64,000 bases of DNA from Bdellovibrionales bacterium (GCA_018266295.1 JAFEAQ010000006.1:1-64000); one strand, 5' to 3'. Positions 1 through 64,000 are shown, counted from the stretch's first letter. Made by a program: numbers and translations. Notes: a model not told the origin generated them from the letters alone.

Positions 1-19
1 AGAGGTTTTGCCCTAAGCG

Positions 20-1165
20 CTAATGAGTTTTTTTCTCGGCCGCGATTTCCTCAAGGACCTGATCATAAACGAGCTTTAAACCATTGCGGTCGCGCACCGT
101 GAGGATCGGCCAGTAAACTGATTTATTGACCAGATAAGCGACCTCTTTTTTGCTTTGATATTGCAGCTCTTTATCGTCACCCGTGAGGTTAAGAGGCGAA
201 AGATACTTCTTTTCTTCAACAATGACCTTCTCTTGAAAGTTTCTACTGATCAGAAAATTCAGCCACTCCATGGCGACAGCTTTAATCAAGGGATTCCGCT
301 CTGCATTTCGAGTGACAGCGGCATAGTCCGTCCAAAAACTAACGCCCTCATCCAGCAAAGCTAACTTCCATTTCTTAGCGCTGTCTTTGGCCACCGAATG
401 GGACATTCCCCAACCGAGAGTCAGCACCGATTTCTTAAGATCTTCATCCTTGGGCGCACCCGACCAGTAATTTGCATTCGCCAGCAAGTACTTCAATTTT
501 GTTTTGAATTTAGGAGTATTGATCAGATTGATATCGTGGATTTGAGCGCCTTTATATCCGAGCGCTAAGGCGGTCGTATAAATATTAGCCTCGTAGTAGT
601 CCTTCGAAAGCGAATAGCGCCCTTTGTATTTCTTGTCCCACAAAACGTTCCAAGATGTCGGTGGCTTTGCGAAGTGATCCTTATCATAAAGCAGACTATA
701 GCCGCCGGCAGCCATGGGCACGCCGTACAGCTTGCCCTCTTTGGTCACGAAATCGTTGTTGATAAATAACGGCAAAACATCTTTCAGATTCTTAACAATG
801 GTTCTATCGACAGGAATGATCAGGCCGTGATTAATGAACTGAGTCCGCTCATCTTTCATAAAGTTGTGCGACGGAGAAATGATATCCGAAACCCCTGAAC
901 GGACACGGTCATAGAACTCATCAGGGCTGAGCGCGCGCAGAACCGTCACATCGATATTCTTATTATACTTCTCTTTGATCAGTGCCTTGAATTCTTTGAT
1001 CGCGAATGGCGGAGCGTAAGAAGTCCACACATCCAAAGCAAGAACCTCGTCATAGTGACAGGTAAGTTCGTTCTTTTGCGGCTCCATGGATTTTGCCAAG
1101 GGAGTTGCCAGCATCATAGCCAGCAAACAGGTTAAAACAGAATGTCTCTTCGGCAAATTGAGCAT
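20..1165 (-). CDS. Periplasmic solute-binding protein of an ABC transporter (iron/polyamine type)
   Basis: Likely captures a small solute in the periplasm for an ABC importer. The 381-residue product starts with a signal peptide (basic MLNLPKRH, hydrophobic stretch to about residue 24, cleavage near AKS). WTSYAPPFAIKEF at about 47-59, the hinge-type element YGVPMAAGGYSLLYDKDHF at about 147-165 and WLNFLISRNFQEKV near the C terminus fit the PotD/FutA-like binding-protein fold. No permease or ATPase gene lies next to it, so it is an orphan here or serves a distant transporter. The substrate cannot be read from the sequence. The ATG at 1165 has no strong ribosome binding site, but the signal peptide begins right there. 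Confidence 0.75.
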   Translation of the reverse strand: MLNLPKRHSVLTCLLAMMLATPLAKSMEPQKNELTCHYDEVLALDVWTSYAPPFAIKEFKALIKEKYNKNIDVTVLRALSPDEFYDRVRSGVSDIISPSHNFMKDERTQFINHGLIIPVDRTIVKNLKDVLPLFINNDFVTKEGKLYGVPMAAGGYSLLYDKDHFAKPPTSWNVLWDKKYKGRYSLSKDYYEANIYTTALALGYKGAQIHDINLINTPKFKTKLKYLLANANYWSGAPKDEDLKKSVLTLGWGMSHSVAKDSAKKWKLALLDEGVSFWTDYAAVTRNAERNPLIKAVAMEWLNFLISRNFQEKVIVEEKKYLSPLNLTGDDKELQYQSKKEVAYLVNKSVYWPILTVRDRNGLKLVYDQVLEEIAAEKKTH

Positions 1166-1253
1166 GCGCTAACATATATGCTTCTCGTGCTCCGAGATAC
1201 AGATTTTAGAGATCAAACAGCATTTTTTGACTGATCCCACCTAAAATTTGCAG

Positions 1254-1658
1254 CTAAGATTCAAACCACTCGCGCGCAGGTTTTGTCATGAAGATCAGAT
1301 AGAGCGCGTAGCCTTCAGTCGCGATCTGAGCGAGATCAAGAATGGCTAAAATTTTCGCACCATGGACGTCAGTAAAGAAAGCCTTGATAACGCTCGGCAG
1401 ACCGAACACCAGAAACACCGCCAGGAGATAGCGGGCCCAGTAGATGCGCATCCGCATAAAGACGATGGTCACCGCGAGCGCGAACAGCGAAATCACCAGA
1501 TTTGAAATTCGCAAAGTCATATCGCCGACCACAGTGAGTTCGTTCGGCAAGAGCCAAATGTCGAGCACTCCCCTTAAGAGAATCACTCCAAGAGTCACGA
1601 TCAAAAATAACAAAGCCTTTTTAACTTCTATCGGGGCGGTTTCGCTAAAATCGCTCAT
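1254..1658 (-). CDS. Small integral membrane protein, about four membrane segments
   Basis: A 134-residue hydrophobic protein of unknown function. Hydrophobic segments are visible at about residues 14-32, 42-62, 70-90 and 104-124, joined by short basic loops (RMRIYWAR), so an inner-membrane protein is likely. An upstream in-frame extension exists, but it is cysteine-rich, unlike the rest, and runs back through the terminator of the preceding gene. The ATG at 1658 (MSDFSETAP) or the one six bases earlier is therefore preferred. It follows the lipoprotein gene 1774-2067 on the same strand but is separated from it by a terminator. I do not recognise the family. Confidence 0.55.
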   Translation of the reverse strand: MSDFSETAPIEVKKALLFLIVTLGVILLRGVLDIWLLPNELTVVGDMTLRISNLVISLFALAVTIVFMRMRIYWARYLLAVFLVFGLPSVIKAFFTDVHGAKILAILDLAQIATEGYALYLIFMTKPAREWFES

Positions 1659-1714
1659 AAGCATTAAGCGTAAACATGTGGAACAGAGCTGTCCAGTTTT
1701 TCGAAATGGACAAA

Positions 1715-1742
1715 TAAAAAAAGGACAACAAAATGTTGTCCC
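1715..1742 (-). terminator. Rho-independent terminator of the lipoprotein gene 1774-2067
   Basis: On the minus strand a GGGACAAC stem, ATTTT loop and GTTGTCC stem are followed by a run of seven T. It sits about 30 bases after the stop codon of the lipoprotein gene. Confidence 0.8.
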
Positions 1743-1773
1743 TTTCGATAGAGCACTCAATAACTAAATAAGA

Positions 1774-2067
1774 CTATTTCTTCTTCGCCTTCTTCGGCAA
1801 GCAGTGCAGACTGTAGTCCGCCGAACGAACACAAGTGCCCTTCACTTCTGTTTTGTCCAAAGTATAGCTGCAAGCATCTCTCGCACCTTTACCTTCGCAA
1901 GCTTGCAAATCAGATTGCGCGGTGTCTGTAGCCGGAGCTGGAGCAGGTGCCACTGCGGGCTCTGCTGCTGCCGGAGTTGGCTCTGAAGTCGCCTCTTTCG
2001 GTTGTGAACTGCAACCTGCGCCCAAAAGAGCAACAGCCATCGCAAAAGACAAGATTTGGATTTTCAT
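1774..2067 (-). CDS. Small lipoprotein with Ala/Pro-rich linker
   Basis: A 97-residue lipoprotein. The signal peptide MKIQILSFAMAVALLGAGC ends in a clear lipobox (LGAGC, lipidated Cys19), followed by an Ala/Pro/Glu linker (about 25-50) of the kind that tethers a domain to a membrane. The C-terminal part has four cysteines (ACEGKGARDACSYTL, TCVRSADYSLHCL) that probably form two disulfides, and a lysine-rich tail. GGGAGGAAGC precedes the ATG as ribosome binding site. Monocistronic, ending in its own terminator. Function unknown. Confidence 0.75.
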   Translation of the reverse strand: MKIQILSFAMAVALLGAGCSSQPKEATSEPTPAAAEPAVAPAPAPATDTAQSDLQACEGKGARDACSYTLDKTEVKGTCVRSADYSLHCLPKKAKKK

Positions 2068-2162
2068 AGCTTCCTCCCTGAAATGTTAGTTCTTTATAAT
2101 TATTAGGCCAGGCTTTCGACCCGTTGGCAATGCACCTTGTTCAAATTCCTTTGCAGCAGCGT

Positions 2163-3364
2163 CTACTTCCTGCGCAGAAACTTATAGATCGAGCACACAA
2201 GCAATAATCCCGATGACACCAGCAGGGCCTCTTTCGTGGTTGTGAGTTTCGCCAAAGTCCCCCAGGTCACACTTCCCAGAGACATGCCAAAATAGAAAAC
2301 TGACAAAAACACCCCAAGCATCGTGGCCTTTAAGTGCGAAGCCGTGACGATCTGCCGCGAACTCATATTCATCAATGTCGCAAGAACAATCCAGCCAATC
2401 CCTCCAAGCATCATGGCAAAACACGCCATCAGATACCCGTCGGCCAGTGCAAGGACACACTCCCCGGCGGCAAAGACCAAATAGGCAAAACTCAGCGATG
2501 CCAGTTGCGCTGCGGATTCATCACGTGCTTTGAAAACACCGCACTCAAGAACGCGCCAAAACCCAAACAGCCCAGCAAAGAGCCATAATGTAAAGATTCA
2601 AGATGCAACTCTAAACGCCCGCGAACAGGATACAAAGCCCAAAGTGCTGAAGCCGAAAAACTCACTGCGAGGATCTCAAGCCACAGAGTCAGATTGTGAT
2701 AAGAGAAAATAATCTTGAAGTCTTTCGCAGAGGCGCGCTGCAAATATTCAGCAGCCTTGACAGGCTCACCCGCCGCCTTTTTACCAATCGGCCAGCGCCA
2801 GTAGTAGATAATCAAACCCAAGAAAGAAACCGCATTTACGAAAAAGGCCTGGCTTGCCCCCGCAAACCCCAATATGAAGCCACCCAGAGCTGGACCCAAC
2901 ACACGGGTGATATTGAGTCCCATGTAGTAAATCAAAACGGCATTCTGCTGCTCCTCGACGGGAACAAGTTCCGATAGCACGGTTTGATAGGCCGGACCAT
3001 TCAGGGCGACACCGATCCCCATCGAAAAACAGAGAACAAGAATTGTAATTTCTGAAAGTGTTCCTTGAGCTGCCTGGATTCCCAGCACGGTCGCTGAAAT
3101 CAACATCACCGCCTGAGCCAGCAGCAAGATCTTGCGGCGATCACCGCTATCCGCCCAAAACCCCGCAGGAATGGACAGCAATACGACCGGCAAACTATTT
3201 GAAAAAGAGAGGAGCGAAACTGTTAAAGGAGAACTTGAGATATGGGTCATAAGCCAGCTCGCAGCCACGTCTTGCACCCAAGTTCCTAAATTTGAAAGAA
3301 ACGCGCAGAACCAAAAAATCCGGTAAGAACCGTATCGAAAGGGAGACCAAACCGAAGCAGCCAT
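2163..3364 (-). pseudogene. MFS transporter (MFS_3/EntS-like exporter family), broken by a frameshift
   Basis: Two adjacent reading frames together make one MFS transporter of about 395-400 residues. The N-terminal part (3364 down to about 2500) has the family opening (SPFRYGSYRIFWFCAFLSN, GTWVQDVAASWLM) and motif A (GFWADSGDRRKIL). It ends prematurely after KHVMNPQRNWHR. The remaining membrane segments continue in another frame (AQLASLSFAYLVFAAGE onward to 2163). The shift lies near 2495-2525. It may be a true inactivating mutation or a sequencing or assembly error; no homopolymer is obvious there. The start at 3364 (MAASVW) has GGAGGGGG just upstream. It follows the small membrane peptide 3400-3546, possibly as one transcript. 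Confidence 0.75.
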
Positions 3365-3399
3365 ATCCCCCTCCATTCTCTATTTTCCAGATCTACTTT

Positions 3400-3546
3400 C
3401 TAGTAAGAGGGGCCCCACTTCAAAGCGATGAATACGATGATCAAAACTGGGATCGCCGCATAGATCAAAAATGGCATCATTTCTTTTGCGATTCTTTTTT
3501 CTTCTTCAGCTTGTTTTAAATCTGTGTGTTTTACTTCGTGTGCCAT
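3400..3546 (-). CDS. 48-residue single-pass membrane peptide
   Basis: Short ORF with a charged N-terminal half (MAHEVKHTDLKQAEEEKRIA) followed by one membrane segment (MMPFLIYAAIPVLIIVFIAL) and the end KWGPSY. GAGGG lies eight bases upstream of the ATG. The charged helix followed by a membrane anchor is a real protein-like layout, not random translation. It sits 35 bases upstream of the MFS gene on the same strand. Function unknown. The M-PF-I element is shared with the 36-residue peptide at 10866-10976. Confidence 0.6.
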   Translation of the reverse strand: MAHEVKHTDLKQAEEEKRIAKEMMPFLIYAAIPVLIIVFIALKWGPSY

Positions 3547-3646
3547 ATTCTGTAGCCCTCTTTTTAAGCAATTACGGCTATTTTATGTGAAAGTCTTGCG
3601 AAGCGCAAGAACCATGGTTAAGGTTCCTGAGTCCTGAGGGGGATTC

Positions 3647-4258
3647 ATGTCGGAATATAATCATACACGTGGGTGGATTGAAGTGATTGTTGGCTCGATG
3701 TTCAGCGGCAAAACGGAGGAATTGATCCGTCGTTTGCGTCGCGCGGAGTTTGCTCGCCAGCCGATTCAAGTCTTTAAACCAGTCATCGATGACCGCTACA
3801 GCATGACGGACGTGACCTCTCACAATAAGACTTCTATCAATTCAACGCCGATTAAATCGGCAGATGATATTTGGGACCTGCTCAAGCCCGAAACAAAGGT
3901 TGTCGGGATTGATGAGGGCCAATTTTTTGATGAGGGTCTTGTGCAGGTGACCCAGGATTTGGCCAACCGTGGTCTTCGCGTCATTATCGCGGGTCTTGAT
4001 ACGGATTGGCAGGCAAAACCCTTTGGTCCCATGCCAACTTTGATGGCGGTTGCTGAAAACGTCAGCAAGCAGCATGCAGTTTGCGTCGTGTGCGGCAACA
4101 ACGCAAGTCGCACGCAACGCACAGCCGGTGGCGACGGCCAAGTTCAAGTTGGCGCCCACGATGCCTACGAAGCTCGTTGCCGTGAACACTTCAAACCTGA
4201 AGTCGATAAACCTTTTACTTTTTTAATGAAGAATACTCCTCAGTCGTTCGTGCCGTAA
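3647..4258 (+). CDS. tdk: Thymidine kinase
   Basis: Phosphorylates thymidine to dTMP with ATP in the salvage pathway. The 203-residue product has the type II kinase layout: P-loop GSMFSGKT at about 16-23, Walker B-like [10 protein letters not shown] at about 85-94 with the catalytic Glu, GLDTDW, and a zinc-ribbon lasso (CVVCG, then ARCREHF). The substrate-binding loop region [16 protein letters not shown] matches the family. The length is typical. GAGGGGG lies just before the ATG. Its 3' end overlaps the convergent lipoprotein gene by 19 bases. For a bacterium that digests other cells' DNA, salvage would be useful, but that is inference. Confidence 0.95.
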
Positions 4259-4749
4259 AGAACACCGAACTGCACGCCCACGCTTTTACAGAGACCTTGA
4301 TTCGGAAACTCTACGACAAGATCATAAAGCTTCTCTAAGCCGACTTGAATACGGTCCCCCGGCTTCAGAACCACATAACCATTGTGATCATCTTCGAGCG
4401 CAAACACCGGATCTTCAGTGACACTGCTGTCACAGTCGGCGGTATTATGAGCTACATTGTCCAGCGTCACCCAGCCGTTAAATTGAATCGGAAAGGGAAA
4501 AGTTTTTTGCACTCGCAAGTATTTCTCGGTGCCCTTTTCTTGGTTCAGCGCATTGAGCTGCCACGTTTGCGTAAAGTGCGTGAGCTTCAAATTCTCCGTT
4601 TTAAGAATCAGAGTGTCCTTATCCGGAACGGGCTTATGGCGCTTCCCGAGGCGAGGCGTGGGCCCCGAATCAAAACCGTTCTTAGAACTGCCACAGGCCA
4701 CAAGACCGAACACACAACAAATCAATGCAAACTTCTGTCTTATTGTCAT
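4240..4749 (-). CDS. Lipoprotein of unknown function
   Basis: A 169-residue lipoprotein. The signal peptide [22 protein letters not shown] ends in the lipobox LVAC. The chosen ATG at 4749 has GGAGGGGGCT directly upstream; an upstream in-frame extension lacks signal features. The mature part is polar, with beta-rich stretches such as [15 protein letters not shown] and [22 protein letters not shown], and two further cysteines (TADCDSS, GLCKSV) that could pair. It is transcribed towards tdk, overlapping its 3' end. I do not recognise a family. Confidence 0.7.
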
Positions 4750-4878
4750 AGCCCCCTCCAACGCGTTGCCAGTATGCCAGAATTTTAAACACCGAAGAAA
4801 TGAAGTAACCTTCCTTTCTTCGTCACATGACATAAAAAAACCCTTGCGCTAGGCCACGCGCGGGTCTTGAATGAGGTT

Positions 4879-5238
4879 ATGAAAATCAGCGTCTATTCCC
4901 AGCGGGACAATGCCAGTGTTCACGAACTCGACGGACATGTTTTTTCAAAGCAAGAGCGAACCAAAAGATCTTTGATCCGCCTTTTCGCTTTTTGGGGACT
5001 TGCTCTCGTGTCTATTTTAATTCCAGTCATGCATTTTGTTTTAGTGCCACTGTTTTTTCTCATAGCCCCGTTCATTGCTAGAAAAACATACAACGAAGAA
5101 GTTGTTCTCGAGGCTTGCGAAATATCTTGCCCGGAGTGCAAGCAGACTGCAAAGTTTGCAAAAATTTCTGGTCAGTGGCCATTGCGCAATACATGTCCTC
5201 ACTGCATGAACCGAATTTACTTTGATCATGTCAATTGA
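4879..5238 (+). CDS. Small membrane protein with a C-terminal zinc ribbon
   Basis: 119 residues from the ATG at 4879; a TTG four codons earlier would add MNEV. After a polar N terminus there is a hydrophobic block at about 35-70 (FWGLALVSILIPVMHFVLVPLFFLIAPFIA), probably two membrane helices, then a cytoplasmic tail with CPECK and CPHC pairs that should bind one zinc ion. Divergent from the lipoprotein gene at 4749 with about 130 bases between. No ribosome binding site is strong (GAGG only two bases before the ATG), so the start is uncertain. Function unknown. Confidence 0.6.
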   Translation: MKISVYSQRDNASVHELDGHVFSKQERTKRSLIRLFAFWGLALVSILIPVMHFVLVPLFFLIAPFIARKTYNEEVVLEACEISCPECKQTAKFAKISGQWPLRNTCPHCMNRIYFDHVN

Positions 5239-5339
5239 AGTGCGATGACTGCTTAGTCAAATTTTCATCGTTAAAACGTCTTTTGATTTTTTCATGGGCC
5301 GCGTGCTGATAATAAGCCTCCAACTACAAGGAGGTTTTT

Positions 5340-5825
5340 ATGAAAAAGATTTTAGTATCAACGATCGTTCTCGCGGCATCATATGCTCTGGCTGCGGATC
5401 CAGCACCGGCTCCGGCACCAACCATTGTCGGCAATTGGAATTTAACTTCACGCGCTTGCACAAGCAACGCCCCCATCAATGACGGCGTAAAAATCGGCAC
5501 TGATACAGTGAAAGTTGAAAACAAAGGCGACAACACTTTCAGCTATGTGACTAATATCGGCGGGTGCGAAACAACCGTGACAGGGACTTACGCTGCCGAC
5601 GGCATGAAAGTGGACTACACAACGGCGACAAGCCAAAGCTGCAAAGATACAGCTCCGGCTCCGATGGTTGAAACAATGTCCATCTTCTACGCTTACCTGA
5701 GCGATACAGAAGCTGTAACAGTTACCACCGGCGACAAAGCAGCCATGTCCTGCCCTGCAGGCGATGCTCTTATCATGCACTTTGATAAAGACACTGGCGC
5801 GACTCCACCAGCTCCACAACCATAA
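5340..5825 (+). CDS. Secreted beta-rich protein (lipocalin-like in outline)
   Basis: A 161-residue exported protein: signal peptide MKKILVSTIVLAASYALA, a Pro/Ala-rich linker, then a compact domain beginning IVGNWNL. A G-x-W near the start followed by alternating strands (FSYVTNIGGCETTVTGTY, GMKVDYTTATS) resembles small lipocalin or META-like barrels; this is a resemblance only. Four cysteines could form two disulfides. AAGGAGG precedes the ATG at ideal distance. The C-terminal tail PPAPQP is again proline-rich. A perfect 10-bp stem (5843-5852 with 5869-5878) follows the stop and may end the transcript. Confidence 0.7.
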   Translation: MKKILVSTIVLAASYALAADPAPAPAPTIVGNWNLTSRACTSNAPINDGVKIGTDTVKVENKGDNTFSYVTNIGGCETTVTGTYAADGMKVDYTTATSQSCKDTAPAPMVETMSIFYAYLSDTEAVTVTTGDKAAMSCPAGDALIMHFDKDTGATPPAPQP

Positions 5826-5975
5826 TCGCAGCAATCTTGTTTAGAGAAGAGGAGTGCGTTTTAACGAGCCCTCTTCTCTGACTTTCTCGGTCCTTTTTCA
5901 ATTAACTATCAAGACTCCCACTGTTCCCGCTTCTTCTTCCACTTCTTGGCAAGTTCCTCTATACAGTCATCACAT

Positions 5976-6476
5976 ATGTTGAGACTTCTGCGCAAATGGC
6001 ACCGATGGGTTTCCATTGTCATTGCTATTCCATTCTTAATCACGGTTGTGACCGGCATTTTGCTGGCATCCCGTGGTTTTAATACCTGGGTGCAGCCTCA
6101 ATATCCTCCTGTAGATTCTTCTCTGAAAATCAACTTCGACGAAATCCTCGCGGCGGCCAAATCCGTTCCTGAAGCGCAGATTTCCGACTGGAAGGATATT
6201 TCGCAAATCGATATTCGCCCGGGAACGGGCAATATCCGTGTGCGATCTAAAAACATGCTTGAAATTCAAATCGACGGAGCCAACGGCAAAATCATGGGTG
6301 CGAAAACCCGCCGTGTTTCTTGGCTTGTGTCACTGCACGAAGGAGCTGAGTTCGGCCCTTGGATTCGCTATGGGATCTTCTTTCCGAGCGCAATCTGTGT
6401 GTTTTTCCTGCTTTTAAGCGGCGTGGCCGTTTTCTTTCAGCCTTTAATCGCTCGTCGTAAAGCTCAGCACAAATAA
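5976..6476 (+). CDS. PepSY-associated membrane protein, two membrane helices
   Basis: A 166-residue protein with the PepSY-TM layout: a basic start (MLRLLRKWHRWVS), first helix about residues 13-35 (IVIAIPFLITVVTGILLA), a periplasmic PepSY-like domain with strands (QIDIRPGTGNIRVRSKNMLEIQIDGANGK is the typical repeated-strand portion) and a second helix about 132-155. Related proteins often partner siderophore receptors or metal reductases. It lies 16 bases upstream of the GCS2 ligase and probably heads that operon. Neither this ATG nor an upstream in-frame TTG at 5946 has a good ribosome binding site. Confidence 0.65.
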   Translation: MLRLLRKWHRWVSIVIAIPFLITVVTGILLASRGFNTWVQPQYPPVDSSLKINFDEILAAAKSVPEAQISDWKDISQIDIRPGTGNIRVRSKNMLEIQIDGANGKIMGAKTRRVSWLVSLHEGAEFGPWIRYGIFFPSAICVFFLLLSGVAVFFQPLIARRKAQHK

Positions 6477-6492
6477 TTTATAGGAGTTCGCA

Positions 6493-7596
6493 ATGAAGTT
6501 CGCCCAGTTTTCTCCTGAGGAGAAAAAGCGCTTTGCTCAATCATTTCGTTTTGGTCTAGAGTCTGAATACCTTGTGGTCCGTAAAGAGGACTTCACTCCT
6601 CTCTGGCATCAAGATCTGACCTTTGAAACACTGAATGGAATTTTTGAATCCATTTCTCTGGCCGATGTTCCCTCCTGCGAAGGTTTGGATCTAGAGCCAC
6701 CGCAAACGAAACTGATGCCATTTGTTGTTGAGGGCTATCACCTGCCGGATATGGACTTCCACGCTAAAGAAATCCTACCAAAAGGTGTTGAAATTCGCAC
6801 TCCTGTTTGTGACAGCCTCGAGGAATGCCTCCGCGTTCATAAGACTCTGTACACACGACTCAAAGAAGCCATGAATACAAACGGTTATGACTTAGTGGCG
6901 CTGTCTCACCATCCGATGGAATCGCAGTTCTCAGGCCCCCAGAACAAACGCCGCCATGACTACTGGCAGTGGTCGATGGAAGTAATGACAACTTATGGAC
7001 CTGATATTAACGTGAGCCTGCCGCCGGCGCTTGCTGATTTGATTTCTGAAAAAGATTTCGAAGCTAAGATTAACTACTATGGCCCGGCGCTGTCGGCGTT
7101 AAGTGTTGCTTCGCCATTCATGAACGGGGCACCCTGGCAGATCCGTGGCGAACACGGCAAGAGCTTCCGTATGTATAAACGCAGCTACATCGCGCCTCCG
7201 ATTGAGTTCCATCCGACCGAGAAAAACCGCTACGAGTTCAAGGTATTTGATATGCCGAATTCTTTGCGCGAAATCGAAGCGCAGTTTTTGTCGTTCCTGG
7301 CTTTGACTTTGGACGAAGGACTCATGGGACGTGCGACAAAACAAACCCGCATCTATGATTTGGGCCAAGTCGCTCGCAAAGGACTTGCCGCTGAGGAGAT
7401 GAGCGAACGCGCCAAAGAACTTTTAGAGAGAGCGCCGGCGGTTTTACGTGAATGGGGTTATGATCCGAGCGCCCTTGAAGTGTTTACGGAGCGTCTGGCC
7501 TCTGGAAAAACTCCGGCGGATGAAATGCTAGAGATTTACAGCAAAAACAATTCGATTTATGACGTTCTTCGCGAGCGCAGCCGTTTCAGAGTGTAA
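6493..7596 (+). CDS. GCS2-family carboxylate-amine (glutamate-cysteine-type) ligase
   Basis: Probably joins the gamma-carboxyl of a glutamate-like acid to an amine with ATP. At 367 residues it has the length of the GCS2/YbdK family. Visible marks are the family's opening FRFGLESEYLVV at about 18-29 (metal-binding Glu), GVEIRTPVC at about 97-105, ALSHHPME at about 136-143, and RGEHGKSFRMYKR followed by RYEFKVFDMPNS, the ATP/metal-binding sheet. AGGAG precedes the ATG. The next gene starts one base after the stop, so both are surely cotranscribed. Whether the product is gamma-glutamylcysteine or another amide cannot be told; no glutathione synthetase is adjacent. Confidence 0.75.
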   Translation: MKFAQFSPEEKKRFAQSFRFGLESEYLVVRKEDFTPLWHQDLTFETLNGIFESISLADVPSCEGLDLEPPQTKLMPFVVEGYHLPDMDFHAKEILPKGVEIRTPVCDSLEECLRVHKTLYTRLKEAMNTNGYDLVALSHHPMESQFSGPQNKRRHDYWQWSMEVMTTYGPDINVSLPPALADLISEKDFEAKINYYGPALSALSVASPFMNGAPWQIRGEHGKSFRMYKRSYIAPPIEFHPTEKNRYEFKVFDMPNSLREIEAQFLSFLALTLDEGLMGRATKQTRIYDLGQVARKGLAAEEMSERAKELLERAPAVLREWGYDPSALEVFTERLASGKTPADEMLEIYSKNNSIYDVLRERSRFRV

Positions 7597-7597
7597 A

Positions 7598-8767
7598 ATG
7601 CAACGACTTAGCTTTGAGCTCCTTGAAGACCTCTCTTCGGGAATTCTTTTAAAGCCTGCGATCGCGGACCTCCGAACATTTATGTTTGAGTCCGCGCGCC
7701 GCCGTCGTGGACTTTTGCCGGTGAAGGTCGCCGCCGTCACTGGCAGTGCCGGAAAAACCACCGTCAAAGAAATCCTCGGGCATCTTCTGAAGGGCGCTTT
7801 TATTTCACCGGCTAATCAAAACACCAAACTGGCTTTGGCCCTGCAGATTCTGCGCTTACCTGAGGAACAATCCACGGCGGTATTTGAAATCGGTGCGCGC
7901 CGCCTGGGGGATTTTCAAACTCCTTTAAGTTATGTGCGCCCTGATGTTGTGACTTTGCTGAATATTGGCCGCGCCCATGTCGGCGAATTCGGCTCGCTGG
8001 AGAATCTGATTCTTGAAAAGCTCTCACCTCTGAGTTTTGAAAGTGTCCATACGTTGGTGATTCCTGCCGAGGATGACCGCATTACGAAGCATGCCCGCGC
8101 CCAAGGTAAAAGCCTTATCACGTTTGGTACAAACCCCGCGGCCGATATTGAACTCATCCGCGAAAGTGCCGACGGCGTTTATTTAAAAATTCGTAAAGAA
8201 AGCGTCTTTATCGAATGCCCTTTCCGAGGCCCACAAAAGGGTCTCAATATCGCGGCGGCGATAGCAACCGTTGTCGCCCTTGGAGTTCCCGTTCAAGATA
8301 TTACGCGCCGACTGACGGGCTTTCGTGGAGTTGAAAGACGCTTTCAAGCCTTTAACTGGCAATCGCGTTTAGCCATTGATGATGCGTTTAACGCAAGTCC
8401 CGAAAGCATGCGCGAAGGGCTTCGTCACTTGCTGACACAGACAAAGAATATGAAGATCCTGCTGGTGCTAGGAACCATGCTAGAACTAGGCTCCTCTTCC
8501 GAGTCTGAGCACAGAAAATTGGGCACCTATATCGGCGCCGTGTTTAGTGAGACCATCGCCGCGGGCCTTCTGACACTGATAACTGTGGATGCTGAAGCCC
8601 GGTTTTTGACTGAAGATAACGCTACTGGCCTGCCAAAAGAAAGAATTCATCACTTTGCAACGGCGCTTGAGGCAAAAGCCACCGTGGAATCCCTGGCCAA
8701 GCAGGCCGATGTGGTCTATTTTAAAGCTTCAAAGGGAATTCAGCTGAATAAGATCTTCAGCTCATAA
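7598..8767 (+). CDS. MurF-like Mur ligase lacking the usual N-terminal UDP-binding domain
   Basis: An ATP-dependent amide ligase of the Mur family, 389 residues. MurF-type marks run in order: P-loop GSAGKTTVKE at about 48-57, NQNTKLALALQILRL, EIGARRLGDF, NIGRAHVGEFGSL with ILEK (carbamylated-Lys region), IDDAFNASPESM, LVLGTMLELG and YFKASKGIQL. Standard MurF is about 450 residues with an N-terminal domain gripping the UDP end. Here the P-loop comes after fewer than 50 residues, so that domain is shortened or absent and the substrate is probably not the normal UDP-muramyl tripeptide. Start ATG at 7598, one base after the GCS2 stop; the in-frame upstream extension lies inside that gene. Confidence 0.75.
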   Translation: MQRLSFELLEDLSSGILLKPAIADLRTFMFESARRRRGLLPVKVAAVTGSAGKTTVKEILGHLLKGAFISPANQNTKLALALQILRLPEEQSTAVFEIGARRLGDFQTPLSYVRPDVVTLLNIGRAHVGEFGSLENLILEKLSPLSFESVHTLVIPAEDDRITKHARAQGKSLITFGTNPAADIELIRESADGVYLKIRKESVFIECPFRGPQKGLNIAAAIATVVALGVPVQDITRRLTGFRGVERRFQAFNWQSRLAIDDAFNASPESMREGLRHLLTQTKNMKILLVLGTMLELGSSSESEHRKLGTYIGAVFSETIAAGLLTLITVDAEARFLTEDNATGLPKERIHHFATALEAKATVESLAKQADVVYFKASKGIQLNKIFSS

Positions 8768-8769
8768 TT

Positions 8770-10152
8770 ATGACGACAGCGGCTTTTTACACTCAGCATT
8801 TCGGTAATTGGCAAATTCTTGGCGCTTTTGTTTTTATCGCCATTGCGATTGCCATCTCTCGCTTTTTTAAACTGAATTTGGGCAAAGACCTTTTCATCGC
8901 CTCCCTACGCACGATCGTACAACTGATAGCAATTGGCTACATTCTTCGCTGGCTTCTGCATGCGGACTCTTTACCGACGAATTTACTCACTCTCTTGGTG
9001 ATGACTCTTGTGGCGGCCCAGGCCTCTTACTCCCGCTTAAAAGAAAAAACCTGGCGGATCTATCTAGCAAGCTTTGTCGCCATCTTCGCAAGTGTTTGGC
9101 CCCTGGGATTCCTCACGATTCAGCTATTCTTTGGTGGCGAAGCGTTCTTGCAAAGTCTGTTCTTTATTCCCTTTATGGGCGTTCTGATGGGGAATGCCCT
9201 TTCGGCGATTTCTCTTAGCTTTGTCGGTCTTGAACGGGCCCGCCGCGAAAGTCTTTTAGAAATTGAAACAATGAAGGCTCTCGGGGCAACAGCATTTGAG
9301 GCTTGTCACCGGCTTTATAATGAAATCCTTCGCAATGCTTTAACACCGATGATTAACGGGATGACCATTGTCGGGATCGTGAGTCTTCCGGGCGTGATGT
9401 CGGGTCAACTGATTGGCGGCGTAGATCCTTTACTGGCAGCGCGTTTCCAGATTCTGGTGATGTTCATGATCACCTTTACGGCAATGCTCGGCGCACTGGC
9501 CGCGATTTTTATTACGCATTTCTATTTTATGCCGGCGTGGTTACTGCAAAAACCAGAAGGATTGTGTTTTAGTTTTGCTCCCGGAGAAAAAGTTCTGCTG
9601 CGCGGTCCTTCGGGCGTCGGCAAAAGCCGTTTGCTTAAATCCTTGGTGGGTTTAGATGTCGCCGACTTTTACACCCATATCGCCTTGCCTGCGAACTTGG
9701 AGCTGTCTAAAGTCGATGCCGGTGCTGTGATGTATGTGCCGCAGAAGGCTTACTTTGTGCCTGGAACGGTGCTTGAGAATCTGCAATACCCGCTTCGTTT
9801 TAAAAAACATCGCGGCGAGACTCTAAATCTAGAATTCTTTCAAAAAAACTTTATCAAGCTCGGCATGACGACTGAAATGCTTCAGAAAAATGCCATGACT
9901 CTTTCAGGGGGCGAAGCACAGATTGTGCATCTCCTCCGAAGTCTGCAGTTTGATCCGCAAACTCTTTTGCTCGATGAAATCACGGCAGCCCTTGATAACG
10001 AAAGAACGGCTTTGGTTGAATCTTTTCTTAAAGATTGGGTGGCCAGTAAAGCAGACCGCCGATTGGTATTTATCAGCCACCGTCAAGAACAAGGCACGAG
10101 CCTCGCAAGCCGCATCCTCACTTTTGAACCCGGCAAATTACTTCTGAATTAA
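8770..10152 (+). CDS. Fused FetB-type permease and FetA-type ATPase, ABC transporter
   Basis: A 460-residue fusion. Residues 1-260 are a permease of the FetB/UPF0014 family with about seven membrane helices and the family segment MKALGATAFEACHRLYNEIL (about 170-189) followed by LPGVMSGQLIGGVDP. Residues 265-460 are an ABC ATPase: Walker A GPSGVGKS, signature LSGGE, Walker B TLLLDEITAALD, H-loop FISHR. In Escherichia coli FetA and FetB are separate and export iron; the fused form would assemble as a homodimer. It starts two bases after the MurF-like gene, so it may export that pathway's product or a metal. Its 3' end overlaps the convergent response regulator by 15 bases. Confidence 0.85.
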   Translation: MTTAAFYTQHFGNWQILGAFVFIAIAIAISRFFKLNLGKDLFIASLRTIVQLIAIGYILRWLLHADSLPTNLLTLLVMTLVAAQASYSRLKEKTWRIYLASFVAIFASVWPLGFLTIQLFFGGEAFLQSLFFIPFMGVLMGNALSAISLSFVGLERARRESLLEIETMKALGATAFEACHRLYNEILRNALTPMINGMTIVGIVSLPGVMSGQLIGGVDPLLAARFQILVMFMITFTAMLGALAAIFITHFYFMPAWLLQKPEGLCFSFAPGEKVLLRGPSGVGKSRLLKSLVGLDVADFYTHIALPANLELSKVDAGAVMYVPQKAYFVPGTVLENLQYPLRFKKHRGETLNLEFFQKNFIKLGMTTEMLQKNAMTLSGGEAQIVHLLRSLQFDPQTLLLDEITAALDNERTALVESFLKDWVASKADRRLVFISHRQEQGTSLASRILTFEPGKLLLN

Positions 10153-10824
10153 AAAGCGATAGCCAACACCGGCTTCGGTCGCAATAAGTTCCGGACTGTC
10201 TGCAGAACCTTCCAGCTTCTTACGGATTTGGCCCATATAGACACGCAAATACTGCGTATGTTCTACGGAGTTTGGGCCCCAGACTTCCTTGAGCAACATT
10301 CTGTGAGTCACCACTTTACCGGCATTTTTAACAAGCACCTGCAAAAGGCTGAACTCGGTTGCAGTGAGTTTCACTTCGCTGCCGCCAATTTTTACGATAT
10401 GACCGGCAAAATCCATTTCAAAATCACCGCTTTTAAAAACGGCTTCTAACTGTGTGGGTTGCGAATGACGAAGAGCCACGCGAATGCGCGCCATCAGCTC
10501 AGGAACACTAAAAGGTTTTGTCAGATAGTCATCAGCCCCGGCATCCAACGCCTGGACTTTGTCATCTTCAGAATCTTGGACGGTTAAAACAATGATAGGA
10601 ATCTGTGACCACTCACGAACTTTCGTGATGACGTCCTGGCCATTCATGTCCGTCAGGCCCAAGTCCAAAATAATAAGATCCGGTTTTCTGCTGGCGACTT
10701 CTCGAATGCCCTCATGCCCGCTTGCGGCCTCATGAACCTCAAACTGCTGGGCCTCAAGACTAATCCGTAAAAATTTACGGATCGAGGACTCATCGTCGAT
10801 AACTAAGATGACTTTGGATTTCAT
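10138..10824 (-). CDS. Second KdpE-like response regulator (OmpR family)
   Basis: 228 residues: a receiver with acidic pocket DDE at about 10-12, phospho-acceptor Asp in LIILDLGLTD at about 56, Thr/Lys switch residues (LTVQDS, LTKPF), and a winged-helix DNA-binding domain (VKLTATEFSLLQVLV, VWGPNSVEHTQYLRVYMGQIRKKLE, GVGYRFL). The VWGPN..E..YLRVY segment is shared with the KdpE encoded at 11136-11837, so it is a paralog. It lies downstream of the kdp operon and just after the 36-residue membrane peptide on the same strand, which suggests a second output of KdpD or a separate K+ response. No second sensor kinase is nearby. Confidence 0.85.
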   Translation of the reverse strand: MKSKVILVIDDESSIRKFLRISLEAQQFEVHEAASGHEGIREVASRKPDLIILDLGLTDMNGQDVITKVREWSQIPIIVLTVQDSEDDKVQALDAGADDYLTKPFSVPELMARIRVALRHSQPTQLEAVFKSGDFEMDFAGHIVKIGGSEVKLTATEFSLLQVLVKNAGKVVTHRMLLKEVWGPNSVEHTQYLRVYMGQIRKKLEGSADSPELIATEAGVGYRFLIQK

Positions 10825-10865
10825 AGGACTATGCTATCGAAGCAAAGTTGCTAAAACCAGCGCTT

Positions 10866-10976
10866 TTATTTGAAGTAAGTTACGCACAGCCCTACGAAAA
10901 GCACGCAAAGCAAAATCACAAATGGAATCATCTCAATTGTATCCTCGATATCGCGAGGTGCCTTCTGACGTCTCAT
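10866..10976 (-). CDS. 36-residue single-pass membrane peptide between kdpE and the second KdpE-like gene
   Basis: Short ORF: a basic, polar start MRRQKAPRDIEDTIE and one hydrophobic helix MIPFVILLCVLFVGLCVTYF, ending in Lys. GGAGGA lies four bases before the ATG, a strong ribosome binding site. It is placed 159 bases after kdpE and 41 bases before the second response regulator on the same strand. A peptide of this size and shape resembles KdpF-type stabilising subunits, but it shares no clear sequence with the kdpF at 18899-18988. Function unknown. Confidence 0.6.
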   Translation of the reverse strand: MRRQKAPRDIEDTIEMIPFVILLCVLFVGLCVTYFK

Positions 10977-11135
10977 TTAGTCCTCCGCATTCCCAACCTG
11001 AAGAAAGCGGCCTTGAACATATCGGAGCTTCTATAAGGGAGATGTTGTTCTATCTTTGGGTATTGCATGGCTCTAGTATAGCCAAAGAGGAGTTAAAATT
11101 TCGCTAAATGTAAAAGACTAAATATAAAGAAATCG

Positions 11136-11837
11136 TTAAGACTGGGACTCAATCTGAGTCAGTCGATATCCCACCCCCGGCTCCGTCACTATGAGCTCAG
11201 GATTAGAAGGGTCGGCCTCAATTTTCTTACGGATCTGAGTGATATAAACACGCAGATAGTGGGATTGCTCAACAGCATTAGGCCCCCAGACCTCCAGAAG
11301 AATTTGGCGCTGAGTGACGAGTCTGCCGGCGTTTAAAGCCAACAACTTTAAAAGATTATACTCTGTCCCAGTGAGCTTTACGGGCTTTCCATGAACCGAT
11401 ACGGAATGAGCCTCAAAATCGATTTTCAAAGGCCCACTGGCAAAAACCGGAGTTTCATGTTTATGAAGTATATGTCTTTCCATCACGCGAAGACGTGCAA
11501 GGAGTTCTGGCAGATGAAATGGTTTCGTCAAATAGTCATCAGCCCCAGCATCTAGTAGCTCAACCTTTTCATCATCGGAGCTTTGCGCTGTCAAAATAAG
11601 AACTGGCACTTTCGACCATGAACGAATCTTACGAAGGACTTCTTTTCCTGAGTGATCCGGCAAACCTAGATCTAAAATAACCAAATCCGTTTTTTGCTCA
11701 GAAAGAATTCTTAGCCCTTCTTGAGCATTCTCCGCTTCCAGTACTTGATAGCCTTTTTCCTGCAATGCTAAATGCAAATACTTACGAATAGGATTTTCAT
11801 CATCAACAATTAAGATCCGGCGATCGGGATGGTTCAT
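11136..11837 (-). CDS. kdpE: Response regulator of the kdp operon
   Basis: DNA-binding regulator that activates kdpFABC when phosphorylated by KdpD. 233 residues from the ATG at 11837: receiver with RILIVDDENPIRKYL, phospho-acceptor in LVILDLGLPD, LTAQSS and LTKPF switch regions, then an OmpR-type winged helix (VKLTGTEYNLLKLL, VWGPNAVEQSHYLRVYITQIRKK, EPGVGYRL). Its ATG overlaps the kdpD stop in an ATGA, which fixes this start over an upstream in-frame one and implies translational coupling. A probable binding site lies upstream of kdpF at 19072-19099. Confidence 0.92.
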   Translation of the reverse strand: MNHPDRRILIVDDENPIRKYLHLALQEKGYQVLEAENAQEGLRILSEQKTDLVILDLGLPDHSGKEVLRKIRSWSKVPVLILTAQSSDDEKVELLDAGADDYLTKPFHLPELLARLRVMERHILHKHETPVFASGPLKIDFEAHSVSVHGKPVKLTGTEYNLLKLLALNAGRLVTQRQILLEVWGPNAVEQSHYLRVYITQIRKKIEADPSNPELIVTEPGVGYRLTQIESQS

Positions 11838-14512
11838 GAATTTTCCCCGAGAACTTGCGGCATTGGCTCTATCGGCAAGCAAATAACAAACTCAGCTCCG
11901 CCCGCGCTGCTGTTTTGAGCCTCAATCGTTCCACCGTGAGCCTCCACGAGACTCTTCGCGATAAAGAGTCCTAATCCGGTTCCTCCGGCCTTAGTGCCTG
12001 GGACGCGATAGAATTTCTCAAAAACCTTCTGAAGAGCATCTAAAGGCAGGCCGGGCCCTTCATCGCGCACTCTAATAACGACCAAGTCCATATCCCGATA
12101 AACCGTGAGATGAATAGGGCTCCTCTCGGGAGTGTAAGCAACAGCATTCAAAATCAGATTTGCAAAAACTTGCTCTAAGAGGCGGTAATCAATTTTTATG
12201 AGTGGCACGTCACCAAAATTATAATCGATATGATGATCACCAAGATCGCCATTCAGCCGCTTCACTGTCAGTTTTAAAAGCTCGCGCACATCATACCAAT
12301 CTTTTTTAAGACTCAACATCCCTGAGTTCAGACGAGTCATGTCCAAAAGATTTTCAATCACTCGGTTCAAGCGATGACTTGCGCGCACAAGTTCCTCGGA
12401 AAGCTCTTTACGCATTTCTGGATTTTCTTGAACCTTCGCATCCGACAGCGTGGAGGCCGAACCGATAATGGTCGTTAATGGAGTCCTCAGTTCGTGAGAA
12501 ACCGAATTCATGAGTGCCTGATGCAATTTTTCGGACTCACGCAAACGATCATTGGTCTTTGACTTCTCCTCAAGGGCTTCGCGTTCAAGCGCAATCGCAA
12601 CCTGATTACCAACAGTAAAGAGTAAATTCTCATGATCGATACCGAGGCGCTTGATTCTTTTTGGCTTAAAGACGATCAAACCGACCGAGCCTTCGAAGGT
12701 TTTCATTGGCAAATAGAAGTTTCGCGAAGAGGGCAGATTGTCCGTCGACCACCCCGCCGCTTTCTCATTTTCAAATGCCCAGAGAGCCACGGCTTGCTCT
12801 TTTTCGGAAAGCTGCATGTATTCAGAAGAGATAACATTGAAATCCAATTTCTCGGTTGTGCCTTTCAGAATAAATCCACAATTCCCTTTAAGGATCCCTG
12901 ACAATTGCTCCGCCACTTTGGAAAGGTAAACTTCCTTACCGCCACCGGCAGCAATATCTTTTGTAATTTGATAGAGGAACTGCGTTCTTTCTTCACGCTC
13001 TTGAAAAATTCTTTCGTGCTTGCGGATTCTATATGTCAGATAGCCGGTTGTGACTGCGACGAAAAAATAAGAGACGCAAAGAAGAATGTCTTCCACCGAA
13101 GAAATCGCAAAGGTGTACTTTGGCGGAATAAAGAAGAAGTTCCATAACAGACTGCTTAAGGCCGCAGCAAACAGCACCGGCCCTAATGAAAAAATCAAAC
13201 TCAACCCGAGAATCGCCAAGAGGTATATAAATCCGATACTCCGGAATCCTAAGAACCCGCTCGTAAAATTGGCGAATATCGTTACACCCACCATCATCCA
13301 GAAGACATACCAATACTGAATCCAGGCAGAAAGATTTGAAAACTCAGGCATCCACCGGCGCTCTGTTTCAGGAGGAGTCTCTTGACGAATAACATGAACA
13401 TCGAACTCGCCGGTTTGCCGAACGAGCCGATCCAGGACCGTTCCCCCTTCAAAGTGATCACGCAAAAAGCGCTGGGTGGGGCGGCCAATAATCAGTTGCG
13501 TGACATTACGCTGTTTAGCGACTCTCTGGAGGGCTTCAGTGACATCAATATCTGGTACTGTCACCACTTCAGCACCAAGCTCGCGAGCAAGGCTGAGATT
13601 CTTGCTAAGCTGCGCTTGATCGGCATTATTGAGAGCTTCCCCCGTATCGACGTGAATCGCCATCCACGGAGCTTCCAAGTTAAAAGCATAACGGCGTGTG
13701 GCTCGAATAAGACGCTCTGAATAGGGCGAGTGGCTGACCGCGACCATGAGGCGTTCATTGGTATTCCAAGGTCCTTCGGAGCCATGCAGTTTGCTATAAT
13801 CCTGAAGATCGTAATCGACTTTTTCCGCCGTAAGACGTAAAGCAATTTCGCGCAAAGCGGACAGGGGCGCTTCTTTAAAGAAATTCTGCGCAGCCCGCTC
13901 CGCCCGCTCTTCAAGATAAACCTTACCTTCACGGAGACGCTTTAAGAGTCCCGCCGGAGTGATATCAATAAGCTCAATATGATTGGCTCTTTCGATGATC
14001 GAGTCAGGCACAGTTTCACGAATAGAAATGCCGGTGATCTTTTCAACAGAGTCCTTACGGCTTTCAATATGCTGAACATTGACAGCTGTATAGACATCAA
14101 TTCCCTCTTCGAGGAGCTGCAAGACATCTTGATAGCGCTTTGGATGCAAAGTTCCGGGAGCATTTGTATGCGCGAGCTCATCGACGATGACCAGTTTTGG
14201 ACGGCGCTTAAGAATAGCGTCTAAATCCATTTCCTGAAGCTCGGTTCCGCGATAGTTGATTTTCTTTCTAGGAATGAGTTCGAGCCCTTCTAAAAGCTCG
14301 GCCGTTTCACGACGACCGTGAGTCTCGACGACACCAATCACAACATCAACGCCATCTTCCTTGGCTTCATGAGCAGCCTCGAGCATTGCGTAGGTTTTAC
14401 CTACGCCGGCGGACATTCCGAAGAAGATCCGCAATTGCGCCGTTGCTTTGACATTTTCTGATTTAACGATATCAAGCAACTCATCAGGATTGGGTCGTTG
14501 TGAATCAGGCAC
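11834..14512 (-). CDS. kdpD: Osmosensitive K+-responsive sensor histidine kinase
   Basis: Inner-membrane sensor kinase/phosphatase for KdpE. 892 residues, full family length. In order: N-terminal KdpD domain with P-loop GMSAGVGKTYAML (about 32-44) and VIVDELAHTNAPG, a universal-stress-like domain (about 250-370, LMVAVSHSPYSERLIRATRR), four membrane helices (about 395-500, DUF4118), a GAF-like domain (about 520-650), phospho-acceptor His in NSVSHELRTPLTT, and an ATPase domain with NLILNAVAYTP, DEGPGLP and GTGLGLFI. It starts with GTG, overlapping the kdpC stop by one base. The fusion order is the classic KdpD one. Confidence 0.95.
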   Translation of the reverse strand: MPDSQRPNPDELLDIVKSENVKATAQLRIFFGMSAGVGKTYAMLEAAHEAKEDGVDVVIGVVETHGRRETAELLEGLELIPRKKINYRGTELQEMDLDAILKRRPKLVIVDELAHTNAPGTLHPKRYQDVLQLLEEGIDVYTAVNVQHIESRKDSVEKITGISIRETVPDSIIERANHIELIDITPAGLLKRLREGKVYLEERAERAAQNFFKEAPLSALREIALRLTAEKVDYDLQDYSKLHGSEGPWNTNERLMVAVSHSPYSERLIRATRRYAFNLEAPWMAIHVDTGEALNNADQAQLSKNLSLARELGAEVVTVPDIDVTEALQRVAKQRNVTQLIIGRPTQRFLRDHFEGGTVLDRLVRQTGEFDVHVIRQETPPETERRWMPEFSNLSAWIQYWYVFWMMVGVTIFANFTSGFLGFRSIGFIYLLAILGLSLIFSLGPVLFAAALSSLLWNFFFIPPKYTFAISSVEDILLCVSYFFVAVTTGYLTYRIRKHERIFQEREERTQFLYQITKDIAAGGGKEVYLSKVAEQLSGILKGNCGFILKGTTEKLDFNVISSEYMQLSEKEQAVALWAFENEKAAGWSTDNLPSSRNFYLPMKTFEGSVGLIVFKPKRIKRLGIDHENLLFTVGNQVAIALEREALEEKSKTNDRLRESEKLHQALMNSVSHELRTPLTTIIGSASTLSDAKVQENPEMRKELSEELVRASHRLNRVIENLLDMTRLNSGMLSLKKDWYDVRELLKLTVKRLNGDLGDHHIDYNFGDVPLIKIDYRLLEQVFANLILNAVAYTPERSPIHLTVYRDMDLVVIRVRDEGPGLPLDALQKVFEKFYRVPGTKAGGTGLGLFIAKSLVEAHGGTIEAQNSSAGGAEFVICLPIEPMPQVLGENS

Positions 14513-15078
14513 TAATTCATCCTATCCAGCAGAACGTTCAGCTCCATTACATTGACGCGAGAGTCGCCCATGAATCCCAAAGTCGGGCCATGGGTTTGCT
14601 CTGTCACCAAAGCTTTGAGCTTGGCCGTTTGCTCTTCGTTAAAGTTACGCGCCTTTGCCACGCGATTCAACTGATAGATAGCAGCGGCAGGGCTGATCTC
14701 AGGATCCAATCCACTGCCGGAAGCAAAAAGCAAATCCTGAGGAGGCTCCCCTTCATCAGGATGGGCTTCCATCAGGGCTTTACGACGCTCCTCATATTGC
14801 TTTTTCAAATCCGCACTAATCGGCCCTAGGTTCGTGCCGGTGGAACTTGTTGCATTATAGTCTGCACCCGACGGACGAGGCCAAAAGTATTTTGGTGAAG
14901 TTATTTTCTGGGCGATGATGGCAGAGGCAATGGGCTGCCCGTCACGGCTGATGATTTGTCCTGTTGCTTTATCATGAAAGAGCGTCTGTCCTGCGCCCGT
15001 CACCAACAATGGATAGATCGCCCCTGTTAAAACCGTCATTACTAAAAGAAACATACAGCTTTGGAATAGAGTTTTCAT
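14512..15078 (-). CDS. kdpC: K+-transporting ATPase subunit C
   Basis: Accessory subunit of the Kdp K+ pump, needed for assembly and nucleotide affinity. 188 residues: one N-terminal membrane helix (FLLVMTVLTGAIYPLLVTGAGQ) and a periplasmic domain with the family signatures YFWPRPSGADYNATSSTGTN and GSGLDPEISPAAAIYQ, followed by PTLGFMGDSRVNVMELN. The length is typical. It lies 15 bases after kdpB and overlaps the kdpD GTG by one base, so the operon runs kdpFABCDE without a break. Confidence 0.96.
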   Translation of the reverse strand: MKTLFQSCMFLLVMTVLTGAIYPLLVTGAGQTLFHDKATGQIISRDGQPIASAIIAQKITSPKYFWPRPSGADYNATSSTGTNLGPISADLKKQYEERRKALMEAHPDEGEPPQDLLFASGSGLDPEISPAAAIYQLNRVAKARNFNEEQTAKLKALVTEQTHGPTLGFMGDSRVNVMELNVLLDRMN

Positions 15079-15093
15079 AAAAGTCCTCTTTGC

Positions 15094-17187
15094 TTAGGCG
15101 ACAAAACCTAAGGCCACAATAATCACATCAATCATTTTAATACCAATAAACGGAGCGACCAGACCACCGACGCCATAGAGCAAAACATTGCGGCCTAAAA
15201 GCGCCGTTGCCGATAGAGCCCGGTAGCTGACGCCTTTCAAGGCCAATGGCACTAGCGCAATAATCACAAGCGCATTAAATATAACAGCGCTCAGAATCGC
15301 ACTGCTTGGTGAATGCAAACCCATAATGTTCAAAGCCTGCAAAGGTCCTCGAGCTGCCCCCGACGTCAGATACAAAGTCCCAAAGAGTGCCGGCAGAATT
15401 GCGAAATACTTTGCGACATCGTTTGCCACACTAAAGGTCGTCAACGCTCCACGGGTCATCAATAGCTGCTTACCGATTTCGACAATCTCAATCAGCTTCG
15501 TTGGATTGCTGTCGAGATCCACCATATTGCCGGCCTCACGTGCCGCCTGAGTTCCAGTGTTCATCGCGACCCCCACGTCGGCTTGAGCCAACGCCGGAGC
15601 ATCATTCGTTCCGTCACCGGTCATGGCCACAAGATGGCCGTTGGCTTGCTCTTGGCGGATGCGTTTTAGTTTATCTTCGGGAGTGGCTTGCGCCATAAAA
15701 TCATCCACGCCGGCCTCGGCCGCAATGGCCGCCGCGGTTAATGGATTGTCGCCGGTGATCATCACCGTCTTGATTCCCATCTTACGAAGTTCAGCAAAAC
15801 GTTCCTTAATACCACCCTTGACGATGTCTTTAAGATAAATAACACCAAGAATTTTTTCGTTCTCGGAAACGACGAGCGGAGTTCCGCCACTTTTAGCCAC
15901 TGTCTGCACAATTTGCGTGACATCCCGGCCAAAAACTCCACCTAGTTTTTCGATATGTCTCTGAATTGAATCCCCCGCGCCTTTACGGATGGTAATGGTC
16001 TTTCCATCTTTCTTAATATCCACGCCACTCATGCGGGTTTGCGCGGAAAATGGCACAAACTCCACTTCATGAGGCGCATAAGATTCAGCACGGATTTTAA
16101 ACTGCTCTTTAGCAAGCACAACGATGGATCGCCCTTCGGGAGTTTCATCGCTCAAAGAAGCCAGCTGAGCCATTTTCGCTAAATGCTCGGTGCTAACACC
16201 GGGAGCCGCCATAAACTGATGAGCCATGCGGTTTCCCAGTGTGATCGTGCCTGTTTTATCCAGCAAGAGCACATCGATGTCTCCTGCGGCTTCAACAGCG
16301 CGGCCACTGGTTGCAATCACGTTTTTACGAATCAAACGATCCATACCGCTGATACCGATGGCACTGAGCAAGCCACCAATCGTGGTCGGAATCAAACACA
16401 CCAAGAGCGAGATCAGCACAGGCACCGTCACGATCGTTGAAAGATCCTGATTCGCCGCCGTTCCACTGTAGTCAGCAAAGAACTTAAGACTGACAACGGC
16501 CATGAGGAAAATCAGTGTCAGACCGGCCAAGAGAATATTGAGTGCAATTTCATTTGGGGTTTTCTGGCGCTGAGCCCCTTCGACCAATGCAATCATGCGA
16601 TCGAGGAAGCTATGTCCTTGCTCTGAAGTGATTTTCACTTTGATTTCATCGCTGATCACTTTAGTCCCACCGGTCACGGCACTGCGGTCCCCGCCGCTTT
16701 CACGAATAACAGGTGCGGATTCTCCGGTGATAGCTGATTCATCGACGGTCGCTATTCCCTCGACGACTTCGCCATCGCCAGGAATAATATCACCAGCAGA
16801 GCAGACAACGAGATCCCCTTTACGCAACTCAGCCGCAGAGATTTTTTCTTCTCTGCCCGCAAGCAGGCGTCTTGCAACGGTTGAAGTTCTCGTTTTTTTC
16901 AAAGTCTCTGCTTGTGCTTTACCCCGGCCTTCAGCCACGGCCTCGGCGAAATTCGCAAACAAGACCGTAAACCATAACCACACTGAAATCTGGATTTCAA
17001 ACCCGGAGACTCCAGCACCTGTTAAAATATTTTTAATAATAAAAATCGTTGTAAGAAACGCGCCAATTTCGGTAATAAAGATCACCGGATTAGACCAAAG
17101 AGCTTTTGGATTGAGCTTAATAAAAGACTCTTTCAGCGCGTTTTTATAAATTTCACTTTTCTGAACCTGAGTAGATTTTGTTGTCAT
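15094..17187 (-). CDS. kdpB: K+-transporting P-type ATPase subunit B
   Basis: Catalytic ATPase subunit of the high-affinity K+ pump. 697 residues with all P-type marks: actuator TGES ([11 protein letters not shown]), phosphorylation site DKTGTIT, nucleotide-domain KGAGDSI, and hinge [14 protein letters not shown] with [18 protein letters not shown]. Membrane helices flank these domains, including a C-terminal bundle (about 590-697). Length and motif order match KdpB, and ATP hydrolysis here drives K+ movement through KdpA. Nine bases separate it from kdpA. Confidence 0.97.
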
Positions 17188-17196
17188 AAGAAACCT

Positions 17197-18888
17197 CTAA
17201 AAGGTTGTCCCTTTCAGCATAAGAAGTTGTTCAACAATCGGACCGAGAGTCAGCGCCGGGAAGAATGTCAAAGCACCGACGATAAAGATGACGGCGATCA
17301 GCAGGAATACAAACAAGAAATTATCCGTTGGGAATGTGCCGCTGGAAGGCGGAGCATACTTCTTCGCGGCCAAATTTCCACAGACTGCTAGGAAAGGTAA
17401 AATAATACCGAAGCGGCCGACAAACATCGCGATAGCCAGCATGACATTGTAATAAACCGTATTCGCATTAAGCCCTGCAAATGCGCTTCCGTTATTGGCA
17501 CCAGCCGAGGTAAAGGCATAGACAATCTCACTAAAGCCGTGGGGTCCTTTATTCGCCAGGCTCGAAAGCCCAACCGGCAATACCATTGAAATTCCCGAAA
17601 AGAATAAGATCACAGCACTCGGCAAAAGAATCGCGAGCGTCACCATCTTCATATCCCAGGCTTCAATTTTTTTACCAAGATACTCTGGCGTACGTCCAAC
17701 CATCAGCCCCGCAAGGAATACGGTCAAAATGATAAATATCAACATGCCATACATTCCGGCACCAACACCGCCAAAGACGACCTCACCAAGCATCATGTTC
17801 AGCATGGCGATACCGCCCGAAATCGGAGACAGACTTGAGTGCATGGCATTGACGGCACCACAAGACGCCGCCGTCGTCACAGATGAGAATAAAATACTGC
17901 TACCCACACCGAAGCGAGTTTCTTTACCCTCCATCATGGCACTTTGATTGAAAACGGGATTATTCACATACTCAGACTGGTAAGAGATTGTCGTTAAAAC
18001 GACAAACATCGTCATCATCGCTGCAAAGATCGCCCAGCCATGTCTTCTAGCACCGACCATTTTTCCGTAAACGAAAGTTAAAGCTGCAGGGATCATAAAT
18101 ATTGATAGCATTTGAATGAAGTTCGTCAGCGGAGTCGGATTTTCAAATGGATGAGCTGAATTCGCATTGAAGAATCCACCCCCATTCGTTCCGATCATTT
18201 TAATAGCTTCTTGAGATGCAACAGGTCCCAGAGCCAGCGTCTGCTTCACTCCATCCAAACCTAAAACATCTAAATAGGCTGAGAAAGTTTGAATAGCCCC
18301 TTGGCTAATCAAAAACAAAGCATAGACAAAAGACATTGGCAGAAGCACATAAACAGTCGAACGGGTTAAATCGACCCAAAAGTTACCGATCGTTTTAGCT
18401 TGCATACGGCTAATGGCACGGGCGAAAGCCAAAAAAATGGCGATCCCCGTTGCGGCACTCACAAAATTATGAACGGCCAGCGCCGCCATCTGAGAGAAAT
18501 AGCTCATTGTGCTTTCACCGCCATAAGATTGCCAGTTCGTATTAGTAATAAAACTGACGGCGGTGTTGAAAGCTAAATGCCAAGAGAGGTTCGGTAGGTT
18601 TTGAGGATTCAATGGCAACGAAGCTTGTGCCATCAAAAGAATCATCACAGAAACAATGCCGGAGATACTAAAGAGCATCACTGCTAAAGCATATTGTTTC
18701 CAGTCCATCTCTTCTCGTTCATCAACGAACGAGCAACGATAAACCAGACGCTCCAGCCAGCCCAACGGTTTTGAAAGAAAATGATGTTGACCCGAAAAGA
18801 CTTTCGCCATCCAGCCACCTAAGAGTGGCGTGAGAATCGTCAGCACCGCTAGAAAAAAACCAAACTGCATTCCATCTTGTAATTTCAT
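17197..18888 (-). CDS. kdpA: K+-transporting ATPase subunit A (K+ channel-like)
   Basis: Membrane subunit that selects and passes K+. 563 residues with about ten hydrophobic segments. The selectivity-filter-like repeats of the superfamily are visible: TNTNWQSYGGESTMSY, GTNGGGFFNANSAHPFENPTPLTN, TAASCGAVNAMH and TSAGANNGSAFAGLNAN. It follows kdpF by ten bases. Start MKLQDGMQFG at 18888 is preceded by AAAGGGTGA, a workable ribosome binding site. Confidence 0.97.
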   Translation of the reverse strand: MKLQDGMQFGFFLAVLTILTPLLGGWMAKVFSGQHHFLSKPLGWLERLVYRCSFVDEREEMDWKQYALAVMLFSISGIVSVMILLMAQASLPLNPQNLPNLSWHLAFNTAVSFITNTNWQSYGGESTMSYFSQMAALAVHNFVSAATGIAIFLAFARAISRMQAKTIGNFWVDLTRSTVYVLLPMSFVYALFLISQGAIQTFSAYLDVLGLDGVKQTLALGPVASQEAIKMIGTNGGGFFNANSAHPFENPTPLTNFIQMLSIFMIPAALTFVYGKMVGARRHGWAIFAAMMTMFVVLTTISYQSEYVNNPVFNQSAMMEGKETRFGVGSSILFSSVTTAASCGAVNAMHSSLSPISGGIAMLNMMLGEVVFGGVGAGMYGMLIFIILTVFLAGLMVGRTPEYLGKKIEAWDMKMVTLAILLPSAVILFFSGISMVLPVGLSSLANKGPHGFSEIVYAFTSAGANNGSAFAGLNANTVYYNVMLAIAMFVGRFGIILPFLAVCGNLAAKKYAPPSSGTFPTDNFLFVFLLIAVIFIVGALTFFPALTLGPIVEQLLMLKGTTF

Positions 18889-18898
18889 AACTCACCCT

Positions 18899-18988
18899 TT
18901 AGAGCTTTTCCGCATTAAAAAGTGCATACACAAGATACACGAATAATCCCACGGAAACGATTCCACCAATAACAAACTCAAAGCCCAT
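18899..18988 (-). CDS. kdpF: K+-transporting ATPase small subunit F
   Basis: 29-residue single-helix peptide that stabilises the KdpABC complex: MGFEFVIGGIVSVGLFVYL followed by VYALFNAEKL. The closing ..Y.L..PE.. type ending of KdpF is present as YALFNAEKL. It sits directly upstream of kdpA, where KdpF always lies, and has AAGAGGGC before the ATG. Confidence 0.88.
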   Translation of the reverse strand: MGFEFVIGGIVSVGLFVYLVYALFNAEKL

Positions 18989-19024
18989 AAAGCCCTCTTT
19001 CTTGTGCGCTCATATATACGCTTG

Positions 19025-19099
19025 ATAATAGACAGACCCAAGTAAGGATGGCGTAAATAGAAAGCCGACCAGTATAAAGAAAGTATAAAGATCTTTATA
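19025..19099 (-). promoter_or_regulatory. kdp promoter with KdpE-type operator
   Basis: On the minus strand TTTATAC occurs twice 11 bp apart (TTTATACTTTCTTTATAC, 19072-19089), and a third copy in opposite orientation makes the dyad TATAAAGATCTTTATA at 19084-19099. From memory, the E. coli kdp operator is a near-identical TTTATACTTTTTTTACAC. A TATTAT box at 19025-19030 with a poor -35 would put the operator at about -54 to -72, which is where KdpE binds in E. coli. kdpF starts 84 bases downstream of the operator. Confidence 0.7.
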
Positions 19100-19227
19100 A
19101 AAATGCCCGTCTCCTTAGCATCTCAAGACGAGACCTTTTTTTCGTGTGAAATTTTAGCGTTTTTTTGATTTGTGAATGCCGAGCACCCGACTCAGACTGC
19201 GAGCACATCTCATCCTGAGGAGGAAAA

Positions 19228-20322
19228 ATGAAATTATTAATTTTTACCCTGGCTGTTCTATTCACCTTTAAAGCTCAAGCGCAAACAGAGGCTCTCGAGA
19301 AACCCCTCGAATTCTCTGGCTACTTTGATATGTACTACCAGACCGATGCGAACCAACAGCTTCGCACCCCCGGAAGAATCTTTGATGCCCGAAATAATGT
19401 GGCTCAAGTCAATCTCGCGGAGTTGTCTTTTAAAAAGACAAAAGGCCAAGTGCAATTCCGTGGTGACCTCGCTTTTGGCGAAATGGTTGATACTCTGGTT
19501 GGCGTAGATCCGACAGCAGCAGTTAGTACCGCAAACGCAGATCCATCCAAAAACATCACCCAGGCAATCTTGACTTACACCCCTTCCGCGGTGAACGGAT
19601 TCACACTCACTGCCGGTAAGTTCTATTCTTATCTTGGCTTTGAGGTGACCCATGCGAAAGACAATTGGAATTACTCCCGCAGTTATACTTATAACTATGG
19701 CATTCCTTTCTGGCATGAAGGCGTGAGCATCGGATATGCCTTTATCCCCGGAAAACTCACAGGAACAGTTTATGTTTTAAACGCTTGGGATGGTCGTATT
19801 GCCAATGAACAAAACAAATCCGCGACTCTCGGAGCCAGTATCAATTGGACTCCTGTCGAGGGCGCCAGCTTGATTTATAACTACATTGGCGGCGCTGAAG
19901 GTACCGACTCTGGCTCCGTAAAAATCGTGCATGAACTCAATGGCAGCTATGCATTTAACAGTCTTTTGAGTCTAGCTTTTGACATGATTAGCGGACAACA
20001 AACTCATGTGACAGCAACAACAGACGCGAAATGGAGTGCTTATACAATCTACGCTAAGATGAGCTTCACACCCTGGTACACTTTAAGTCCCCGCTATGAA
20101 GTCTTCGACGACACCGACGGATTTGCTCTGGGGCAGGGAATTGTGCAGAAAATCACTTCTGTCACACTCAGCAACAACTTTATTTTGGCAGACGGCTTAG
20201 AAGCCCGCTTTGAAGTCCGCAACGACAAATCGAACGTTGCAAGCACGTACTTTAAAAATAAAGACGGTCAAAATTCCGACGGCGACATGACAACGGCAGT
20301 TGCCCTTCTCTATGGTTTTTAG
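19228..20322 (+). CDS. Outer-membrane porin-like beta-barrel (OmpL-like, BBP2 type)
   Basis: A 364-residue outer-membrane barrel. Signal peptide MKLLIFTLAVLFTFKAQAQ; then the family opening LEFSGYFDMYYQTD and long alternating strands typical of the putative beta-barrel porin-2 family (AELSFKKTKGQVQFRGDLAFG, LTAGKFYSYLGFEVTHAKDNWNYSRSY, PFWHEGVSIGYAFIPGKLTGTVYVLN). It ends with a strand closing in a C-terminal Phe (AVALLYGF). GAGGAGG precedes the ATG. It diverges from kdpF across 239 bases that also hold the KdpE operator, so it may admit K+ or be co-regulated; that is inference. Confidence 0.8.
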   Translation: MKLLIFTLAVLFTFKAQAQTEALEKPLEFSGYFDMYYQTDANQQLRTPGRIFDARNNVAQVNLAELSFKKTKGQVQFRGDLAFGEMVDTLVGVDPTAAVSTANADPSKNITQAILTYTPSAVNGFTLTAGKFYSYLGFEVTHAKDNWNYSRSYTYNYGIPFWHEGVSIGYAFIPGKLTGTVYVLNAWDGRIANEQNKSATLGASINWTPVEGASLIYNYIGGAEGTDSGSVKIVHELNGSYAFNSLLSLAFDMISGQQTHVTATTDAKWSAYTIYAKMSFTPWYTLSPRYEVFDDTDGFALGQGIVQKITSVTLSNNFILADGLEARFEVRNDKSNVASTYFKNKDGQNSDGDMTTAVALLYGF

Positions 20323-20331
20323 CCACAGTTT

Positions 20332-20601
20332 TTAGTCATGGCGAAGAATAATGTGATATCCAAACTTGGTTCTGACAGGCTTTGCGCTATGCTGCCCCGG
20401 CTTTAAGGCAAACGCGGCGTCTTCGAAATCCTCATCCGCGCGGCCGGGCTTGAGATCGCCGAGGTCGCCGCCACTTTCTGCAGAAGGACACTTCGAAAAA
20501 CGCCGCGCGAGTTCGTCAAAAGGACGCCCCTTCGCCAGCAACTTCAAAACATCTTCTGCTTCATATTGGTGGGTCACAAGAATATGTGAGAATTTCGCCA
20601 T
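20332..20601 (-). CDS. Parvulin-type peptidyl-prolyl cis-trans isomerase, single domain
   Basis: An 89-residue stand-alone parvulin that isomerises prolyl bonds. It shows the domain from end to end: FSHILV (first strand, His), FDELARRFSKCPSAESGGDLGDLKPGR (the conserved S-x-GGDLG loop) and FGYHIILRHD (last strand with His). Length and content match PpiC. No signal peptide, so it acts in the cytoplasm. It overlaps no neighbour and ends ten bases from the porin stop (convergent). Confidence 0.9.
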   Translation of the reverse strand: MAKFSHILVTHQYEAEDVLKLLAKGRPFDELARRFSKCPSAESGGDLGDLKPGRADEDFEDAAFALKPGQHSAKPVRTKFGYHIILRHD

Positions 20602-20618
20602 AGAGAATAAATACCGAA

Positions 20619-20912
20619 CTAACGCTGCAATGTCACGGTGCCGTTTAATTTATAGCCGCCACTACTGGTGGCCTTGAGCTGGGCTGTCGGCTGTCCCACG
20701 CGAAGAACGCCTTTATAACCACCGCCGCCGCTCAATGTTTCTTTTGCAGCCACAGAACTGAGTTGGATAAAGTTCTTAGAGTTTTTAGCCGCTGCCGGTG
20801 TCGAAGGCGATATTAGAGTTTCAACCTGCGGAACGGAGTCCGAGCAGGCTGTCACCCCCGCTAAAACCAGTATCATTATGAGACACTTTGCCAATCCTTT
20901 GAAACTCATCAT
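20619..20912 (-). CDS. Small lipoprotein, unknown function
   Basis: 97 residues: signal peptide MSFKGLAKCLIMILVLAGVTAC with lipobox GVTAC, then a short mature part with SSGGYKLNGTVTLQR at the end and a Gly-rich stretch (SGGGGYKGVLRVGQP). The two GGYK elements may be strand repeats. It lies 17 bases upstream of the parvulin gene on the same strand and is probably cotranscribed with it. Either of the two leading methionines may be the start. Confidence 0.65.
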   Translation of the reverse strand: MMSFKGLAKCLIMILVLAGVTACSDSVPQVETLISPSTPAAAKNSKNFIQLSSVAAKETLSGGGGYKGVLRVGQPTAQLKATSSGGYKLNGTVTLQR

Positions 20913-21005
20913 AATGACTTATCGGCATCCCTCGGGCCGCTCTTAAACGTCCCTAATCCAATAAGAATGATTGGAACGCGGTTTATTCTTTGATAGCCTT
21001 CCCCT

Positions 21006-22394
21006 ATGAAGATCGAACAGCTTTTCCAGGCACAAAAGAAGCACTCTCTGTATTGGCGAACCGCCCCCCTCAATGAACGTAAAGAGAGCCTCCGCAAACT
21101 GGGACTCTACATTGAGTCTCATCAACGTGAAATTTGCGAGGCCATGTATGCTGATTTCGGTAAACCGGAATTAGAAGTTCTAATGACCGAGATCTATCCG
21201 GCCCTGCAAGAGATCCGTTACGCGCTAAAAAAACTCAATAAGTGGACAAAGCCTCAAAAAGTACCGGCAACGATGCTACTAGCCGGCACGAAAAACTATC
21301 TTTACTCGGAACCAAAAGGCGTCGTGCTGGTCATCGCTCCTTGGAATTATCCTTTTAACCTCGCCATCATTCCCCTCGTCGCGGCCTTGGCTGCCGGAAA
21401 CTGCGTGATTCTTAAACCTTCTGAGATGACTCCGAAAACCAGCGAGTTTATGGAGAAAATGCTCAATGAACTTTTCCCGGCCAATCAAGTCCTCACGGTT
21501 CTTGGCGGGAAAGAGGTTTCAACCGAACTCCTTGCTTTGCCTTTTGATCATATCTTCTTCACCGGCAGCACCCAGGTTGGAAAAGTCGTCATGAACGCCG
21601 CCAGCAAACATCTTAGTGACGTCACTCTTGAATTGGGTGGCAAATCGCCGACGATTGTCGATAACACCGCGGATCTCGAAGCCGCCGCACAAAAAATCGC
21701 GTGGGGAAAGTTCGTAAACGCCGGCCAGACCTGTGTTGCGCCCGATTACTTGATGATTCAATCTGAAATCTATCCCATGTTTATTGAAAAGCTAAAAAAA
21801 CATATCGAGATTCTGTATCGCTCGCCAGAAAAGGATCTTGCGCGTGTGATTTCAAGTCATCACTTGCAAAGACTGAGTCAAATGTTTAACGAAGCTCTCG
21901 AAAAAGGCGGTAAACTCGTCACCGGCGGTCAGTTTGATTATCAAAAAAATATGCTGTCGCCGACCGTCGTTGAAACATCGCTGCCTTCGATTCAAATCAT
22001 GAACGAAGAGATCTTTGGCCCGCTTTTGCCGGTTTTAAAATTTACCACGTTGAACGAAGTGATTCAGTTTGTGAATGATCGGCCGAAGCCTTTGGCATTT
22101 TATATGTTTTCGAAGTCGTCTGAAAATATTGATCTCGTTTTAAAATCCACGACGGCCGGTGGTGTCTGCATTAACGACGTGCTTTTGCATTTCGCCAATC
22201 ATCACCTGCCTTTTGGCGGTATCGGCGACAGTGGGCTTGGCAATTATCATGGCGAGTTTGGCTTTAAGACGTTCTCGCACACCAAGGCCGTCTTAAAGCA
22301 GTCTTGGCTGGGTAAGGTCACAGCGGTGGTTTATCCGCCGTATATGCCATGGAAAGTAAAAATCGCGAAGTTTCTTATTCGCTGGGGAATTTAG
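21006..22394 (+). CDS. Aldehyde dehydrogenase, ALDH3-like
   Basis: Oxidises aldehydes to acids with NAD(P)+. 462 residues, the short length of the ALDH3 group. Visible: cofactor-site PWNYPFNLAIIPLVAALAAGN at about 114-134, FFTGSTQVGKVVM, the catalytic Glu in LELGGKSPTIV, catalytic Cys243 in NAGQTCVAPDY, and EEIFGPLLPVL. The C-terminal part has a hydrophobic stretch (WLGKVTAVVYPPYMPWKVKIAKFLI) like membrane-associated fatty-aldehyde dehydrogenases. It stands alone, convergent with slyX seven bases away. Confidence 0.93.
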   Translation: MKIEQLFQAQKKHSLYWRTAPLNERKESLRKLGLYIESHQREICEAMYADFGKPELEVLMTEIYPALQEIRYALKKLNKWTKPQKVPATMLLAGTKNYLYSEPKGVVLVIAPWNYPFNLAIIPLVAALAAGNCVILKPSEMTPKTSEFMEKMLNELFPANQVLTVLGGKEVSTELLALPFDHIFFTGSTQVGKVVMNAASKHLSDVTLELGGKSPTIVDNTADLEAAAQKIAWGKFVNAGQTCVAPDYLMIQSEIYPMFIEKLKKHIEILYRSPEKDLARVISSHHLQRLSQMFNEALEKGGKLVTGGQFDYQKNMLSPTVVETSLPSIQIMNEEIFGPLLPVLKFTTLNEVIQFVNDRPKPLAFYMFSKSSENIDLVLKSTTAGGVCINDVLLHFANHHLPFGGIGDSGLGNYHGEFGFKTFSHTKAVLKQSWLGKVTAVVYPPYMPWKVKIAKFLIRWGI

Positions 22395-22400
22395 AGCCTA

Positions 22401-22601
22401 TTAGTAGTGTGGCGGCTTTTCACCGGCAGGACCAATCTCGCCGGCCCCCGTGTTTTGTAAGCGCTTACCGAGAGCTTTGAGCAAAGAATCCAACTGATCC
22501 AATTGCTTTTGCTGCTCAAAGAGAGCCTTATTGAGTTGCTCAATCTGGTTCTCTTGATGAGTGATCTTCATTTCTAAATCAATCAGACGTTCTTCTGACA
22601 C
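22401..22601 (-). CDS. slyX: SlyX-family coiled-coil protein
   Basis: 66 residues from a GTG at 22601. It is almost entirely coiled coil (EERLIDLEMKITHQENQIEQLN, then a Gln/Leu-rich heptad stretch) and ends in the SlyX hallmark PPHY. The start is set by GGGGAG six bases before the GTG; an in-frame TTG seven codons earlier is less likely. It lies 24 bases downstream of the antiporter gene on the same strand. The molecular role of SlyX is not established. Confidence 0.88.
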   Translation of the reverse strand: MSEERLIDLEMKITHQENQIEQLNKALFEQQKQLDQLDSLLKALGKRLQNTGAGEIGPAGEKPPHY

Positions 22602-22625
22602 TTTTAACTCCCCAGCAAGCAAATC

Positions 22626-24875
22626 CTAAATAAGTCCTCGGATCAGCTTACGATCCCCTACGATCCATAGCAGATCTCCGGGTTGCAGAGTCAGCGCCGA
22701 ATCTGGATTGAGAATGCGTTTGCCTGCGCGCTCAACTCCGACCACGATGCCCTTGGTGGCTTCCCGCAGGCCGGAGTTACGGATGGTTTTACCAATGAAC
22801 TCGGAGCGATCTGAAACCACGTATTGTTCCAAAGTGTAATCGCGGCTGACCGCTGTGACATCTTCGGAAGCTCGTTCTGAATCCAAGAACTTTTTAAATT
22901 TTAAGAGCTGTTCATCCGTTCCGATCACGAAAATATGATCGTGCGGCATCAGCATCTCGTTCCTGCCTGGCGCGGTGATACGACGATTCCCGCGGCGGAT
23001 CAAGGCAATTGTCACTCCGTACTTCTCGCGGATGGAAAGTTCTTCAAGGTGCAGCCCCACGTAGTTCGCCTCTTGCGGAACAATAAACTCCACCAAGTGG
23101 GCATCCCAAGGTGCCAGTGGTGGCATCTCGTAGGTTTTCACTTTTTGCTTTTGAGCCTCTTTCTCTTCTTGGCCTTTGCGGTGAAGATTACTGAGGAAGC
23201 GACCTTCGATCGCGCCGTAGAGTCTTTCAAGACGATTGTACATCAACAAAACAAACACCGAGAGCGCCAGCAGAATCACCACCATCGCAAACACTTCCGG
23301 AATGAACTGCGTGATCAACGCTGACAACAAAATCAAGCCCCACACAATCCGGAAGAGCGAAAGAAACAGGATCGACGAGCGCGCCGCACGGTTCTTCCAA
23401 ATCACCGAGAACGAATATCCTTCCACGCGGCTGAAAACGAGGGCCCAGAAAAACGGAGCCGACAAAAGCAGAGTCACACCGATGCAAATCAACACCGTCG
23501 TCAAAGTATTGCCAGCGCGATCACGCATCCACGGCAGAACCCCTTGGGACATCGCCAGGAAGATCGCAATAATAATGACGGTATTTAAAAGCATCTTGAT
23601 GCTGAAATTCTTCAAATACTCCCGGCGAGTTTTCAGGGTCCCGCCGTTTGAAGGCAGCAGGCTGTAGGTATCTAAAGCTTTACGCACATGCATCGGCAAA
23701 AGCCTTTCAACCCACGAGTAAATTCCATCCGCACCGCGAACCATGTAAGGAGTCGTAAACGTCGAAACCACCGATAACGCCACCGCCAGCGGATAGAGAA
23801 CCTCATTGGTCACTTTCAGAGTCACACCCAGACCGGCAATGATGTACGAGAACTCGCCGATCTGCGCGAGGCTTAAGCCTGATTGCAAAGCCGTCTTTAA
23901 GTTTTGACCTGAGATCAATGCCCCGAAGGTCACGCTAAAGACTTTACCGAGAATCAAAACAACTGTCAGTAAAAGCACAATCGCCCACTGATCCACTAGA
24001 ACACGTGGATCGATCAGCATCCCGACCGAGACAAAGAAAATCGCAGAGAAAAGATCTTTAACCGAAGTTACAACATGCTCAATGCGCTCGCCCTCGCTAG
24101 TTTCCGCCAGCAGTGAACCCATTACGAAAGCACCCAGCGCCGGAGAAAAGCCGGCCTTGTTTGCCAGCACCACCATCAAAAAGCACAGGCCCAGGGAAAT
24201 AATCAAAACCGCTTCAGGATTTAGCAAAAGACGAATGCGTTTTACCAGATTCGGCAAAACAAACACGCCGACCATGAACCACAGGCAGAGGAAGAAAATC
24301 AAACGCGACACTTGCTCAAGCAATTGCACGCCTTGAAACTCACGGCTAATCGCCAACGTAGACAAAAGCACCATCAGGATAACGGCTGCGAGATCTTCGA
24401 AAATCAGAATGCCGACAACAAGGCTCACAAATCTGCGCCCTTTCAGGCCGAGCTCATCAAATGTTTTCACCAGGATCGTCGTCGAAGAAATCGAAATCAC
24501 AGCACCGAGGAAAAGACTGTTCATCCAATCCCAGCCAAGGGCTTCTCCGGCCAAAAAGCCGAGGAGTACCATCACCGAGACTTGAAAGGCCGCAGTGATC
24601 CCCGCCGAAGCGCCAACGCTCATGAGTTTTCTAAAACTGAATTCAAGCCCGATAGCAAACAACAAGAAGATAACGCCAATCTCGGCCCAAACATTAATCC
24701 CGCTCACGTCACCGACAGATGGAAACCAAGACTGATGAGGCCCCACCAACATCCCGGCAACGAGATATCCCAGTACCACTGGTTGTTTGAGTTTTTTGAA
24801 GATGAGACTCACAACGGCCGCGACGACCAGAATAAGCGCAAGGTCTTGAATAATCTGAGGAAGATGAGAAGTCAT
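22626..24875 (-). CDS. CPA2-family cation/proton antiporter with two RCK-C domains
   Basis: Exchanges K+ or Na+ for protons. 749 residues. The first 385 or so form the membrane exchanger (about 12-13 helices) with family marks PVVLGYLVAGMLVGP, GVIFLLFAIGLEF and LGAFVMGSLLAET. After further membrane helices (about 430-565) come two RCK-C/TrkA-C regulatory domains: ANYVGLHLEELSIREKYGVTIALIRRG and SEFIGKTIRNSGLREATKGIVVGVERAG, each followed by a PGD/PHD-type turn. A nucleotide-binding TrkA-N domain is absent, unlike KefB/C. Given the nearby kdp pump it may be the K+ export side, which is inference. Confidence 0.9.
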   Translation of the reverse strand: MTSHLPQIIQDLALILVVAAVVSLIFKKLKQPVVLGYLVAGMLVGPHQSWFPSVGDVSGINVWAEIGVIFLLFAIGLEFSFRKLMSVGASAGITAAFQVSVMVLLGFLAGEALGWDWMNSLFLGAVISISSTTILVKTFDELGLKGRRFVSLVVGILIFEDLAAVILMVLLSTLAISREFQGVQLLEQVSRLIFFLCLWFMVGVFVLPNLVKRIRLLLNPEAVLIISLGLCFLMVVLANKAGFSPALGAFVMGSLLAETSEGERIEHVVTSVKDLFSAIFFVSVGMLIDPRVLVDQWAIVLLLTVVLILGKVFSVTFGALISGQNLKTALQSGLSLAQIGEFSYIIAGLGVTLKVTNEVLYPLAVALSVVSTFTTPYMVRGADGIYSWVERLLPMHVRKALDTYSLLPSNGGTLKTRREYLKNFSIKMLLNTVIIIAIFLAMSQGVLPWMRDRAGNTLTTVLICIGVTLLLSAPFFWALVFSRVEGYSFSVIWKNRAARSSILFLSLFRIVWGLILLSALITQFIPEVFAMVVILLALSVFVLLMYNRLERLYGAIEGRFLSNLHRKGQEEKEAQKQKVKTYEMPPLAPWDAHLVEFIVPQEANYVGLHLEELSIREKYGVTIALIRRGNRRITAPGRNEMLMPHDHIFVIGTDEQLLKFKKFLDSERASEDVTAVSRDYTLEQYVVSDRSEFIGKTIRNSGLREATKGIVVGVERAGKRILNPDSALTLQPGDLLWIVGDRKLIRGLI

Positions 24876-25030
24876 ATTTCTTCATTCTGCGGCCCACGAC
24901 GAAACTTGAAAAGCCATAAGAGTAAAAAAACACAAAACGACCGGGAATTACATCGAGTTTGCTTAAATATTAAACAGAATTTCTTCGGAATACGAAGAGA
25001 GTCATTACTCGAGGCGAGGGATTGGCGATT

Positions 25031-25243
25031 GGCCCTTTTTCTTTTTTTGTGATTGGAACAAATTTGAAGGCGGAGCGGAGCTTCTGCGAAGGACTGAGGG
25101 GGGCCTCGGCGGCGCATGGATGCGCGAATCCGCCCAAAGGGCGGACGCCGCGGAGCCTGGAGGGCGTGCCCCCGAAGTTCTTCGCAGAAGCTCCGCTCCG
25201 CCTTCAAATCCCCGTTTCAAGCAGAGAAAAAAGAAAAAGGGCC
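25031..25243. repeat. 213-bp inverted repeat (cruciform-forming element)
   Basis: Two perfect arm segments face each other: a 29-bp core TTTGAAGGCGGAGCGGAGCT... at 25063-25091, mirrored at 25180-25208, and a 17-bp outer arm GGCCCTTTTTCTTTTTT at 25031-25047, mirrored at 25227-25243. The interior also folds (GCGCATGGATGCGC near 25112-25125 and CCGCCCAAAGGGCGG near 25130-25144). It lies between the 3' end of the S8 protease gene and the promoter side of the antiporter gene. No transposase is inside. Both strands give small GC-rich ORFs that are by-products of the symmetry. Confidence 0.85.
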
Positions 25244-25291
25244 GACCACCGGTCGACCCCTTCCCCATTTCCCCCTAGAGAAAATTCTTAA

Positions 25292-26953
25292 TTACTTACC
25301 AAGAGCTTTGTTAACAGCTGCTTCAGCGTTAACCAAACCTGAACCCAATTGGTTCTGGTTGTTAGCACCAGCCAATTGAACAGCCGTTGTTTTGAAGATG
25401 TCTTTTACTTCAGACGGCTTCAAAGCTTTGTTAGCTGCTTTTACAAGAGCCGCAACACCCGCTACGTGTGGAGTCGCCATAGACGTACCATCGAAGCTTG
25501 CGTAGTCAGTTCTCAAAGTAGTGATAGAAGCTGTTGCTTGGTGACCCGCCGTCAACTCAGCTTTCAAAGCTTCACCAGTTGCTTGTTCAACCAATGCAAC
25601 CGCGATGTCCAAAGTAGAGCCATCTTGAGTCAAAGCACCGTGGATCAAACCAGGAGCGTTGTTGTAGATGATCGCGCCGGCAGCGTGAGCAGCCAATGCA
25701 TTCTTAGCTTTGTCAGCGAAAGCGATTTCACCACGAGAGATCAAAGCGTATTTACCAGTGAAGTCTTTACCAGCGAAATCTTCTGGCTTACCAAGACCTG
25801 CATCCATCAACTCGATGTCAGCAGCTTGAGACAACTCTTTAGCGCCTTGGAAAGTCGTGCTGATAACTTTTGTACGTTGACCGTTCATAGTTACAAATAC
25901 TTCAGACTCACGGCCTGTGCCTTGTGGGACAGAAGAGATAACATCTACGCCCGGAGCAACGATTGCCAACTCAGGACCCCATTGAGAGAAGTCTGCTTTT
26001 TCCAATTTTACGTTGATCGCGCCAACGGCAATAACTGTTGGCAAAGCCGCTGGATAGCTTACTTGTGGAGTGCCGCTGTTACCAGAAGCTGCAACGATCG
26101 TCACACCTGCTGCATCAGCCGCTGCAACCGCAGAACGTTCTGCAGGAGTTGACCACATACCACCCAAAGACATAGAGATCACATCTACGTTTTCTTGGAT
26201 ACCCCAGTTGATACCTTGAGCGATAGAGATGTTGCTGCAACCTGCTTCAGAGCATACACGACCCATCAACAATTTTGCTTCAGGAGCAACACCAGAAAAA
26301 CCAGAAGCATCAGCTACGCCAGCGATAGTGCCAGAGCAGTGAGTTCCGTGACCCACTTTATCAGAGAAATCAGAACCATCTGATTCACCAGTGAAGTCTT
26401 GGCCTTTTTCGAAGTTCGCTTTCAAAGAAGGATGTTCAGCATCGATACCAGTATCGAGTACTAGTACGCGTGCGCCGGCACCTTTATTACCAGAAGCAGC
26501 CCAAGCTTCGTGAGCTTTTACTGCAGCGATACCCCAAGGCATACCCATTTTAGAATCAAAAGACGTGTTGAAAGATTGTTTACCTTTCTTAGAGAAAGAA
26601 ACGAAACCTTTCATTGGTTTTGGAGCTGGATGGAAAACTTCTTTTTCAATCATCGCAACATCAGAGTTGTTTTGAAGTTTTGCGATTTCAGCGTCATCAG
26701 CATCAACTACCAAAGTGTTGATACGGTCGAGGCTGTTAACCACGTTCGCTTTAACGTTGCTGTATTTTGCAAAGTTAGAACCGAATCCGAATCCTACGAA
26801 TCCATCTACTTTGTGTGAAAGAGCTACGTTAGCTGTGTTGTAAGACTGCGCCGACTTCATCACGACGAGGTAACGATTGCCTGCGAATGCTCCGCTCGAA
26901 AGAACGAGAGAAACGAACGCCGCTAAACCAAATGCACGTACTTGTAATTTCAT
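25292..26953 (-). CDS. Secreted subtilisin-like serine protease (S8) with PA domain
   Basis: Exported protease, 553 residues from the ATG at 26953 (GGGGGGATC upstream; an in-frame upstream ATG lacks this). Signal peptide about 1-24 (LAAFVSLVLSSGAFA), an I9-type propeptide to about 100, then the catalytic domain: Asp in VLDTGIDAEH, His in VGHGTHCSGTIAG, oxyanion Asn in AASGNSGTPQVSYPA and Ser in FDGTSMATPHVAG. A protease-associated (PA) domain is inserted between Asn and Ser (about 335-465, KYALISRGEIAFADKAKNA). This is the layout of lactocepin/vacuolar-type subtilases. Likely a hydrolytic enzyme for prey or external protein. Two palindromes upstream may be operators. Confidence 0.93.
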   Translation of the reverse strand: MKLQVRAFGLAAFVSLVLSSGAFAGNRYLVVMKSAQSYNTANVALSHKVDGFVGFGFGSNFAKYSNVKANVVNSLDRINTLVVDADDAEIAKLQNNSDVAMIEKEVFHPAPKPMKGFVSFSKKGKQSFNTSFDSKMGMPWGIAAVKAHEAWAASGNKGAGARVLVLDTGIDAEHPSLKANFEKGQDFTGESDGSDFSDKVGHGTHCSGTIAGVADASGFSGVAPEAKLLMGRVCSEAGCSNISIAQGINWGIQENVDVISMSLGGMWSTPAERSAVAAADAAGVTIVAASGNSGTPQVSYPAALPTVIAVGAINVKLEKADFSQWGPELAIVAPGVDVISSVPQGTGRESEVFVTMNGQRTKVISTTFQGAKELSQAADIELMDAGLGKPEDFAGKDFTGKYALISRGEIAFADKAKNALAAHAAGAIIYNNAPGLIHGALTQDGSTLDIAVALVEQATGEALKAELTAGHQATASITTLRTDYASFDGTSMATPHVAGVAALVKAANKALKPSEVKDIFKTTAVQLAGANNQNQLGSGLVNAEAAVNKALGK

Positions 26954-27009
26954 GATCCCCCCAATTTCCATGGATTTCTTTTGAAATCCTTATATGGGTA
27001 AGGATCAGA

Positions 27010-27022
27010 TTCCAAATTGGAA
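27010..27022. promoter_or_regulatory. Operator-like palindrome TTCCAA-A-TTGGAA upstream of the S8 protease
   Basis: TTCCAAATTGGAA is a perfect 6-bp inverted repeat around one base, 57 bases upstream of the protease start. It shares the core TTCCAA-N-TTGGAA with the site at 27102-27118. Confidence 0.45.
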
Positions 27023-27101
27023 CCAGATGCAAGAAAACTTTTTGAGGATTCCTCAACGAAATCTTCACAACAAAAAGTGAAATTGTCTGTCAGAGCATTC
27101 T

Positions 27102-27118
27102 GGTTCCAAGTTGGAACC
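27102..27118. promoter_or_regulatory. Operator-like palindrome GGTTCCAA-G-TTGGAACC
   Basis: Perfect 8-bp arms around one central base. Centre-to-centre distance to the first site is 94 bp, so a looping repressor or activator is possible. The rest of the 26954-27290 gap holds only AT-rich sequence and the terminator of the next gene. Confidence 0.5.
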
Positions 27119-27235
27119 TCAATTCGAATGTAGCCCGCAGCGAACATGCTAAATAATTAAATCTAATAGGTTCCATTACATTCTCTGCACGCGCTGCTTA
27201 ATTTTCACTCACAGTAAATCAACGCAACGCAAAGA

Positions 27236-27260
27236 AAAAGGAGCCACTCAGGGCTCCTTC
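27236..27260 (-). terminator. Rho-independent terminator of the repeat lipoprotein gene
   Basis: On the minus strand AAGGAGCC, a CTGAGT loop and GGCTCCTT are followed by TTTCTTTG, about 30 bases after the stop at 27291. Confidence 0.8.
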
Positions 27261-27290
27261 TCACTCTTAATCTCTATGTACACTCGCAAA

Positions 27291-30182
27291 CTAGCGGCTT
27301 GTCTTAATTGTTTTCGTCGCCGTTCTATAGACATTGCCGACGCCATCACGGCCACTCACTTGAATGGAGTAGGTCGTATTCGAAGAGAGGCCCGTCAGCT
27401 TCACGGAATGCGAAGTTGAGAAGTCACCCGACTCCGCCGTCGCCTGATTGAGCGATGAACCAACGCCATACCAAACCTGACGAGTGGCTGGCTCATTCGT
27501 CGTCCAAGTCACGGTGATCGAATTTGTCGTCGCAGTCAGAGTCAGATTCGAAACCACCGGAGGCGAAAGATCGATCGTCCAAGAGTACGAAGCCCCCACC
27601 GCATCCATATTGCCGTAAGCATCAACCGCTTTCACAACAAACTTATGAGCACCGTCAGAAACATTCGTGTAAGTCATTGGCGAGCTACATACTGTGAACA
27701 CAGCTCCGTCCAATGAACACTTAAAGGTCGCGTTCGCCTGATCCGCCACAAAAGTCAGAACCATCGTCGGCTGATTCGTCGGTGACTCCCCTGGAGTGGC
27801 ACTCGTGATCGTTGTCTTAATCGGTTTGATCGTCACAAACTGATAAGTCGCACCCACGGCATCCATATTACCTGCCGCATCCACCGCTTTTGCAAGGAAA
27901 CTATGAGAGCCCAGGCTCAGACCCGAGAAGCTAGTCACCGCCGCACACGGAGCCAAAGCCGCCCCATCGAGCGCACACAAGAAGCTCACGCCCGGCTCAT
28001 CGGCACTCAGAGTGAATGTCGCCGAGTCGTCATTCGTTGCACCCGAGACAGAGGTCACAGGTGGCTTCGTATCGACAGCCCAAGTGTACTGAGCAACCTG
28101 ACCGACGTTACCCGCAAGGTCGATGGCCCGAACTTGGAAGGTATGGGAACCATCCGCAAGACCCGAGATCTCTTTCGGAGAAACGCAGGTTTCGAAACCG
28201 GCATTATCCAAGGCACACTCAAACGAGCTGTCTTCGTTAGCAGAAAGATCAAAGATGTTGTGATCAGCATTTGTCGGATTCTCCAACACTTGAGCCGTCA
28301 ACGAGGCCACTGGAGATGTCGTATCAACAACAAACTCATGCGTGATCGGTTCAGAAGCATTACCCACAGAATCCACCGCATACACCGCCACAGAGTAAGC
28401 ACCTTCGCTCAAACCGCGCAATGCAATCGGGCTCTGAGCCGCAGAAGCGGCAGCACCGTTCACCGATGCATACATCGTTGCACCTTGTGGCACATTCACG
28501 TTGAGTTGGATATCACCGCTATTCACATAACGTGAAGCCGAAGGCAGAATATCGCCAAAGCTAATCACAGGCGCTGTGAAGTCCATAGTCCATTGCAATG
28601 GCGCCGGTTGGCTCGCATTGCCAGCCGCATCCACTGCTGTCATCACCAAGTTATGATCACCCTCAGAAAGATCGCGGATCGTGTAAGGGGAAACACACTC
28701 CGTTGCTGGCGCGCCATCAAGACTGCAAGAAACGGTTGCGGCTTCACTTGTCATAAACTCAACATTGATATTTTTCGCGTTTGTTAAACCTGGGGATGGA
28801 CTGATGACACCCGTAGAGATCACAGGCGCTACCGTATCCACATCCCATGAATAGCTCACAGCCAAACCTTGGTTACCGGCAGCGTCCGTTGCACGCACCT
28901 CAAACCAGTGGCTGCCGTCAGCTAGGCCACTTAAAGCCGCTGGCGAAGTACAAGCTGTGAATGTGCCATGATCCAATGAGCACTCGAAGTTCGCCGACTC
29001 ATCGGCTGTAAACGTAAAGGACTTCGAAGTATTGCTGCTGATAGAGTCCGCAGGCACGATATCGATGAAAGTTGTCACCGGAGCCGTGGCATCCACCGTC
29101 CAGCGGAAGCTCGCAGGCACTTTGCCGACGTTCCCCAAAGAGTCCGTCGCGTTGACTGTAAAGACGTGCACACCTTCACTCAAAGCACCGTAAACCTGTG
29201 GTGAAGTACAAGACGTTGCCGCGACGCCATCCAAGCTGCACTTAAATGTCGAGTTGGCTTTTGAAGAAGTAAACTCGAAACTCATAGCACGTGAGCTTGT
29301 CAGTGTCGGCAATGACGAGCTATTTGTAATGCTTGCTGAAGGAACGGACGTATCAATTTTCCAGCTATAGCTCGCAGGCGTTGCGTCCGCCAAACCTTGC
29401 GGGCTTTGCGCATACACTTTAAAGCTATGGCTGCCTGAAGCCAAGTTTGAATAACTCACAGGCGAAGTACATTTCACAGCCGTTGCACCATCCAAAGAAC
29501 ACCAGAACGTATTTCCTTCGGTGCTGCTTGAGAAGTTAAACGAAATACTGGTGGAGTTCGTCGGAGATTTTGACGGATCCATGGAATCAATAGAAGTCTC
29601 TGGAGCCACTGGCACCGGAGTTGGAGAAGGCGTTGGACTCACTCCAGGAGTTGGTGATGGCTGCGGGCATTTAGAATAAGACTTCCCTTTAAATGTGATC
29701 TTTGCAGAAGCAATATCCAATTTTTTGCCGAAGACATAAACTTGCAACACACCTTTATTCTTTTTAATACGGGCCAAGAACATATGGAAAGGCTCAGCAC
29801 CGTTTAAGTACATCTTATGAAGCTTGAATGTACCTGCAGAAGTGTTCTTCTTTTTCGTGTAGGTCATGCCTTCCAAAGAACGGCCACCGTCTTTGCGGTT
29901 AAATTTAAAACCATTGAAAGACAGCCAGATGTTTTCGCTGACGGTGTGATTACCAGCTAGAGTGAGCTCAAGCTCAATGTCATCCCAAACGACCGTTGAG
30001 TCGGCAAGGAAATCGAGTTTATCGACGGACATTAATAGATGGCTGGAGCCCTTCACAGGCTGAAGCGCGACTGTTTCCTCGATGGTTTTTACGCAGGCCT
30101 GGTCTTCTTTACAACCAGCCGCAAATAAAAGGAAACCAACTAGACCAAGAGCTGTAAGTGCCTTGTTGCCAATAGCCAACAT
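27291..30182 (-). CDS. Large surface lipoprotein with eight tandem Ig-like 'CSLDG' repeats and a fibronectin III domain
   Basis: 963 residues. Signal peptide and lipobox FAAGC (Cys24). Residues about 35-170 form a unique N-terminal domain (DUF4382-like in outline), then a Pro/Thr linker (PTPSPTPVPVAP), then eight repeats of about 85-95 residues, each with pattern CSLDG....C.SP..y..L..G.H.f.V.A.D..GN. The paired cysteines would form a disulfide in each; the fifth repeat has lost both (MYASVNGAAASAAQSP). The C terminus is a fibronectin III domain (TWTTNEPATRQVWYGVG, LSSNTTYSIQVSGRD). Such rods usually hold an adhesive or enzymatic head away from the cell. No enzymatic motif is visible. Confidence 0.85.
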   Translation of the reverse strand: MLAIGNKALTALGLVGFLLFAAGCKEDQACVKTIEETVALQPVKGSSHLLMSVDKLDFLADSTVVWDDIELELTLAGNHTVSENIWLSFNGFKFNRKDGGRSLEGMTYTKKKNTSAGTFKLHKMYLNGAEPFHMFLARIKKNKGVLQVYVFGKKLDIASAKITFKGKSYSKCPQPSPTPGVSPTPSPTPVPVAPETSIDSMDPSKSPTNSTSISFNFSSSTEGNTFWCSLDGATAVKCTSPVSYSNLASGSHSFKVYAQSPQGLADATPASYSWKIDTSVPSASITNSSSLPTLTSSRAMSFEFTSSKANSTFKCSLDGVAATSCTSPQVYGALSEGVHVFTVNATDSLGNVGKVPASFRWTVDATAPVTTFIDIVPADSISSNTSKSFTFTADESANFECSLDHGTFTACTSPAALSGLADGSHWFEVRATDAAGNQGLAVSYSWDVDTVAPVISTGVISPSPGLTNAKNINVEFMTSEAATVSCSLDGAPATECVSPYTIRDLSEGDHNLVMTAVDAAGNASQPAPLQWTMDFTAPVISFGDILPSASRYVNSGDIQLNVNVPQGATMYASVNGAAASAAQSPIALRGLSEGAYSVAVYAVDSVGNASEPITHEFVVDTTSPVASLTAQVLENPTNADHNIFDLSANEDSSFECALDNAGFETCVSPKEISGLADGSHTFQVRAIDLAGNVGQVAQYTWAVDTKPPVTSVSGATNDDSATFTLSADEPGVSFLCALDGAALAPCAAVTSFSGLSLGSHSFLAKAVDAAGNMDAVGATYQFVTIKPIKTTITSATPGESPTNQPTMVLTFVADQANATFKCSLDGAVFTVCSSPMTYTNVSDGAHKFVVKAVDAYGNMDAVGASYSWTIDLSPPVVSNLTLTATTNSITVTWTTNEPATRQVWYGVGSSLNQATAESGDFSTSHSVKLTGLSSNTTYSIQVSGRDGVGNVYRTATKTIKTSR

Positions 30183-30371
30183 ATACGTTCCTTTGTAGTC
30201 ATACGTCCAACATGAGTGAGTTCGCTAACACCCAAAATTTTAACACGAAGAAAGGATCGGTTATTTGAAATATAAGATTGAGCATTACATTCCTAAACTG
30301 ATGCGATTTCCTGGCCTTGTATTCGATTTCTCGATCTCTAAAATAGAACGTATCAATGTGAGAGGATATTT

Positions 30372-31073
30372 ATGAAACGTTTCACAACGCTCCCGATTTT
30401 GTTAGTATCTTTCATCCTTCTTGCCGCAACTCATGCCAACGCAGCTAAAGGCGGCGGCGCTAGCGGCGCAGGAAACTTCTTCCTCGAAGAGACCTTCGTC
30501 CCAGTGATCAAAACCAGCAATGACACCACGTCATTCACCACAGCCCCGGGTGTCGCGACAGAGAGTGGCTCTGGTTTCGACTTCAGAACAACATTAGGTT
30601 ATACATTGGGTGGCGAGTTCCTCGTGGGACTCACTTATAATAACTATAGCTATTCTTCAAAGCGCTCTGCCATCAGCGGCGGCGACGATGGCTCTGATAT
30701 TAAAACAACGAAAACGGAGTACGGGCCGACCGTCGGTTATCTAAGCAACGGCTGGCGCGTTCTTTTCACTTACTTCTTATCCGGCACAAAACAAGTAGAC
30801 ACAAAGAACATTGATTCCTCAGGTGCAACTGTTGGTGATGGCACGATCAAAAATACTAGCGGTACAGGTATGCAATTCTCCTTCGGTTACACCTTTGCAC
30901 TCGGCGCACATTTTGAAATCGGCCCAAGCCTTGTTTACAGAAGCATGACCTACCCTAAGCAATCTAAAGTTAACAGACTCAACTCCTCTGAAGACTACAC
31001 GGACACAGAACTCTATACGAAGAACACGGAGTCTGATCTTTCTCCGATGATCACGATGCAATTCCGCTTCTAG
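30372..31073 (+). CDS. Outer-membrane beta-barrel protein
   Basis: 233 residues with a signal peptide (MKRFTTLPILLVSFILLAATHANA) and alternating amphipathic strands through the rest: FDFRTTLGYTLGGEFLVGLTYNNY, TEYGPTVGYLSNGWRVLFTYF, FSFGYTFALGAHFEIGPSLVYRSMTY, ending in MITMQFRF with a C-terminal Phe recognised by the BAM machinery. Loops are Ser/Asp/Thr-rich. About eight strands fit an OmpW/OmpX-size barrel. It diverges from the large lipoprotein gene and has its own terminator. Confidence 0.8.
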   Translation: MKRFTTLPILLVSFILLAATHANAAKGGGASGAGNFFLEETFVPVIKTSNDTTSFTTAPGVATESGSGFDFRTTLGYTLGGEFLVGLTYNNYSYSSKRSAISGGDDGSDIKTTKTEYGPTVGYLSNGWRVLFTYFLSGTKQVDTKNIDSSGATVGDGTIKNTSGTGMQFSFGYTFALGAHFEIGPSLVYRSMTYPKQSKVNRLNSSEDYTDTELYTKNTESDLSPMITMQFRF

Positions 31074-31101
31074 AACGAATTCCACAAAGAGTTCATAAAG
31101 T

Positions 31102-31127
31102 GAGGCCCTAAAAAGGGCCTTTTTTAT
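31102..31127 (+). terminator. Rho-independent terminator after the barrel gene
   Basis: AGGCCCT, loop AAA, AGGGCCT and a run of T about 30 bases after the stop at 31073. Confidence 0.85.
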
Positions 31128-31233
31128 TGGTCCCTACTCCACCCTATTGGCTCTGGGTGCGGTTTCTGAAGTATTTCCCTGTTAGAATACTGACAGTGGG
31201 TTTTCTCCGCTCGACCCCGTATAACTAACCTCT

Positions 31234-31539
31234 ATGAACAAGAAAATCCTCACACTCACACTGCTCATGAGTCTTTACTCTATACACACGTTGGCAGCCG
31301 ATGCACCTTGGGTTTTTACATCGACGATTCCGGCAAAAAACGAAATGGTCACCATCGCGCGCAAAGAGACCTGTCGTCCGCTGAATACACAGCTGATGAG
31401 CTCTAAATGCGCTCAATACAAGATGGGCTACGTTTGCCCACAACAGGACAACAGCCAGTTCATCATCACGACTTACTCCAGCAAGAATGATTGCACTAAA
31501 GCGTTGAAAAAAGCGCGCCGCCTTTTAGCGAAACAGTAA
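31234..31539 (+). CDS. Small secreted cysteine-containing protein
   Basis: 101 residues with signal peptide MNKKILTLTLLMSLYSIHTLA cleaved before ADAPW. The mature 80-residue domain has four cysteines (TCRPLN, KCAQYK, VCPQQ, DCTKA), probably two disulfides, and a basic C-terminal helix (KALKKARRLLAKQ). It is followed within 50 bases by an MFS gene on the same strand. No family recognised. Confidence 0.65.
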   Translation: MNKKILTLTLLMSLYSIHTLAADAPWVFTSTIPAKNEMVTIARKETCRPLNTQLMSSKCAQYKMGYVCPQQDNSQFIITTYSSKNDCTKALKKARRLLAKQ

Positions 31540-31585
31540 ACTCTTTCTATTTGAAAAATCCGCGGGAGTCAGCAATGCTGCTCCC

Positions 31586-32806
31586 ATGAAAATCAATAAA
31601 AATGTCCTGACCAATTTAACAGTATGGGTGGCCGCTCTCGGCTACTTCGTTGATATGTTTGATATCACTCTCTTCGGCGTTGTCCGCGTTGAGAGTTTGA
31701 AAGCCATCGGCATTACGACCTCTGAAGAAATCCTGAATCACGGCATTTACCTCTATAATATGCAAATGGTCGGCATGATGATCGGCGGTCTGCTGTGGGG
31801 TTTCCTTTCAGACAAAAAGGGCCGCTTGAGTGTGCTCTTTGGATCGATTCTTCTCTATTCACTGGGCAATATCGCCAATGCGTTTGTGACGACACTGGAT
31901 GCGTATGCGTTTTGTCGCTTTATCACGGGCTTGGGCCTTGCCGGCGAACTGGGCGCTGCGATTACGTTGGTCGTAGAAACTCTGCCGCAAAAAGACCGCG
32001 GCTGGGGCACGACGATGGTGGCAACCCTCGGTTTACTGGGGTCTGTGACCGCAGCTCTCATTGGCCAAAAGATGCCATGGAATTACGCCTACATCTTGGG
32101 TGGCGTGATGGGCTTGGGCTTGCTTGCAACGCGCTTTCAGATGCGTGAATCCGAAATGTTTCACAAGAGCCGTGCAAAGGCCGAAAGCATTTTCAAAACA
32201 TTGGTTGCTTCCGACAAGTTCTTTAAATACATCGCCTGCATTCTGGTGGGCGTGCCGATTTACTTCATGACGGGAATCCTCTTTACGTTTTCGCCAGAGA
32301 TCGCAAAGTCTCTCGGCGTGCAGGGCGAAGTGATTGCAGGGAATACTCTCTTGTACGGCACCATCGGTCTGACTCTGGGCGATTTGCTCTCGGGGTTGTT
32401 GAGTCAAGTTCTGAAGAGCCGTAAGAAGTCCCTCACCGTCTTTATCTCGACGGCGCTGGCGCTGACTCTCGTCTACATCCTGGGTGGAGCGTACTTCACA
32501 CCGGAAGCTTTGTATGTACTCTGCTTTGGCTTAGGAATTTGCGCGGGCTACTGGGCGGTGCTCATCACGACCTCCGCAGAACAATTTGGCACGAACGTGC
32601 GAGGCACGGTCAGCACAACAGTGCCAAATTTCGTACGCGGAGCCGCCGTCTTCATCACACTGGGATTCCACCACTTCAAATCCTTCCTGAGCGCGCCCCA
32701 CGCAGCCCTGAGTGTAGCCATGATTTGCTTCGTCGCATCCCTTGGCTCACTCTATTTCCTGAAAGAAACCTTCCACGCCGACCTTGATTACGTCGAAGAG
32801 AAGTAG
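31586..32806 (+). CDS. Major facilitator superfamily transporter
   Basis: 406 residues, about 12 membrane helices in two halves. The start WVAALGYFVDMFDITLFGVVRV and motif A between helices 2 and 3 (GFLSDKKGRLSVLFGS) place it in the metabolite:H+ symporter/sugar-porter type; FVTTLDAYAFCRFITGLGLAGELGAAITLVVE is the helix 4-5 signature of that group (R-x-x-x-G-x-G-x-G-E). A long acidic/basic central loop (SEMFHKSRAKAESIFKTL) joins the halves. Substrate cannot be assigned. It probably follows the small secreted protein on one transcript. Confidence 0.85.
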   Translation: MKINKNVLTNLTVWVAALGYFVDMFDITLFGVVRVESLKAIGITTSEEILNHGIYLYNMQMVGMMIGGLLWGFLSDKKGRLSVLFGSILLYSLGNIANAFVTTLDAYAFCRFITGLGLAGELGAAITLVVETLPQKDRGWGTTMVATLGLLGSVTAALIGQKMPWNYAYILGGVMGLGLLATRFQMRESEMFHKSRAKAESIFKTLVASDKFFKYIACILVGVPIYFMTGILFTFSPEIAKSLGVQGEVIAGNTLLYGTIGLTLGDLLSGLLSQVLKSRKKSLTVFISTALALTLVYILGGAYFTPEALYVLCFGLGICAGYWAVLITTSAEQFGTNVRGTVSTTVPNFVRGAAVFITLGFHHFKSFLSAPHAALSVAMICFVASLGSLYFLKETFHADLDYVEEK

Positions 32807-32926
32807 AAAGTCACTTGTCTGCAATGTTGCCGTGGTCAGCAGGTCAGTGTGAACTAGATCAAAATATGACTAAAAATATTTGGTTTTAGAACTGGTATTT
32901 CTCGCTATTTAAAGTATCTTAATTTT

Positions 32927-33481
32927 ATGGCCAAAATTAGTTCAAAGAACCTGAAGTCAAAGTCCGGCGACACCATCATCGTAAGGCATGCGACAATTGC
33001 AGATGCGGAAAAAATGCATGTTCTCGGTGTTAGTGTGTTCAGTACCACTGACTACCTAGTAGCTACTTCCGAAGAGTTCTCCGCAATTCCAAAAGAACAA
33101 CAAAACGCGCGTATTAAACGCCTAGAGGATAGCGAAAATGATCTTTGGCTTATTGCTGAGTGTGGCGATCAACTAATCGGCATGCTGGATTTTCAAACTG
33201 GCAAGAGTATGAAAACAAAACACAAGGGATCATTCGGAATGGTCGTTAGTCCGTCATGGCAGGGCAATGGCGTGGGCAACCTTCTTCTTACAACTCTTAT
33301 TGAGTGGGTTCGATCGCATCCACAGATTGATGTTATTAATTTAACTGTTTCAGAAGAAAATAAATCCGCAATCGCACTTTATAAAAAACTGGGGTTTCAA
33401 GCAACCGGCCGAGAGCCGTATGGACTCAAACTTCGCGACGGGCAATATCTAGTAGACTTGACGATGACTTTGAAACTTTAA
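32927..33481 (+). CDS. GNAT-family N-acetyltransferase
   Basis: 184 residues. The acetyl-CoA pyrophosphate-binding motif A is clear (VVSPSWQGNGVGNLLL, with Q-G-N-G-V-G at about 111-116). Motif B has NLTVSEENKSAIALYKKLGFQATGREPYGLKL, the typical N..A..LY.k.GF ending. The N-terminal part IIVRHATIADAEKMHVLGVSVF is the substrate side of the fold. RimI/RimJ-like in layout; the acceptor is not known. Alone between the MFS and HNH genes; a terminator follows. Confidence 0.88.
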   Translation: MAKISSKNLKSKSGDTIIVRHATIADAEKMHVLGVSVFSTTDYLVATSEEFSAIPKEQQNARIKRLEDSENDLWLIAECGDQLIGMLDFQTGKSMKTKHKGSFGMVVSPSWQGNGVGNLLLTTLIEWVRSHPQIDVINLTVSEENKSAIALYKKLGFQATGREPYGLKLRDGQYLVDLTMTLKL

Positions 33482-33507
33482 TTTGAACTAAACCTTGTTT
33501 TCAACCC

Positions 33508-33540
33508 AAAGCCTGCCCAGAAACGCGCAGGCTTTTTTTA
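33508..33540 (+). terminator. Rho-independent terminator after the GNAT gene
   Basis: AAGCCTGC and GCAGGCTT arms with a ten-base loop and seven T. The convergent HNH gene ends eight bases further on, so the element may serve both strands. Confidence 0.8.
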
Positions 33541-33547
33541 ATTTCCT

Positions 33548-34438
33548 TTATTGAATCAATCCCCATCTTCGGGCTTCCGCCAAATTGTGGGCTCGACATA
33601 AGACTCGCAGGTTTTTAAATTCGTTGGTGCCGCCCTTGGCAAGGGGCTTCACGTGATCGATTTGTAACTGATAGCGCGAACCGCACTTCCTCCCCGTAAG
33701 ATGACTCTGGTACTCGCAGCAATGTTCAGCCTTTTGAAACACACGCCTTCTTATATTTTCTGGAATATGCACACGTACCGAACTTTTGCCTTCGTTCACG
33801 CAGGCAGCTTCTACCGCCGCAGCGGCGGTGATTTTTGGCGTTTCTTTCTTCTGAATCAGCTTGTCGCATAGTACCTCAATCACCTTCGCAAACCCAGCAT
33901 CATGTTGCGCATGGCTGAGAAGAGCCTGGGCCTTTTCGAGTTTCTCGTACTGCTCCTGCGTGAGTTTAAGATTCAAAAATACTTCTTCATTCCGCGGAAT
34001 GACTTTCTCCAGAGGCTGTCCCCCAAAATGCAACTCTTTCCCCAAAAGCCGGTCTGTTTCAAAACCGTTTTTACTTTCCATCTGCAAGAGAAGCTCTTTC
34101 TTCACCGCCGTTGAAACTTTCGCGCCCGTGACCTTTTGCTCCTGCTTCACCGCGACTGAAAGTTTCGCCAATTGGGTCAGATTGATCTTTCCCTCTTGAA
34201 TCTTCTCTGCCGTCCCCGGAATTTCTTTAATTAAACGCGCTGCTGATATTCTTCTCTGCGCTGAGCCCTCGGAATATTTCTGCCCCTGCACCAAATAATC
34301 AAACAGACTCGAAAATCCAAGCTCGGCATAAGCCCTGTCGGAGTCCATCCGCTGAATGCACAAAAGCACCTCGTGCGTGATTTTTCTTTCAGTTTTCACC
34401 AAATATGTGAGTTGATTGTGCAGTTCCAATGGCGTCAT
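33548..34438 (-). CDS. HNH endonuclease-domain protein
   Basis: 296 residues. The C-terminal 70 hold an HNH nuclease: AEHCCEYQSHLTGRKCG and the ββα core YQLQIDHVKPLAKGG (catalytic His), TNEFKNLRVLCRAHN (Asn and second His). The N-terminal 220 residues are helical, with LHNQLTYLVKTERKITHEVLLCI and SLFDYLVQGQKYSEGSAQRRISAARLIKEIP resembling the helical DUF222-type companion region found in many such proteins. GGAGGCT precedes the ATG. Often lone genes of uncertain role (mobile or defence-related). A GC-rich hairpin repeat lies within the coding region at 33811-33830. Confidence 0.85.
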   Translation of the reverse strand: MTPLELHNQLTYLVKTERKITHEVLLCIQRMDSDRAYAELGFSSLFDYLVQGQKYSEGSAQRRISAARLIKEIPGTAEKIQEGKINLTQLAKLSVAVKQEQKVTGAKVSTAVKKELLLQMESKNGFETDRLLGKELHFGGQPLEKVIPRNEEVFLNLKLTQEQYEKLEKAQALLSHAQHDAGFAKVIEVLCDKLIQKKETPKITAAAAVEAACVNEGKSSVRVHIPENIRRRVFQKAEHCCEYQSHLTGRKCGSRYQLQIDHVKPLAKGGTNEFKNLRVLCRAHNLAEARRWGLIQ

Positions 34439-34900
34439 GAGAGCCTCCTGTCTTTCGCTTTCATCAAAGACAAAAAGAATCTACCACGGGTTTTAAAACC
34501 GATTTTTCAGCGATTTTGCCGGCTTGATTTCACTCAAAGACCTTCGCACAGAATAAAATATAAAAGCTATAAGCGCCTCAATTAGAAGTCTTCTCACGCT
34601 TTTTGAGAAGGACCTCATCCCCTCTGATAAAACGCCAGGATCGCGATCGTAATCACCGCATTTTCCTGTCAAACATAAAATCAATATTTTTCCTACGTTT
34701 GCTTTTTGAAACAGACCGCGAGCAAAGAAAATAGACCCAACCCTATACAAAACGCGAGTCCTCCTACCGCCGCAGGGGCGGTGCGCGGGTCGCGATCGTG
34801 ACAAATAAAAATCCTGGTCCAATGATAAAAATCACTTCATTAGAATCCGAAGTCCCAGTACTCTTTAATCTAAAGTTCATTTTGTCGAAGGATCTACGAT
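34439..34900. other. 462-base intergenic region with small hairpins
   Basis: Divergent promoter region between the HNH and GST genes. It holds CTTCTCA-cgcttt-TTGAGAAG near 34590-34610, a GC hairpin ACCGCC-gcagg-GGCGGT at 34764-34783 matching one inside the HNH gene, and TCGCGATCGT twice (near 34640 and 34790). No protein-like ORF is visible. Confidence 0.5.
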
Positions 34901-35563
34901 ATGAAAGTTTACGTTTTTAAATCACTGCCGCCCTTCCTTTGGGGTTACACGCGGGACCTCCGCGTAATGTGGACCCTGGAAGAGTGCGGAATTTCGTATG
35001 AAACCATCGGTCTCGACTGCGGACCCAATGGTCTTCAAGATGACACGGCCTATGGGATGGTGAATCCTTTCAAGCAGGTTCCGACAATCGACGATAATGG
35101 GTATATACTGACTGAATCCGGCGCGATCCTGCTTTACCTCGCTGAAAAGTCCGGCAAACTGATTCCTAAAGACCTGCAGGCCCGTGCGCAGGTCTATCGC
35201 TGGCTGATTACTTCGCTCAATAATATTGAGCCCTTCACTCTGCCGATTCTTTTCGCCGATCTTCAAGGCGACTCGAATCCTCATTTGAAAGCATTGCGCC
35301 CTTGGCATATTGATATTTTGGCGCGCTTCTTCCCGACGATTGATGACATGCTAAAAAATCAGCCATTTCTTACTGGCAATGAGTTCACGGTCGCTGATAT
35401 TATTTTTACCGGCGTGCTGCGCGAAATTCGCAAGAATGAAGTTCTTAGCAAGTATCCAAACATTCAGAAATTCCGCGAGCGCTGCGAAGCACGTCCTGCC
35501 TTCGTAAAAGTTGTCAACGCTTACGAAGATCGCCTGGGTATCGCACGCGGAAGTGCGCGATAG
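34901..35563 (+). CDS. Glutathione S-transferase-family protein
   Basis: 220 residues. The thioredoxin-like N-terminal half includes the cis-Pro element KQVPTIDDNGYILTESGAILLYLAEK (about 62-87; Glu/Ser bind the glutathione gamma-glutamyl end in the family), and the C-terminal half is the all-helical domain with the N-capping box FTVADIIFTGVLREI. The N-terminal catalytic Ser/Tyr/Cys region reads SLPPFLWGYTRDLRVMW. Detoxification or redox work is likely. GAAGGATC precedes the ATG. If the organism makes glutathione, the GCS2 gene at 6493 could be connected, but that is only a suggestion. Confidence 0.88.
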   Translation: MKVYVFKSLPPFLWGYTRDLRVMWTLEECGISYETIGLDCGPNGLQDDTAYGMVNPFKQVPTIDDNGYILTESGAILLYLAEKSGKLIPKDLQARAQVYRWLITSLNNIEPFTLPILFADLQGDSNPHLKALRPWHIDILARFFPTIDDMLKNQPFLTGNEFTVADIIFTGVLREIRKNEVLSKYPNIQKFRERCEARPAFVKVVNAYEDRLGIARGSAR

Positions 35564-35786
35564 CTGTCTAGTTCATAGACACCGATTTGTTTCCAAGACA
35601 CTCGGAGGCATGACGGCCTTTTATGCAGAAAATATAGTGGCTGCGCCGTGCTCACTCGTGCTCTTATTTAGAGCAAAAAATGCGGGGTCTGGAAACAGAT
35701 TCACTCTGATCCTAAAGCCCTTTCGTTACTAGAGGCATTGCTGTAAAAATCTTTGGACAATCATAGACGATAACCAAGGAGATCTT

Positions 35787-36134
35787 ATGCAAATTAAAAA
35801 TTCAGCATTCATGTTTCTATCTGTAAGTCTGATGACACTTTCAAGCTTTGCGAAAGCCCCGCCCTGCGTGCAGTGGTTTGGCACTTGCGTGAAGTCAAAA
35901 GTACGCGATGTATATTCTGTGGATGGGGATATTGGAAAAATATCTGTTACTAAAGCAGCCGTGCAATATGAGCTTCTTGAACAAGATGGCGGCGTTTCTC
36001 AACACCAAATTGCTGCTGAGGTAAACACTTATGTCGGCGTGCCAGCATTCATTGGCAACCTCAAAGAAAGACGCTCATTGTCCAGCGCTTGCAAGCAGAT
36101 ACTTGCAGAACTTGATTCACGTCGCTGTGAGTAA
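35787..36134 (+). CDS. Small secreted protein
   Basis: 115 residues with signal peptide MQIKNSAFMFLSVSLMTLSSFA before KAPPC. The mature part has four cysteines, two near the start (PPCVQWFGTCVKSK) and two near the end (SACKQILAELDSRRCE), suggesting disulfides that tie the termini together. AAGGAGAT lies before the ATG. Monocistronic with its own terminator. No family recognised. Confidence 0.65.
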   Translation: MQIKNSAFMFLSVSLMTLSSFAKAPPCVQWFGTCVKSKVRDVYSVDGDIGKISVTKAAVQYELLEQDGGVSQHQIAAEVNTYVGVPAFIGNLKERRSLSSACKQILAELDSRRCE

Positions 36135-36137
36135 TTC

Positions 36138-36170
36138 AAAAGCCCGGTTCATCACCGGGCTTTTTATTTT
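36138..36170 (+). terminator. Rho-independent terminator after the small secreted protein
   Basis: AAAGCCCGGT and ACCGGGCTTT arms around TCATC, then TTTATTTT. The convergent gene ends 17 bases on. Confidence 0.85.
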
Positions 36171-36186
36171 CAACTAAGAAAAATTC

Positions 36187-36795
36187 TTACTGATAGCTGA
36201 TTCTGTACAAATCAAATTGAGAGTGATCTGTGTGGCTCTCGATTGTGCAAGGCGTGCACTCGTAGTTGCTTGAGCGGCACTCAGGCATGCTGTTGCGTTG
36301 CCAGTCACATTTTTGCTTCGCCACTGCCGTCTTCTTATCATAGAAGTGATAAGTCTGGATAAAGTCGCGCACTGGAGCTCCACCGTGGCCAGGGCCTGGA
36401 TTCCAACCGCCACCGCCTCCTGGAGGACGACCCGGGCCCGGACGACCTGGACCTGGGTTCCAGCCACCACCGCCACCAACCAACTGGTAAACGATGTAGC
36501 TTGAGTGATCCGAGTGTTTGATTTCAGAGCACGGACTGCATTGATAGTTTTGGTCATTGCAACGACGATCTGCCAAGCGCGCATTTTGACAATTTCTAAT
36601 AGCTATAGCTGTTTCACCATCCGTGAAATGAACTTCATCAACTTGTTGCCAACTTGCTTGCGGCTGCGCTCCGCCCCACTGCCCGCCACCGCGGCCATCA
36701 TTGATTCCACCCCATACTTGGGCATAAGCGCTCCCAGCAAATGCAAGTGTTGCAGTTACGGAAACTACTTTTACTAAATTCTTCAAAACGTTCAT
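36187..36795 (-). CDS. Secreted protein with two copies of a Cys/His domain and a Gly/Pro-rich linker
   Basis: 202 residues, signal peptide MNVLKNLVKVVSVTATLAFAGSAYA. Two homologous modules of about 50 residues (about 45-103 and 145-202) share the pattern F.D..TA.a...C......C...NY.C.PC.....H.DHS.y..Y. Each has four cysteines and a terminal H-x-D-H-S, which could bind metal. They are separated by a low-complexity GGGGGWNPGPG... linker, which itself repeats. The domain is not one I can name. Its GC-rich linker gives long shadow ORFs in other frames. Confidence 0.7.
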   Translation of the reverse strand: MNVLKNLVKVVSVTATLAFAGSAYAQVWGGINDGRGGGQWGGAQPQASWQQVDEVHFTDGETAIAIRNCQNARLADRRCNDQNYQCSPCSEIKHSDHSSYIVYQLVGGGGGWNPGPGRPGPGRPPGGGGGWNPGPGHGGAPVRDFIQTYHFYDKKTAVAKQKCDWQRNSMPECRSSNYECTPCTIESHTDHSQFDLYRISYQ

Positions 36796-36986
36796 GGTGT
36801 TTTCTCCTTGTTTTGTGTTTATGCTTCTTCAATAAAGCAATGAGCGGGCCAAGTGTTTCAGAGTCACAATGACTCTTCCGAAACGGAACACTCAAAGATT
36901 TTTTTGGAAATTGGTCGGAGTTTTGCAAGCACCTTCGACAACACAGAGAAATCAGAAAGTTTCTATCTGAGAGCCAAGGAGCAACG

Positions 36987-37856
36987 ATGAAGAATTTTAT
37001 TTCAAATGTGACTGTATTTTCACTGCTAAGTTTCACAATGATAAGTGCGAACGCGCTCGGGATGAGCCGCAACATCGGTGAACTTGCAAATTACTCGAAA
37101 GTGGACGAAGTGATACTGCTCCCGGAAATTGGTGGGAATCTTTCAGGTATTACGTACAACTATGACACCGGCACCTACTTTATGGTGCAAAATAATTACG
37201 GGAAACTTTTTGAATACGATCGCAGTTTAAAAAAGCAATTGCGCGTTATTGAAATGAAAAACCTGAAGGACGATGACACGGAAGGAATTTTTTATTTAGG
37301 CCGCGATCGTTTCGCGATCAGTTCCGAAGACAATCACATTCACATCTTCACGATTCGTCCCGGCGACACCGTGCTTGATCTCAACTCTGCCCGCGAAGAC
37401 GTCCAAGACTTTACTCTGCCTCCGCCCAGCAAAAAAAATAAAGGCCTTGAAGGCGTCTGTCTTGCGCCGTCAAAAAATGGCGGTCGCGGAACTTTCTATA
37501 CCGTCCAAGAAGCAAGCCCAAAGAAGGTCTACACCTTCGAGTTTCCAGCAAGTGATGCCGACGTGACCTCGCCGAAAGTTCTTGGCGTGAAAGAACTCTT
37601 CAACGCCGACAAAGCTTTGTTCTTAAAAATGAGTGACCTCTCTGACTGCACCTTTGACACAGAGTCAGATCATTTGTTTTTGCTGAGCCACGAATCATCC
37701 AAGGTGATGGAATTTAGCCGCACCGGTGAAGAGATCGGATCTTTGAAACTGCCAACGGTGGCACCTCAATACGAGGGGATCACGTTTGGTCCGGATCGCG
37801 AGCTGATCTTAGTGAGCGAACCTAATTCCGTTGTGATTATGAAAAAGAACCACTAG
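36987..37856 (+). CDS. Secreted SdiA-regulated/YjiK-type beta-propeller-like protein
   Basis: 289 residues with signal peptide MKNFISNVTVFSLLSFTMISANA. The mature protein matches the SdiA-regulated (YjiK) family in layout: LPEIGGNLSGITYNYDTGTYFMVQNN, DTEGIFYLGRDRFAISSEDN, KGLEGVCLAPSKNGGRGTFYTVQEASP, MSDLSDCTFDTESDHLFLLSHESSKVMEF and QYEGITFGPDRELILVSEPN are successive propeller blades with the recurring 'EG' element. Function in the family is unclear; esterase/phytase-like propellers are structural neighbours. Convergent with the carboxylesterase gene; a GCCGGCG/CGCCGGC hairpin (37865-37886) lies between. Confidence 0.8.
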   Translation: MKNFISNVTVFSLLSFTMISANALGMSRNIGELANYSKVDEVILLPEIGGNLSGITYNYDTGTYFMVQNNYGKLFEYDRSLKKQLRVIEMKNLKDDDTEGIFYLGRDRFAISSEDNHIHIFTIRPGDTVLDLNSAREDVQDFTLPPPSKKNKGLEGVCLAPSKNGGRGTFYTVQEASPKKVYTFEFPASDADVTSPKVLGVKELFNADKALFLKMSDLSDCTFDTESDHLFLLSHESSKVMEFSRTGEEIGSLKLPTVAPQYEGITFGPDRELILVSEPNSVVIMKKNH

Positions 37857-37899
37857 TCGCACATCGCCGGCGCCAAAGACGCCGGCGGCTCTTCATGGA

Positions 37900-39435
37900 C
37901 TATTGGAAATCGATCGAATGGTCCCAGCGTGGATCGCCGTTTGCGATATAGGCGTTTGGATCGCCTTCCCAGAAAAAGCCCTTAAAGTAAGTCGACATTT
38001 GTTTTCTGAGACGCTCGCGGGAAGAAAGATTGTCCGGCGTCCAGGCAAAGCGAGAAAAGCTCTCTTCCTGAGTGACGAAATTACCTAAATAGAAAATCGC
38101 ATCCATGCCATGGACCGCACCGAAAACTTCGCGCCATGGGGACGGAGTCTCTTTCCATTTAAAGGTGTAGTAGTAGACATTATTGCGAGTCAGGCTCATC
38201 CACAGATAGCCATTATGTAGAGTCAACCACAGGCTTTCGCTGCCCGCTGTCGTTGCCGCTTTAAACTCGGTGTAACTGGTGTTGATGAGATCGTCGACTT
38301 TCAAATCCAGATTGCGTGAGTTCTGAATCATCTCCCAGAGTTGCTTCTCATCGGGTTTTAGCATCTTACCGCCAACCAGATATGTTCCCTCGTCATCAGT
38401 TGAGCCCATCATCAGCGGCACCTGGTTGTAAGCGCCAAAGACAACGCCCTCAAGACCATTTGGCAAAACATATCCATCAGCGATGTGCTGATAAGGAACC
38501 ATGTAATCCTGCGCTTCAACCAGTTCACTTGCCGTGCGCTCGTACATGAACTTGCGAATCCAAGTGTCGGTTTGTTTGCCTAAAAAATCACTCGCCGCAC
38601 TTTTATCTGCTGCAAGCCCCGCGTTCACCACTAATTGCGCCATGAAATCCGCTGAGCGCTGCTCGGCAATGACCTTAGGATACGCATTCGGAAGACCCGC
38701 AGAACAAACCGCTTTATGAAACAGATTATTCGCCAGAGGCGACTGCATCAGCCCCCACACGTTCATGCAACCCGCACTGTGCCCCATGATGGTGACATTC
38801 TTCGGGTCGCCACCGAATTGAGATATATTCTTCTTCACCCACTCAAGCCCCTGAATCAGATCCAGCGTCGTAAAGTTGCCGGAGCGATCACCTTTACTAC
38901 CAACTTTTTGAAAAGCCGGATGTGTGAAGGCTCCAAAAAGTCCCATGCGATAATTGAGGCTTACAAAAATCACATCGTCATGAGCCGCCATGAATGCGCC
39001 GTCATACATTGGATCGCGAGAAGTGCCTTTAAAATTTGATCCGCCATGAATCCAGAACACCACCGGGCGCTTGTAAGACTGATCTTGCGGAGCCCAAACA
39101 TTCAGATAAAGACAATCCTCATCACCGACCGGCTGACCAAACTGACTCGAAGGCACGTTGGCAAAGAAGTTGCCTTTTTGCATGCAGGCTGGCTTTAACT
39201 GATGAGCATTCAGCACTCCTGGCCATGGCTGAGGGTCGCGCGGAGCTTTCCAGCGCAGTGGCCCCACCGGAGGAGCCGCATAAGGAATACCCAAAAACTG
39301 CGTTGTTTGATATTTACCTGCTGAGCCTGAGACATCACCAAAAACGGTCGAGCGCACGTCTAGAGCCAAAGCATGAAGAGATAAAAATAAAACAATCGCA
39401 AGAAGACTGATGTGTGTTCTCATACCCCCAGTCAT
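37900..39435 (-). CDS. Secreted type-B carboxylesterase (cholinesterase-like)
   Basis: 511-residue exported alpha/beta hydrolase. Signal peptide about 5-24 (LLAIVLFLSLHALA). Family marks in order: FLGIPYAAPPVGPLRW, EDCLYLNVWAP (type-B signature 2), oxyanion-hole WIHGGSNFKGTS, nucleophile Ser in GHSAGCMN, acid residue in GSTDDEGTYL, and His in FGAVHGMDAIFYLG. ALERT-type C-terminal ending WEGDPNAY also fits. It should hydrolyse ester bonds outside the cytoplasm. Start may be 39435 or the ATG at 39423 (MRTHIS); neither has an ideal ribosome binding site. Confidence 0.92.
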   Translation of the reverse strand: MTGGMRTHISLLAIVLFLSLHALALDVRSTVFGDVSGSAGKYQTTQFLGIPYAAPPVGPLRWKAPRDPQPWPGVLNAHQLKPACMQKGNFFANVPSSQFGQPVGDEDCLYLNVWAPQDQSYKRPVVFWIHGGSNFKGTSRDPMYDGAFMAAHDDVIFVSLNYRMGLFGAFTHPAFQKVGSKGDRSGNFTTLDLIQGLEWVKKNISQFGGDPKNVTIMGHSAGCMNVWGLMQSPLANNLFHKAVCSAGLPNAYPKVIAEQRSADFMAQLVVNAGLAADKSAASDFLGKQTDTWIRKFMYERTASELVEAQDYMVPYQHIADGYVLPNGLEGVVFGAYNQVPLMMGSTDDEGTYLVGGKMLKPDEKQLWEMIQNSRNLDLKVDDLINTSYTEFKAATTAGSESLWLTLHNGYLWMSLTRNNVYYYTFKWKETPSPWREVFGAVHGMDAIFYLGNFVTQEESFSRFAWTPDNLSSRERLRKQMSTYFKGFFWEGDPNAYIANGDPRWDHSIDFQ

Positions 39436-39588
39436 ACCAAGCGAAGGACCGAAGTGGTCAAAGAAAAAGCAGCTTTATCGGGATTCTTTCATCCCGCCAT
39501 AGACTTTCTCATCATATTTTTGGGAGCATCAACGCGTGATTTTGTGGAAAAACTGTGATTAAGTCTTTAAACACGAAGGAGTTCTTTA

Positions 39589-40188
39589 ATGGCAAAGACG
39601 TCGACAAAAGAAAAACCAAAGGTAAAGATCCAACCCCGCTGCAGTTGGGCTGGAACGGATCCTCTCTACGTGAAGTATCACGATACGGAATGGGGCGTGC
39701 CCGTTCACGACGATCAAAAGCTTTTTGAGTTCCTGGTCCTGGAGTCGGCGCAAGCAGGTCTTAGCTGGATAACAATTTTAAGAAAGCGAGAAAACTATCG
39801 CAAAGCCTTCGCCGGCTTTGATCCAAAGAAAGTCGCACGCTTCAACGAAAAGAAAATTGCGGCCTTGCTACAGAACGAAGGCATCATCCGCAACAATCTC
39901 AAAATCCGCGCGGCAATTAACAACGCCCAAAGATTTTTAGAAATCCAAAAAGAATTCGGCAGTTTTGCAAAATACATGTGGGCCTTTGTTGATCACAAGC
40001 CAATCCAGAATAAAAGGAAACCCGGCACGATCCCGGCGACCACAGAGATCTCAGATGCCCTTGCAAAAGACATGAAAAAACGTGGTTTTAAATTCTTGGG
40101 TTCTACGGTCCTCTACGCACATATGCAAGCAGTCGGCATGGTGAATGATCACGTCACTTCTTGCCTTTGTTATAAGAAACTAAGTTAG
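39589..40188 (+). CDS. tag: DNA-3-methyladenine glycosylase I
   Basis: Removes 3-methyladenine from alkylated DNA. 199 residues. Marks: RCSWAGTDPLYVKYHDTEWGVPVHDD (zinc-ligand Cys and His, catalytic-region Trp), LFEFLVLESAQAGLSWITILRKRENYRKAF, and the C-terminal KRGFKFLGSTVLYAHMQAVGMVNDHVTSC with the remaining zinc ligands. A short lysine-rich N-terminal extension precedes the domain. GAAGGAG lies before the ATG. Its 3' end overlaps the convergent kinase gene by nine bases. Confidence 0.95.
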   Translation: MAKTSTKEKPKVKIQPRCSWAGTDPLYVKYHDTEWGVPVHDDQKLFEFLVLESAQAGLSWITILRKRENYRKAFAGFDPKKVARFNEKKIAALLQNEGIIRNNLKIRAAINNAQRFLEIQKEFGSFAKYMWAFVDHKPIQNKRKPGTIPATTEISDALAKDMKKRGFKFLGSTVLYAHMQAVGMVNDHVTSCLCYKKLS

Positions 40189-42777
40189 AACTTTTTCGAT
40201 CGAGGCAAACAAAACCGATTTCTTAATCGGCTTTGTCAGAAAAGACACTTTCGGTAACGAGAGCGCCTTTTCCGCCGTGGTATCCAACGCATCGGCTGTC
40301 ACTAACAAAATGGGCTTTGATGGCAGATGATTTTGCTGCTCGTACTCACGCACTTTTTCGACGACCTCAAAGCCATCCATCACCGGCATTCGCAAATCCA
40401 GCACTAAAAGATCCGAGGGCTTATTGAGATATAAATCCCAAGCTTCTTTTCCATTCATCGCAAATTCGATATGCCAAGGGGTTTTCTCAAAGTACGCCAT
40501 GTAAAGTTCTTTATTGCCGATATCATCGTCAGCCACGATCAAAGAAATCGGCTTCTGCATGAATCCCGCAGGCACCACCGGTTTCGCCACCGCCGCTGCA
40601 GAAATCCCGCCGGCCTCTGGCGCTACAGCAGAAGCAGTGGTTTCTTTTTTATCGCCGCGCTTTTTCGGCCGGTTTGTAAATCCGATAGCACCAAGAACGT
40701 CACTCACCAAGAGCGGTGAATTATCAATAATGGAAATCTGCGGGTCCGCGGCTGCGTCTAAGAGACTTTTTCTGTGCCCGGCAATGATCACGCGTCCGAC
40801 TTTGGCATCATGTTTAACCAATGTCATCGAGAAGCCTTCAAGAGTTGCGTCCACTAAAATCCAGCGGGGCTCCTTTTGTGGATGAGTCTTGATGTAATTT
40901 TTCGCTTCTTCAGGAGCAACATAGTTTAAATGAATTTGCGGATGGCCAGAAAGAAGATTTAAAGACTCCCGCCAAGCGCTGTTATTAGAAATCACCATCA
41001 GCTCCACCGGCAGATCGTCCGCCGGCTTAAAGACCGGAAGCCATGCCGCAGATTCAAGACTTTCAACATCAAGATCCACAGTAAAGTTAGAACCTTTTTT
41101 CGCTTTCGATTGCACTGTCAGACGTCCGCCAAGTTTACGCACAAGCTCTTTGACGATCGCAAGGCCTAACCCAACACCACCTTCAGAAAGTACATAGGAT
41201 CCTTCCACTTGAAAAAAGGCATCAAAGACTTTCCCGAGTTTATCTTCCGGAATCCCGACGCCGGTATCTTCAACTTCAAAGCGCAATGTTGTGCGCGAGC
41301 CGGCTCCCCCCATGCGCGAGACACGGAAAGTAATATTTCCTTCGTTGGTGTACTTGCAGGCATTCCGCAAAAGGTTCATCAGAATCTGGCGCAAACGACT
41401 TGGGTCACACTGAATGCTCGATGGCAAATCCGCTGCAAAGTTCGTATAAAAACGCAGATTCTTCTTCATGATATCCTGACCGGCAATTCTGGCAGTTTCG
41501 TCCAAGAACTGGATCAGATTGAACTTCTTAAGATGAATTTGCAGATCATTACTGTCAGCCTTGGCAAGATCCAGTAGGTCCTCAATCATCGACAGCAAAT
41601 GATTCCCCGAAGCACGCATACTTCTTAGGTATTCAGTGATTTTCTTGTCTTTGTCCTCTTCCTCACAAAGATCGATCATCCCCAGAATTAAATTCAATGG
41701 CGTGCGAATCTCGTGAGAAATATTTCCTAAAAAGCGTGTTTTCCCAAGTAAGACCTCTTGTAGTTCGTGATGGGCCTTTTCAAGATCCGTCGTTTTTTCA
41801 ATAACGAGTTTCGTCACTAAACTAGTTTGCCGAACCAGAACCAAGAACAAATATGAAATCAGCAAGGTGATAAAGAAACTCATCAAACCCGCAATCAACG
41901 ACGGAGACAACTCACGCTTTGGTTCTTTGAAGTTAAAAGCAAAATTCAGCTTCATCCCCGATTGCGGCAAGCCTTCGACATAAAGATAGTGGTGATAGCC
42001 TTCGCCCACTCCCGCCGCACTTGCCGCCGTCCCCGGCTTCACGACTTTATGTCCCCCACTTTGCGCTTCCACCCGCCACGTGTTGCCGGTTTCAGAATCG
42101 GTAATATCGAGGCTTTCTCCAGGGCGAAGATCGGTCTTAGCAAACACGCCCGAGAGCGGAGCCGTAAAGATATAAAAAATATCTTTATTGCCTCGCGAAC
42201 GCATAATAAAAGAAACGCGCGGCACTTCGGAGTAATTATGCAAAACGGCTTTTTGCATAGAATTGCCATCCATCATGCGCTTGACGGCATCTTTCACAAT
42301 CTCTGAACGGATGGTCTTATAAGATGACGGCAAAGGATCTAAAACCGAGTCCTTCGTATCAAGTCGCACCAAAAGACGCATCTCAGGGTAGTTACTCCCC
42401 TTCTCATTACGGTGAGTGTATTCAAAAATAGTGAAACGTTGGAAGATCGTGTACTCCAAAGCCTGGCGCATAAACATCGCATCGGCCTTGTAGGCTCGTG
42501 GCCGCGAGCCCAAATAGTCTTCATAAGACTGGATCCGCAGAATGCTGTTTGAGAACAGCAAATCGAGCTGATTAATCATCTCTTTATAGCGCTGAATCGA
42601 GTCGGTTTTGAGGATCTGTTGTTCGCGTTCACGGAGGTTATCGTAGACATAAACCGAAATGGCCGTGCCACAAATCAAAGCCAACATCGGGATCCATAAA
42701 ACCAAACGGCGGAACCTGACTAAACCAAATTTCAGTATTTTCTGTATTTTCTTCGTAGTCATATTGGCAAATCGCAT
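40180..42777 (-). CDS. Hybrid sensor histidine kinase with periplasmic sensor and two receiver-like domains
   Basis: 865 residues. First membrane helix about 28-48, a periplasmic CHASE-like sensor domain of about 240 residues (YVYDNLREREQQILK, FTIFEYTHRNEKGSNYPEMRLLVRLD), second helix about 295-318, phospho-acceptor His355 in GNISHEIRTPLN, an ATPase domain (NLLRNACKYTNEG, DTGVGIPED, GGVGLGLAIV), then a degenerate receiver (about 590-690, no acidic pocket or conserved Lys visible) and a true receiver with phospho-acceptor Asp794 in LVLDLRMPVMDG. No HPt domain is fused, but a separate HPt gene diverges from it 144 bases away, a likely phosphorelay partner. Confidence 0.9.
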   Translation of the reverse strand: MRFANMTTKKIQKILKFGLVRFRRLVLWIPMLALICGTAISVYVYDNLREREQQILKTDSIQRYKEMINQLDLLFSNSILRIQSYEDYLGSRPRAYKADAMFMRQALEYTIFQRFTIFEYTHRNEKGSNYPEMRLLVRLDTKDSVLDPLPSSYKTIRSEIVKDAVKRMMDGNSMQKAVLHNYSEVPRVSFIMRSRGNKDIFYIFTAPLSGVFAKTDLRPGESLDITDSETGNTWRVEAQSGGHKVVKPGTAASAAGVGEGYHHYLYVEGLPQSGMKLNFAFNFKEPKRELSPSLIAGLMSFFITLLISYLFLVLVRQTSLVTKLVIEKTTDLEKAHHELQEVLLGKTRFLGNISHEIRTPLNLILGMIDLCEEEDKDKKITEYLRSMRASGNHLLSMIEDLLDLAKADSNDLQIHLKKFNLIQFLDETARIAGQDIMKKNLRFYTNFAADLPSSIQCDPSRLRQILMNLLRNACKYTNEGNITFRVSRMGGAGSRTTLRFEVEDTGVGIPEDKLGKVFDAFFQVEGSYVLSEGGVGLGLAIVKELVRKLGGRLTVQSKAKKGSNFTVDLDVESLESAAWLPVFKPADDLPVELMVISNNSAWRESLNLLSGHPQIHLNYVAPEEAKNYIKTHPQKEPRWILVDATLEGFSMTLVKHDAKVGRVIIAGHRKSLLDAAADPQISIIDNSPLLVSDVLGAIGFTNRPKKRGDKKETTASAVAPEAGGISAAAVAKPVVPAGFMQKPISLIVADDDIGNKELYMAYFEKTPWHIEFAMNGKEAWDLYLNKPSDLLVLDLRMPVMDGFEVVEKVREYEQQNHLPSKPILLVTADALDTTAEKALSLPKVSFLTKPIKKSVLFASIEKVLT

Positions 42778-42921
42778 AACCCATTGTTACTGGGGGCTTT
42801 TGGAGTGAAGTTAATTGCATTTGAAGGTTTCTTCAATCCATTTTAAAGTGAATATTGAGACAGGATGTTACTGTTTTGTCACATCTGCTCCCTATTTATT
42901 GAGACATGAAGGAAAAACGAC

Positions 42922-43332
42922 GTGACGAATGAAGAAAAAGACCTCATCCAAGTGACTGAAGCCCTGAAACGGCTTCCTCATTTTGACAGTGCCGCGTTTA
43001 TTCAGCTCATTGAGGACACAGGCCCCGTAGTCGCACTCCGGATTTTAGCTCGCTTTGAAATCGGCGTTCAGGAAAGCCTCACTGCGATAAAAAATGGCAT
43101 TACACAGGAAAACTCGGACTCGATCTGGCAAGCTTGCCATAAAATGACAGGCTCAGCAGAACTCATTGGCTTTAAAGAGTTTGGTGCGAAGTCGCGGAAA
43201 CTCAATCGCGACGTGAAGGCGCTTCCGGATATTCAGGCGCACTTGGATGAACTGACACATTATTTGCGTGAAGGTGAAGCTCTCTTAGCACATATCAAAG
43301 AAAGCTTTCCGCAGTTTAAGAGTTACCTCTAA
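42922..43332 (+). CDS. Stand-alone HPt (histidine phosphotransfer) protein
   Basis: 136 residues, all-helical, with the HPt core AARILARFEIGVQESLTAIKNG-type helix and IWQACHKMTGSAELIGFKEFG, where the phospho-accepting His sits in ACHKMTGSA (about residue 73). It should relay phosphate from the receiver of the divergent hybrid kinase to a response regulator, perhaps the OmpR-type one whose gene it overlaps by 17 bases at the 3' end. It starts with GTG, with AAGGA ten bases upstream. Confidence 0.85.
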   Translation: MTNEEKDLIQVTEALKRLPHFDSAAFIQLIEDTGPVVALRILARFEIGVQESLTAIKNGITQENSDSIWQACHKMTGSAELIGFKEFGAKSRKLNRDVKALPDIQAHLDELTHYLREGEALLAHIKESFPQFKSYL

Positions 43333-44020
43333 CTTCCGCCTTGTAGCCAACGCTCAAAACGGTTTCGATGCTCACTGAGCTATTCGAGATCTTTCTTCTC
43401 AAATGGCTCACATGAGCATCCACAGTTCTCTGAGTGACATGCTTACCGAGGCCCCATACTTGATCCAAAAGCTGATCCCGAGTGAATACCTGGCCTGGGC
43501 GTGAAGAAACGATTTTCAGAATCTTGAATTCATACGGCGTCAATTGAACCGTCTCGCGGCCCACCTGTGCGTTCTGGATCTCGACGGACATATTATTTGA
43601 ATCAATATAGAGATCACCGATTTTGATCTGATTCATATTATCTTGCAACGTGCGAGCAAAACGCAGGCGCGCCTCGATACGGGCGCGGAACTCACTCGCA
43701 TCAAAAGGTTTTGAAACGTAGTCATCAGCACCAATACCAAACGCCGCGACTTTGCTGATCACATCGTTGTCAGAACTGAGGATAATTATAGGAACCATTT
43801 TCGAAGAGAAGGCCTCTTTCAATCCTGGCAAGGCTTTCATTCCATTGCCATCTGGCAAAGAAATATCGAGGAGAACCATATCGAAGCTCTCTCTGCCGTT
43901 TTGCAAAAGCTTGAATGCATCATTCAGAGACTCCGCTTGTATCAAAACATGATCACGCAGGACTGAAGTCAAGTAAAGGTAGAATTCCGTACTATCTTCG
44001 ACACACAAAATTTTCGCCAT
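43316..44020 (-). CDS. OmpR-family response regulator
   Basis: 234 residues. Receiver with acidic residues in ILCVEDSTEF, phospho-acceptor Asp in MVLLDISLPDGNG, LSSDND and SKPFDASEF switch elements; winged-helix output with VQLTPYEFKILKIVSSRPGQVFTRDQLLDQVW, GLGKHVTQRTVDAHVSHLRRKI and VLSVGYKAE. The phrase RTVDAHVSHLRRKI is the recognition helix. No cognate kinase is in the same transcript, but the hybrid kinase and HPt genes are immediately adjacent. Convergent 3' overlap with the HPt gene. Confidence 0.9.
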   Translation of the reverse strand: MAKILCVEDSTEFYLYLTSVLRDHVLIQAESLNDAFKLLQNGRESFDMVLLDISLPDGNGMKALPGLKEAFSSKMVPIIILSSDNDVISKVAAFGIGADDYVSKPFDASEFRARIEARLRFARTLQDNMNQIKIGDLYIDSNNMSVEIQNAQVGRETVQLTPYEFKILKIVSSRPGQVFTRDQLLDQVWGLGKHVTQRTVDAHVSHLRRKISNSSVSIETVLSVGYKAEVRGNS

Positions 44021-44120
44021 AATTCGGGCATTTAAGCAGCGAATTAAGAAATCTTCAAATGAAATTAGATAAAAAACAATATTCGTGGGTCATCCTAACT
44101 TTAGGTATAAGGAGGTGACC

Positions 44121-44591
44121 ATGAACACGTTGACGGACGATCACAGCAATATGGCGTTATCGTTACTTTACGAAATGCCAAAACCGGTAAAAGTGCTGGT
44201 AGTCGAAGACGATAGAATTCAATGGCCACTCTGGGAAAGCATTCTAAAGTCTGCTTATTCGGATGTGGAGATTGACTGGGAGACCACGGAAGCCGGGGCT
44301 GAGGCTCTTCTGCGGCATGCCTACCAAAATAACAGCCCGTATAATCTGGTTATTTCAGATATTTTCCTCGAAGGAAGAGACACTGGAATTGACCTCTGGA
44401 ACCGGTATGGCGAAGCGGCGTATAACTTTGTCTTCGTGAGCGGTCTCACGACAAAAAACTTCGACGCCCTTATGAGTACCATGAGCAATCTACAAGGCGG
44501 TGGGCCTTACTATTTAGAAAAGCCCATCACCCCACGTATGGGGAAAGAGGTTTTGAAAAACCTCACTATTCGCAAAGGAGAAATTGCATGA
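44121..44591 (+). CDS. Single-domain receiver protein
   Basis: 156 residues from the ATG at 44121, which has a perfect AAGGAGGTGACC upstream; an earlier in-frame start reads through that site. Receiver marks: VLVVEDDRIQWPLW (acidic pocket), phospho-acceptor Asp in NLVISDIFLEGRD, switch Ser in FVFVSGLTT and Lys in YYLEKPITPRM. There is no output domain, so it acts by protein contact or as a phosphate sink. The following gene overlaps by four bases (ATGA). It lies beside the kinase/HPt/regulator cluster but runs in its own operon. Confidence 0.85.
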   Translation: MNTLTDDHSNMALSLLYEMPKPVKVLVVEDDRIQWPLWESILKSAYSDVEIDWETTEAGAEALLRHAYQNNSPYNLVISDIFLEGRDTGIDLWNRYGEAAYNFVFVSGLTTKNFDALMSTMSNLQGGGPYYLEKPITPRMGKEVLKNLTIRKGEIA

Positions 44592-44893
44592 TGAATAATA
44601 TCGAACTTAAAACAGATGTGACCAATATTCCTGGCAGCGAGAAATTTATGAAAACTTGCTTTAATGCCCTGGAACGACTGGCCGCTCTGGCTCCTTCGGA
44701 CAACAGTATTCAAATGTCCGTGGACCAAAAGGGAGATAATTATCTCGTCGCCATCACCGTGGCTTCGCAAGAGTTGCGCTTTGCACTCGAGACCGCGGCG
44801 AAAAGTCCTTTCATGGCCTTGGAACAGGCTTTCAAAGATTCCCTCGACAGAGTGATGAAGTGGTCAACATCGCGCCAACTAAAACTTGCATAA
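44588..44893 (+). CDS. Small protein coupled to the receiver gene (HPF-like fold possible)
   Basis: 101 residues. A mixed alpha/beta outline, IELKTDVTNIPGSEKFMKTCFNALERLAALAPSD, then strands IQMSVDQKGDNYLVAITVASQELRFALETAAKSP and a final helix FMALEQAFKDSLDRVMKWS. The beta-alpha-beta-beta-beta-alpha order and 'SPFMALEQAFKDSLDRV' end resemble small ribosome-hibernation (HPF/RaiA) domains, but identity is weak and I give this as a possibility only. ATGA overlap with the receiver gene implies translational coupling, so it is probably regulated by or binds that protein. Confidence 0.5.
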   Translation: MMNNIELKTDVTNIPGSEKFMKTCFNALERLAALAPSDNSIQMSVDQKGDNYLVAITVASQELRFALETAAKSPFMALEQAFKDSLDRVMKWSTSRQLKLA

Positions 44894-44915
44894 GCAAAGA
44901 TCCCGTAGAAGTCAG

Positions 44916-44949
44916 GGCCGGAGTCGTGTGGGACTCCGGCCTTTTTTAT
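44916..44949 (+). terminator. Rho-independent terminator of the receiver operon
   Basis: GGCCGGAGTC and GACTCCGGCC make a perfect 10-bp stem with a six-base loop, followed by TTTTTT. Confidence 0.9.
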
Positions 44950-45048
44950 TTTGTCATTGGATTGTAGGAGCTTCGTCACACAACATCCCAACTAACACGA
45001 TAACGCCAACCAATCCTCTAGGCTCAACATTCCTATAAGGAGGAAACA

Positions 45049-45768
45049 ATGACAACGAAGTCAAAAAGCAGCTCGTCCCGTGGTTCACACAAAGAAGGGC
45101 GCTCTGCTTCTTCATCTCGCGGAGGATCTTACTCCGGAACAAGGCGCGCTAGCAGCTCCCGTTCTGATGACTCTTATGGCAGCTCTATGCAAAACAGAGA
45201 TTCATCTTCAAGAATGAATCGCAACGATCGTTCTGACAGGGATCAATCTCAATCATACCGCGGCGATGACTACCGCGAAATGAGCCCTCGACAAGGTCGC
45301 GGTTACAGCGAAGACTACGAGAGCGACTCACAGCGAGGCGGACGCTATGGCGGAAGTCAACGCTATGGTTCAGACCAACAACAATATGGCGGTCAAAACT
45401 TTGAACAAGACCGTAGCCAATTCAACCGTCCCTCTCGCGGTGGTTACGGGCAAGAACGTCAAGACTATGGCCGCAACTTTGGCCAAGCTGAAGGCGATTA
45501 TCGTGATGAGTTCCGCAGAGACGAAGGCCGCGGCTATCGCGATGACAATGAAGATTACAACTCTGATGAAACACGTATGGGTTCCAGAAGAGGTTACGGC
45601 ATGCGTGAAGGCCGTGACTGGGACGAAAGCGATGATACGGAAGCTTACCAAGAAGCTCTTCGCTCTGGAGCCCACGATGAAGACATTGACGAAGATGAAG
45701 AGCACACTTCTTCTTCCCGTCGTGGCCCACGCCGCGGTGGCCGCTCTAGTTCCCGCGCAAGACACTAG
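45049..45768 (+). CDS. Intrinsically disordered Ser/Arg/Gly/Asp-rich protein
   Basis: 239 residues with almost no hydrophobic core. Three zones: an SR/SG-rich N terminus (KSSSSRGSHKEGRSASSS), a middle of RGG/RYGG and YGxx repeats with Gln, Asp and Tyr (GGRYGGSQRYGSDQQQYGG, RPSRGGYGQERQDYGRNFG), and an acidic stretch (DEDIDEDEEH) before a basic RGPRRGGRSSSRARH tail. This is like eukaryotic RS/RGG RNA-binding or phase-separating regions and unlike typical bacterial proteins. AAGGAGG precedes the ATG. Its reading frame is the one with codon bias of a real gene; the alternate frame from 45347 is a shadow. Function unknown; nucleic-acid binding is inference. Confidence 0.75.
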   Translation: MTTKSKSSSSRGSHKEGRSASSSRGGSYSGTRRASSSRSDDSYGSSMQNRDSSSRMNRNDRSDRDQSQSYRGDDYREMSPRQGRGYSEDYESDSQRGGRYGGSQRYGSDQQQYGGQNFEQDRSQFNRPSRGGYGQERQDYGRNFGQAEGDYRDEFRRDEGRGYRDDNEDYNSDETRMGSRRGYGMREGRDWDESDDTEAYQEALRSGAHDEDIDEDEEHTSSSRRGPRRGGRSSSRARH

Positions 45769-45783
45769 TTCTTGCTTCAGCCA

Positions 45784-45816
45784 AAAGCCCGCATGAAAAT
45801 TGCGGGCTTTTCTTTT
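45784..45816 (+). terminator. Rho-independent terminator after the disordered protein
   Basis: AAAGCCCGCA and TGCGGGCTTT arms around TGAAAAT, then TTCTTTT. Confidence 0.85.
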
Positions 45817-45865
45817 CGATTTGTTTCTATTTGTTTTCCAATTTCGTTCTATGGAAGGAGTTCGT

Positions 45866-46837
45866 ATGGCCAAAGTCGGAGAAAAGTTTAAACCCCTGAA
45901 TCAGCAAACCATCGTGATCACCGGCGCTTCGAGTGGCATAGGACTTGCCACTGCAGAAATGGCGGCAAAAAAACGGGCTCGTGTTGTTATCTCTTCGCGC
46001 AACTTCGAAGACCTCGAGCGGATCGCTGAAAAACTGAACTCTCGTGGAGGCAACGTCCTTCCCGTAAGAGCTGACGTCACGAGATACGCAGATCTTGAAA
46101 GTCTTGCGGTTCAAGCGGTTGCCGCCTTTGGACCCATCGACACGTGGGTGAATAATGCCGGCGGCTCGATCTATGGACCGCTCTTGGAGATTCCCGAGCA
46201 AGAAGAACGCGCACTTTTTGAAATGAATTTCTGGAGTATTCGTAACGGCTGTCACGTCGCTGTGGCATCGATGCGCGACCGCGGCGGCGTCATCATCAAT
46301 CTTGGCAGTGAAGTTTCAGACCGCTCCATTCCATTGCAAGGCATGTACGCCGCCACCAAACATGCCATCAAAGCTTATACAGACGCACTTCGTATGGAAC
46401 TTGAACATGATGGCGTTCCGATTGCCGTGAGCCTCATTCGTCCGACAGCGATCAATACGCCATTTCCCGACCATGCCGTCAATCATCTTCGCAACGGCGA
46501 ACCCTCACTCCCCGATCCGACCTTGCATCCGGACTTCGTTGCCAAAGCTATTCTTGAGTGCGCCGAAAAGCCAAAGCGCGATATCTACGTCGGTCTGCCT
46601 TCGAAGATGGCCTCCATCATGGAATTCTTCATGCCTCGGGTAGCCGATAAAGAAAGTGAAAGAAGCGGTTATCAAGGTCAAAGCCGAGGAACCCGCCTTG
46701 AGCACTCATCAGAACATGAGGGCCTCAACCATGCTCCGGATCAAGAGGGTGAGCTTCTCGGTCACCACATCGGAAAAACAAAAACCCAAGGAGAAATGAA
46801 TAACTCCCACATCACCGACTCAAAGAGTCTCCACTAA
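45866..46837 (+). CDS. Short-chain dehydrogenase/reductase with disordered C-terminal tail
   Basis: 323 residues from the ATG at 45866, set by GGAAGGAG five bases upstream; an earlier in-frame start lies in the terminator. Classical SDR: NAD(P) motif TGASSGIG at about 18-25, NNAGG at about 98-102, catalytic Ser in LGSEVSDR and YAATK (Tyr and Lys) at about 168-172. After the about 275-residue domain there is a hydrophilic His/Glu/Gly tail (SRGTRLEHSSEHEGLNHAPDQEG). Substrate unknown. Twenty bases before the Gfo/Idh/MocA gene, so the two oxidoreductases are likely one operon. Confidence 0.9.
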   Translation: MAKVGEKFKPLNQQTIVITGASSGIGLATAEMAAKKRARVVISSRNFEDLERIAEKLNSRGGNVLPVRADVTRYADLESLAVQAVAAFGPIDTWVNNAGGSIYGPLLEIPEQEERALFEMNFWSIRNGCHVAVASMRDRGGVIINLGSEVSDRSIPLQGMYAATKHAIKAYTDALRMELEHDGVPIAVSLIRPTAINTPFPDHAVNHLRNGEPSLPDPTLHPDFVAKAILECAEKPKRDIYVGLPSKMASIMEFFMPRVADKESERSGYQGQSRGTRLEHSSEHEGLNHAPDQEGELLGHHIGKTKTQGEMNNSHITDSKSLH

Positions 46838-46856
46838 AAGACGCAAGGAGCGCACC

Positions 46857-47957
46857 ATGAATAAAAAAATTCGTTACGCCGTCGTTGGGCTCGGACACAT
46901 TGCTCAAGTGGCGATGATTCCCGCTTTTAAAAATGCCCGCAGCAACTCAGAACTTGTCGCCTTGGTTTCAGGCGATCAAAAGAAACTCGACGTTCTTGGA
47001 AAACGATACAAGGTACCTCACTTATTTCACTACGCCCAATTTGAAGAAATGCTTGCGCAAGATCTGGTGGATGCAGTTTATATTTCAACCCCGAATGTAA
47101 TGCATACAGAATTTGCCATTCTTGCTGCACGCTACGGAGTGCATGTTCTTTCTGAAAAGCCCCTGGCCACAACAGAAGAAGAATGCGTAAAGATACTCCG
47201 TGCCGCGCGCACTCACAAAATTAAATTCATGACAGCCTACCGCTTGCACTTTGAGCCGGCAAATCTCGAAGTGGTCAACATCGTTAAATCAAAAAAAATC
47301 GGCGACCCTCGCTTGTTTGTCTCTTCCTTTACCAATCAGATTAAAGACCGCACCAACATCCGCCTCAAAAAGCAAATGGGTGGCGGTCCAATGTGGGATA
47401 TCGGCATTTACTGCTTAAATGCTTCTCGTTATCTCTTTCAAGATGAGCCGATCGAAGTCTTTGCAATGAAAGCCTCCGGCTCAGATTCCCGTTTCCGTGA
47501 AGTCGAAGAGATGATGACCGTCAGCTTGCGCTTTCCGAAAAAGCGGCTGGCAACGTTTGCTATCAGCTACGGGGCTGAGTCCTGCGCGGTTTTTGACATC
47601 TTCGGCTCAAAGGGACATGTAAACTTAGAAAATGCCTACGACTACGCCGAAGACATGAAAATGACAATCACGAAGAATGAGAAAAAAAAGATCCATCAAT
47701 TTAAAAAACACGATCAGTTCGGGCCCGAGCTCAAATACTTCTCAGATTGTATTTTGAAAAACCGCGAGCCCGAACCTTCTGCTGAAGAAGGCCTGCTGGA
47801 CGTTCGCGTGATCGAAGCCATCTACGAATCCGCAGAGACCGGCCGGCCCGTGCGCCTTGATCATAAACGTAAAAGTGTGCGCCCTAGCCTGCGCCAATCC
47901 AATCGCCGACCGATGCATCGTGAACCAAAGCTAGTCCATGCCCGTGCGGAAAGTTAA
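46857..47957 (+). CDS. Gfo/Idh/MocA-family oxidoreductase
   Basis: 366 residues. N-terminal Rossmann domain with VVGLGHIAQVAMIPAF (GxGxxA-type nucleotide motif), VYISTPNVMHTEF and HVLSEKPLATTEEE (EKP carries the conserved catalytic Lys). C-terminal beta-sheet domain with GGGPMWDIGIYCLNASRYLF (the family's D..G.h.id element). The last 35 residues are a basic tail (KRKSVRPSLRQSNRRPMHREPK), unlike the core and mirroring the disordered tail of the SDR partner. Sugar or inositol-type dehydrogenase; substrate unknown. GCAAGGAG precedes the ATG. Confidence 0.9.
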   Translation: MNKKIRYAVVGLGHIAQVAMIPAFKNARSNSELVALVSGDQKKLDVLGKRYKVPHLFHYAQFEEMLAQDLVDAVYISTPNVMHTEFAILAARYGVHVLSEKPLATTEEECVKILRAARTHKIKFMTAYRLHFEPANLEVVNIVKSKKIGDPRLFVSSFTNQIKDRTNIRLKKQMGGGPMWDIGIYCLNASRYLFQDEPIEVFAMKASGSDSRFREVEEMMTVSLRFPKKRLATFAISYGAESCAVFDIFGSKGHVNLENAYDYAEDMKMTITKNEKKKIHQFKKHDQFGPELKYFSDCILKNREPEPSAEEGLLDVRVIEAIYESAETGRPVRLDHKRKSVRPSLRQSNRRPMHREPKLVHARAES

Positions 47958-48077
47958 CTAGAGTCCCGCTGCGAGTCCGAAAACCGACAAAGGCCGTCCG
48001 GATCCTCGTTCCGGGCGTCCTTGGCTGGGCCCTATGGGGGATTTGAAACTGGCGCTGTCTTTGCTCTAAGCATCGGC

Positions 48078-49538
48078 ATGAAACTAAAATCCCTCGTTCG
48101 TGAGAACAATTCACTGGTGCCGGTTGAAATCGAGATCACTCTTTTACCGGGTTTGCCGACGATTCAATTCCTCGGCCTGCCCGATCAGATTATCAAAGAA
48201 AGCATTCACCGGATTAAGAGCGCCATCCGCCAGCAGGGCTTTGAATTTCCACGCGCACAGCAAGTGTTCGTGAATATTCGTCCCAATCACTTAAAGAAAT
48301 CTTCGCGCGGACTCGAGCTTGCGGTCGCAGCCGGTATTCTTTGGGAAACCGGCGAAGTTCCGCCGCCGCCTCTGCCGGAAAAATTCTACATCTACGGCGA
48401 ACTCGGCCTCAGCGGCGACGTCTTTGAGCCCGAAGACCTGGCAAGCGATTTTGAAGGCAGCGAAGAGTGTCATGTTTTGACGGGAACATTGAGCTCGCTC
48501 TGCTGTCCGTTTCCACGAAGAGTGGTGCATGAATTAAAAAACCTGGCACAGCCCGTATTTCATCCTCCCGAGATGAAAACTCTGAAGGTCGAGCGCCCCC
48601 AAGAAGGATTGGATTTTTATTACACTGAAGAACAGGCCAAGGTTTTATCCGTGGTAGCCCTCGGAGGCCATTCGTTGTTGTTGGCGGGCCCCTCCGGCTC
48701 GGGAAAGACCACCATGGCAAAAGCCCTGCCGGCTTTGATGTCTGAGCCCCGTCCTGAAGAGATCCTCGAGATTAAGAAAATCAACAAGGACCTCCATGAT
48801 GGAGACAGTTTATGGAGGCCTGTGATTCACCCTCACCATTCAAGCACCCCTCTAGCCTTGATTGGTGGGGGCGTTCCCCCGAAGCCCGGCGAGTTAAGCC
48901 GGGCTCATCGGGGACTTTTGATTTTAGATGAACTTTTGGAATTCGATCCAAAAGTCCAAGAAACTCTGCGCGAGCCGATGGAGGAAGGGGCCCTGCGCCT
49001 ATCCCGCGGCACACGTGCAGTGAAATATCCGGCGATGGCTCAAGTGGTGGCGACCACGAACCTCTGCCCTTGTGGTGATTTCACTCCAGGAAATAAACCT
49101 TCGTGCCGGTTTTCGAAACATCGCTGCCAGTCTTATTCGCAGAGATTGTCGGGACCTGTGATTGACCGCTTTGAGATCCTGCACTTCTCGCAACTGCAAC
49201 GTCGTCGCGCCGGCGATCCGGCCACTCATGGTCTTATTCGCGGCGATGAAATCCTCGCACAGGTCAGTGAAGCCCGGGCTTGGATGAGAGAGCGCGGCCG
49301 CAACAACACCCCGAACTCGCGCCGCCCGATTGCGGAGCTTGAGGGCGAGTGGGATAGCTTCTTTTTTGAGCACATGATGAACCGAGACCTCGGTTCGCAC
49401 CGCCGCTACCAAGCAACGCTTCGTGTTGCGAGGAGTTTTGCGGACTTAGAAAGGGTGGAAAATGTTCAAGGGCGCCATTTTGACCTGGCTTTGAACATCA
49501 CATGGAAGCCTTTTGAGAAGTTGAAACGTTGGGATTAG
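48078..49538 (+). CDS. comM: ComM/YifB-family Mg-chelatase-like AAA+ ATPase
   Basis: 486 residues from the ATG at 48078 (MKLKSLVREN); an upstream TTG extension is unlikely. N-terminal Lon-protease-like domain with GLPTIQFLGLPDQIIKESIHRIKSAI, then AAA+ Mg-chelatase domain: Walker A GPSGSGKTT, Walker B GLLILDELLEFDPKVQ, REPMEEGALRLSR, a zinc-type cluster NLCPCGDFTPGNKPSCRFSKHRC, and the C-terminal YQATLRVARSFADLE. In other bacteria ComM is a branch-migration helicase in natural transformation. Four cysteines (CPC...C...C) agree with the usual pattern. Confidence 0.9.
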   Translation: MKLKSLVRENNSLVPVEIEITLLPGLPTIQFLGLPDQIIKESIHRIKSAIRQQGFEFPRAQQVFVNIRPNHLKKSSRGLELAVAAGILWETGEVPPPPLPEKFYIYGELGLSGDVFEPEDLASDFEGSEECHVLTGTLSSLCCPFPRRVVHELKNLAQPVFHPPEMKTLKVERPQEGLDFYYTEEQAKVLSVVALGGHSLLLAGPSGSGKTTMAKALPALMSEPRPEEILEIKKINKDLHDGDSLWRPVIHPHHSSTPLALIGGGVPPKPGELSRAHRGLLILDELLEFDPKVQETLREPMEEGALRLSRGTRAVKYPAMAQVVATTNLCPCGDFTPGNKPSCRFSKHRCQSYSQRLSGPVIDRFEILHFSQLQRRRAGDPATHGLIRGDEILAQVSEARAWMRERGRNNTPNSRRPIAELEGEWDSFFFEHMMNRDLGSHRRYQATLRVARSFADLERVENVQGRHFDLALNITWKPFEKLKRWD

Positions 49539-49544
49539 TTGACT

Positions 49545-49581
49545 CAGAGCCCAGAAACCATTAGTTTGGGTTCTCTTTTGA
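49545..49581 (+). terminator. Terminator of comM
   Basis: Imperfect stem GAGCCCAGAAAC with GTTTGGGTTCTC around CATTA, followed by TTTTG, just ahead of the tRNA gene. Confidence 0.65.
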
Positions 49582-49588
49582 CCCAATG

Positions 49589-49662
49589 GTGGTGTGGCCG
49601 AGGGGTTAGGCAGAGCTCTGCAAAAGCTCGTACATCGGTTCAAGTCCGGTCACCACCTCCAA
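49589..49662 (+). tRNA. tRNA-Cys (GCA), CCA encoded
   Basis: Complete cloverleaf of 74 bases including CCA. Acceptor GGTGGTG pairs CACCACC, D-arm GCCGAGGGGTTAGGC, anticodon stem GAGCT/AGCTC with loop CTGCAAA (anticodon GCA at 49621-49623), T-arm ATCGG-TTCAAGT-CCGGT. The base before CCA is T (U73), the cysteine identity element. Confidence 0.95.
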
Positions 49663-49807
49663 ATTTTGCTGCCGCAAAATTAGAAAATAGATAATTGAAA
49701 ATCGAAAATAGAAGAAACGCATCCGAAGACGAGCAGCAAAATTTCGTCTATTGTCTATTATCCATTCTCCGGTCTTCTTGCCCATCACTTCGCGATGAGG
49801 CTCTACG

Positions 49808-49845
49808 CAAAAAAAATCGCAGGAAACTGGGAGTTATCCTGCGAT
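49808..49845 (-). terminator. Rho-independent terminator of the secreted-protein gene 49877-50203
   Basis: On the minus strand ATCGCAGGA and TCCTGCGAT arms with a 13-base loop are followed by TTTTTTTT. About 30 bases after the stop. Confidence 0.85.
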
Positions 49846-49876
49846 CTTTTTGGATTTGTTGGTTTTGGTTTTAATA

Positions 49877-50203
49877 CTAGTTTGGAGCTGGGGCTCCTGG
49901 GGCTGCTACGTTTGTGCTTAGGAATTTGCAATACCAGCCTTTGTAGAATGCAGGGGCTGAAGATGTTGCTGTGATTGTTTCGCCGTTTGCTACTACTTTA
50001 TTTACGATCGTTTCGAATGTGTATGTTGAGCCATGGGCGCCTTCGAGTTCGAAAGAGGCGCGTTTCATGTATTTTGTGCCTCCGTCGTTTGTATACGTGC
50101 ACACTTGTTGGCCGCCCTGTCTCGACAAAGTGCCGTAGTTGCTCTCAAGAGCGTGGGCAGAAAAAGCAAAAGCAGATACGATTAAAGCGATAGGTAATTT
50201 CAT
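49877..50203 (-). CDS. Small secreted protein
   Basis: 108 residues from the ATG at 50203, which has CGGAGGATC upstream; the in-frame upstream extension is polar and lacks this. Signal peptide MKLPIALIVSAFAFSAHA, mature part with two cysteines (QVCTYTND, WYCKFL) and a beta-strand pattern (YMKRASFELEGAHGSTYTFETIV). It ends in an Ala/Pro/Gly tail (VAAPGAPAPN). Own terminator at 49808-49845. No family recognised. Confidence 0.7.
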   Translation of the reverse strand: MKLPIALIVSAFAFSAHALESNYGTLSRQGGQQVCTYTNDGGTKYMKRASFELEGAHGSTYTFETIVNKVVANGETITATSSAPAFYKGWYCKFLSTNVAAPGAPAPN

Positions 50204-50601
50204 TAAAGATCCTCCGTTTGTTGTTTCGGAGATCACTAACAGCCGAGTTTAAACCTCGTCAAACCCCAACTCCGCGGGATTTTTTTCGCCGGTTTCAATA
50301 TTTTAATTTGTGAATTTATAGACCAACCAAAAGCTGCGGAAAATGTCTTGGGAGCATAGATTGCATTGGGCTTTAAAAATATTTGGCGGCGTTGAAATTT
50401 TTTAAGCTCGCAAAATATTTTGAATTTTACTCGCTCCATATCCGGATTATATTCGCAAAACTTCCACTTCACTCTGTATAATTGACTACCTATTGAGAAT
50501 CCGCGGAGCTTGATGGCCGTCCTAAAGATTCAAACGTCTGTCCCTGGACTTGTATTTCTGAAATTATTGAAACCTGATGGGCTATAAATTACGATTTTAT
50601 C
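50204..50601. other. 398-base AT-rich divergent promoter region
   Basis: Between a leftward and a rightward gene. It is AT-rich (for example AAATATTTTGAATTTTACTCG near 50410-50430) and carries no protein-like ORF, hairpin or repeat that I can support. Probably holds both promoters. Confidence 0.4.
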
Positions 50602-51009
50602 ATGATCGAAATTATTGCCGGGGTTTGGGCTACTTGTTTTTTGATTTCCCTTCCGATTACTTTTTGGAATGTGCGGTCTGTAGTTCAGAAAGCGAAGTCG
50701 CCGCAGTTTAAGACTTTGAATTTAAATCTGGCGAAGGTGGGGATGTTTTGGAGCCTTTCTTCGGATGGGTTTCAGCCCCTCGGCGAACGAACCGCCAAAG
50801 ACGACACTCGCAAAGCGATGCGCAGTTATATGCTCATTGGTGGTCTCGGCATCTTCAGCGTTATCGGCTTGCTATTGCTGATTGCTGTGAGTCTTTCGAT
50901 GCATCTTCTTGTGAATCGCACGGCTCAACGGGTTTTTGCTAGCGAGCTCACCCAGAATCCGAATCTGGACGCCGAAGCCACTCAAGCGCTTGTGACTTCG
51001 CTCTCTTAA
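50602..51009 (+). CDS. Small membrane protein
   Basis: 135 residues with two hydrophobic segments (about 4-22, IIAGVWATCFLISLPITFW, and about 78-103, LIGGLGIFSVIGLLLLIAV), the polar stretch between them (RSVVQKAKSPQFKTLNLNLAKVG) and a polar C-terminal tail. A two-helix hairpin in the inner membrane is likely. No family recognised. A terminator follows. Confidence 0.6.
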   Translation: MIEIIAGVWATCFLISLPITFWNVRSVVQKAKSPQFKTLNLNLAKVGMFWSLSSDGFQPLGERTAKDDTRKAMRSYMLIGGLGIFSVIGLLLLIAVSLSMHLLVNRTAQRVFASELTQNPNLDAEATQALVTSLS

Positions 51010-51015
51010 AAAACT

Positions 51016-51043
51016 AAAGGCCCTTTTTCAGGGCCTCTTTTTA
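51016..51043 (+). terminator. Rho-independent terminator after 50602-51009
   Basis: AGGCCC and GGGCCT stem with a TTTTTCA loop and a CTTTTT tail. Confidence 0.75.
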
Positions 51044-51066
51044 AATGCTTTTTCTGTTTTGAGTTC

Positions 51067-51108
51067 CCTCTGATTATGGTCAACCTTTAGGTTTACGATA
51101 AACCGAGG
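51067..51108. repeat. 42-bp palindromic (REP-like) repeat, copy 1
   Basis: Imperfect palindrome opening CCTCTGATTATGGTCAACCT and closing GAGG; the centre is AACCTTTAGGTT. 36 of 42 positions match copy 2 at 59200-59241, in the same orientation. It ends eight bases before the stop of the Xer recombinase gene (51117), on its 3' side. Confidence 0.85.
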
Positions 51109-51116
51109 AGCCTTGC

Positions 51117-51995
51117 TTACTTCTCAACATCGCGCAGATGCGACAGCGGATGATGCTCATCAATGGTGTTGGCCATCGTGCGAGTCGTGACATTGGTATA
51201 GATCTGCGTCGTCTGAATGCTGGCGTGGCCCAATAGCATTTGGATGGAGCGCAAGTCTGCACCGCTCTCAAGCAAGGCCGTCGCGCAGGCGTGGCGGAAT
51301 CTGTGTGGGTTCACGGGTTCTGGAAAGCCCGCCTTGGCCGACCACGAGGCAAGCCATCTCCACACGTCCACGCGCGAAGGTCTGTGACCACGATCATTGA
51401 TCAGAATCGCTGGCGAAGAATCCTTCGTTAGCTGCGGACGGATCTCTTGCAAGTAATGCACTAAATGCTCTGCTAATTTTTCTGTGATCGGAGAAAGACG
51501 CTCTTTATTGCCCTTCCCTAACACTTTGATCCAACGGTCTGTGGGGTTAAAGTCTGTGACGTTCAAACCAATAAGTTCTGTCACGCGCACGCCGAGGCCA
51601 TACAGGAATAACAACGTCATTTGGTTGCGCGCGGTTTTGACCGGGTCACTTGTTTCAGCGGCATCATAGAGCTGCTGGAACTCTTGAGGTGTCAGAACTT
51701 TTGGCAAACCCACTTTGACTTTTGGTGGACGGAGCTCACGAAGTTCCGGGCACTTCATGCCGCGGGATTCGCAGAAACGGAAGTAGGTGCGCAAGCTGCT
51801 GATCACGCGGGCTTGTGAACGAGTCGAGAGTTTATGTTTTTTCATAAACTCATAAAACCCTTGAACATGGGAGTTGGTTTTTTTGAATTCGATAAAGAGT
51901 TCAAGATCTCGGCGATACGCCATGACAGTATTCTGTGAGCGACCGCGGACATTCTGTAGTTCGTCGAAAAATTCTACCCAAAGTTCCAATTCCAT
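51117..51995 (-). CDS. Tyrosine recombinase, XerC/XerD type
   Basis: 292 residues. N-terminal SAM-like core-binding domain (MELELWVEFFDELQNVRGRSQNTVMAYRRDLELF), then the catalytic domain with the tyrosine-recombinase residues: Arg in LFLYGLGVRVTELIGL, Lys in VLGKGNKER, His-x-x-Arg in PHRFRHACATALL, His in LLGHASIQTTQIYTNVT with the nucleophile Tyr in IYTN. Length and order are those of a XerC/D recombinase that resolves chromosome dimers at dif, though a phage-like role is not excluded. A 42-bp palindrome follows the stop. No tRNA or att-like duplication adjoins it. Confidence 0.9.
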   Translation of the reverse strand: MELELWVEFFDELQNVRGRSQNTVMAYRRDLELFIEFKKTNSHVQGFYEFMKKHKLSTRSQARVISSLRTYFRFCESRGMKCPELRELRPPKVKVGLPKVLTPQEFQQLYDAAETSDPVKTARNQMTLLFLYGLGVRVTELIGLNVTDFNPTDRWIKVLGKGNKERLSPITEKLAEHLVHYLQEIRPQLTKDSSPAILINDRGHRPSRVDVWRWLASWSAKAGFPEPVNPHRFRHACATALLESGADLRSIQMLLGHASIQTTQIYTNVTTRTMANTIDEHHPLSHLRDVEK

Positions 51996-52146
51996 TAAAT
52001 CATTACAAGAGATTTTATGTTACAAAGGCAAGTCAGTTTCTGAGAACTTAGGCACTGCGTCTTTGAAGACTTCAACAAATGCTTGATGTTTTCTCTCAGA
52101 ATGACGCTTCTTTGGGCAATTTACGCAGTCTTTACTTTACAAATAA

Positions 52147-52176
52147 TAAAAAAAGGAACCCGAAGGTTCCTTTTTT
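52147..52176 (-). terminator. Bidirectional terminator
   Basis: AAAAAGGAACC and GGTTCCTTTTT arms with a CGAA loop, about 30 bases after the stop of the lipoprotein 52204-52770 and with A/T runs on both sides. Confidence 0.85.
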
Positions 52177-52203
52177 CAAAGAGCGAATTTTTATTTGTGA
52201 ATC

Positions 52204-52770
52204 TTAGAGAGCCGTCATGCCCACAGAGGACCAGCCACCATTGCACTGGAACCAAAGATACACAGTTGTTCCAGTATCACCGACATCGTCACCATTTGTA
52301 TCTTTCAATTTAATATACATAGGAGCTTTGAAAGTTGTTGGACCTGTCAAAGTCACCCACAACGGGCTGATCGATTGAGTTGAGATGTCTGGAGAGATCA
52401 TACCCACTTGCAAACCTTGAATGCTGTAAGAACCGTTGGGAATGCAAGAGTTCGATCCGTTCGCTACGAAAGTTCCGCCTGTTGGCAAACCTTGGTAAGT
52501 ACCTGTCATGCGAGGACTTGCAGAATACACAGTCGCGATGCTGTTTTGATCTGCCACAACCGTAAGACCTTGGATGCTGTAAGAAGCACCGCTCACGTTA
52601 CCAGTAAAGACTGTTGGACCAGCCACAAAACCTGTGCAGTTAGAGCAGCTTTCACTGACACCACTGCCAGCGCCGCCAGAGTTTTCATCACCACCGCCGG
52701 ATTTACCGCAAGCCGTAGTTAACAACATCAAAGAAGCCAGTGCTGCGAATAAAAGTTTTTGTGTTTTCAT
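52204..52770 (-). CDS. Lipoprotein, beta-rich (leader like 52826-53368)
   Basis: 188 residues. Signal peptide MKTQKLLFAALASLMLLTTAC with lipobox TTAC, then a Ser/Gly-rich linker (KSGGGDENSGGAGSG), then a domain with repeated ...SIQGL.V. pairs (GASYSIQGLTVVADQN, GSYSIQGLQVGM), suggesting an internal duplication. Four cysteines in the mature part. The leader and first residues resemble those of the adjacent lipoprotein upstream, while the rest differs. GAGGATGATATG gives the ribosome binding site. First-transcribed of the trio is 53391-54158; this is the last, ending in a terminator. Confidence 0.7.
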   Translation of the reverse strand: MKTQKLLFAALASLMLLTTACGKSGGGDENSGGAGSGVSESCSNCTGFVAGPTVFTGNVSGASYSIQGLTVVADQNSIATVYSASPRMTGTYQGLPTGGTFVANGSNSCIPNGSYSIQGLQVGMISPDISTQSISPLWVTLTGPTTFKAPMYIKLKDTNGDDVGDTGTTVYLWFQCNGGWSSVGMTAL

Positions 52771-52825
52771 ATCATCCTCTTTTCAGAGGCACATCCAGTG
52801 CCTCTTAAGTAAATTTCAATTTCTA

Positions 52826-53368
52826 TTAAAAGTTCATTTCCATCAAAACGGGGCTATAACCGTAAGCGTCCATACACTGAGTCAGATAAAGACGGAATAA
52901 GCCGGTGTTTTGTGGTCTTGCCGGAATCACTTGGATTGTTGCTGGGATAGATCCTTGAGGACCTGTCAACATCACAGAACCGTAAAACATATCTGATTGC
53001 ACATAACCCTGTTGAGTCATTTGGATCGTGAAGGGTCCCGCTAAGTTTGGCTGACCAAGTCTGCAAACATAATTGTTAAAAGTAACGCCACCAGTGATCG
53101 AAGCCATTCCCGCGCCAGTGCTATCGCCTGTCACTTGGAATTGAACTTGTGTTCCAGTCATTGAACTTGCAGTTCCACCGTAAAGAGGAACTTGGCCAGC
53201 GCCGCCAACACAAGGTTGAACTGTGCAACCTGGGTAGATCGGAGCTACAGGAGTGTTGTTGTTGCTTCCGCCGCCGCTCTTCTGACAAGCCGCTGTCATC
53301 AACATAAGAGATGCTAAAGCGGAGAACAGAAGCATTGAGTATTTTTTTGTCGTTGTTTGTGTTTTCAT
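52826..53368 (-). CDS. Lipoprotein, beta-rich (leader like 52204-52770)
   Basis: 180 residues. Signal peptide MKTQTTTKKYSMLLFSALA with lipobox TAAC, then KSGGGSNNN linker. Mature part carries cysteines (GCTVQPCVGGAG, YVCRLGQ, YLTQCMDAYG) and strands with Gly/Thr turns. Leader residues MKTQ...LLFxALASLML.T.AC.KSGGG match the neighbouring lipoprotein, so a shared leader was probably duplicated and the mature parts then diverged. No family recognised. Confidence 0.7.
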   Translation of the reverse strand: MKTQTTTKKYSMLLFSALASLMLMTAACQKSGGGSNNNTPVAPIYPGCTVQPCVGGAGQVPLYGGTASSMTGTQVQFQVTGDSTGAGMASITGGVTFNNYVCRLGQPNLAGPFTIQMTQQGYVQSDMFYGSVMLTGPQGSIPATIQVIPARPQNTGLFRLYLTQCMDAYGYSPVLMEMNF

Positions 53369-53390
53369 ATTCGCCTCTTAAAATCCTTAA

Positions 53391-54158
53391 TTATTGATTA
53401 AATGCTTTCGATTTTGATAATCCAGTAAATGTGCCCAATCTGCGGTAGCTATTTGATGGGTAAACATTTGATTTATCCATCACCGTTTGCGAGCGGCAGT
53501 TGTACGGGCCGTCGTAAATGAACCAGCAGTATCTTTCAGTTCCTTGCGGAGCCATTGTCTTAGTAAAGTTCTTAAACCAGAGTGAACCAGACACGTAGGC
53601 AGAACCTTGAGCATCACCTTGGTTCACAACATTATCGATAACCAAAACAACCGCACCGTAAGCATCTTGAAAGTAGCCAGAGAACTTCGTGCTATTCGCA
53701 AACCAGTAGTTATACTCCGCATGGAAAAGACCTACGTCTCTATTCGTACCCATCGATGGGAAGGATTCGTTTTTACCCGTCCCGGCTACGAAGTAACCTT
53801 CATAGTGTTGGCCGGCATCATCGTAAGCCAATTTCACTTGGCCACCGAATTTGCCATTACCGACGTCGATCAAGTTCACATTCAATTTAACGTTTGTAGG
53901 ATTGTTCAATGGGTGAGTTCCTACATACGTATTAAAGATCTCTAAAGAATCCGGAGTGAAGGCTACTGTATTACCGTAAGCCCAGCTATCACCTGCGGAA
54001 CCCGCACCTTGTCCCGGAGGAGCATTGGTAGGGAACGTTGGATTCACAACACCAGGAGTAACGATTGTGTTGCCATCAGATGCCTTCATTTCTTTCGCAC
54101 AGCCAACTCCAAGGAGTGCCAGTGTCGCCAGAACTAAGATAAGCTTCGAGTTTTTCAT
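53391..54158 (-). CDS. Lipoprotein, larger member of the trio
   Basis: 255 residues. Signal peptide MKNSKLILVLATLALLGVGC with lipobox GVGC. The mature part is polar and beta-rich, with aromatic-Gly stretches (SWAYGNTVAFTPDSLEIF, GQVKLAYDDAGQHYEGYFVAG, AEYNYWFANSTKFSGYFQDAYGAVVLVID) and two late cysteines (RYCWFIYDGPYNCRS). First gene of the run 54158 to 52204, with a possible sigma-54 promoter upstream. No family recognised. Confidence 0.65.
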   Translation of the reverse strand: MKNSKLILVLATLALLGVGCAKEMKASDGNTIVTPGVVNPTFPTNAPPGQGAGSAGDSWAYGNTVAFTPDSLEIFNTYVGTHPLNNPTNVKLNVNLIDVGNGKFGGQVKLAYDDAGQHYEGYFVAGTGKNESFPSMGTNRDVGLFHAEYNYWFANSTKFSGYFQDAYGAVVLVIDNVVNQGDAQGSAYVSGSLWFKNFTKTMAPQGTERYCWFIYDGPYNCRSQTVMDKSNVYPSNSYRRLGTFTGLSKSKAFNQ

Positions 54159-54563
54159 AATCGCCTCTGTGTTAATGGGTCCCCAACCACTGGGAACCTC
54201 TTACACAAGGTCTTTGCGAGCGCCGTGCCGACCGGGACACCCGCCGTGCCAACTTGTAAGTCCTTAAAATTTCAGAGCTATTGAAGGGTCTGATCACATT
54301 GAGACAAAGGCCCTGAGAACGCACCTGGGCGCATGAAACCCTTTTACGTCACCAGGGAGTCAAAAAATCAGACAGTTTTCGTGGAGCATCTCAGAATGAG
54401 ACGAGGCTTTTCCGGGCGACGAGCCGGATTGGGAACTCTCAATGTGGGCCAACTTGAAATGGTTTAGAAACACCATCTCGTTACTTTTTTCAACAATATC
54501 TCTACAGTTCTCAAAGGTAGAAACCGAAGAGTAATTCATATTATCAAATCAAGGAGAAACAAA
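54159..54563. other. 405-base intergenic region with a possible sigma-54 promoter
   Basis: Between the lipoprotein trio (leftward) and a small ORF (rightward). It holds the GG-N10-GC element at 54215-54231 and, about 21 bases upstream of that, a second GGCACGG. TCAGAATGAGAC at about 54392 echoes TCACATTGAGAC at about 54295. Nothing else stands out. Confidence 0.4.
54215..54231 (-). promoter_or_regulatory. Possible sigma-54 (-24/-12) promoter for the lipoprotein trio
   Basis: On the minus strand CGGCACGGCGCTCGCA has GG and GC separated by ten bases and fits TGGCACG-N4-TTGCA except at two positions. A start about twelve bases downstream would give a leader of about 45 bases to the ATG at 54158, which has GAGGCG as ribosome binding site. 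Confidence 0.4.
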
Positions 54564-54641
54564 ATGCAAAGCAAAGCTCTCAATATGATCGTTTTCGGTG
54601 CCGTTGCTCTATTTGCTGCTCGTGTTTTTTTAAATTTCTAG
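54564..54641 (+). CDS. 25-residue membrane peptide
   Basis: ATG with AAGGAGAAAC just upstream encodes MQSKALNMIVFGAVALFAAR and then VFLNF. A single hydrophobic helix with a basic start and an ideal ribosome binding site suggest real translation. Its stop overlaps the 3' end of the convergent SpoIID gene by four bases. Too short for any confident function. Confidence 0.45.
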   Translation: MQSKALNMIVFGAVALFAARVFLNF

Positions 54642-55723
54642 TTGTTTTCCGAAATAATTTTTAAACTCGCCAAAGGATAATAGTGCTTTAAAATCCTTTG
54701 GTAGGTGTACTTCTTAAGACCCAGCGCTCGACTTCCCCATTGGCACATTCCAACACCGTGCCCGAAGCCTTTCCCCACAAATTCGACATCATCTCCTTGA
54801 TCCCGCATTTCAAAATTTGTACTTCTGAGATTCATGAAACCAAGAATCTGGCGAAAACTATTGCTACGAATATCGCCGAGGAAATCCTTCACGAGATTCG
54901 CAAATTTCTCCTTTGGCAAACGATAGCGCCACTGAGCCATCGGGTTGAGCGGACAGCCTTCATCCACGGCCACTCCCGCATCATTGTCCTTTTCCTGCGC
55001 CCACACAGAGCCTGCCGATACCGTCTTACCGCCACAGTCCGAATGATAGAAGGCCTTCAGTACGCGCGGGCCTTTCACGAGGAAAACCCCTTCGGTCTGT
55101 CTCACCGCTTCGCGGGCTTTTTCAAGTAACGCCATATTTTCGTGACGGCTGATTTTCTTATAGACCTGATCTAGCACCGAAGACTCCACATGAAACGGAC
55201 GATTCTTACGATCTCGCAAGATCGCTTCAGTGTAGGAGCGAATCGCCACCGCTTGGGCCTTCAGAGTTTCCATCGGCCAGGTCAGCGGCATTTCACTCGC
55301 GAGCACCGAGAACACATACTCTTCCATCGGCACGACGCCGATGACGTCGATCTGCCCGTCAGTACTTTCTTGAAGAACGATTTTATTCGGCAGCTCCGTG
55401 GCGTCTTGACGGAGGTTTTCACCTTGAACCATCAAAGCCTCTTCAGCGCTCATCACGTCTTGCGAACTTGCAGGACCGCCTTCAGCGATTTGCCAATAGC
55501 TTTTGCCAGAGATTGAAACACGGGCGATTTGCAATTGCTTGGTTTGCGGGATAGCGACTTTATTAAATTTAGCAGTGTGACCGATCAGGCGCAGATTCAG
55601 GCCTGAGAGAGAAACGCGGGAGATGCCGGTTTTAATTCTTACACGGACGGACTCTGGCTGCGCCCATGTCGAGGGCGCAAAGCCAAAAGCAATAACCAGC
55701 AGAAAGCACGCAATCCCTTGCAT
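54638..55723 (-). CDS. SpoIID/LytB-domain peptidoglycan enzyme
   Basis: 361 residues with signal peptide (MQGIACFLLVIAFGFAPSTWA). It has the SpoIID domain: catalytic-region VLASEMPLTWPMETLKAQAVAIRSY (the conserved Glu in SEMP), LKAFYHSDCGGKTVSAGSVW, and the end KGFGHGVGMCQWGSRALG. SpoIID in spore formers is a lytic transglycosylase for denuded glycan strands; in non-spore-formers LytB-like proteins remodel septal or prey-wall peptidoglycan. No sporulation genes are nearby. Prey-wall processing would fit the organism but is inference. Confidence 0.9.
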   Translation of the reverse strand: MQGIACFLLVIAFGFAPSTWAQPESVRVRIKTGISRVSLSGLNLRLIGHTAKFNKVAIPQTKQLQIARVSISGKSYWQIAEGGPASSQDVMSAEEALMVQGENLRQDATELPNKIVLQESTDGQIDVIGVVPMEEYVFSVLASEMPLTWPMETLKAQAVAIRSYTEAILRDRKNRPFHVESSVLDQVYKKISRHENMALLEKAREAVRQTEGVFLVKGPRVLKAFYHSDCGGKTVSAGSVWAQEKDNDAGVAVDEGCPLNPMAQWRYRLPKEKFANLVKDFLGDIRSNSFRQILGFMNLRSTNFEMRDQGDDVEFVGKGFGHGVGMCQWGSRALGLKKYTYQRILKHYYPLASLKIISENN

Positions 55724-55797
55724 TAGTTAAACTCCACCATGAGTTTCGTCTAGGTCAGACGCTAATATTAAAGTACGGGTTGCGTGTCTTTTCTAGT

Positions 55798-56550
55798 CTA
55801 GTTCTTCATTTCGCCGAGCTTCATCAGCGGCTTCACAATTTCCATTGGTAACGGGAAAACGATTGTATTCGATTTGTCACCCGCAATCTCAGTCAGAGTC
55901 TGTAGATATGCGAGCTGAATCGCCGAAGGTGAGCTCTGCATTAAGTTTGACGCATCAGCAAGCTTTTGCGCACGCTGCAACTCCCCTTCCGCTGCAATGA
56001 CCTTCGCGCGACGTTCACGCTCAGACTCCGCCTCACGCGCCATGGCTCTTTGCATCTCTTTTGGCAGGTCAATCTGTTTCACTTCAACCATCACAACCTT
56101 GATCCCCCAAGCTTCGGTGTGCTTATCCAAAATTCCTTGCAGAGTTTGGTTCACTTGATCCCGATGCGCGAGGATTTCATCCAAGTGATACTGACCGACC
56201 ACCGATCGGAGTGTCGTTTGTGCCAGCTGGCCGGTGGCGAAGTAATAGTCTTCAACTTTTGTGATCGCGTCTTCTGGGCTTACAACTTTGAAGTACACAA
56301 CCGCATTGACCTGCATCGAAACGTTGTCTTTCGTGATGATGTCCTGAGGCTTCACATCCATCGTGACTGTACGAGTATCCACTTTCAGAATACGTTCAAC
56401 TCCCGGGATCAGAATGATCAAACCAGGGCCGCGCACGCCGACGGAGCGACCGAAGCGCAAGATTACGCCACGTTCCCATTCCGGCAGGATTTTGATGGTG
56501 GCAGTAAGAAGCACAATCGCAACCACTAATATAAAAATTAAAAACTCCAC
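55798..56550 (-). CDS. SPFH/band 7 slipin
   Basis: 250 residues: an N-terminal membrane anchor ([21 protein letters not shown]), then the SPFH domain ([33 protein letters not shown], the stomatin/slipin signature) and the coiled part with [40 protein letters not shown]. Slipins form rings in membrane microdomains and are cut by the NfeD protease, whose gene is directly upstream (three bases). The operon runs 58346 to 55798. Confidence 0.93.
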
Positions 56551-56553
56551 GGC

Positions 56554-57849
56554 TTACTCCTTCTTTCTGATGTGAAGCGTGAGGCCTTCTCGGCTCAGCA
56601 CTTCGACTTGATCAGTGAGTTGAATCTCCTGATCGCTGCTGAATCTCCAGACTTCTCCGAGGATTTCCACTTGGCCTTTCAGACCACCGGATTCCACAGA
56701 GACGACTTTGACTGTTTTTGTTTTTAAATCATGATCCGTATCTTTACGGCGACGGCGCACGGTTCGAAGCGCCAACCCACCAAGGCCCAAGAGGACGGCC
56801 GCAACCACCAGGGTCACGCCACCAATCAGAGTCCACGGGAGTGAATAACCCGTGATATCTCTGTCAAACAGAAGCACACTGCCAACGACAAAAGAGATCA
56901 CTCCGCCCACTCCTAGGATTCCAAAGCTCGCGATAAAGAGCTCTGCCACCAAGAAGCCGATGCCTAGGAGAATCAGCGCAAGGCCGCCCCAGAAGACCTC
57001 GAGCTTATGAAAAGAAATCAGCGAGAGGATCAAGCCAATGCCGCCAATCACACCCGGCGCGACCAGTCCCGGATGAGTGATCTCTGCATACAGAAGCGCG
57101 ATGCTCCCCATGAAAAGCAAATAAGCGATTTCAGGGTCCGCGGTGAAATTTAAAATTTGGTAACGAAGATCCGGTGCGAACTCGATGACGGTGCCGACTT
57201 CAACGGCGCTTTCCTTCTTTTCACCGAGGATGGTTTTATAACCTTGCGCCGCCTGCAGGAATTCCTGCTCGTTGTTTGCGATGAAATCAAGAGCTTTCAA
57301 CTTCTTTGCTTCTTCCGCGCTGACAGCTTTGGCTTCAGTTACGATCTCTTGAGCAAACTTCAAATTGCGGCCGCGAAGTGTGACAATCCCTTCAAGCCAG
57401 CTGACAGTGTCATTCACCATCTTATTGCGGAGGTCTTTCGGCATCTCGCCGCCGTTCCCGAGGATCGGTGTTGCGGCTCCCACATTCGTGGCTGTGAGCC
57501 CGCCATTCACATGGCAAGCCATCAGGATAATTGCACCAGCACTGCCTGCATGACCGCCTGAGGGCGAAATAAGGCAAAGATACGGAACCGCTGAGGCCAG
57601 AATTCTTTCAACGATGAGGCGCGTGCTTTGCAGACTCCCGCCCGGCGTGTTCATACGAACAAGGATCGAACCACATTTCTTTTCAGCGGCGAAATTTTCA
57701 GCCCGAGTGAGATAATCGAGTGTTGCTGCCCCAATGGCTTCACGGATTGTGACGCCCACTGTGCACGCGGCACTTTCCTCGGCCTTCACACTGTGAGCAG
57801 CGCTCATCACCCCCATCAGGACTGCGAAGCAGACCCCGAAGAGTTTCAT
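56554..57849 (-). CDS. NfeD-type membrane serine protease (ClpP class)
   Basis: 431 residues from the ATG at 57849, which overlaps the previous gene's stop in an ATGA. Signal peptide (MKLFGVCFAVLMGVMSAAHSVKA), a ClpP-like protease domain with the Ser in GHAGSAGAIILMA and the partner Lys in LRNKMVNDTVSWL, followed by four membrane helices (about 230-340) and the C-terminal NfeD OB-fold (LKGQVEILGEVWRFSSDQEIQLTDQVEVL). Full-length NfeD1a type. It cleaves the C terminus of its slipin partner encoded next. Confidence 0.92.
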   Translation of the reverse strand: MKLFGVCFAVLMGVMSAAHSVKAEESAACTVGVTIREAIGAATLDYLTRAENFAAEKKCGSILVRMNTPGGSLQSTRLIVERILASAVPYLCLISPSGGHAGSAGAIILMACHVNGGLTATNVGAATPILGNGGEMPKDLRNKMVNDTVSWLEGIVTLRGRNLKFAQEIVTEAKAVSAEEAKKLKALDFIANNEQEFLQAAQGYKTILGEKKESAVEVGTVIEFAPDLRYQILNFTADPEIAYLLFMGSIALLYAEITHPGLVAPGVIGGIGLILSLISFHKLEVFWGGLALILLGIGFLVAELFIASFGILGVGGVISFVVGSVLLFDRDITGYSLPWTLIGGVTLVVAAVLLGLGGLALRTVRRRRKDTDHDLKTKTVKVVSVESGGLKGQVEILGEVWRFSSDQEIQLTDQVEVLSREGLTLHIRKKE

Positions 57850-58346
57850 ACGACACCAATTTCCTTCATGACTTTTTGCAGATCCGCCCACACGAGTTTT
57901 TTCGCATTGGCATTTTGAAGCAAGTAAGACGGACCGTAAGTTTCTAAGAACTTCACGGTGCCCATGTTTTGCATTCCGGGCTTGACCGGTTTTGATGAGA
58001 AGACCACCACAAAAGGAGTCGTCACTTTGGCTGTGTACTTTTGCAGAATCTGACTAACGGTTTCCGTCGAGCCCATAAGATCTGCTTCCAAGATCAGATG
58101 TTGACGATTTCCGAGGCGCATCGCCTGGATCATCTTATCGAGAAGCTCTGAGGTTTCAGACGCAAAAACGCTTTGATCGCTGGCTTGTTTGAGGTTCAAG
58201 AAGAGGAGGTCCGCGGTGGTCGTCGGGATCTCGGTTTCGACAGACTCTAGCAGGCTTTGGCGAATACGTGCCGACTGCAGGGTTTTGACCCCGAGCACAT
58301 TTTTCACGTAGGAAAAGTAATTAGTTACACTCTCTTCAGCTGCCAT
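57846..58346 (-). CDS. Conserved protein at the head of the nfeD-slipin operon
   Basis: 166 residues from the ATG at 58346; a TTG ten codons earlier is possible. Mixed alpha/beta with TTTADLLFLNLKQASDQSVFASETSELLDKMIQAMR and PFVVVFSSKPVKPGMQNMGTVKFLETYGPSYLLQ. The phrase MxTVKFLETYGPSYLL recalls uracil-DNA-glycosylase-like or related helical ends only loosely, so I do not name it. The ATGA overlap with nfeD argues that it is functionally tied to the microdomain pair. Confidence 0.6.
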   Translation of the reverse strand: MAAEESVTNYFSYVKNVLGVKTLQSARIRQSLLESVETEIPTTTADLLFLNLKQASDQSVFASETSELLDKMIQAMRLGNRQHLILEADLMGSTETVSQILQKYTAKVTTPFVVVFSSKPVKPGMQNMGTVKFLETYGPSYLLQNANAKKLVWADLQKVMKEIGVV

Positions 58347-58576
58347 GCCGGAGAATTTATTCCTTTCCAGGACCAAAGACTATGAAAACCCAACCTTCGC
58401 GCATTGCGCTATCCCAAGCTTGCGGCCTCAGTTAACCTAAAACTGGACCAAGAGAGTCTCAAGTTAAGACACTGAGGAGCCGATAGGTTTCCTGAGTGGC
58501 AAGTTGATGTGGATGAACAGGATGTTCTGAAGCAGAAACAGATGCCGAAATTCCAATTCTAGCCAGGAGGGCTTTT

Positions 58577-58783
58577 ATGGAAATCTTTCGCTTTAACGTG
58601 ATTCCAGAGCAAGAAATCCAACGCCGTGAGAAGCTGAAGTATGCTCTCAATCACTGCAATGTTTGTCATGGCAAACTCGAGTTCAACTATTTCGATACTT
58701 TAGAAGATGCCAAAGTAGAAGAAGTAGCCCACTGCAAAGACTGCGGCCGCAAAGCCTCGAATCTTCTGCACTCCGTGCACTGA
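58577..58783 (+). CDS. Small zinc-ribbon protein
   Basis: 68 residues, MEIFRFNVIPEQEIQRREKL then CNVC and CKDC pairs 24 residues apart with FNYFDTLEDAKVEEVAHC between, which would bind one zinc. AGGAGGGC precedes the ATG. No membrane segment. It could be a nucleic-acid or protein-binding ribbon. A terminator follows at 58812-58848. Confidence 0.65.
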   Translation: MEIFRFNVIPEQEIQRREKLKYALNHCNVCHGKLEFNYFDTLEDAKVEEVAHCKDCGRKASNLLHSVH

Positions 58784-58811
58784 TCATTTATATAAATTGT
58801 ATTCAGCACTC

Positions 58812-58848
58812 ACCCACATCTCTTCACACGGATGTGGGTTTTGCTTTT
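58812..58848 (+). terminator. Rho-independent terminator after the zinc-ribbon gene
   Basis: ACCCACATC and GATGTGGGT stem with a ten-base loop and TTTGCTTTT. Confidence 0.8.
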
Positions 58849-59199
58849 GGCTCGTGCTAGGTCCTCGGCCGAGAGTACTGGCTCCGCCCTTCTTCCTCCA
58901 TCCATGTGAATCGAGGACCTATCCTCGAGCTCCAGTAAAGTCCGGCCATCCGGGCCGGCCTTCCGGCATTTAGTACAAGTTTTCTTTCAAAGCCCCAATA
59001 AGAATCAAAGTACGACACTTCGGCAGATGAAGAGACTTATCTCATCCCTCTCCTAAAATATTTAAACCCGTCCCCTTATGCTTAGCCTGGCCGACCACGA
59101 TGGTCGGACAGCCCCGTTCTCATGGATGGATGGCCGACGTTTAATCCTCGACTGGGCGTGTACGCTAAGTCTTAGCGTGTGAGAACGGAAACAATCTCC
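58849..59199. other. Non-coding region rich in nested and interleaved inverted repeats
   Basis: About 350 bases without a protein-like ORF. Perfect pairs: TAGGTCCTCG (58858-58867) with CGAGGACCTA (58912-58921); interleaved TACTGG (58876-58881) with CCAGTA (58932-58937); TCCATCCATG (58897-58906) with CATGGATGGA (59121-59130); CCGACCAcgaTGGTCGG (59091-59107); CCGTTCTCA (59114-59122) with TGAGAACGG (59180-59188); ACGCTAAG-T-CTTAGCGT (59162-59178). The interleaving would make a pseudoknot in RNA. It does not match rnpB, tmRNA, 6S or SRP motifs that I know. Confidence 0.6.
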
Positions 59200-59241
59200 C
59201 CTCTGAATATGGTCAACCTATAGGTTCACTATAATCAGAGG
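59200..59241. repeat. 42-bp palindromic (REP-like) repeat, copy 2
   Basis: Near-perfect palindrome: CCTCTGA and TCAGAGG ends, centre AACCTATAGGTT, with mismatches at a few positions in between. It ends 22 bases before the stop of the RAYT-like gene, on its 3' side, as REPs beside their transposase do. Copy 1 is at 51067-51108. Confidence 0.9.
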
Positions 59242-59263
59242 AAGAAGGTTGGCTGGTAGTAAG

Positions 59264-59788
59264 TTATTCCGTTACTTCCTCATGGGTTTTAGGTTTATCC
59301 GTAGAGTTCTTTGATTTCTTCTTTGTTCTTTTAAACCCACGAGCTTCCATATCATTGAGTTCATGGTAATTAATGACGTTTCTAAAATCCCTTCCCCAGG
59401 AAAGAATCCTGGTAAAGGGGCGAAGGTTAAAAAGGCCTTTTAAAGATTTTCCTTTAAGCTTTGAAAGTAAACTTACAAGAAGAGAAGTAAGAGTTCTAAT
59501 AAAAGCTAAATAGGCTTTCTTTGATGGAAGTAACATCACCATATGAATATGAGACCAATTTAGAGAAAGCTTATAAAGCTTAATGCCGTATTTGTTTGCT
59601 TGAGAGTTTATGATCCTTTCAATCTTTCGAGAATCAGGAACAAAACAATGACTGCCTGTGCTTTTTAAAATTAAGTGAGTTGGATTTTTAAAAGATAAAG
59701 GACGAGCGGTTTTTCTTTTGCCAGTTAAAAGGCTTCCGCCAAATTCTTTCTTGTAATTGTTGATAAATTGAAAGCTCGTTTGTCTCAT
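59264..59788 (-). CDS. RAYT-like (REP-associated) HUH transposase
   Basis: 174 residues of the Y1 transposase (IS200/RAYT) superfamily. The metal-binding HUH motif is visible in NWSHIHMVML (His80 and His82) and the expected tyrosine in FRNVINYHELNDMEARGF, where the family has a catalytic Tyr helix with the N..A.g. ending. The tail is Lys/Thr/Glu-rich (RTKKKSKNSTDKPKTHEE). The gene is flanked by a REP-like palindrome on its 3' side and by a hairpin over its ribosome binding site. Bacterial RAYTs are single-copy domesticated transposases, which fits here. Confidence 0.8.
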   Translation of the reverse strand: MRQTSFQFINNYKKEFGGSLLTGKRKTARPLSFKNPTHLILKSTGSHCFVPDSRKIERIINSQANKYGIKLYKLSLNWSHIHMVMLLPSKKAYLAFIRTLTSLLVSLLSKLKGKSLKGLFNLRPFTRILSWGRDFRNVINYHELNDMEARGFKRTKKKSKNSTDKPKTHEEVTE

Positions 59789-59790
59789 CT

Positions 59791-59808
59791 CTCACCTCAT
59801 AAGGTGAG
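59791..59808 (-). promoter_or_regulatory. Hairpin sequestering the RAYT ribosome binding site
   Basis: On the minus strand CTCACCT-TATG-AGGTGAG folds with seven perfect pairs; the GAGGTGAG half is the only ribosome binding site, three bases before the ATG at 59788. Confidence 0.6.
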
Positions 59809-60159
59809 AAACTTATAACACGGGTTTTGAGAGTGAATTTCCAAGCACAGCCCTAAGGCGAATCATATCGCTCGCGAGAGTGCGTAATCCCTTCGCCCCG
59901 AAGAGATCTCTTACTAAAATCAAAATCCAAAGACCCACGCAAAATCTCGCCCCACAAGCGAAGCCAAGCACACAAAAACCACGTCAATACTAAATTCAAA
60001 GATTCGTATTCCGGATAGATAATCTGCATTCAACGAGATCAGAAGGTGTAAAACTTGGCTATGTATATTCAAGTGATTGCAGCTCTTAACGAGAGCTCTC
60101 GTGTGCTTCAAGAGCACTCCCCCATACGTCCACACGCCGAAGGCGCAAGAAGCCAGCTG
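59809..60159. other. 350-base intergenic region
   Basis: Between the RAYT-like and astacin genes, both leftward. It holds small hairpins (AGCTCTTAACGAGAGCT near 60082, CTTCGCCCCGAAG near 59893). No protein-like ORF or repeat that I can support. It is probably the 3' untranslated part of the astacin transcript and the RAYT promoter. Confidence 0.4.
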
Positions 60160-61101
60160 CTAGCGGCCGCCGTAGGCCTTGTTCACTCGTTCGATGTCGC
60201 GAGGGCTCAGGGTCGCTCCTGGGCGGATTTCTTGGTCTTTGATTTTGGATTGCATTGTTGGTTGTCGGTTCTTTGAGAACATGTCCGTTGGATAAATCAT
60301 CAAGGATTCGAAATCAAAAGGTGCCAAACCACTCACCGTCATCAATGTCGGTGGCAACCGGAAAAAGTTATCCTGATATTGTTCTTCGATATTCTCAGGA
60401 TTCAACGTAATGAATTGATCGCGATCGCTGCGGTTCTGCTCATGCACTAAGCCCAGCGCATGCAGAATCTCGTGAGCTATATCATCCGGCCGACAGCCCG
60501 GCGCAATCCACAAAGGCTGCTTGCCGCCCACTCGCCCCACGTAGGACTTACAGATACCAGTGCCCTCTTGAAAGACCATCACGTCTTCTTGAGTCCCATC
60601 GAAAGGTACAAATTGGATGACCGTGCCCGAAAAAAGATCGAGTGCTTTTAACACACGATCCGGCTCGCGCATCCCCGGGTCCACAAAATACGGAATCACA
60701 TGGCTCGGCCACAAGTTGAGCGTCGGCATTTTTACATAACCACCCTCAACAGTTCCATCGTCTTCGACAAGCTCACCCACAACCAAATCACCCTGCACAA
60801 CCGCAACACCATCTTCCATACGAAATTGCAAAGCGTCCTTAGGACGAGTCGATCCCTTCGGAATAGCCTTCACAGACTTTTCCGCAACAACAGGTTTTGC
60901 TGATTTTGTCATCGCCGCAACAGGAGCTGCCGCGGCTTCAGAGACCGGCGGTTCTTCCGCGGGAACTTCTTCCTGCGGACCACCTTGAGTATGTTCAATT
61001 TCGTCCAGCGCCTGAGGCTTCGTCCACTTTCGGCTGTAGATAATAAAAACACCTGCAACAACCAAAAGAGCTATAAAAAAGCGCTGGAGAGAATCTTTCA
61101 T
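60160..61101 (-). CDS. Astacin-like (M12A) zinc metalloprotease
   Basis: 313 residues with an N-terminal membrane anchor or signal (FFIALLVVAGVFIIYS), an Ala/Pro/Glu-rich linker (about 40-85), and a catalytic domain with the zinc motif HEILHALGLVHE at 210-221 (three His, catalytic Glu) followed by NRSDRD, then the Met-turn SLMIYP with the conserved Tyr. Cys pairs (GICKSY, APGCRP) agree with the family. It should cut proteins in the periplasm or outside. Three bases after the barrel gene's region starts its own; the run 61566, 61101 is on one strand. Confidence 0.9.
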   Translation of the reverse strand: MKDSLQRFFIALLVVAGVFIIYSRKWTKPQALDEIEHTQGGPQEEVPAEEPPVSEAAAAPVAAMTKSAKPVVAEKSVKAIPKGSTRPKDALQFRMEDGVAVVQGDLVVGELVEDDGTVEGGYVKMPTLNLWPSHVIPYFVDPGMREPDRVLKALDLFSGTVIQFVPFDGTQEDVMVFQEGTGICKSYVGRVGGKQPLWIAPGCRPDDIAHEILHALGLVHEQNRSDRDQFITLNPENIEEQYQDNFFRLPPTLMTVSGLAPFDFESLMIYPTDMFSKNRQPTMQSKIKDQEIRPGATLSPRDIERVNKAYGGR

Positions 61102-61104
61102 GAA

Positions 61105-61566
61105 CTAGAAACGAATCCTTGCCCCAACACCGGCATCCAAATCCGCCGTCATAGAAGGAGCGACTTCCAAAATCAAAGCAAGCTCACCAAAGAGCTCGAT
61201 GTTTGGATTATTGATGTTGAAATTTAACCCCAACGATCCACGCGGACCAATGGAAACTTTTGCATTGTCATGATCGTCGTTATAAGAAATCAAACGGCCG
61301 CCCAAGCCATAATACATATCTAAGGGCCCTTGAGTCGTTCCCCAGCTGCGAGCGCGATCCCAAAGATAGTCTGAGTGAAACTGCATCCCACTGTGCTTAC
61401 CCGTGGAATATGCCAACGCTCCATCGATAGAGTGATTATTATCGTACTTCATTTTTCCCGACAAACCTGAAGGGTCCCCTAAGATCACGCCCAGAGCGTA
61501 GTTCTCTGCGTGAGCCACCGTTGCCGTCAACATCAGGGCCGCGAAAAGAGTGCTGAGTAATTTCAT
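61105..61566 (-). CDS. Outer-membrane beta-barrel protein
   Basis: 153 residues with signal peptide MKLLSTLFAALMLTATVAHA. The mature part reads as a small eight-stranded barrel: YALGVILGDPSGLSGKMKYD, MQFHSDYLWDRARSWG, YYGLGGRLISYNDD, RGSLGLNFNINN, IELFGELALILEV and the closing DAGVGARIRF with terminal Phe. It is like the BAPKO_0422-type family. Ends just before the astacin gene, so the two may be cotranscribed. Confidence 0.75.
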   Translation of the reverse strand: MKLLSTLFAALMLTATVAHAENYALGVILGDPSGLSGKMKYDNNHSIDGALAYSTGKHSGMQFHSDYLWDRARSWGTTQGPLDMYYGLGGRLISYNDDHDNAKVSIGPRGSLGLNFNINNPNIELFGELALILEVAPSMTADLDAGVGARIRF

Positions 61567-61580
61567 GGATGTATCCTCCT

Positions 61581-63134
61581 CTAGAGTCGTCGTTTGATCT
61601 TTTCAACTAAGGACGCTGCTTGATCAATCTTAAAGACATAGCCCAGGCCAAAATACAAAACTCCGTAGATGCCTAAAACGATCACCGCACGCAGAATCAC
61701 ATGGCCAAAATCATTCAACATGAATTTCACGCCAAAGGCAACCGCGCTGCTTGCCAAAGCCACTCCCCAGAGTTTCATCTGGAACGAAAGTGAAAGACCA
61801 GTTTCACCGATTTTTTTATTGAGCGTGTGACGAAGCATGTAAAATTCAATCCAACCAGCAAGACCCGCGGAAGCTGTCAAACCCGTTGTCCCCCACTTTG
61901 GATCAACCCCGAGCCAGCCCGGCAAGTAGAATGCGCACAACACGCCAAGAATCGTTGTGAAGAAAACCCGAACGAAGGCAAACTTCAGAGGCGTTCGCGT
62001 GTCTTTCAAAGAATAAAACGTTGAGGAGTAAAGTCTGCCTAAAGTGCTGGCAAGAAGACCAACCGTTGAACCCGCAAGCACCGCCCACACATAGTTCGTG
62101 CTATCGCGATCAAATACACCGGTTTGAAAAATCGCGCCGACAATCAAATCGCCAAGCACCAAAAATGCCACAACCGAAGGCACTATGAAAAAAGCAATCT
62201 GGCTCAAGCCGCCGTTCAGGCGTTTTTGCAAGTAACTGCGAATTTCTTCCTCAGTGCCCGTGGCCTGCGACATCGCCGGAAGTTCCGCCACTGAAATGCT
62301 CATGCCAAAAAGACTGACCGGCAAAAGATAAAGAGTCTGCGCATAGGCAAGAGCCGACACCGCGCCCGTCGGTAAAAGACTGGCTAACATATTGTCGATA
62401 TAAGCACTGACCTGTACAACCCCGCGCGAGAAAACCACAGGAATGAAGTTCTTTACAACCGTGCGCACGCTCTGCAATTGCAAACTCAGACTTGGCCGGA
62501 TCTTACGCCCCAATTTCAGTGCAAACGGAAACTGCACAAAGAATTGCAAGAAGCTGCCTGCAACCAAACCGTAAGAGGCCGTGATCGCCAAGTTGAACTG
62601 ATCTTGCTGGCTCCAGCCAATGATCGAAACGATGATCGCTATATTCCAAATAACCGGCGCAACGTATGAAAGAAAGAATTTCTTGTGTGAATTCAAAATC
62701 CCCAAGCACCACGCCGACATCACCAAGAAGCCCGTGCCCGGGAAAAGAATTTGCACAATCTTGATCGTCAATTCACGCTTTTCACCGTGAAAGCCCGGAG
62801 CGATGACATCGATTAAAAATGGTGTTGCAAACACGCCAATCAGAACCAGCACCGAAGTCATCACAAACAAAAGACTGCCGATGACAGAGGCCACCTTTGC
62901 AGCGTCTTCATCGTGTTTCCGCGCTAAGAGTTGGGCGTAGACAGGAATGAAACTTGCGGAAAGAACGCCCTCACCAAAGAGGTTTTGCAAAAAGTTAGGA
63001 ATTTTTAGAGCGGCTTTGAAGGCATCGCCGGCATCCGAGTTTCCGAAGTAATGGGCAAACACGCGCTCGCGCACGAGCCCTGCGATACGGCTAAAAAAGA
63101 TCCCCAGTCCCACCAAGAAGGCGTGCTTTTTCAT
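61581..63134 (-). CDS. murJ: Lipid II flippase MurJ
   Basis: Flips lipid II across the inner membrane for peptidoglycan synthesis. 517 residues with about 14 membrane helices. The family start RIAGLVRERVFAHYFGNSDAGDAFKAALKIPNFLQNLFGEGVLSASFIPVY and the segments LLPVSLFGMSISVAELPAMSQ and GLLASTLGRLYSSTFYSLKDTRTPLKFAFVRV match MurJ/MviN. Its ATG overlaps the uvrC stop in a TAATG, so it is translated from the same mRNA. Essential in most bacteria. Confidence 0.97.
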   Translation of the reverse strand: MKKHAFLVGLGIFFSRIAGLVRERVFAHYFGNSDAGDAFKAALKIPNFLQNLFGEGVLSASFIPVYAQLLARKHDEDAAKVASVIGSLLFVMTSVLVLIGVFATPFLIDVIAPGFHGEKRELTIKIVQILFPGTGFLVMSAWCLGILNSHKKFFLSYVAPVIWNIAIIVSIIGWSQQDQFNLAITASYGLVAGSFLQFFVQFPFALKLGRKIRPSLSLQLQSVRTVVKNFIPVVFSRGVVQVSAYIDNMLASLLPTGAVSALAYAQTLYLLPVSLFGMSISVAELPAMSQATGTEEEIRSYLQKRLNGGLSQIAFFIVPSVVAFLVLGDLIVGAIFQTGVFDRDSTNYVWAVLAGSTVGLLASTLGRLYSSTFYSLKDTRTPLKFAFVRVFFTTILGVLCAFYLPGWLGVDPKWGTTGLTASAGLAGWIEFYMLRHTLNKKIGETGLSLSFQMKLWGVALASSAVAFGVKFMLNDFGHVILRAVIVLGIYGVLYFGLGYVFKIDQAASLVEKIKRRL

Positions 63135-64000
63135 TATTCCTCGGTCTTGTCTTCGTGTTCTTCGTCAGATTCATTCAACTGCAAAAGAACGCGCTCGGCA
63201 AGCACTCTATTAAAGCCTTTCAATTGGGCAATTTCCTCTGGGTCGGCCTCTTTAAGCTCTTGCACCCCTTTAAAGTGAGTCAAAAGAGCCTTCTTGCGCT
63301 TTTCACCAAGGCCCACAACGAAATCAAGTTCGCTTTCAAGACTTGTGTTCTCGCGGAGCTTACGATGGTACGTGATCGCAAAGCGATGAGCTTCGTCACG
63401 AATCCCCACCAGAATATGCAACGCCTCCGAGTTATTACGGAAGATCACCGGATTCGAACGCCCTGGGAGGAAGAAACGCTCTTCCGTGCTTGAAACCTCT
63501 GCCGCCTGAAAATCGGACTCGGTCCGCGCCTTGGCAAGCCCCACAACCGGAATGTCCTTACGGCCAATCTCCTCAAGAATACGCATGGCCTGAGACAACT
63601 GCCCCTTACCACCGTCAACCACCAGCAAGTGCGGATCATCGTACTCGGTATGTTTAAAGCGACGGCTAAGGACCTCGTACATCGAGGCAAAGTCATTCGA
63701 ACCTTCCACAGTTTTAATTTTGTAACGACGATAGTTTTCTTTGCTCGGAACACCGTCTTCGAAAACCACCTGCGAAGCCACAGTCTCAGCTCCTTGGAAG
63801 TTCGAAATATCGTAACACTCAATGCGGGTTGGGCGCACCGGAAGATTGAACTTCTCCTTGATCTCATCAAGACCGCGGATTTTTTCTTCTGATTTAGAAA
63901 CGTATTTTTCAAAATGTGCTTTGGCGTTTTCATTTGCCATATCAACGAGCGCACGCCCCTTTTCGTCCGTCGCAAAACGCACGACATTGTGTTTGGCGCC
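63134..64000 (-). CDS. uvrC: UvrC excinuclease subunit, C-terminal part (cut by the window end)
   Basis: Makes the dual incisions around bulky DNA lesions with UvrAB. About 289 C-terminal residues are in view. IECYDISNFQGAETVASQVVFEDGVPSKENYRRYKIKTV is the RNase H-like endonuclease domain, then HLLVVDGGKGQLSQAM (catalytic Asp), FFLPGRSNPVIFRNNSEALHILVGIRDEAHRFAITYHRKLR, and the terminal helix-hairpin-helix pair (VVGLGEKRKKALLTHFKGVQELKEADPEEIAQLKGFN). The rest lies beyond base 64000. An acidic tail (DEEHEDKTEE) ends it. Confidence 0.96.
   Translation of the reverse strand, partial: GAKHNVVRFATDEKGRALVDMANENAKAHFEKYVSKSEEKIRGLDEIKEKFNLPVRPTRIECYDISNFQGAETVASQVVFEDGVPSKENYRRYKIKTVEGSNDFASMYEVLSRRFKHTEYDDPHLLVVDGGKGQLSQAMRILEEIGRKDIPVVGLAKARTESDFQAAEVSSTEERFFLPGRSNPVIFRNNSEALHILVGIRDEAHRFAITYHRKLRENTSLESELDFVVGLGEKRKKALLTHFKGVQELKEADPEEIAQLKGFNRVLAERVLLQLNESDEEHEDKTEE

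What the first reader, a model, noticed from the sequence alone, without database searches (positions are those of the whole stretch)
6493..10152. GCS2 ligase, truncated MurF-like ligase and fused transporter in one operon
Seen: three genes with one- and two-base spacing encode two ATP-dependent amide-forming ligases of different folds and a fused permease-ATPase, preceded by a PepSY-type protein. Known: GCS2 makes gamma-glutamyl bonds; Mur ligases add amino acids to a carboxylate. Inference: they build a small gamma-glutamyl or peptide-like metabolite, perhaps a metal-binding or redox compound, and export it. No such pathway is known to me in this combination.
Basis: partly seen in the sequence, partly recalled or inferred. 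Interest (0 to 1): 0.8.

Follow-up and report, generated by a model that had tools for sequence, protein, structure and literature searches.

The report
Gamma-glutamyl ligase operon with metal-reductase gene
A family of small gene clusters in predatory-type bacteria pairs a distinctive gamma-glutamyl-bond-forming enzyme with a membrane haem-type protein, often an iron-export-type pump, and an exchangeable second peptide-bond enzyme, which together look like an undescribed system for making and using a small metal-handling or redox molecule.

Summary
In detail: PepSY_TM (5976-6476), divergent GCS2 ligase (6493-7596), MurF-like ligase without the N-terminal domain (7598-8767) and a fused UPF0014 permease-ATPase (8770-10152) run in one direction with gaps of 16, 1 and 2 bases. 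It is not a one-off. The GCS2 clade occurs in 30 of 369 genomes of the phylum. A PepSY_TM gene adjoins it in 25 and lies within about 3 kb in 3 more. FetB/FetA genes adjoin it in 15 genomes (counting one contig-edge copy), in three separate FetB lineages. The second ligase is exchangeable: MurF-like in 7 genomes, a cyanophycin-synthetase/GshF-type ATP-grasp ligase in 4, a second GCS2 in 2, none found in the rest. The MurF-like and ATP-grasp clades occur only beside GCS2. Best reading: GCS2 makes a gamma-glutamyl amide, the second ligase extends it as in glutathione synthesis, and the product serves metal (probably iron) or redox handling across the inner membrane with the haem-type PepSY protein; where present, FetAB exports the product or its metal complex. 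Context leans to iron but shows no substrate. No description of the combination was found.

The parts
5976..6476 (+). Short PepSY_TM protein (166 aa; two membrane helices around one PepSY domain; two histidines, H19 and H131 as numbered, invariant in 28 of 28 homologues); probable half-size haem reductase
   Evidence: PF03929 44.9 bits; alignment of 28; FoxB comparison from PMC13038864
6493..7596 (+). Divergent GCS2 carboxylate-amine ligase (367 aa), core enzyme of the system
   Evidence: PF04107 46.1 bits; model pLDDT 84, Z 28.2 to plant glutamate-cysteine ligase 2gwc, 27.1 to YbdK 1r8g; 30 of 369 genomes
7598..8767 (+). MurF-like ligase (389 aa), domains 2 and 3 only; exchangeable second ligase
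   Evidence: PF08245 and PF02875; TIGR01143 224.7 bits, cut-off 288.6; Foldseek best MurF 4qf5; only beside GCS2 in the phylum
8770..10152 (+). Fused FetB-type (UPF0014) permease (residues 14-249) and ABC ATPase (265 onward); Walker A GPSGVGKS, signature LSGGE and Walker B LLLDE present
   Evidence: PF03649 209.2 bits, PF00005 55.8 bits; only UPF0014 copy in this genome

Best explanation
A two-step, glutathione-like biosynthetic and metal/redox-handling module. (1) The GCS2 enzyme joins the gamma-carboxyl of glutamate to an amine (fold and invariant residues shown; substrate inferred, cysteine the default guess). (2) The second ligase activates a carboxylate of that product and adds another amino acid or small peptide: MurF-like here, a CphA/GshF-type ATP-grasp enzyme or possibly a second GCS2 elsewhere (exchange shown; equivalence of reactions inferred). 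(3) Where present, the FetB-FetA pump moves the product, or its metal complex, to the periplasm (linkage shown; substrate inferred). (4) The PepSY_TM protein, half of a FoxB-type reductase, dimerises, binds haem and passes electrons across the membrane to reduce the metal complex or the exported compound (invariant histidines shown; activity inferred). Overall role: probably iron handling, otherwise periplasmic redox.
For: Linkage: PepSY_TM directly beside GCS2 in 25 of 30 genomes, within about 3 kb in 3 more. FetB co-occurs with GCS2 in 19 of 30 genomes against 17 of 339 others (Fisher p 9e-15, not corrected for kinship), adjacent in 14 plus G163 at a contig edge; other FetB genes sit beside unrelated genes. 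FetB tree: adjacency in three lineages, at least two label changes forced by well-supported branches. Second ligase: MurF-like hits at 482-619 bits in 7 genomes, all beside GCS2, next hit 187 bits; ATP-grasp hits at 584-626 bits in 4, all beside GCS2, next 186; the ATP-grasp clade groups with the MurF-bearing G001 in the GCS2 tree (99/92), which suggests replacement. That ATP-grasp type matches CphA and GshF ATP-grasp domains; GshF uses it to add glycine to gamma-glutamylcysteine (PMC9427784). Metal context: in G182 GCS2-FetB-FetA continues into Peripla_BP_2, FecCD, a second permease and ATPase genes; a 26-bp identical block holding a 15/19 Fur-box match lies upstream in G286/G287 while the flanks have diverged; known PepSY_TM members are ferrisiderophore reductases with haem-binding His (PMC13038864); FetAB is described as an iron exporter (PMC5719062, PMC6338753).
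Against: No substrate or product is shown. FetB is absent altogether from G030, G002, G212, G001, G035, G029, G005, G059, G011 and G206, so export by FetAB cannot be essential. No Fur-like site found in 22 of 24 promoter stretches, including the window's. Most metal-uptake neighbours occur in one or two genomes only. Peripla_BP_2/FecCD systems also carry haem or cobalamin (general knowledge). UPF0014 transporters are not only iron exporters (STAR1-STAR2 is linked to UDP-glucose; PMC6168647). G011 and G182 have no PepSY_TM gene nearby.
Confidence: 0.45

Rival explanations
1. Soluble low-molecular-weight thiol pathway: GCS2 plus second ligase simply make glutathione or a close analogue for the cytosol, and the membrane genes are incidental.
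For: GCS2 model closest to glutamate-cysteine ligases; GCS2 plus GshF-type ATP-grasp in four genomes equals the GshF domain set; the window genome has no gshA (PF04262), no other GCS2, only a weak 45.6-bit GSH-S_ATP match, yet eight GST_N_3 hits.
Against: GST hits occur in all 12 genomes tested whether or not they carry the system; G286/G287 have strong GSH-S_ATP matches (177-180 bits) and still keep the system; it does not explain PepSY_TM in 28 of 30 or recruitment of FetAB in three lineages; the patchy distribution is unlike a housekeeping thiol.
Confidence: 0.2
2. The gamma-glutamyl compound is the cytosolic electron donor or shuttle for the PepSY_TM haem protein, as ascorbate is for cytochrome b561; FetAB only supplies it to the periplasm in some lineages.
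For: PepSY_TM is the most constant partner, including genomes without FetB; the donor of the PepSY_TM reductase FoxB is stated to be unknown (PMC13038864).
Against: No direct evidence that the product reaches or reduces the haem; the ascorbate analogy is from general knowledge.
Confidence: 0.15
3. Metal detoxification: the product chelates excess cytosolic iron or another metal and FetAB expels the complex, lowering oxidative damage.
For: FetAB/YbbLM in enterobacteria is linked to iron, nickel and peroxide resistance (PMC5719062, PMC6338753); a di-haem CCP_MauG gene overlaps PepSY_TM in G149 and G175.
Against: A reductase beside it and a FecCD-type importer in G182 point rather to acquisition; FetB is absent in many members.
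Confidence: 0.1
4. Cell-wall function: the MurF-like enzyme makes or recycles a peptidoglycan peptide, with GCS2 as an unrelated neighbour.
For: Closest fold and sequence match is MurF.
Against: A full-length murF with the N-terminal domain is elsewhere in the genome; the MurF-like gene follows GCS2 in all seven genomes that hold it and its place is taken by an ATP-grasp ligase in others.
Confidence: 0.05

Closest known systems
GshF and GshA/GshB glutathione synthesis
   Same: A GCS-superfamily ligase followed by a second ATP-dependent ligase; the ATP-grasp version in G035, G059, G005 and G029 has the same two domain types as GshF
   Different: GCS2 belongs to a divergent clade outside the YbdK and GshA models; the second ligase is MurF-like here; linked to PepSY_TM and FetAB; product unknown
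YbdK family carboxylate-amine ligases
   Same: Same fold (1r8g Z 27.1) and superfamily PF04107
   Different: TIGR02050 42.5 bits against cut-off 176.4; YbdK-like copies with strong PF04107 scores occur elsewhere in relatives such as G006 and G030
FetAB (YbbLM) and plant STAR1-STAR2/ALS3
   Same: UPF0014 permease with a small ABC ATPase
   Different: Fused into one chain here; fixed beside GCS2; TIGR00245 137.6 bits against cut-off 410
FoxB-type PepSY_TM ferrisiderophore reductases, CrpH
   Same: PepSY_TM family with invariant histidines on both sides of the PepSY domain
   Different: Half size: two helices, one PepSY domain, two histidines, so it would need to dimerise
Cyanophycin synthetase CphA
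   Same: Uses an ATP-grasp domain and a Mur-ligase domain, the two enzyme types that alternate as second ligase here
   Different: Here they are separate, alternative proteins of 320-460 aa paired with GCS2; the Mur enzyme is MurF-like rather than MurE-like

Membership tests
GCS2 superfamily (PF04107) | Match above gathering score and glutamate-cysteine ligase fold | tested here: met
   46.1 bits against 21; 2gwc Z 28.2 over 310 residues, 2.9 A
GCS2 superfamily (PF04107) | Gamma-glutamyl amide ligase activity | not testable with these tools
   needs an enzyme assay
YbdK family (TIGR02050) | Curated score 176.4 bits | tested here: not met
   42.5 bits
MurF | Mur ligase domains 2 and 3 with P-loop and conserved lysine position | tested here: met
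   PF08245, PF02875; G49, K53, E97, H127, K141 invariant in seven
MurF | Curated score (TIGR01143, 288.6) and N-terminal UDP-substrate domain | tested here: not met
   224.7 bits, match starts at profile position 54; N-terminal residues absent
MurF | The murF of its genome | tested here: not met
   Separate murF-type gene at G000:C8:278128 with the N-terminal domain
UPF0014/FetB plus FetA | UPF0014 permease and ABC ATPase with intact motifs | tested here: met
   PF03649 209.2 bits, PF00005 55.8 bits; motifs read
FetAB iron exporter (TIGR00245) | Equivalog score 410 bits | tested here: not met
   137.6 bits
FetAB iron exporter (TIGR00245) | Iron export | not testable with these tools
   needs a transport assay
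PepSY_TM | PF03929 above cut-off, invariant haem-type histidines | tested here: met
   44.9 against 28.8; two histidines in 28 of 28
FoxB-type reductase | Four helices, two PepSY domains, four histidines in one chain | tested here: not met
   166 aa, matches profile positions 1-157 of 295; half of the unit
Glutathione synthesis | GshA (PF04262) and GshB homologues in the genome | tested here: not met
   No PF04262 hit in 12 genomes; GSH-S_ATP only 45.6 bits in the window genome

The most novel reading that the evidence does not exclude
A new class of ligase-made gamma-glutamyl metallophore or electron shuttle with its own pump and a minimal dimeric haem reductase, in which lineages exchanged the second ligase (MurF-like, ATP-grasp, GCS2) to alter or keep the product. 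If the compound is also the electron donor of the PepSY_TM protein, it would answer which molecule feeds this reductase family.
Probability: 0.3. Interest if true: 0.82.

Novelty: new variant of a known kind. Interest (0 to 1): 0.62.

Why it matters
It points to an undescribed small-molecule pathway that can be tested with four genes, in a phylum of predatory and environmental bacteria whose metal acquisition and thiol metabolism are little known. It ties a FetAB-type pump, whose substrate range is not settled, to a biosynthetic enzyme in three FetB lineages, and a PepSY_TM haem-type protein, whose family's electron donor is unknown, to the same enzyme. It also shows a MurF-like ligase recruited out of cell-wall synthesis and exchanged with an ATP-grasp ligase.

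Tried and rejected
Fur-box scan of 24 promoter stretches: only the sister pair G286/G287 stood out; alignment of promoters within other groups gave no shared block that I would call a regulator site. Searching plasmids by tblastn: no match. The genome-collection scan found only four loci, from Bdellovibrio-type or unassigned bins; its patterns come from one sequence, so absence in other phyla is not shown. A profile search of solved structures by sequence gave only weak plant GCL matches in the C-terminal stretch, so the fold was checked by model instead. Considered that FetAB is a chance neighbour of the window only: rejected. Considered that the MurF-like gene is the genome's murF: rejected. 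Considered glutathione as product because the genome lacks gshA/gshB but has GST domains: weakened because GST domains occur regardless. Literature searches found no report of the combination; only openly licensed papers are held.

Full report
What is in the window. PepSY_TM ends at 6476, GCS2 runs 6493-7596, the MurF-like gene 7598-8767 and the fused transporter 8770-10152, all on the + strand, with 16, 1 and 2 bases between them. Pfam places them in the stated superfamilies, but GCS2, MurF-like and FetB all fall below the curated cut-offs of the YbdK, MurF and FetB models, so each is a divergent member.

The enzymes look intact. The GCS2 model (six sequences, pLDDT 84, pTM 0.88) matches plant glutamate-cysteine ligase bound to a transition-state analogue (2gwc, Z 28.2, 310 residues, 2.9 A) and YbdK (Z 27.1). 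Across 28 rows, 57 residues are invariant, among them G21, E23, E25, R102, H140, N173, E238, R246 and E248; which of these bind ATP or magnesium was not mapped here. The MurF-like model (three sequences, pLDDT 81) has MurF as its nearest solved fold, and the P-loop, the E97, H127 and K141 positions and the N-S-P-E-S block are kept. It lacks MurF domain 1; relatives G002, G207 and G196 keep a remnant in which the TDTR motif of the genome's own MurF reads TDFN or TDLS. A UDP-linked substrate is therefore unlikely (inference). The genome has its own murF elsewhere.

Relatives. The window lies in a 4.2-Mb genome; named relatives of its GCS2 gene are two Bdellovibrio bins, one unassigned bacterium bin and one Deltaproteobacteria bin. 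A GCS2 profile finds 30 of 369 genomes of the phylum at E <= 1e-60, in four families, patchily. I fetched the surroundings of all of them and classified the neighbours by profile.

Constant partner. A PepSY_TM gene is directly beside GCS2 in 25 of the 30 and in the same neighbourhood in G167, G168 and G135; none was found near GCS2 in G011 and G182. Two histidines are invariant in 28 of 28. [quoted passage not shown] CrpH needs its periplasmic histidines (PMC13038864; see also PMC11334425). The protein here is half of that, so a haem-bearing homodimer is my inference.

Transporter. FetB/FetA stand beside GCS2 in 14 genomes (window, G207 and G196 fused; eleven of a distant family as separate genes, with FetA cut off or undetected in two) and in G163, where only the end of GCS2 is on the contig. 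FetB occurs over cut-off in 36 of 369 genomes and in 19 of the 30 GCS2 genomes (Fisher p 9e-15, ignoring kinship). Sixteen further FetB loci were fetched; apart from G163 none that could be read has a GCS2 beside it (L121 could not be read). In a FetB tree the GCS2-adjacent genes fall in three places: the fused clade, a clade of eleven, and G182 among stand-alone genes. Repeated association argues for a functional link. FetB is wholly absent from many GCS2 genomes.

Exchangeable second ligase. MurF-like genes of this clade exist in seven genomes and always follow GCS2; the profile then drops from 482 to 187 bits, to ordinary MurF. In G035, G029, G005 and G059 the place is taken by a 322-330 aa ATP-grasp protein whose best models are cyanophycin synthetase and GshF; it too exists only there (584-626 bits, then 186). 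In G029 the pair is split over two contig ends. In G286/G287 a second, more diverged GCS2 precedes the main one. The GCS2 tree puts the ATP-grasp clade with MurF-bearing G001 (99/92) next to the other MurF-bearing genomes (94/93, not starred), which fits replacement of one ligase by another. The ATP-grasp module of GshF adds glycine to gamma-glutamylcysteine and is akin to the CphA domain (PMC9427784). By analogy the second ligase here extends a gamma-glutamyl product.

Metal context. In G182 the operon GCS2-FetB-FetA runs on into a periplasmic binding protein, FecCD-type permeases and an ATPase. In G149 and G175 a di-haem CCP_MauG gene overlaps the PepSY_TM gene. In G002 and G212 a periplasmic solute-binding protein precedes it. 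G286 and G287 share an identical 26-bp block with a 15/19 Fur-box match in an otherwise diverged promoter, and G286 has a ZIP transporter gene nearby. These are single or few cases, so iron is the leading but not the shown metal.

What is shown and what is inferred. Shown: gene identities, predicted folds, linkage, exchange of the second ligase, repeated linkage with FetAB. Inferred: gamma-glutamyl product, order of steps, export, haem binding, metal. Not known: amino-acid substrates, metal, regulation in the window's own genome (no Fur-like site), and distribution outside this phylum.

Comparison. It works like a glutathione-type two-ligase pathway coupled to a transporter and a reductase, but it is not a member of the GshA/GshB, YbdK, MurF or FetAB-equivalog families by the tests listed. 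I found no description of the combination, within openly licensed papers only.

Noticed in passing
window 10138-10824 and 11136-11882 (- strand): Two OmpR/KdpE-type response regulators, 53% identical, stand in tandem after the KdpD-type kinase gene (11834-14512) of a kdp locus; the first meets the fused transporter tail to tail with a 15-base overlap.
   Followed up: partly
L055 (G005) 8422-9626: The GCS2 gene of G005 is broken into two frames while the ATP-grasp and PepSY_TM genes beside it are open; decay or an assembly error.
   Followed up: no
L090 and L092, upstream of PepSY_TM (about 5200 and 8710): A 26-base identical block in a diverged promoter between divergent genes resembles a Fur site; it could serve either gene.
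   Followed up: partly
L091, L100, L102, L106: GCS2 and PepSY_TM accompanied by a roughly 460-aa secreted protein and small secreted proteins or lipoproteins of about 120 aa without a clear family; possible extra parts of the system in lineages without adjacent FetAB.
   Followed up: partly
G000 whole genome: Eight GST_N_3 matches but no gshA, no second GCS2 and only a weak glutathione-synthetase match; glutathione may come from outside or be replaced by another thiol.
   Followed up: partly
L053 (G011) 5468-9149: In G011 the GCS2 gene stands alone, followed on the same strand by a type III glutamine synthetase about 390 bases downstream.
   Followed up: no
G010, G214, G024, G030 and others: Long open frames of about 900 aa that match the ATP-grasp profile, probably cyanophycin synthetases, occur patchily in the phylum.
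   Followed up: no
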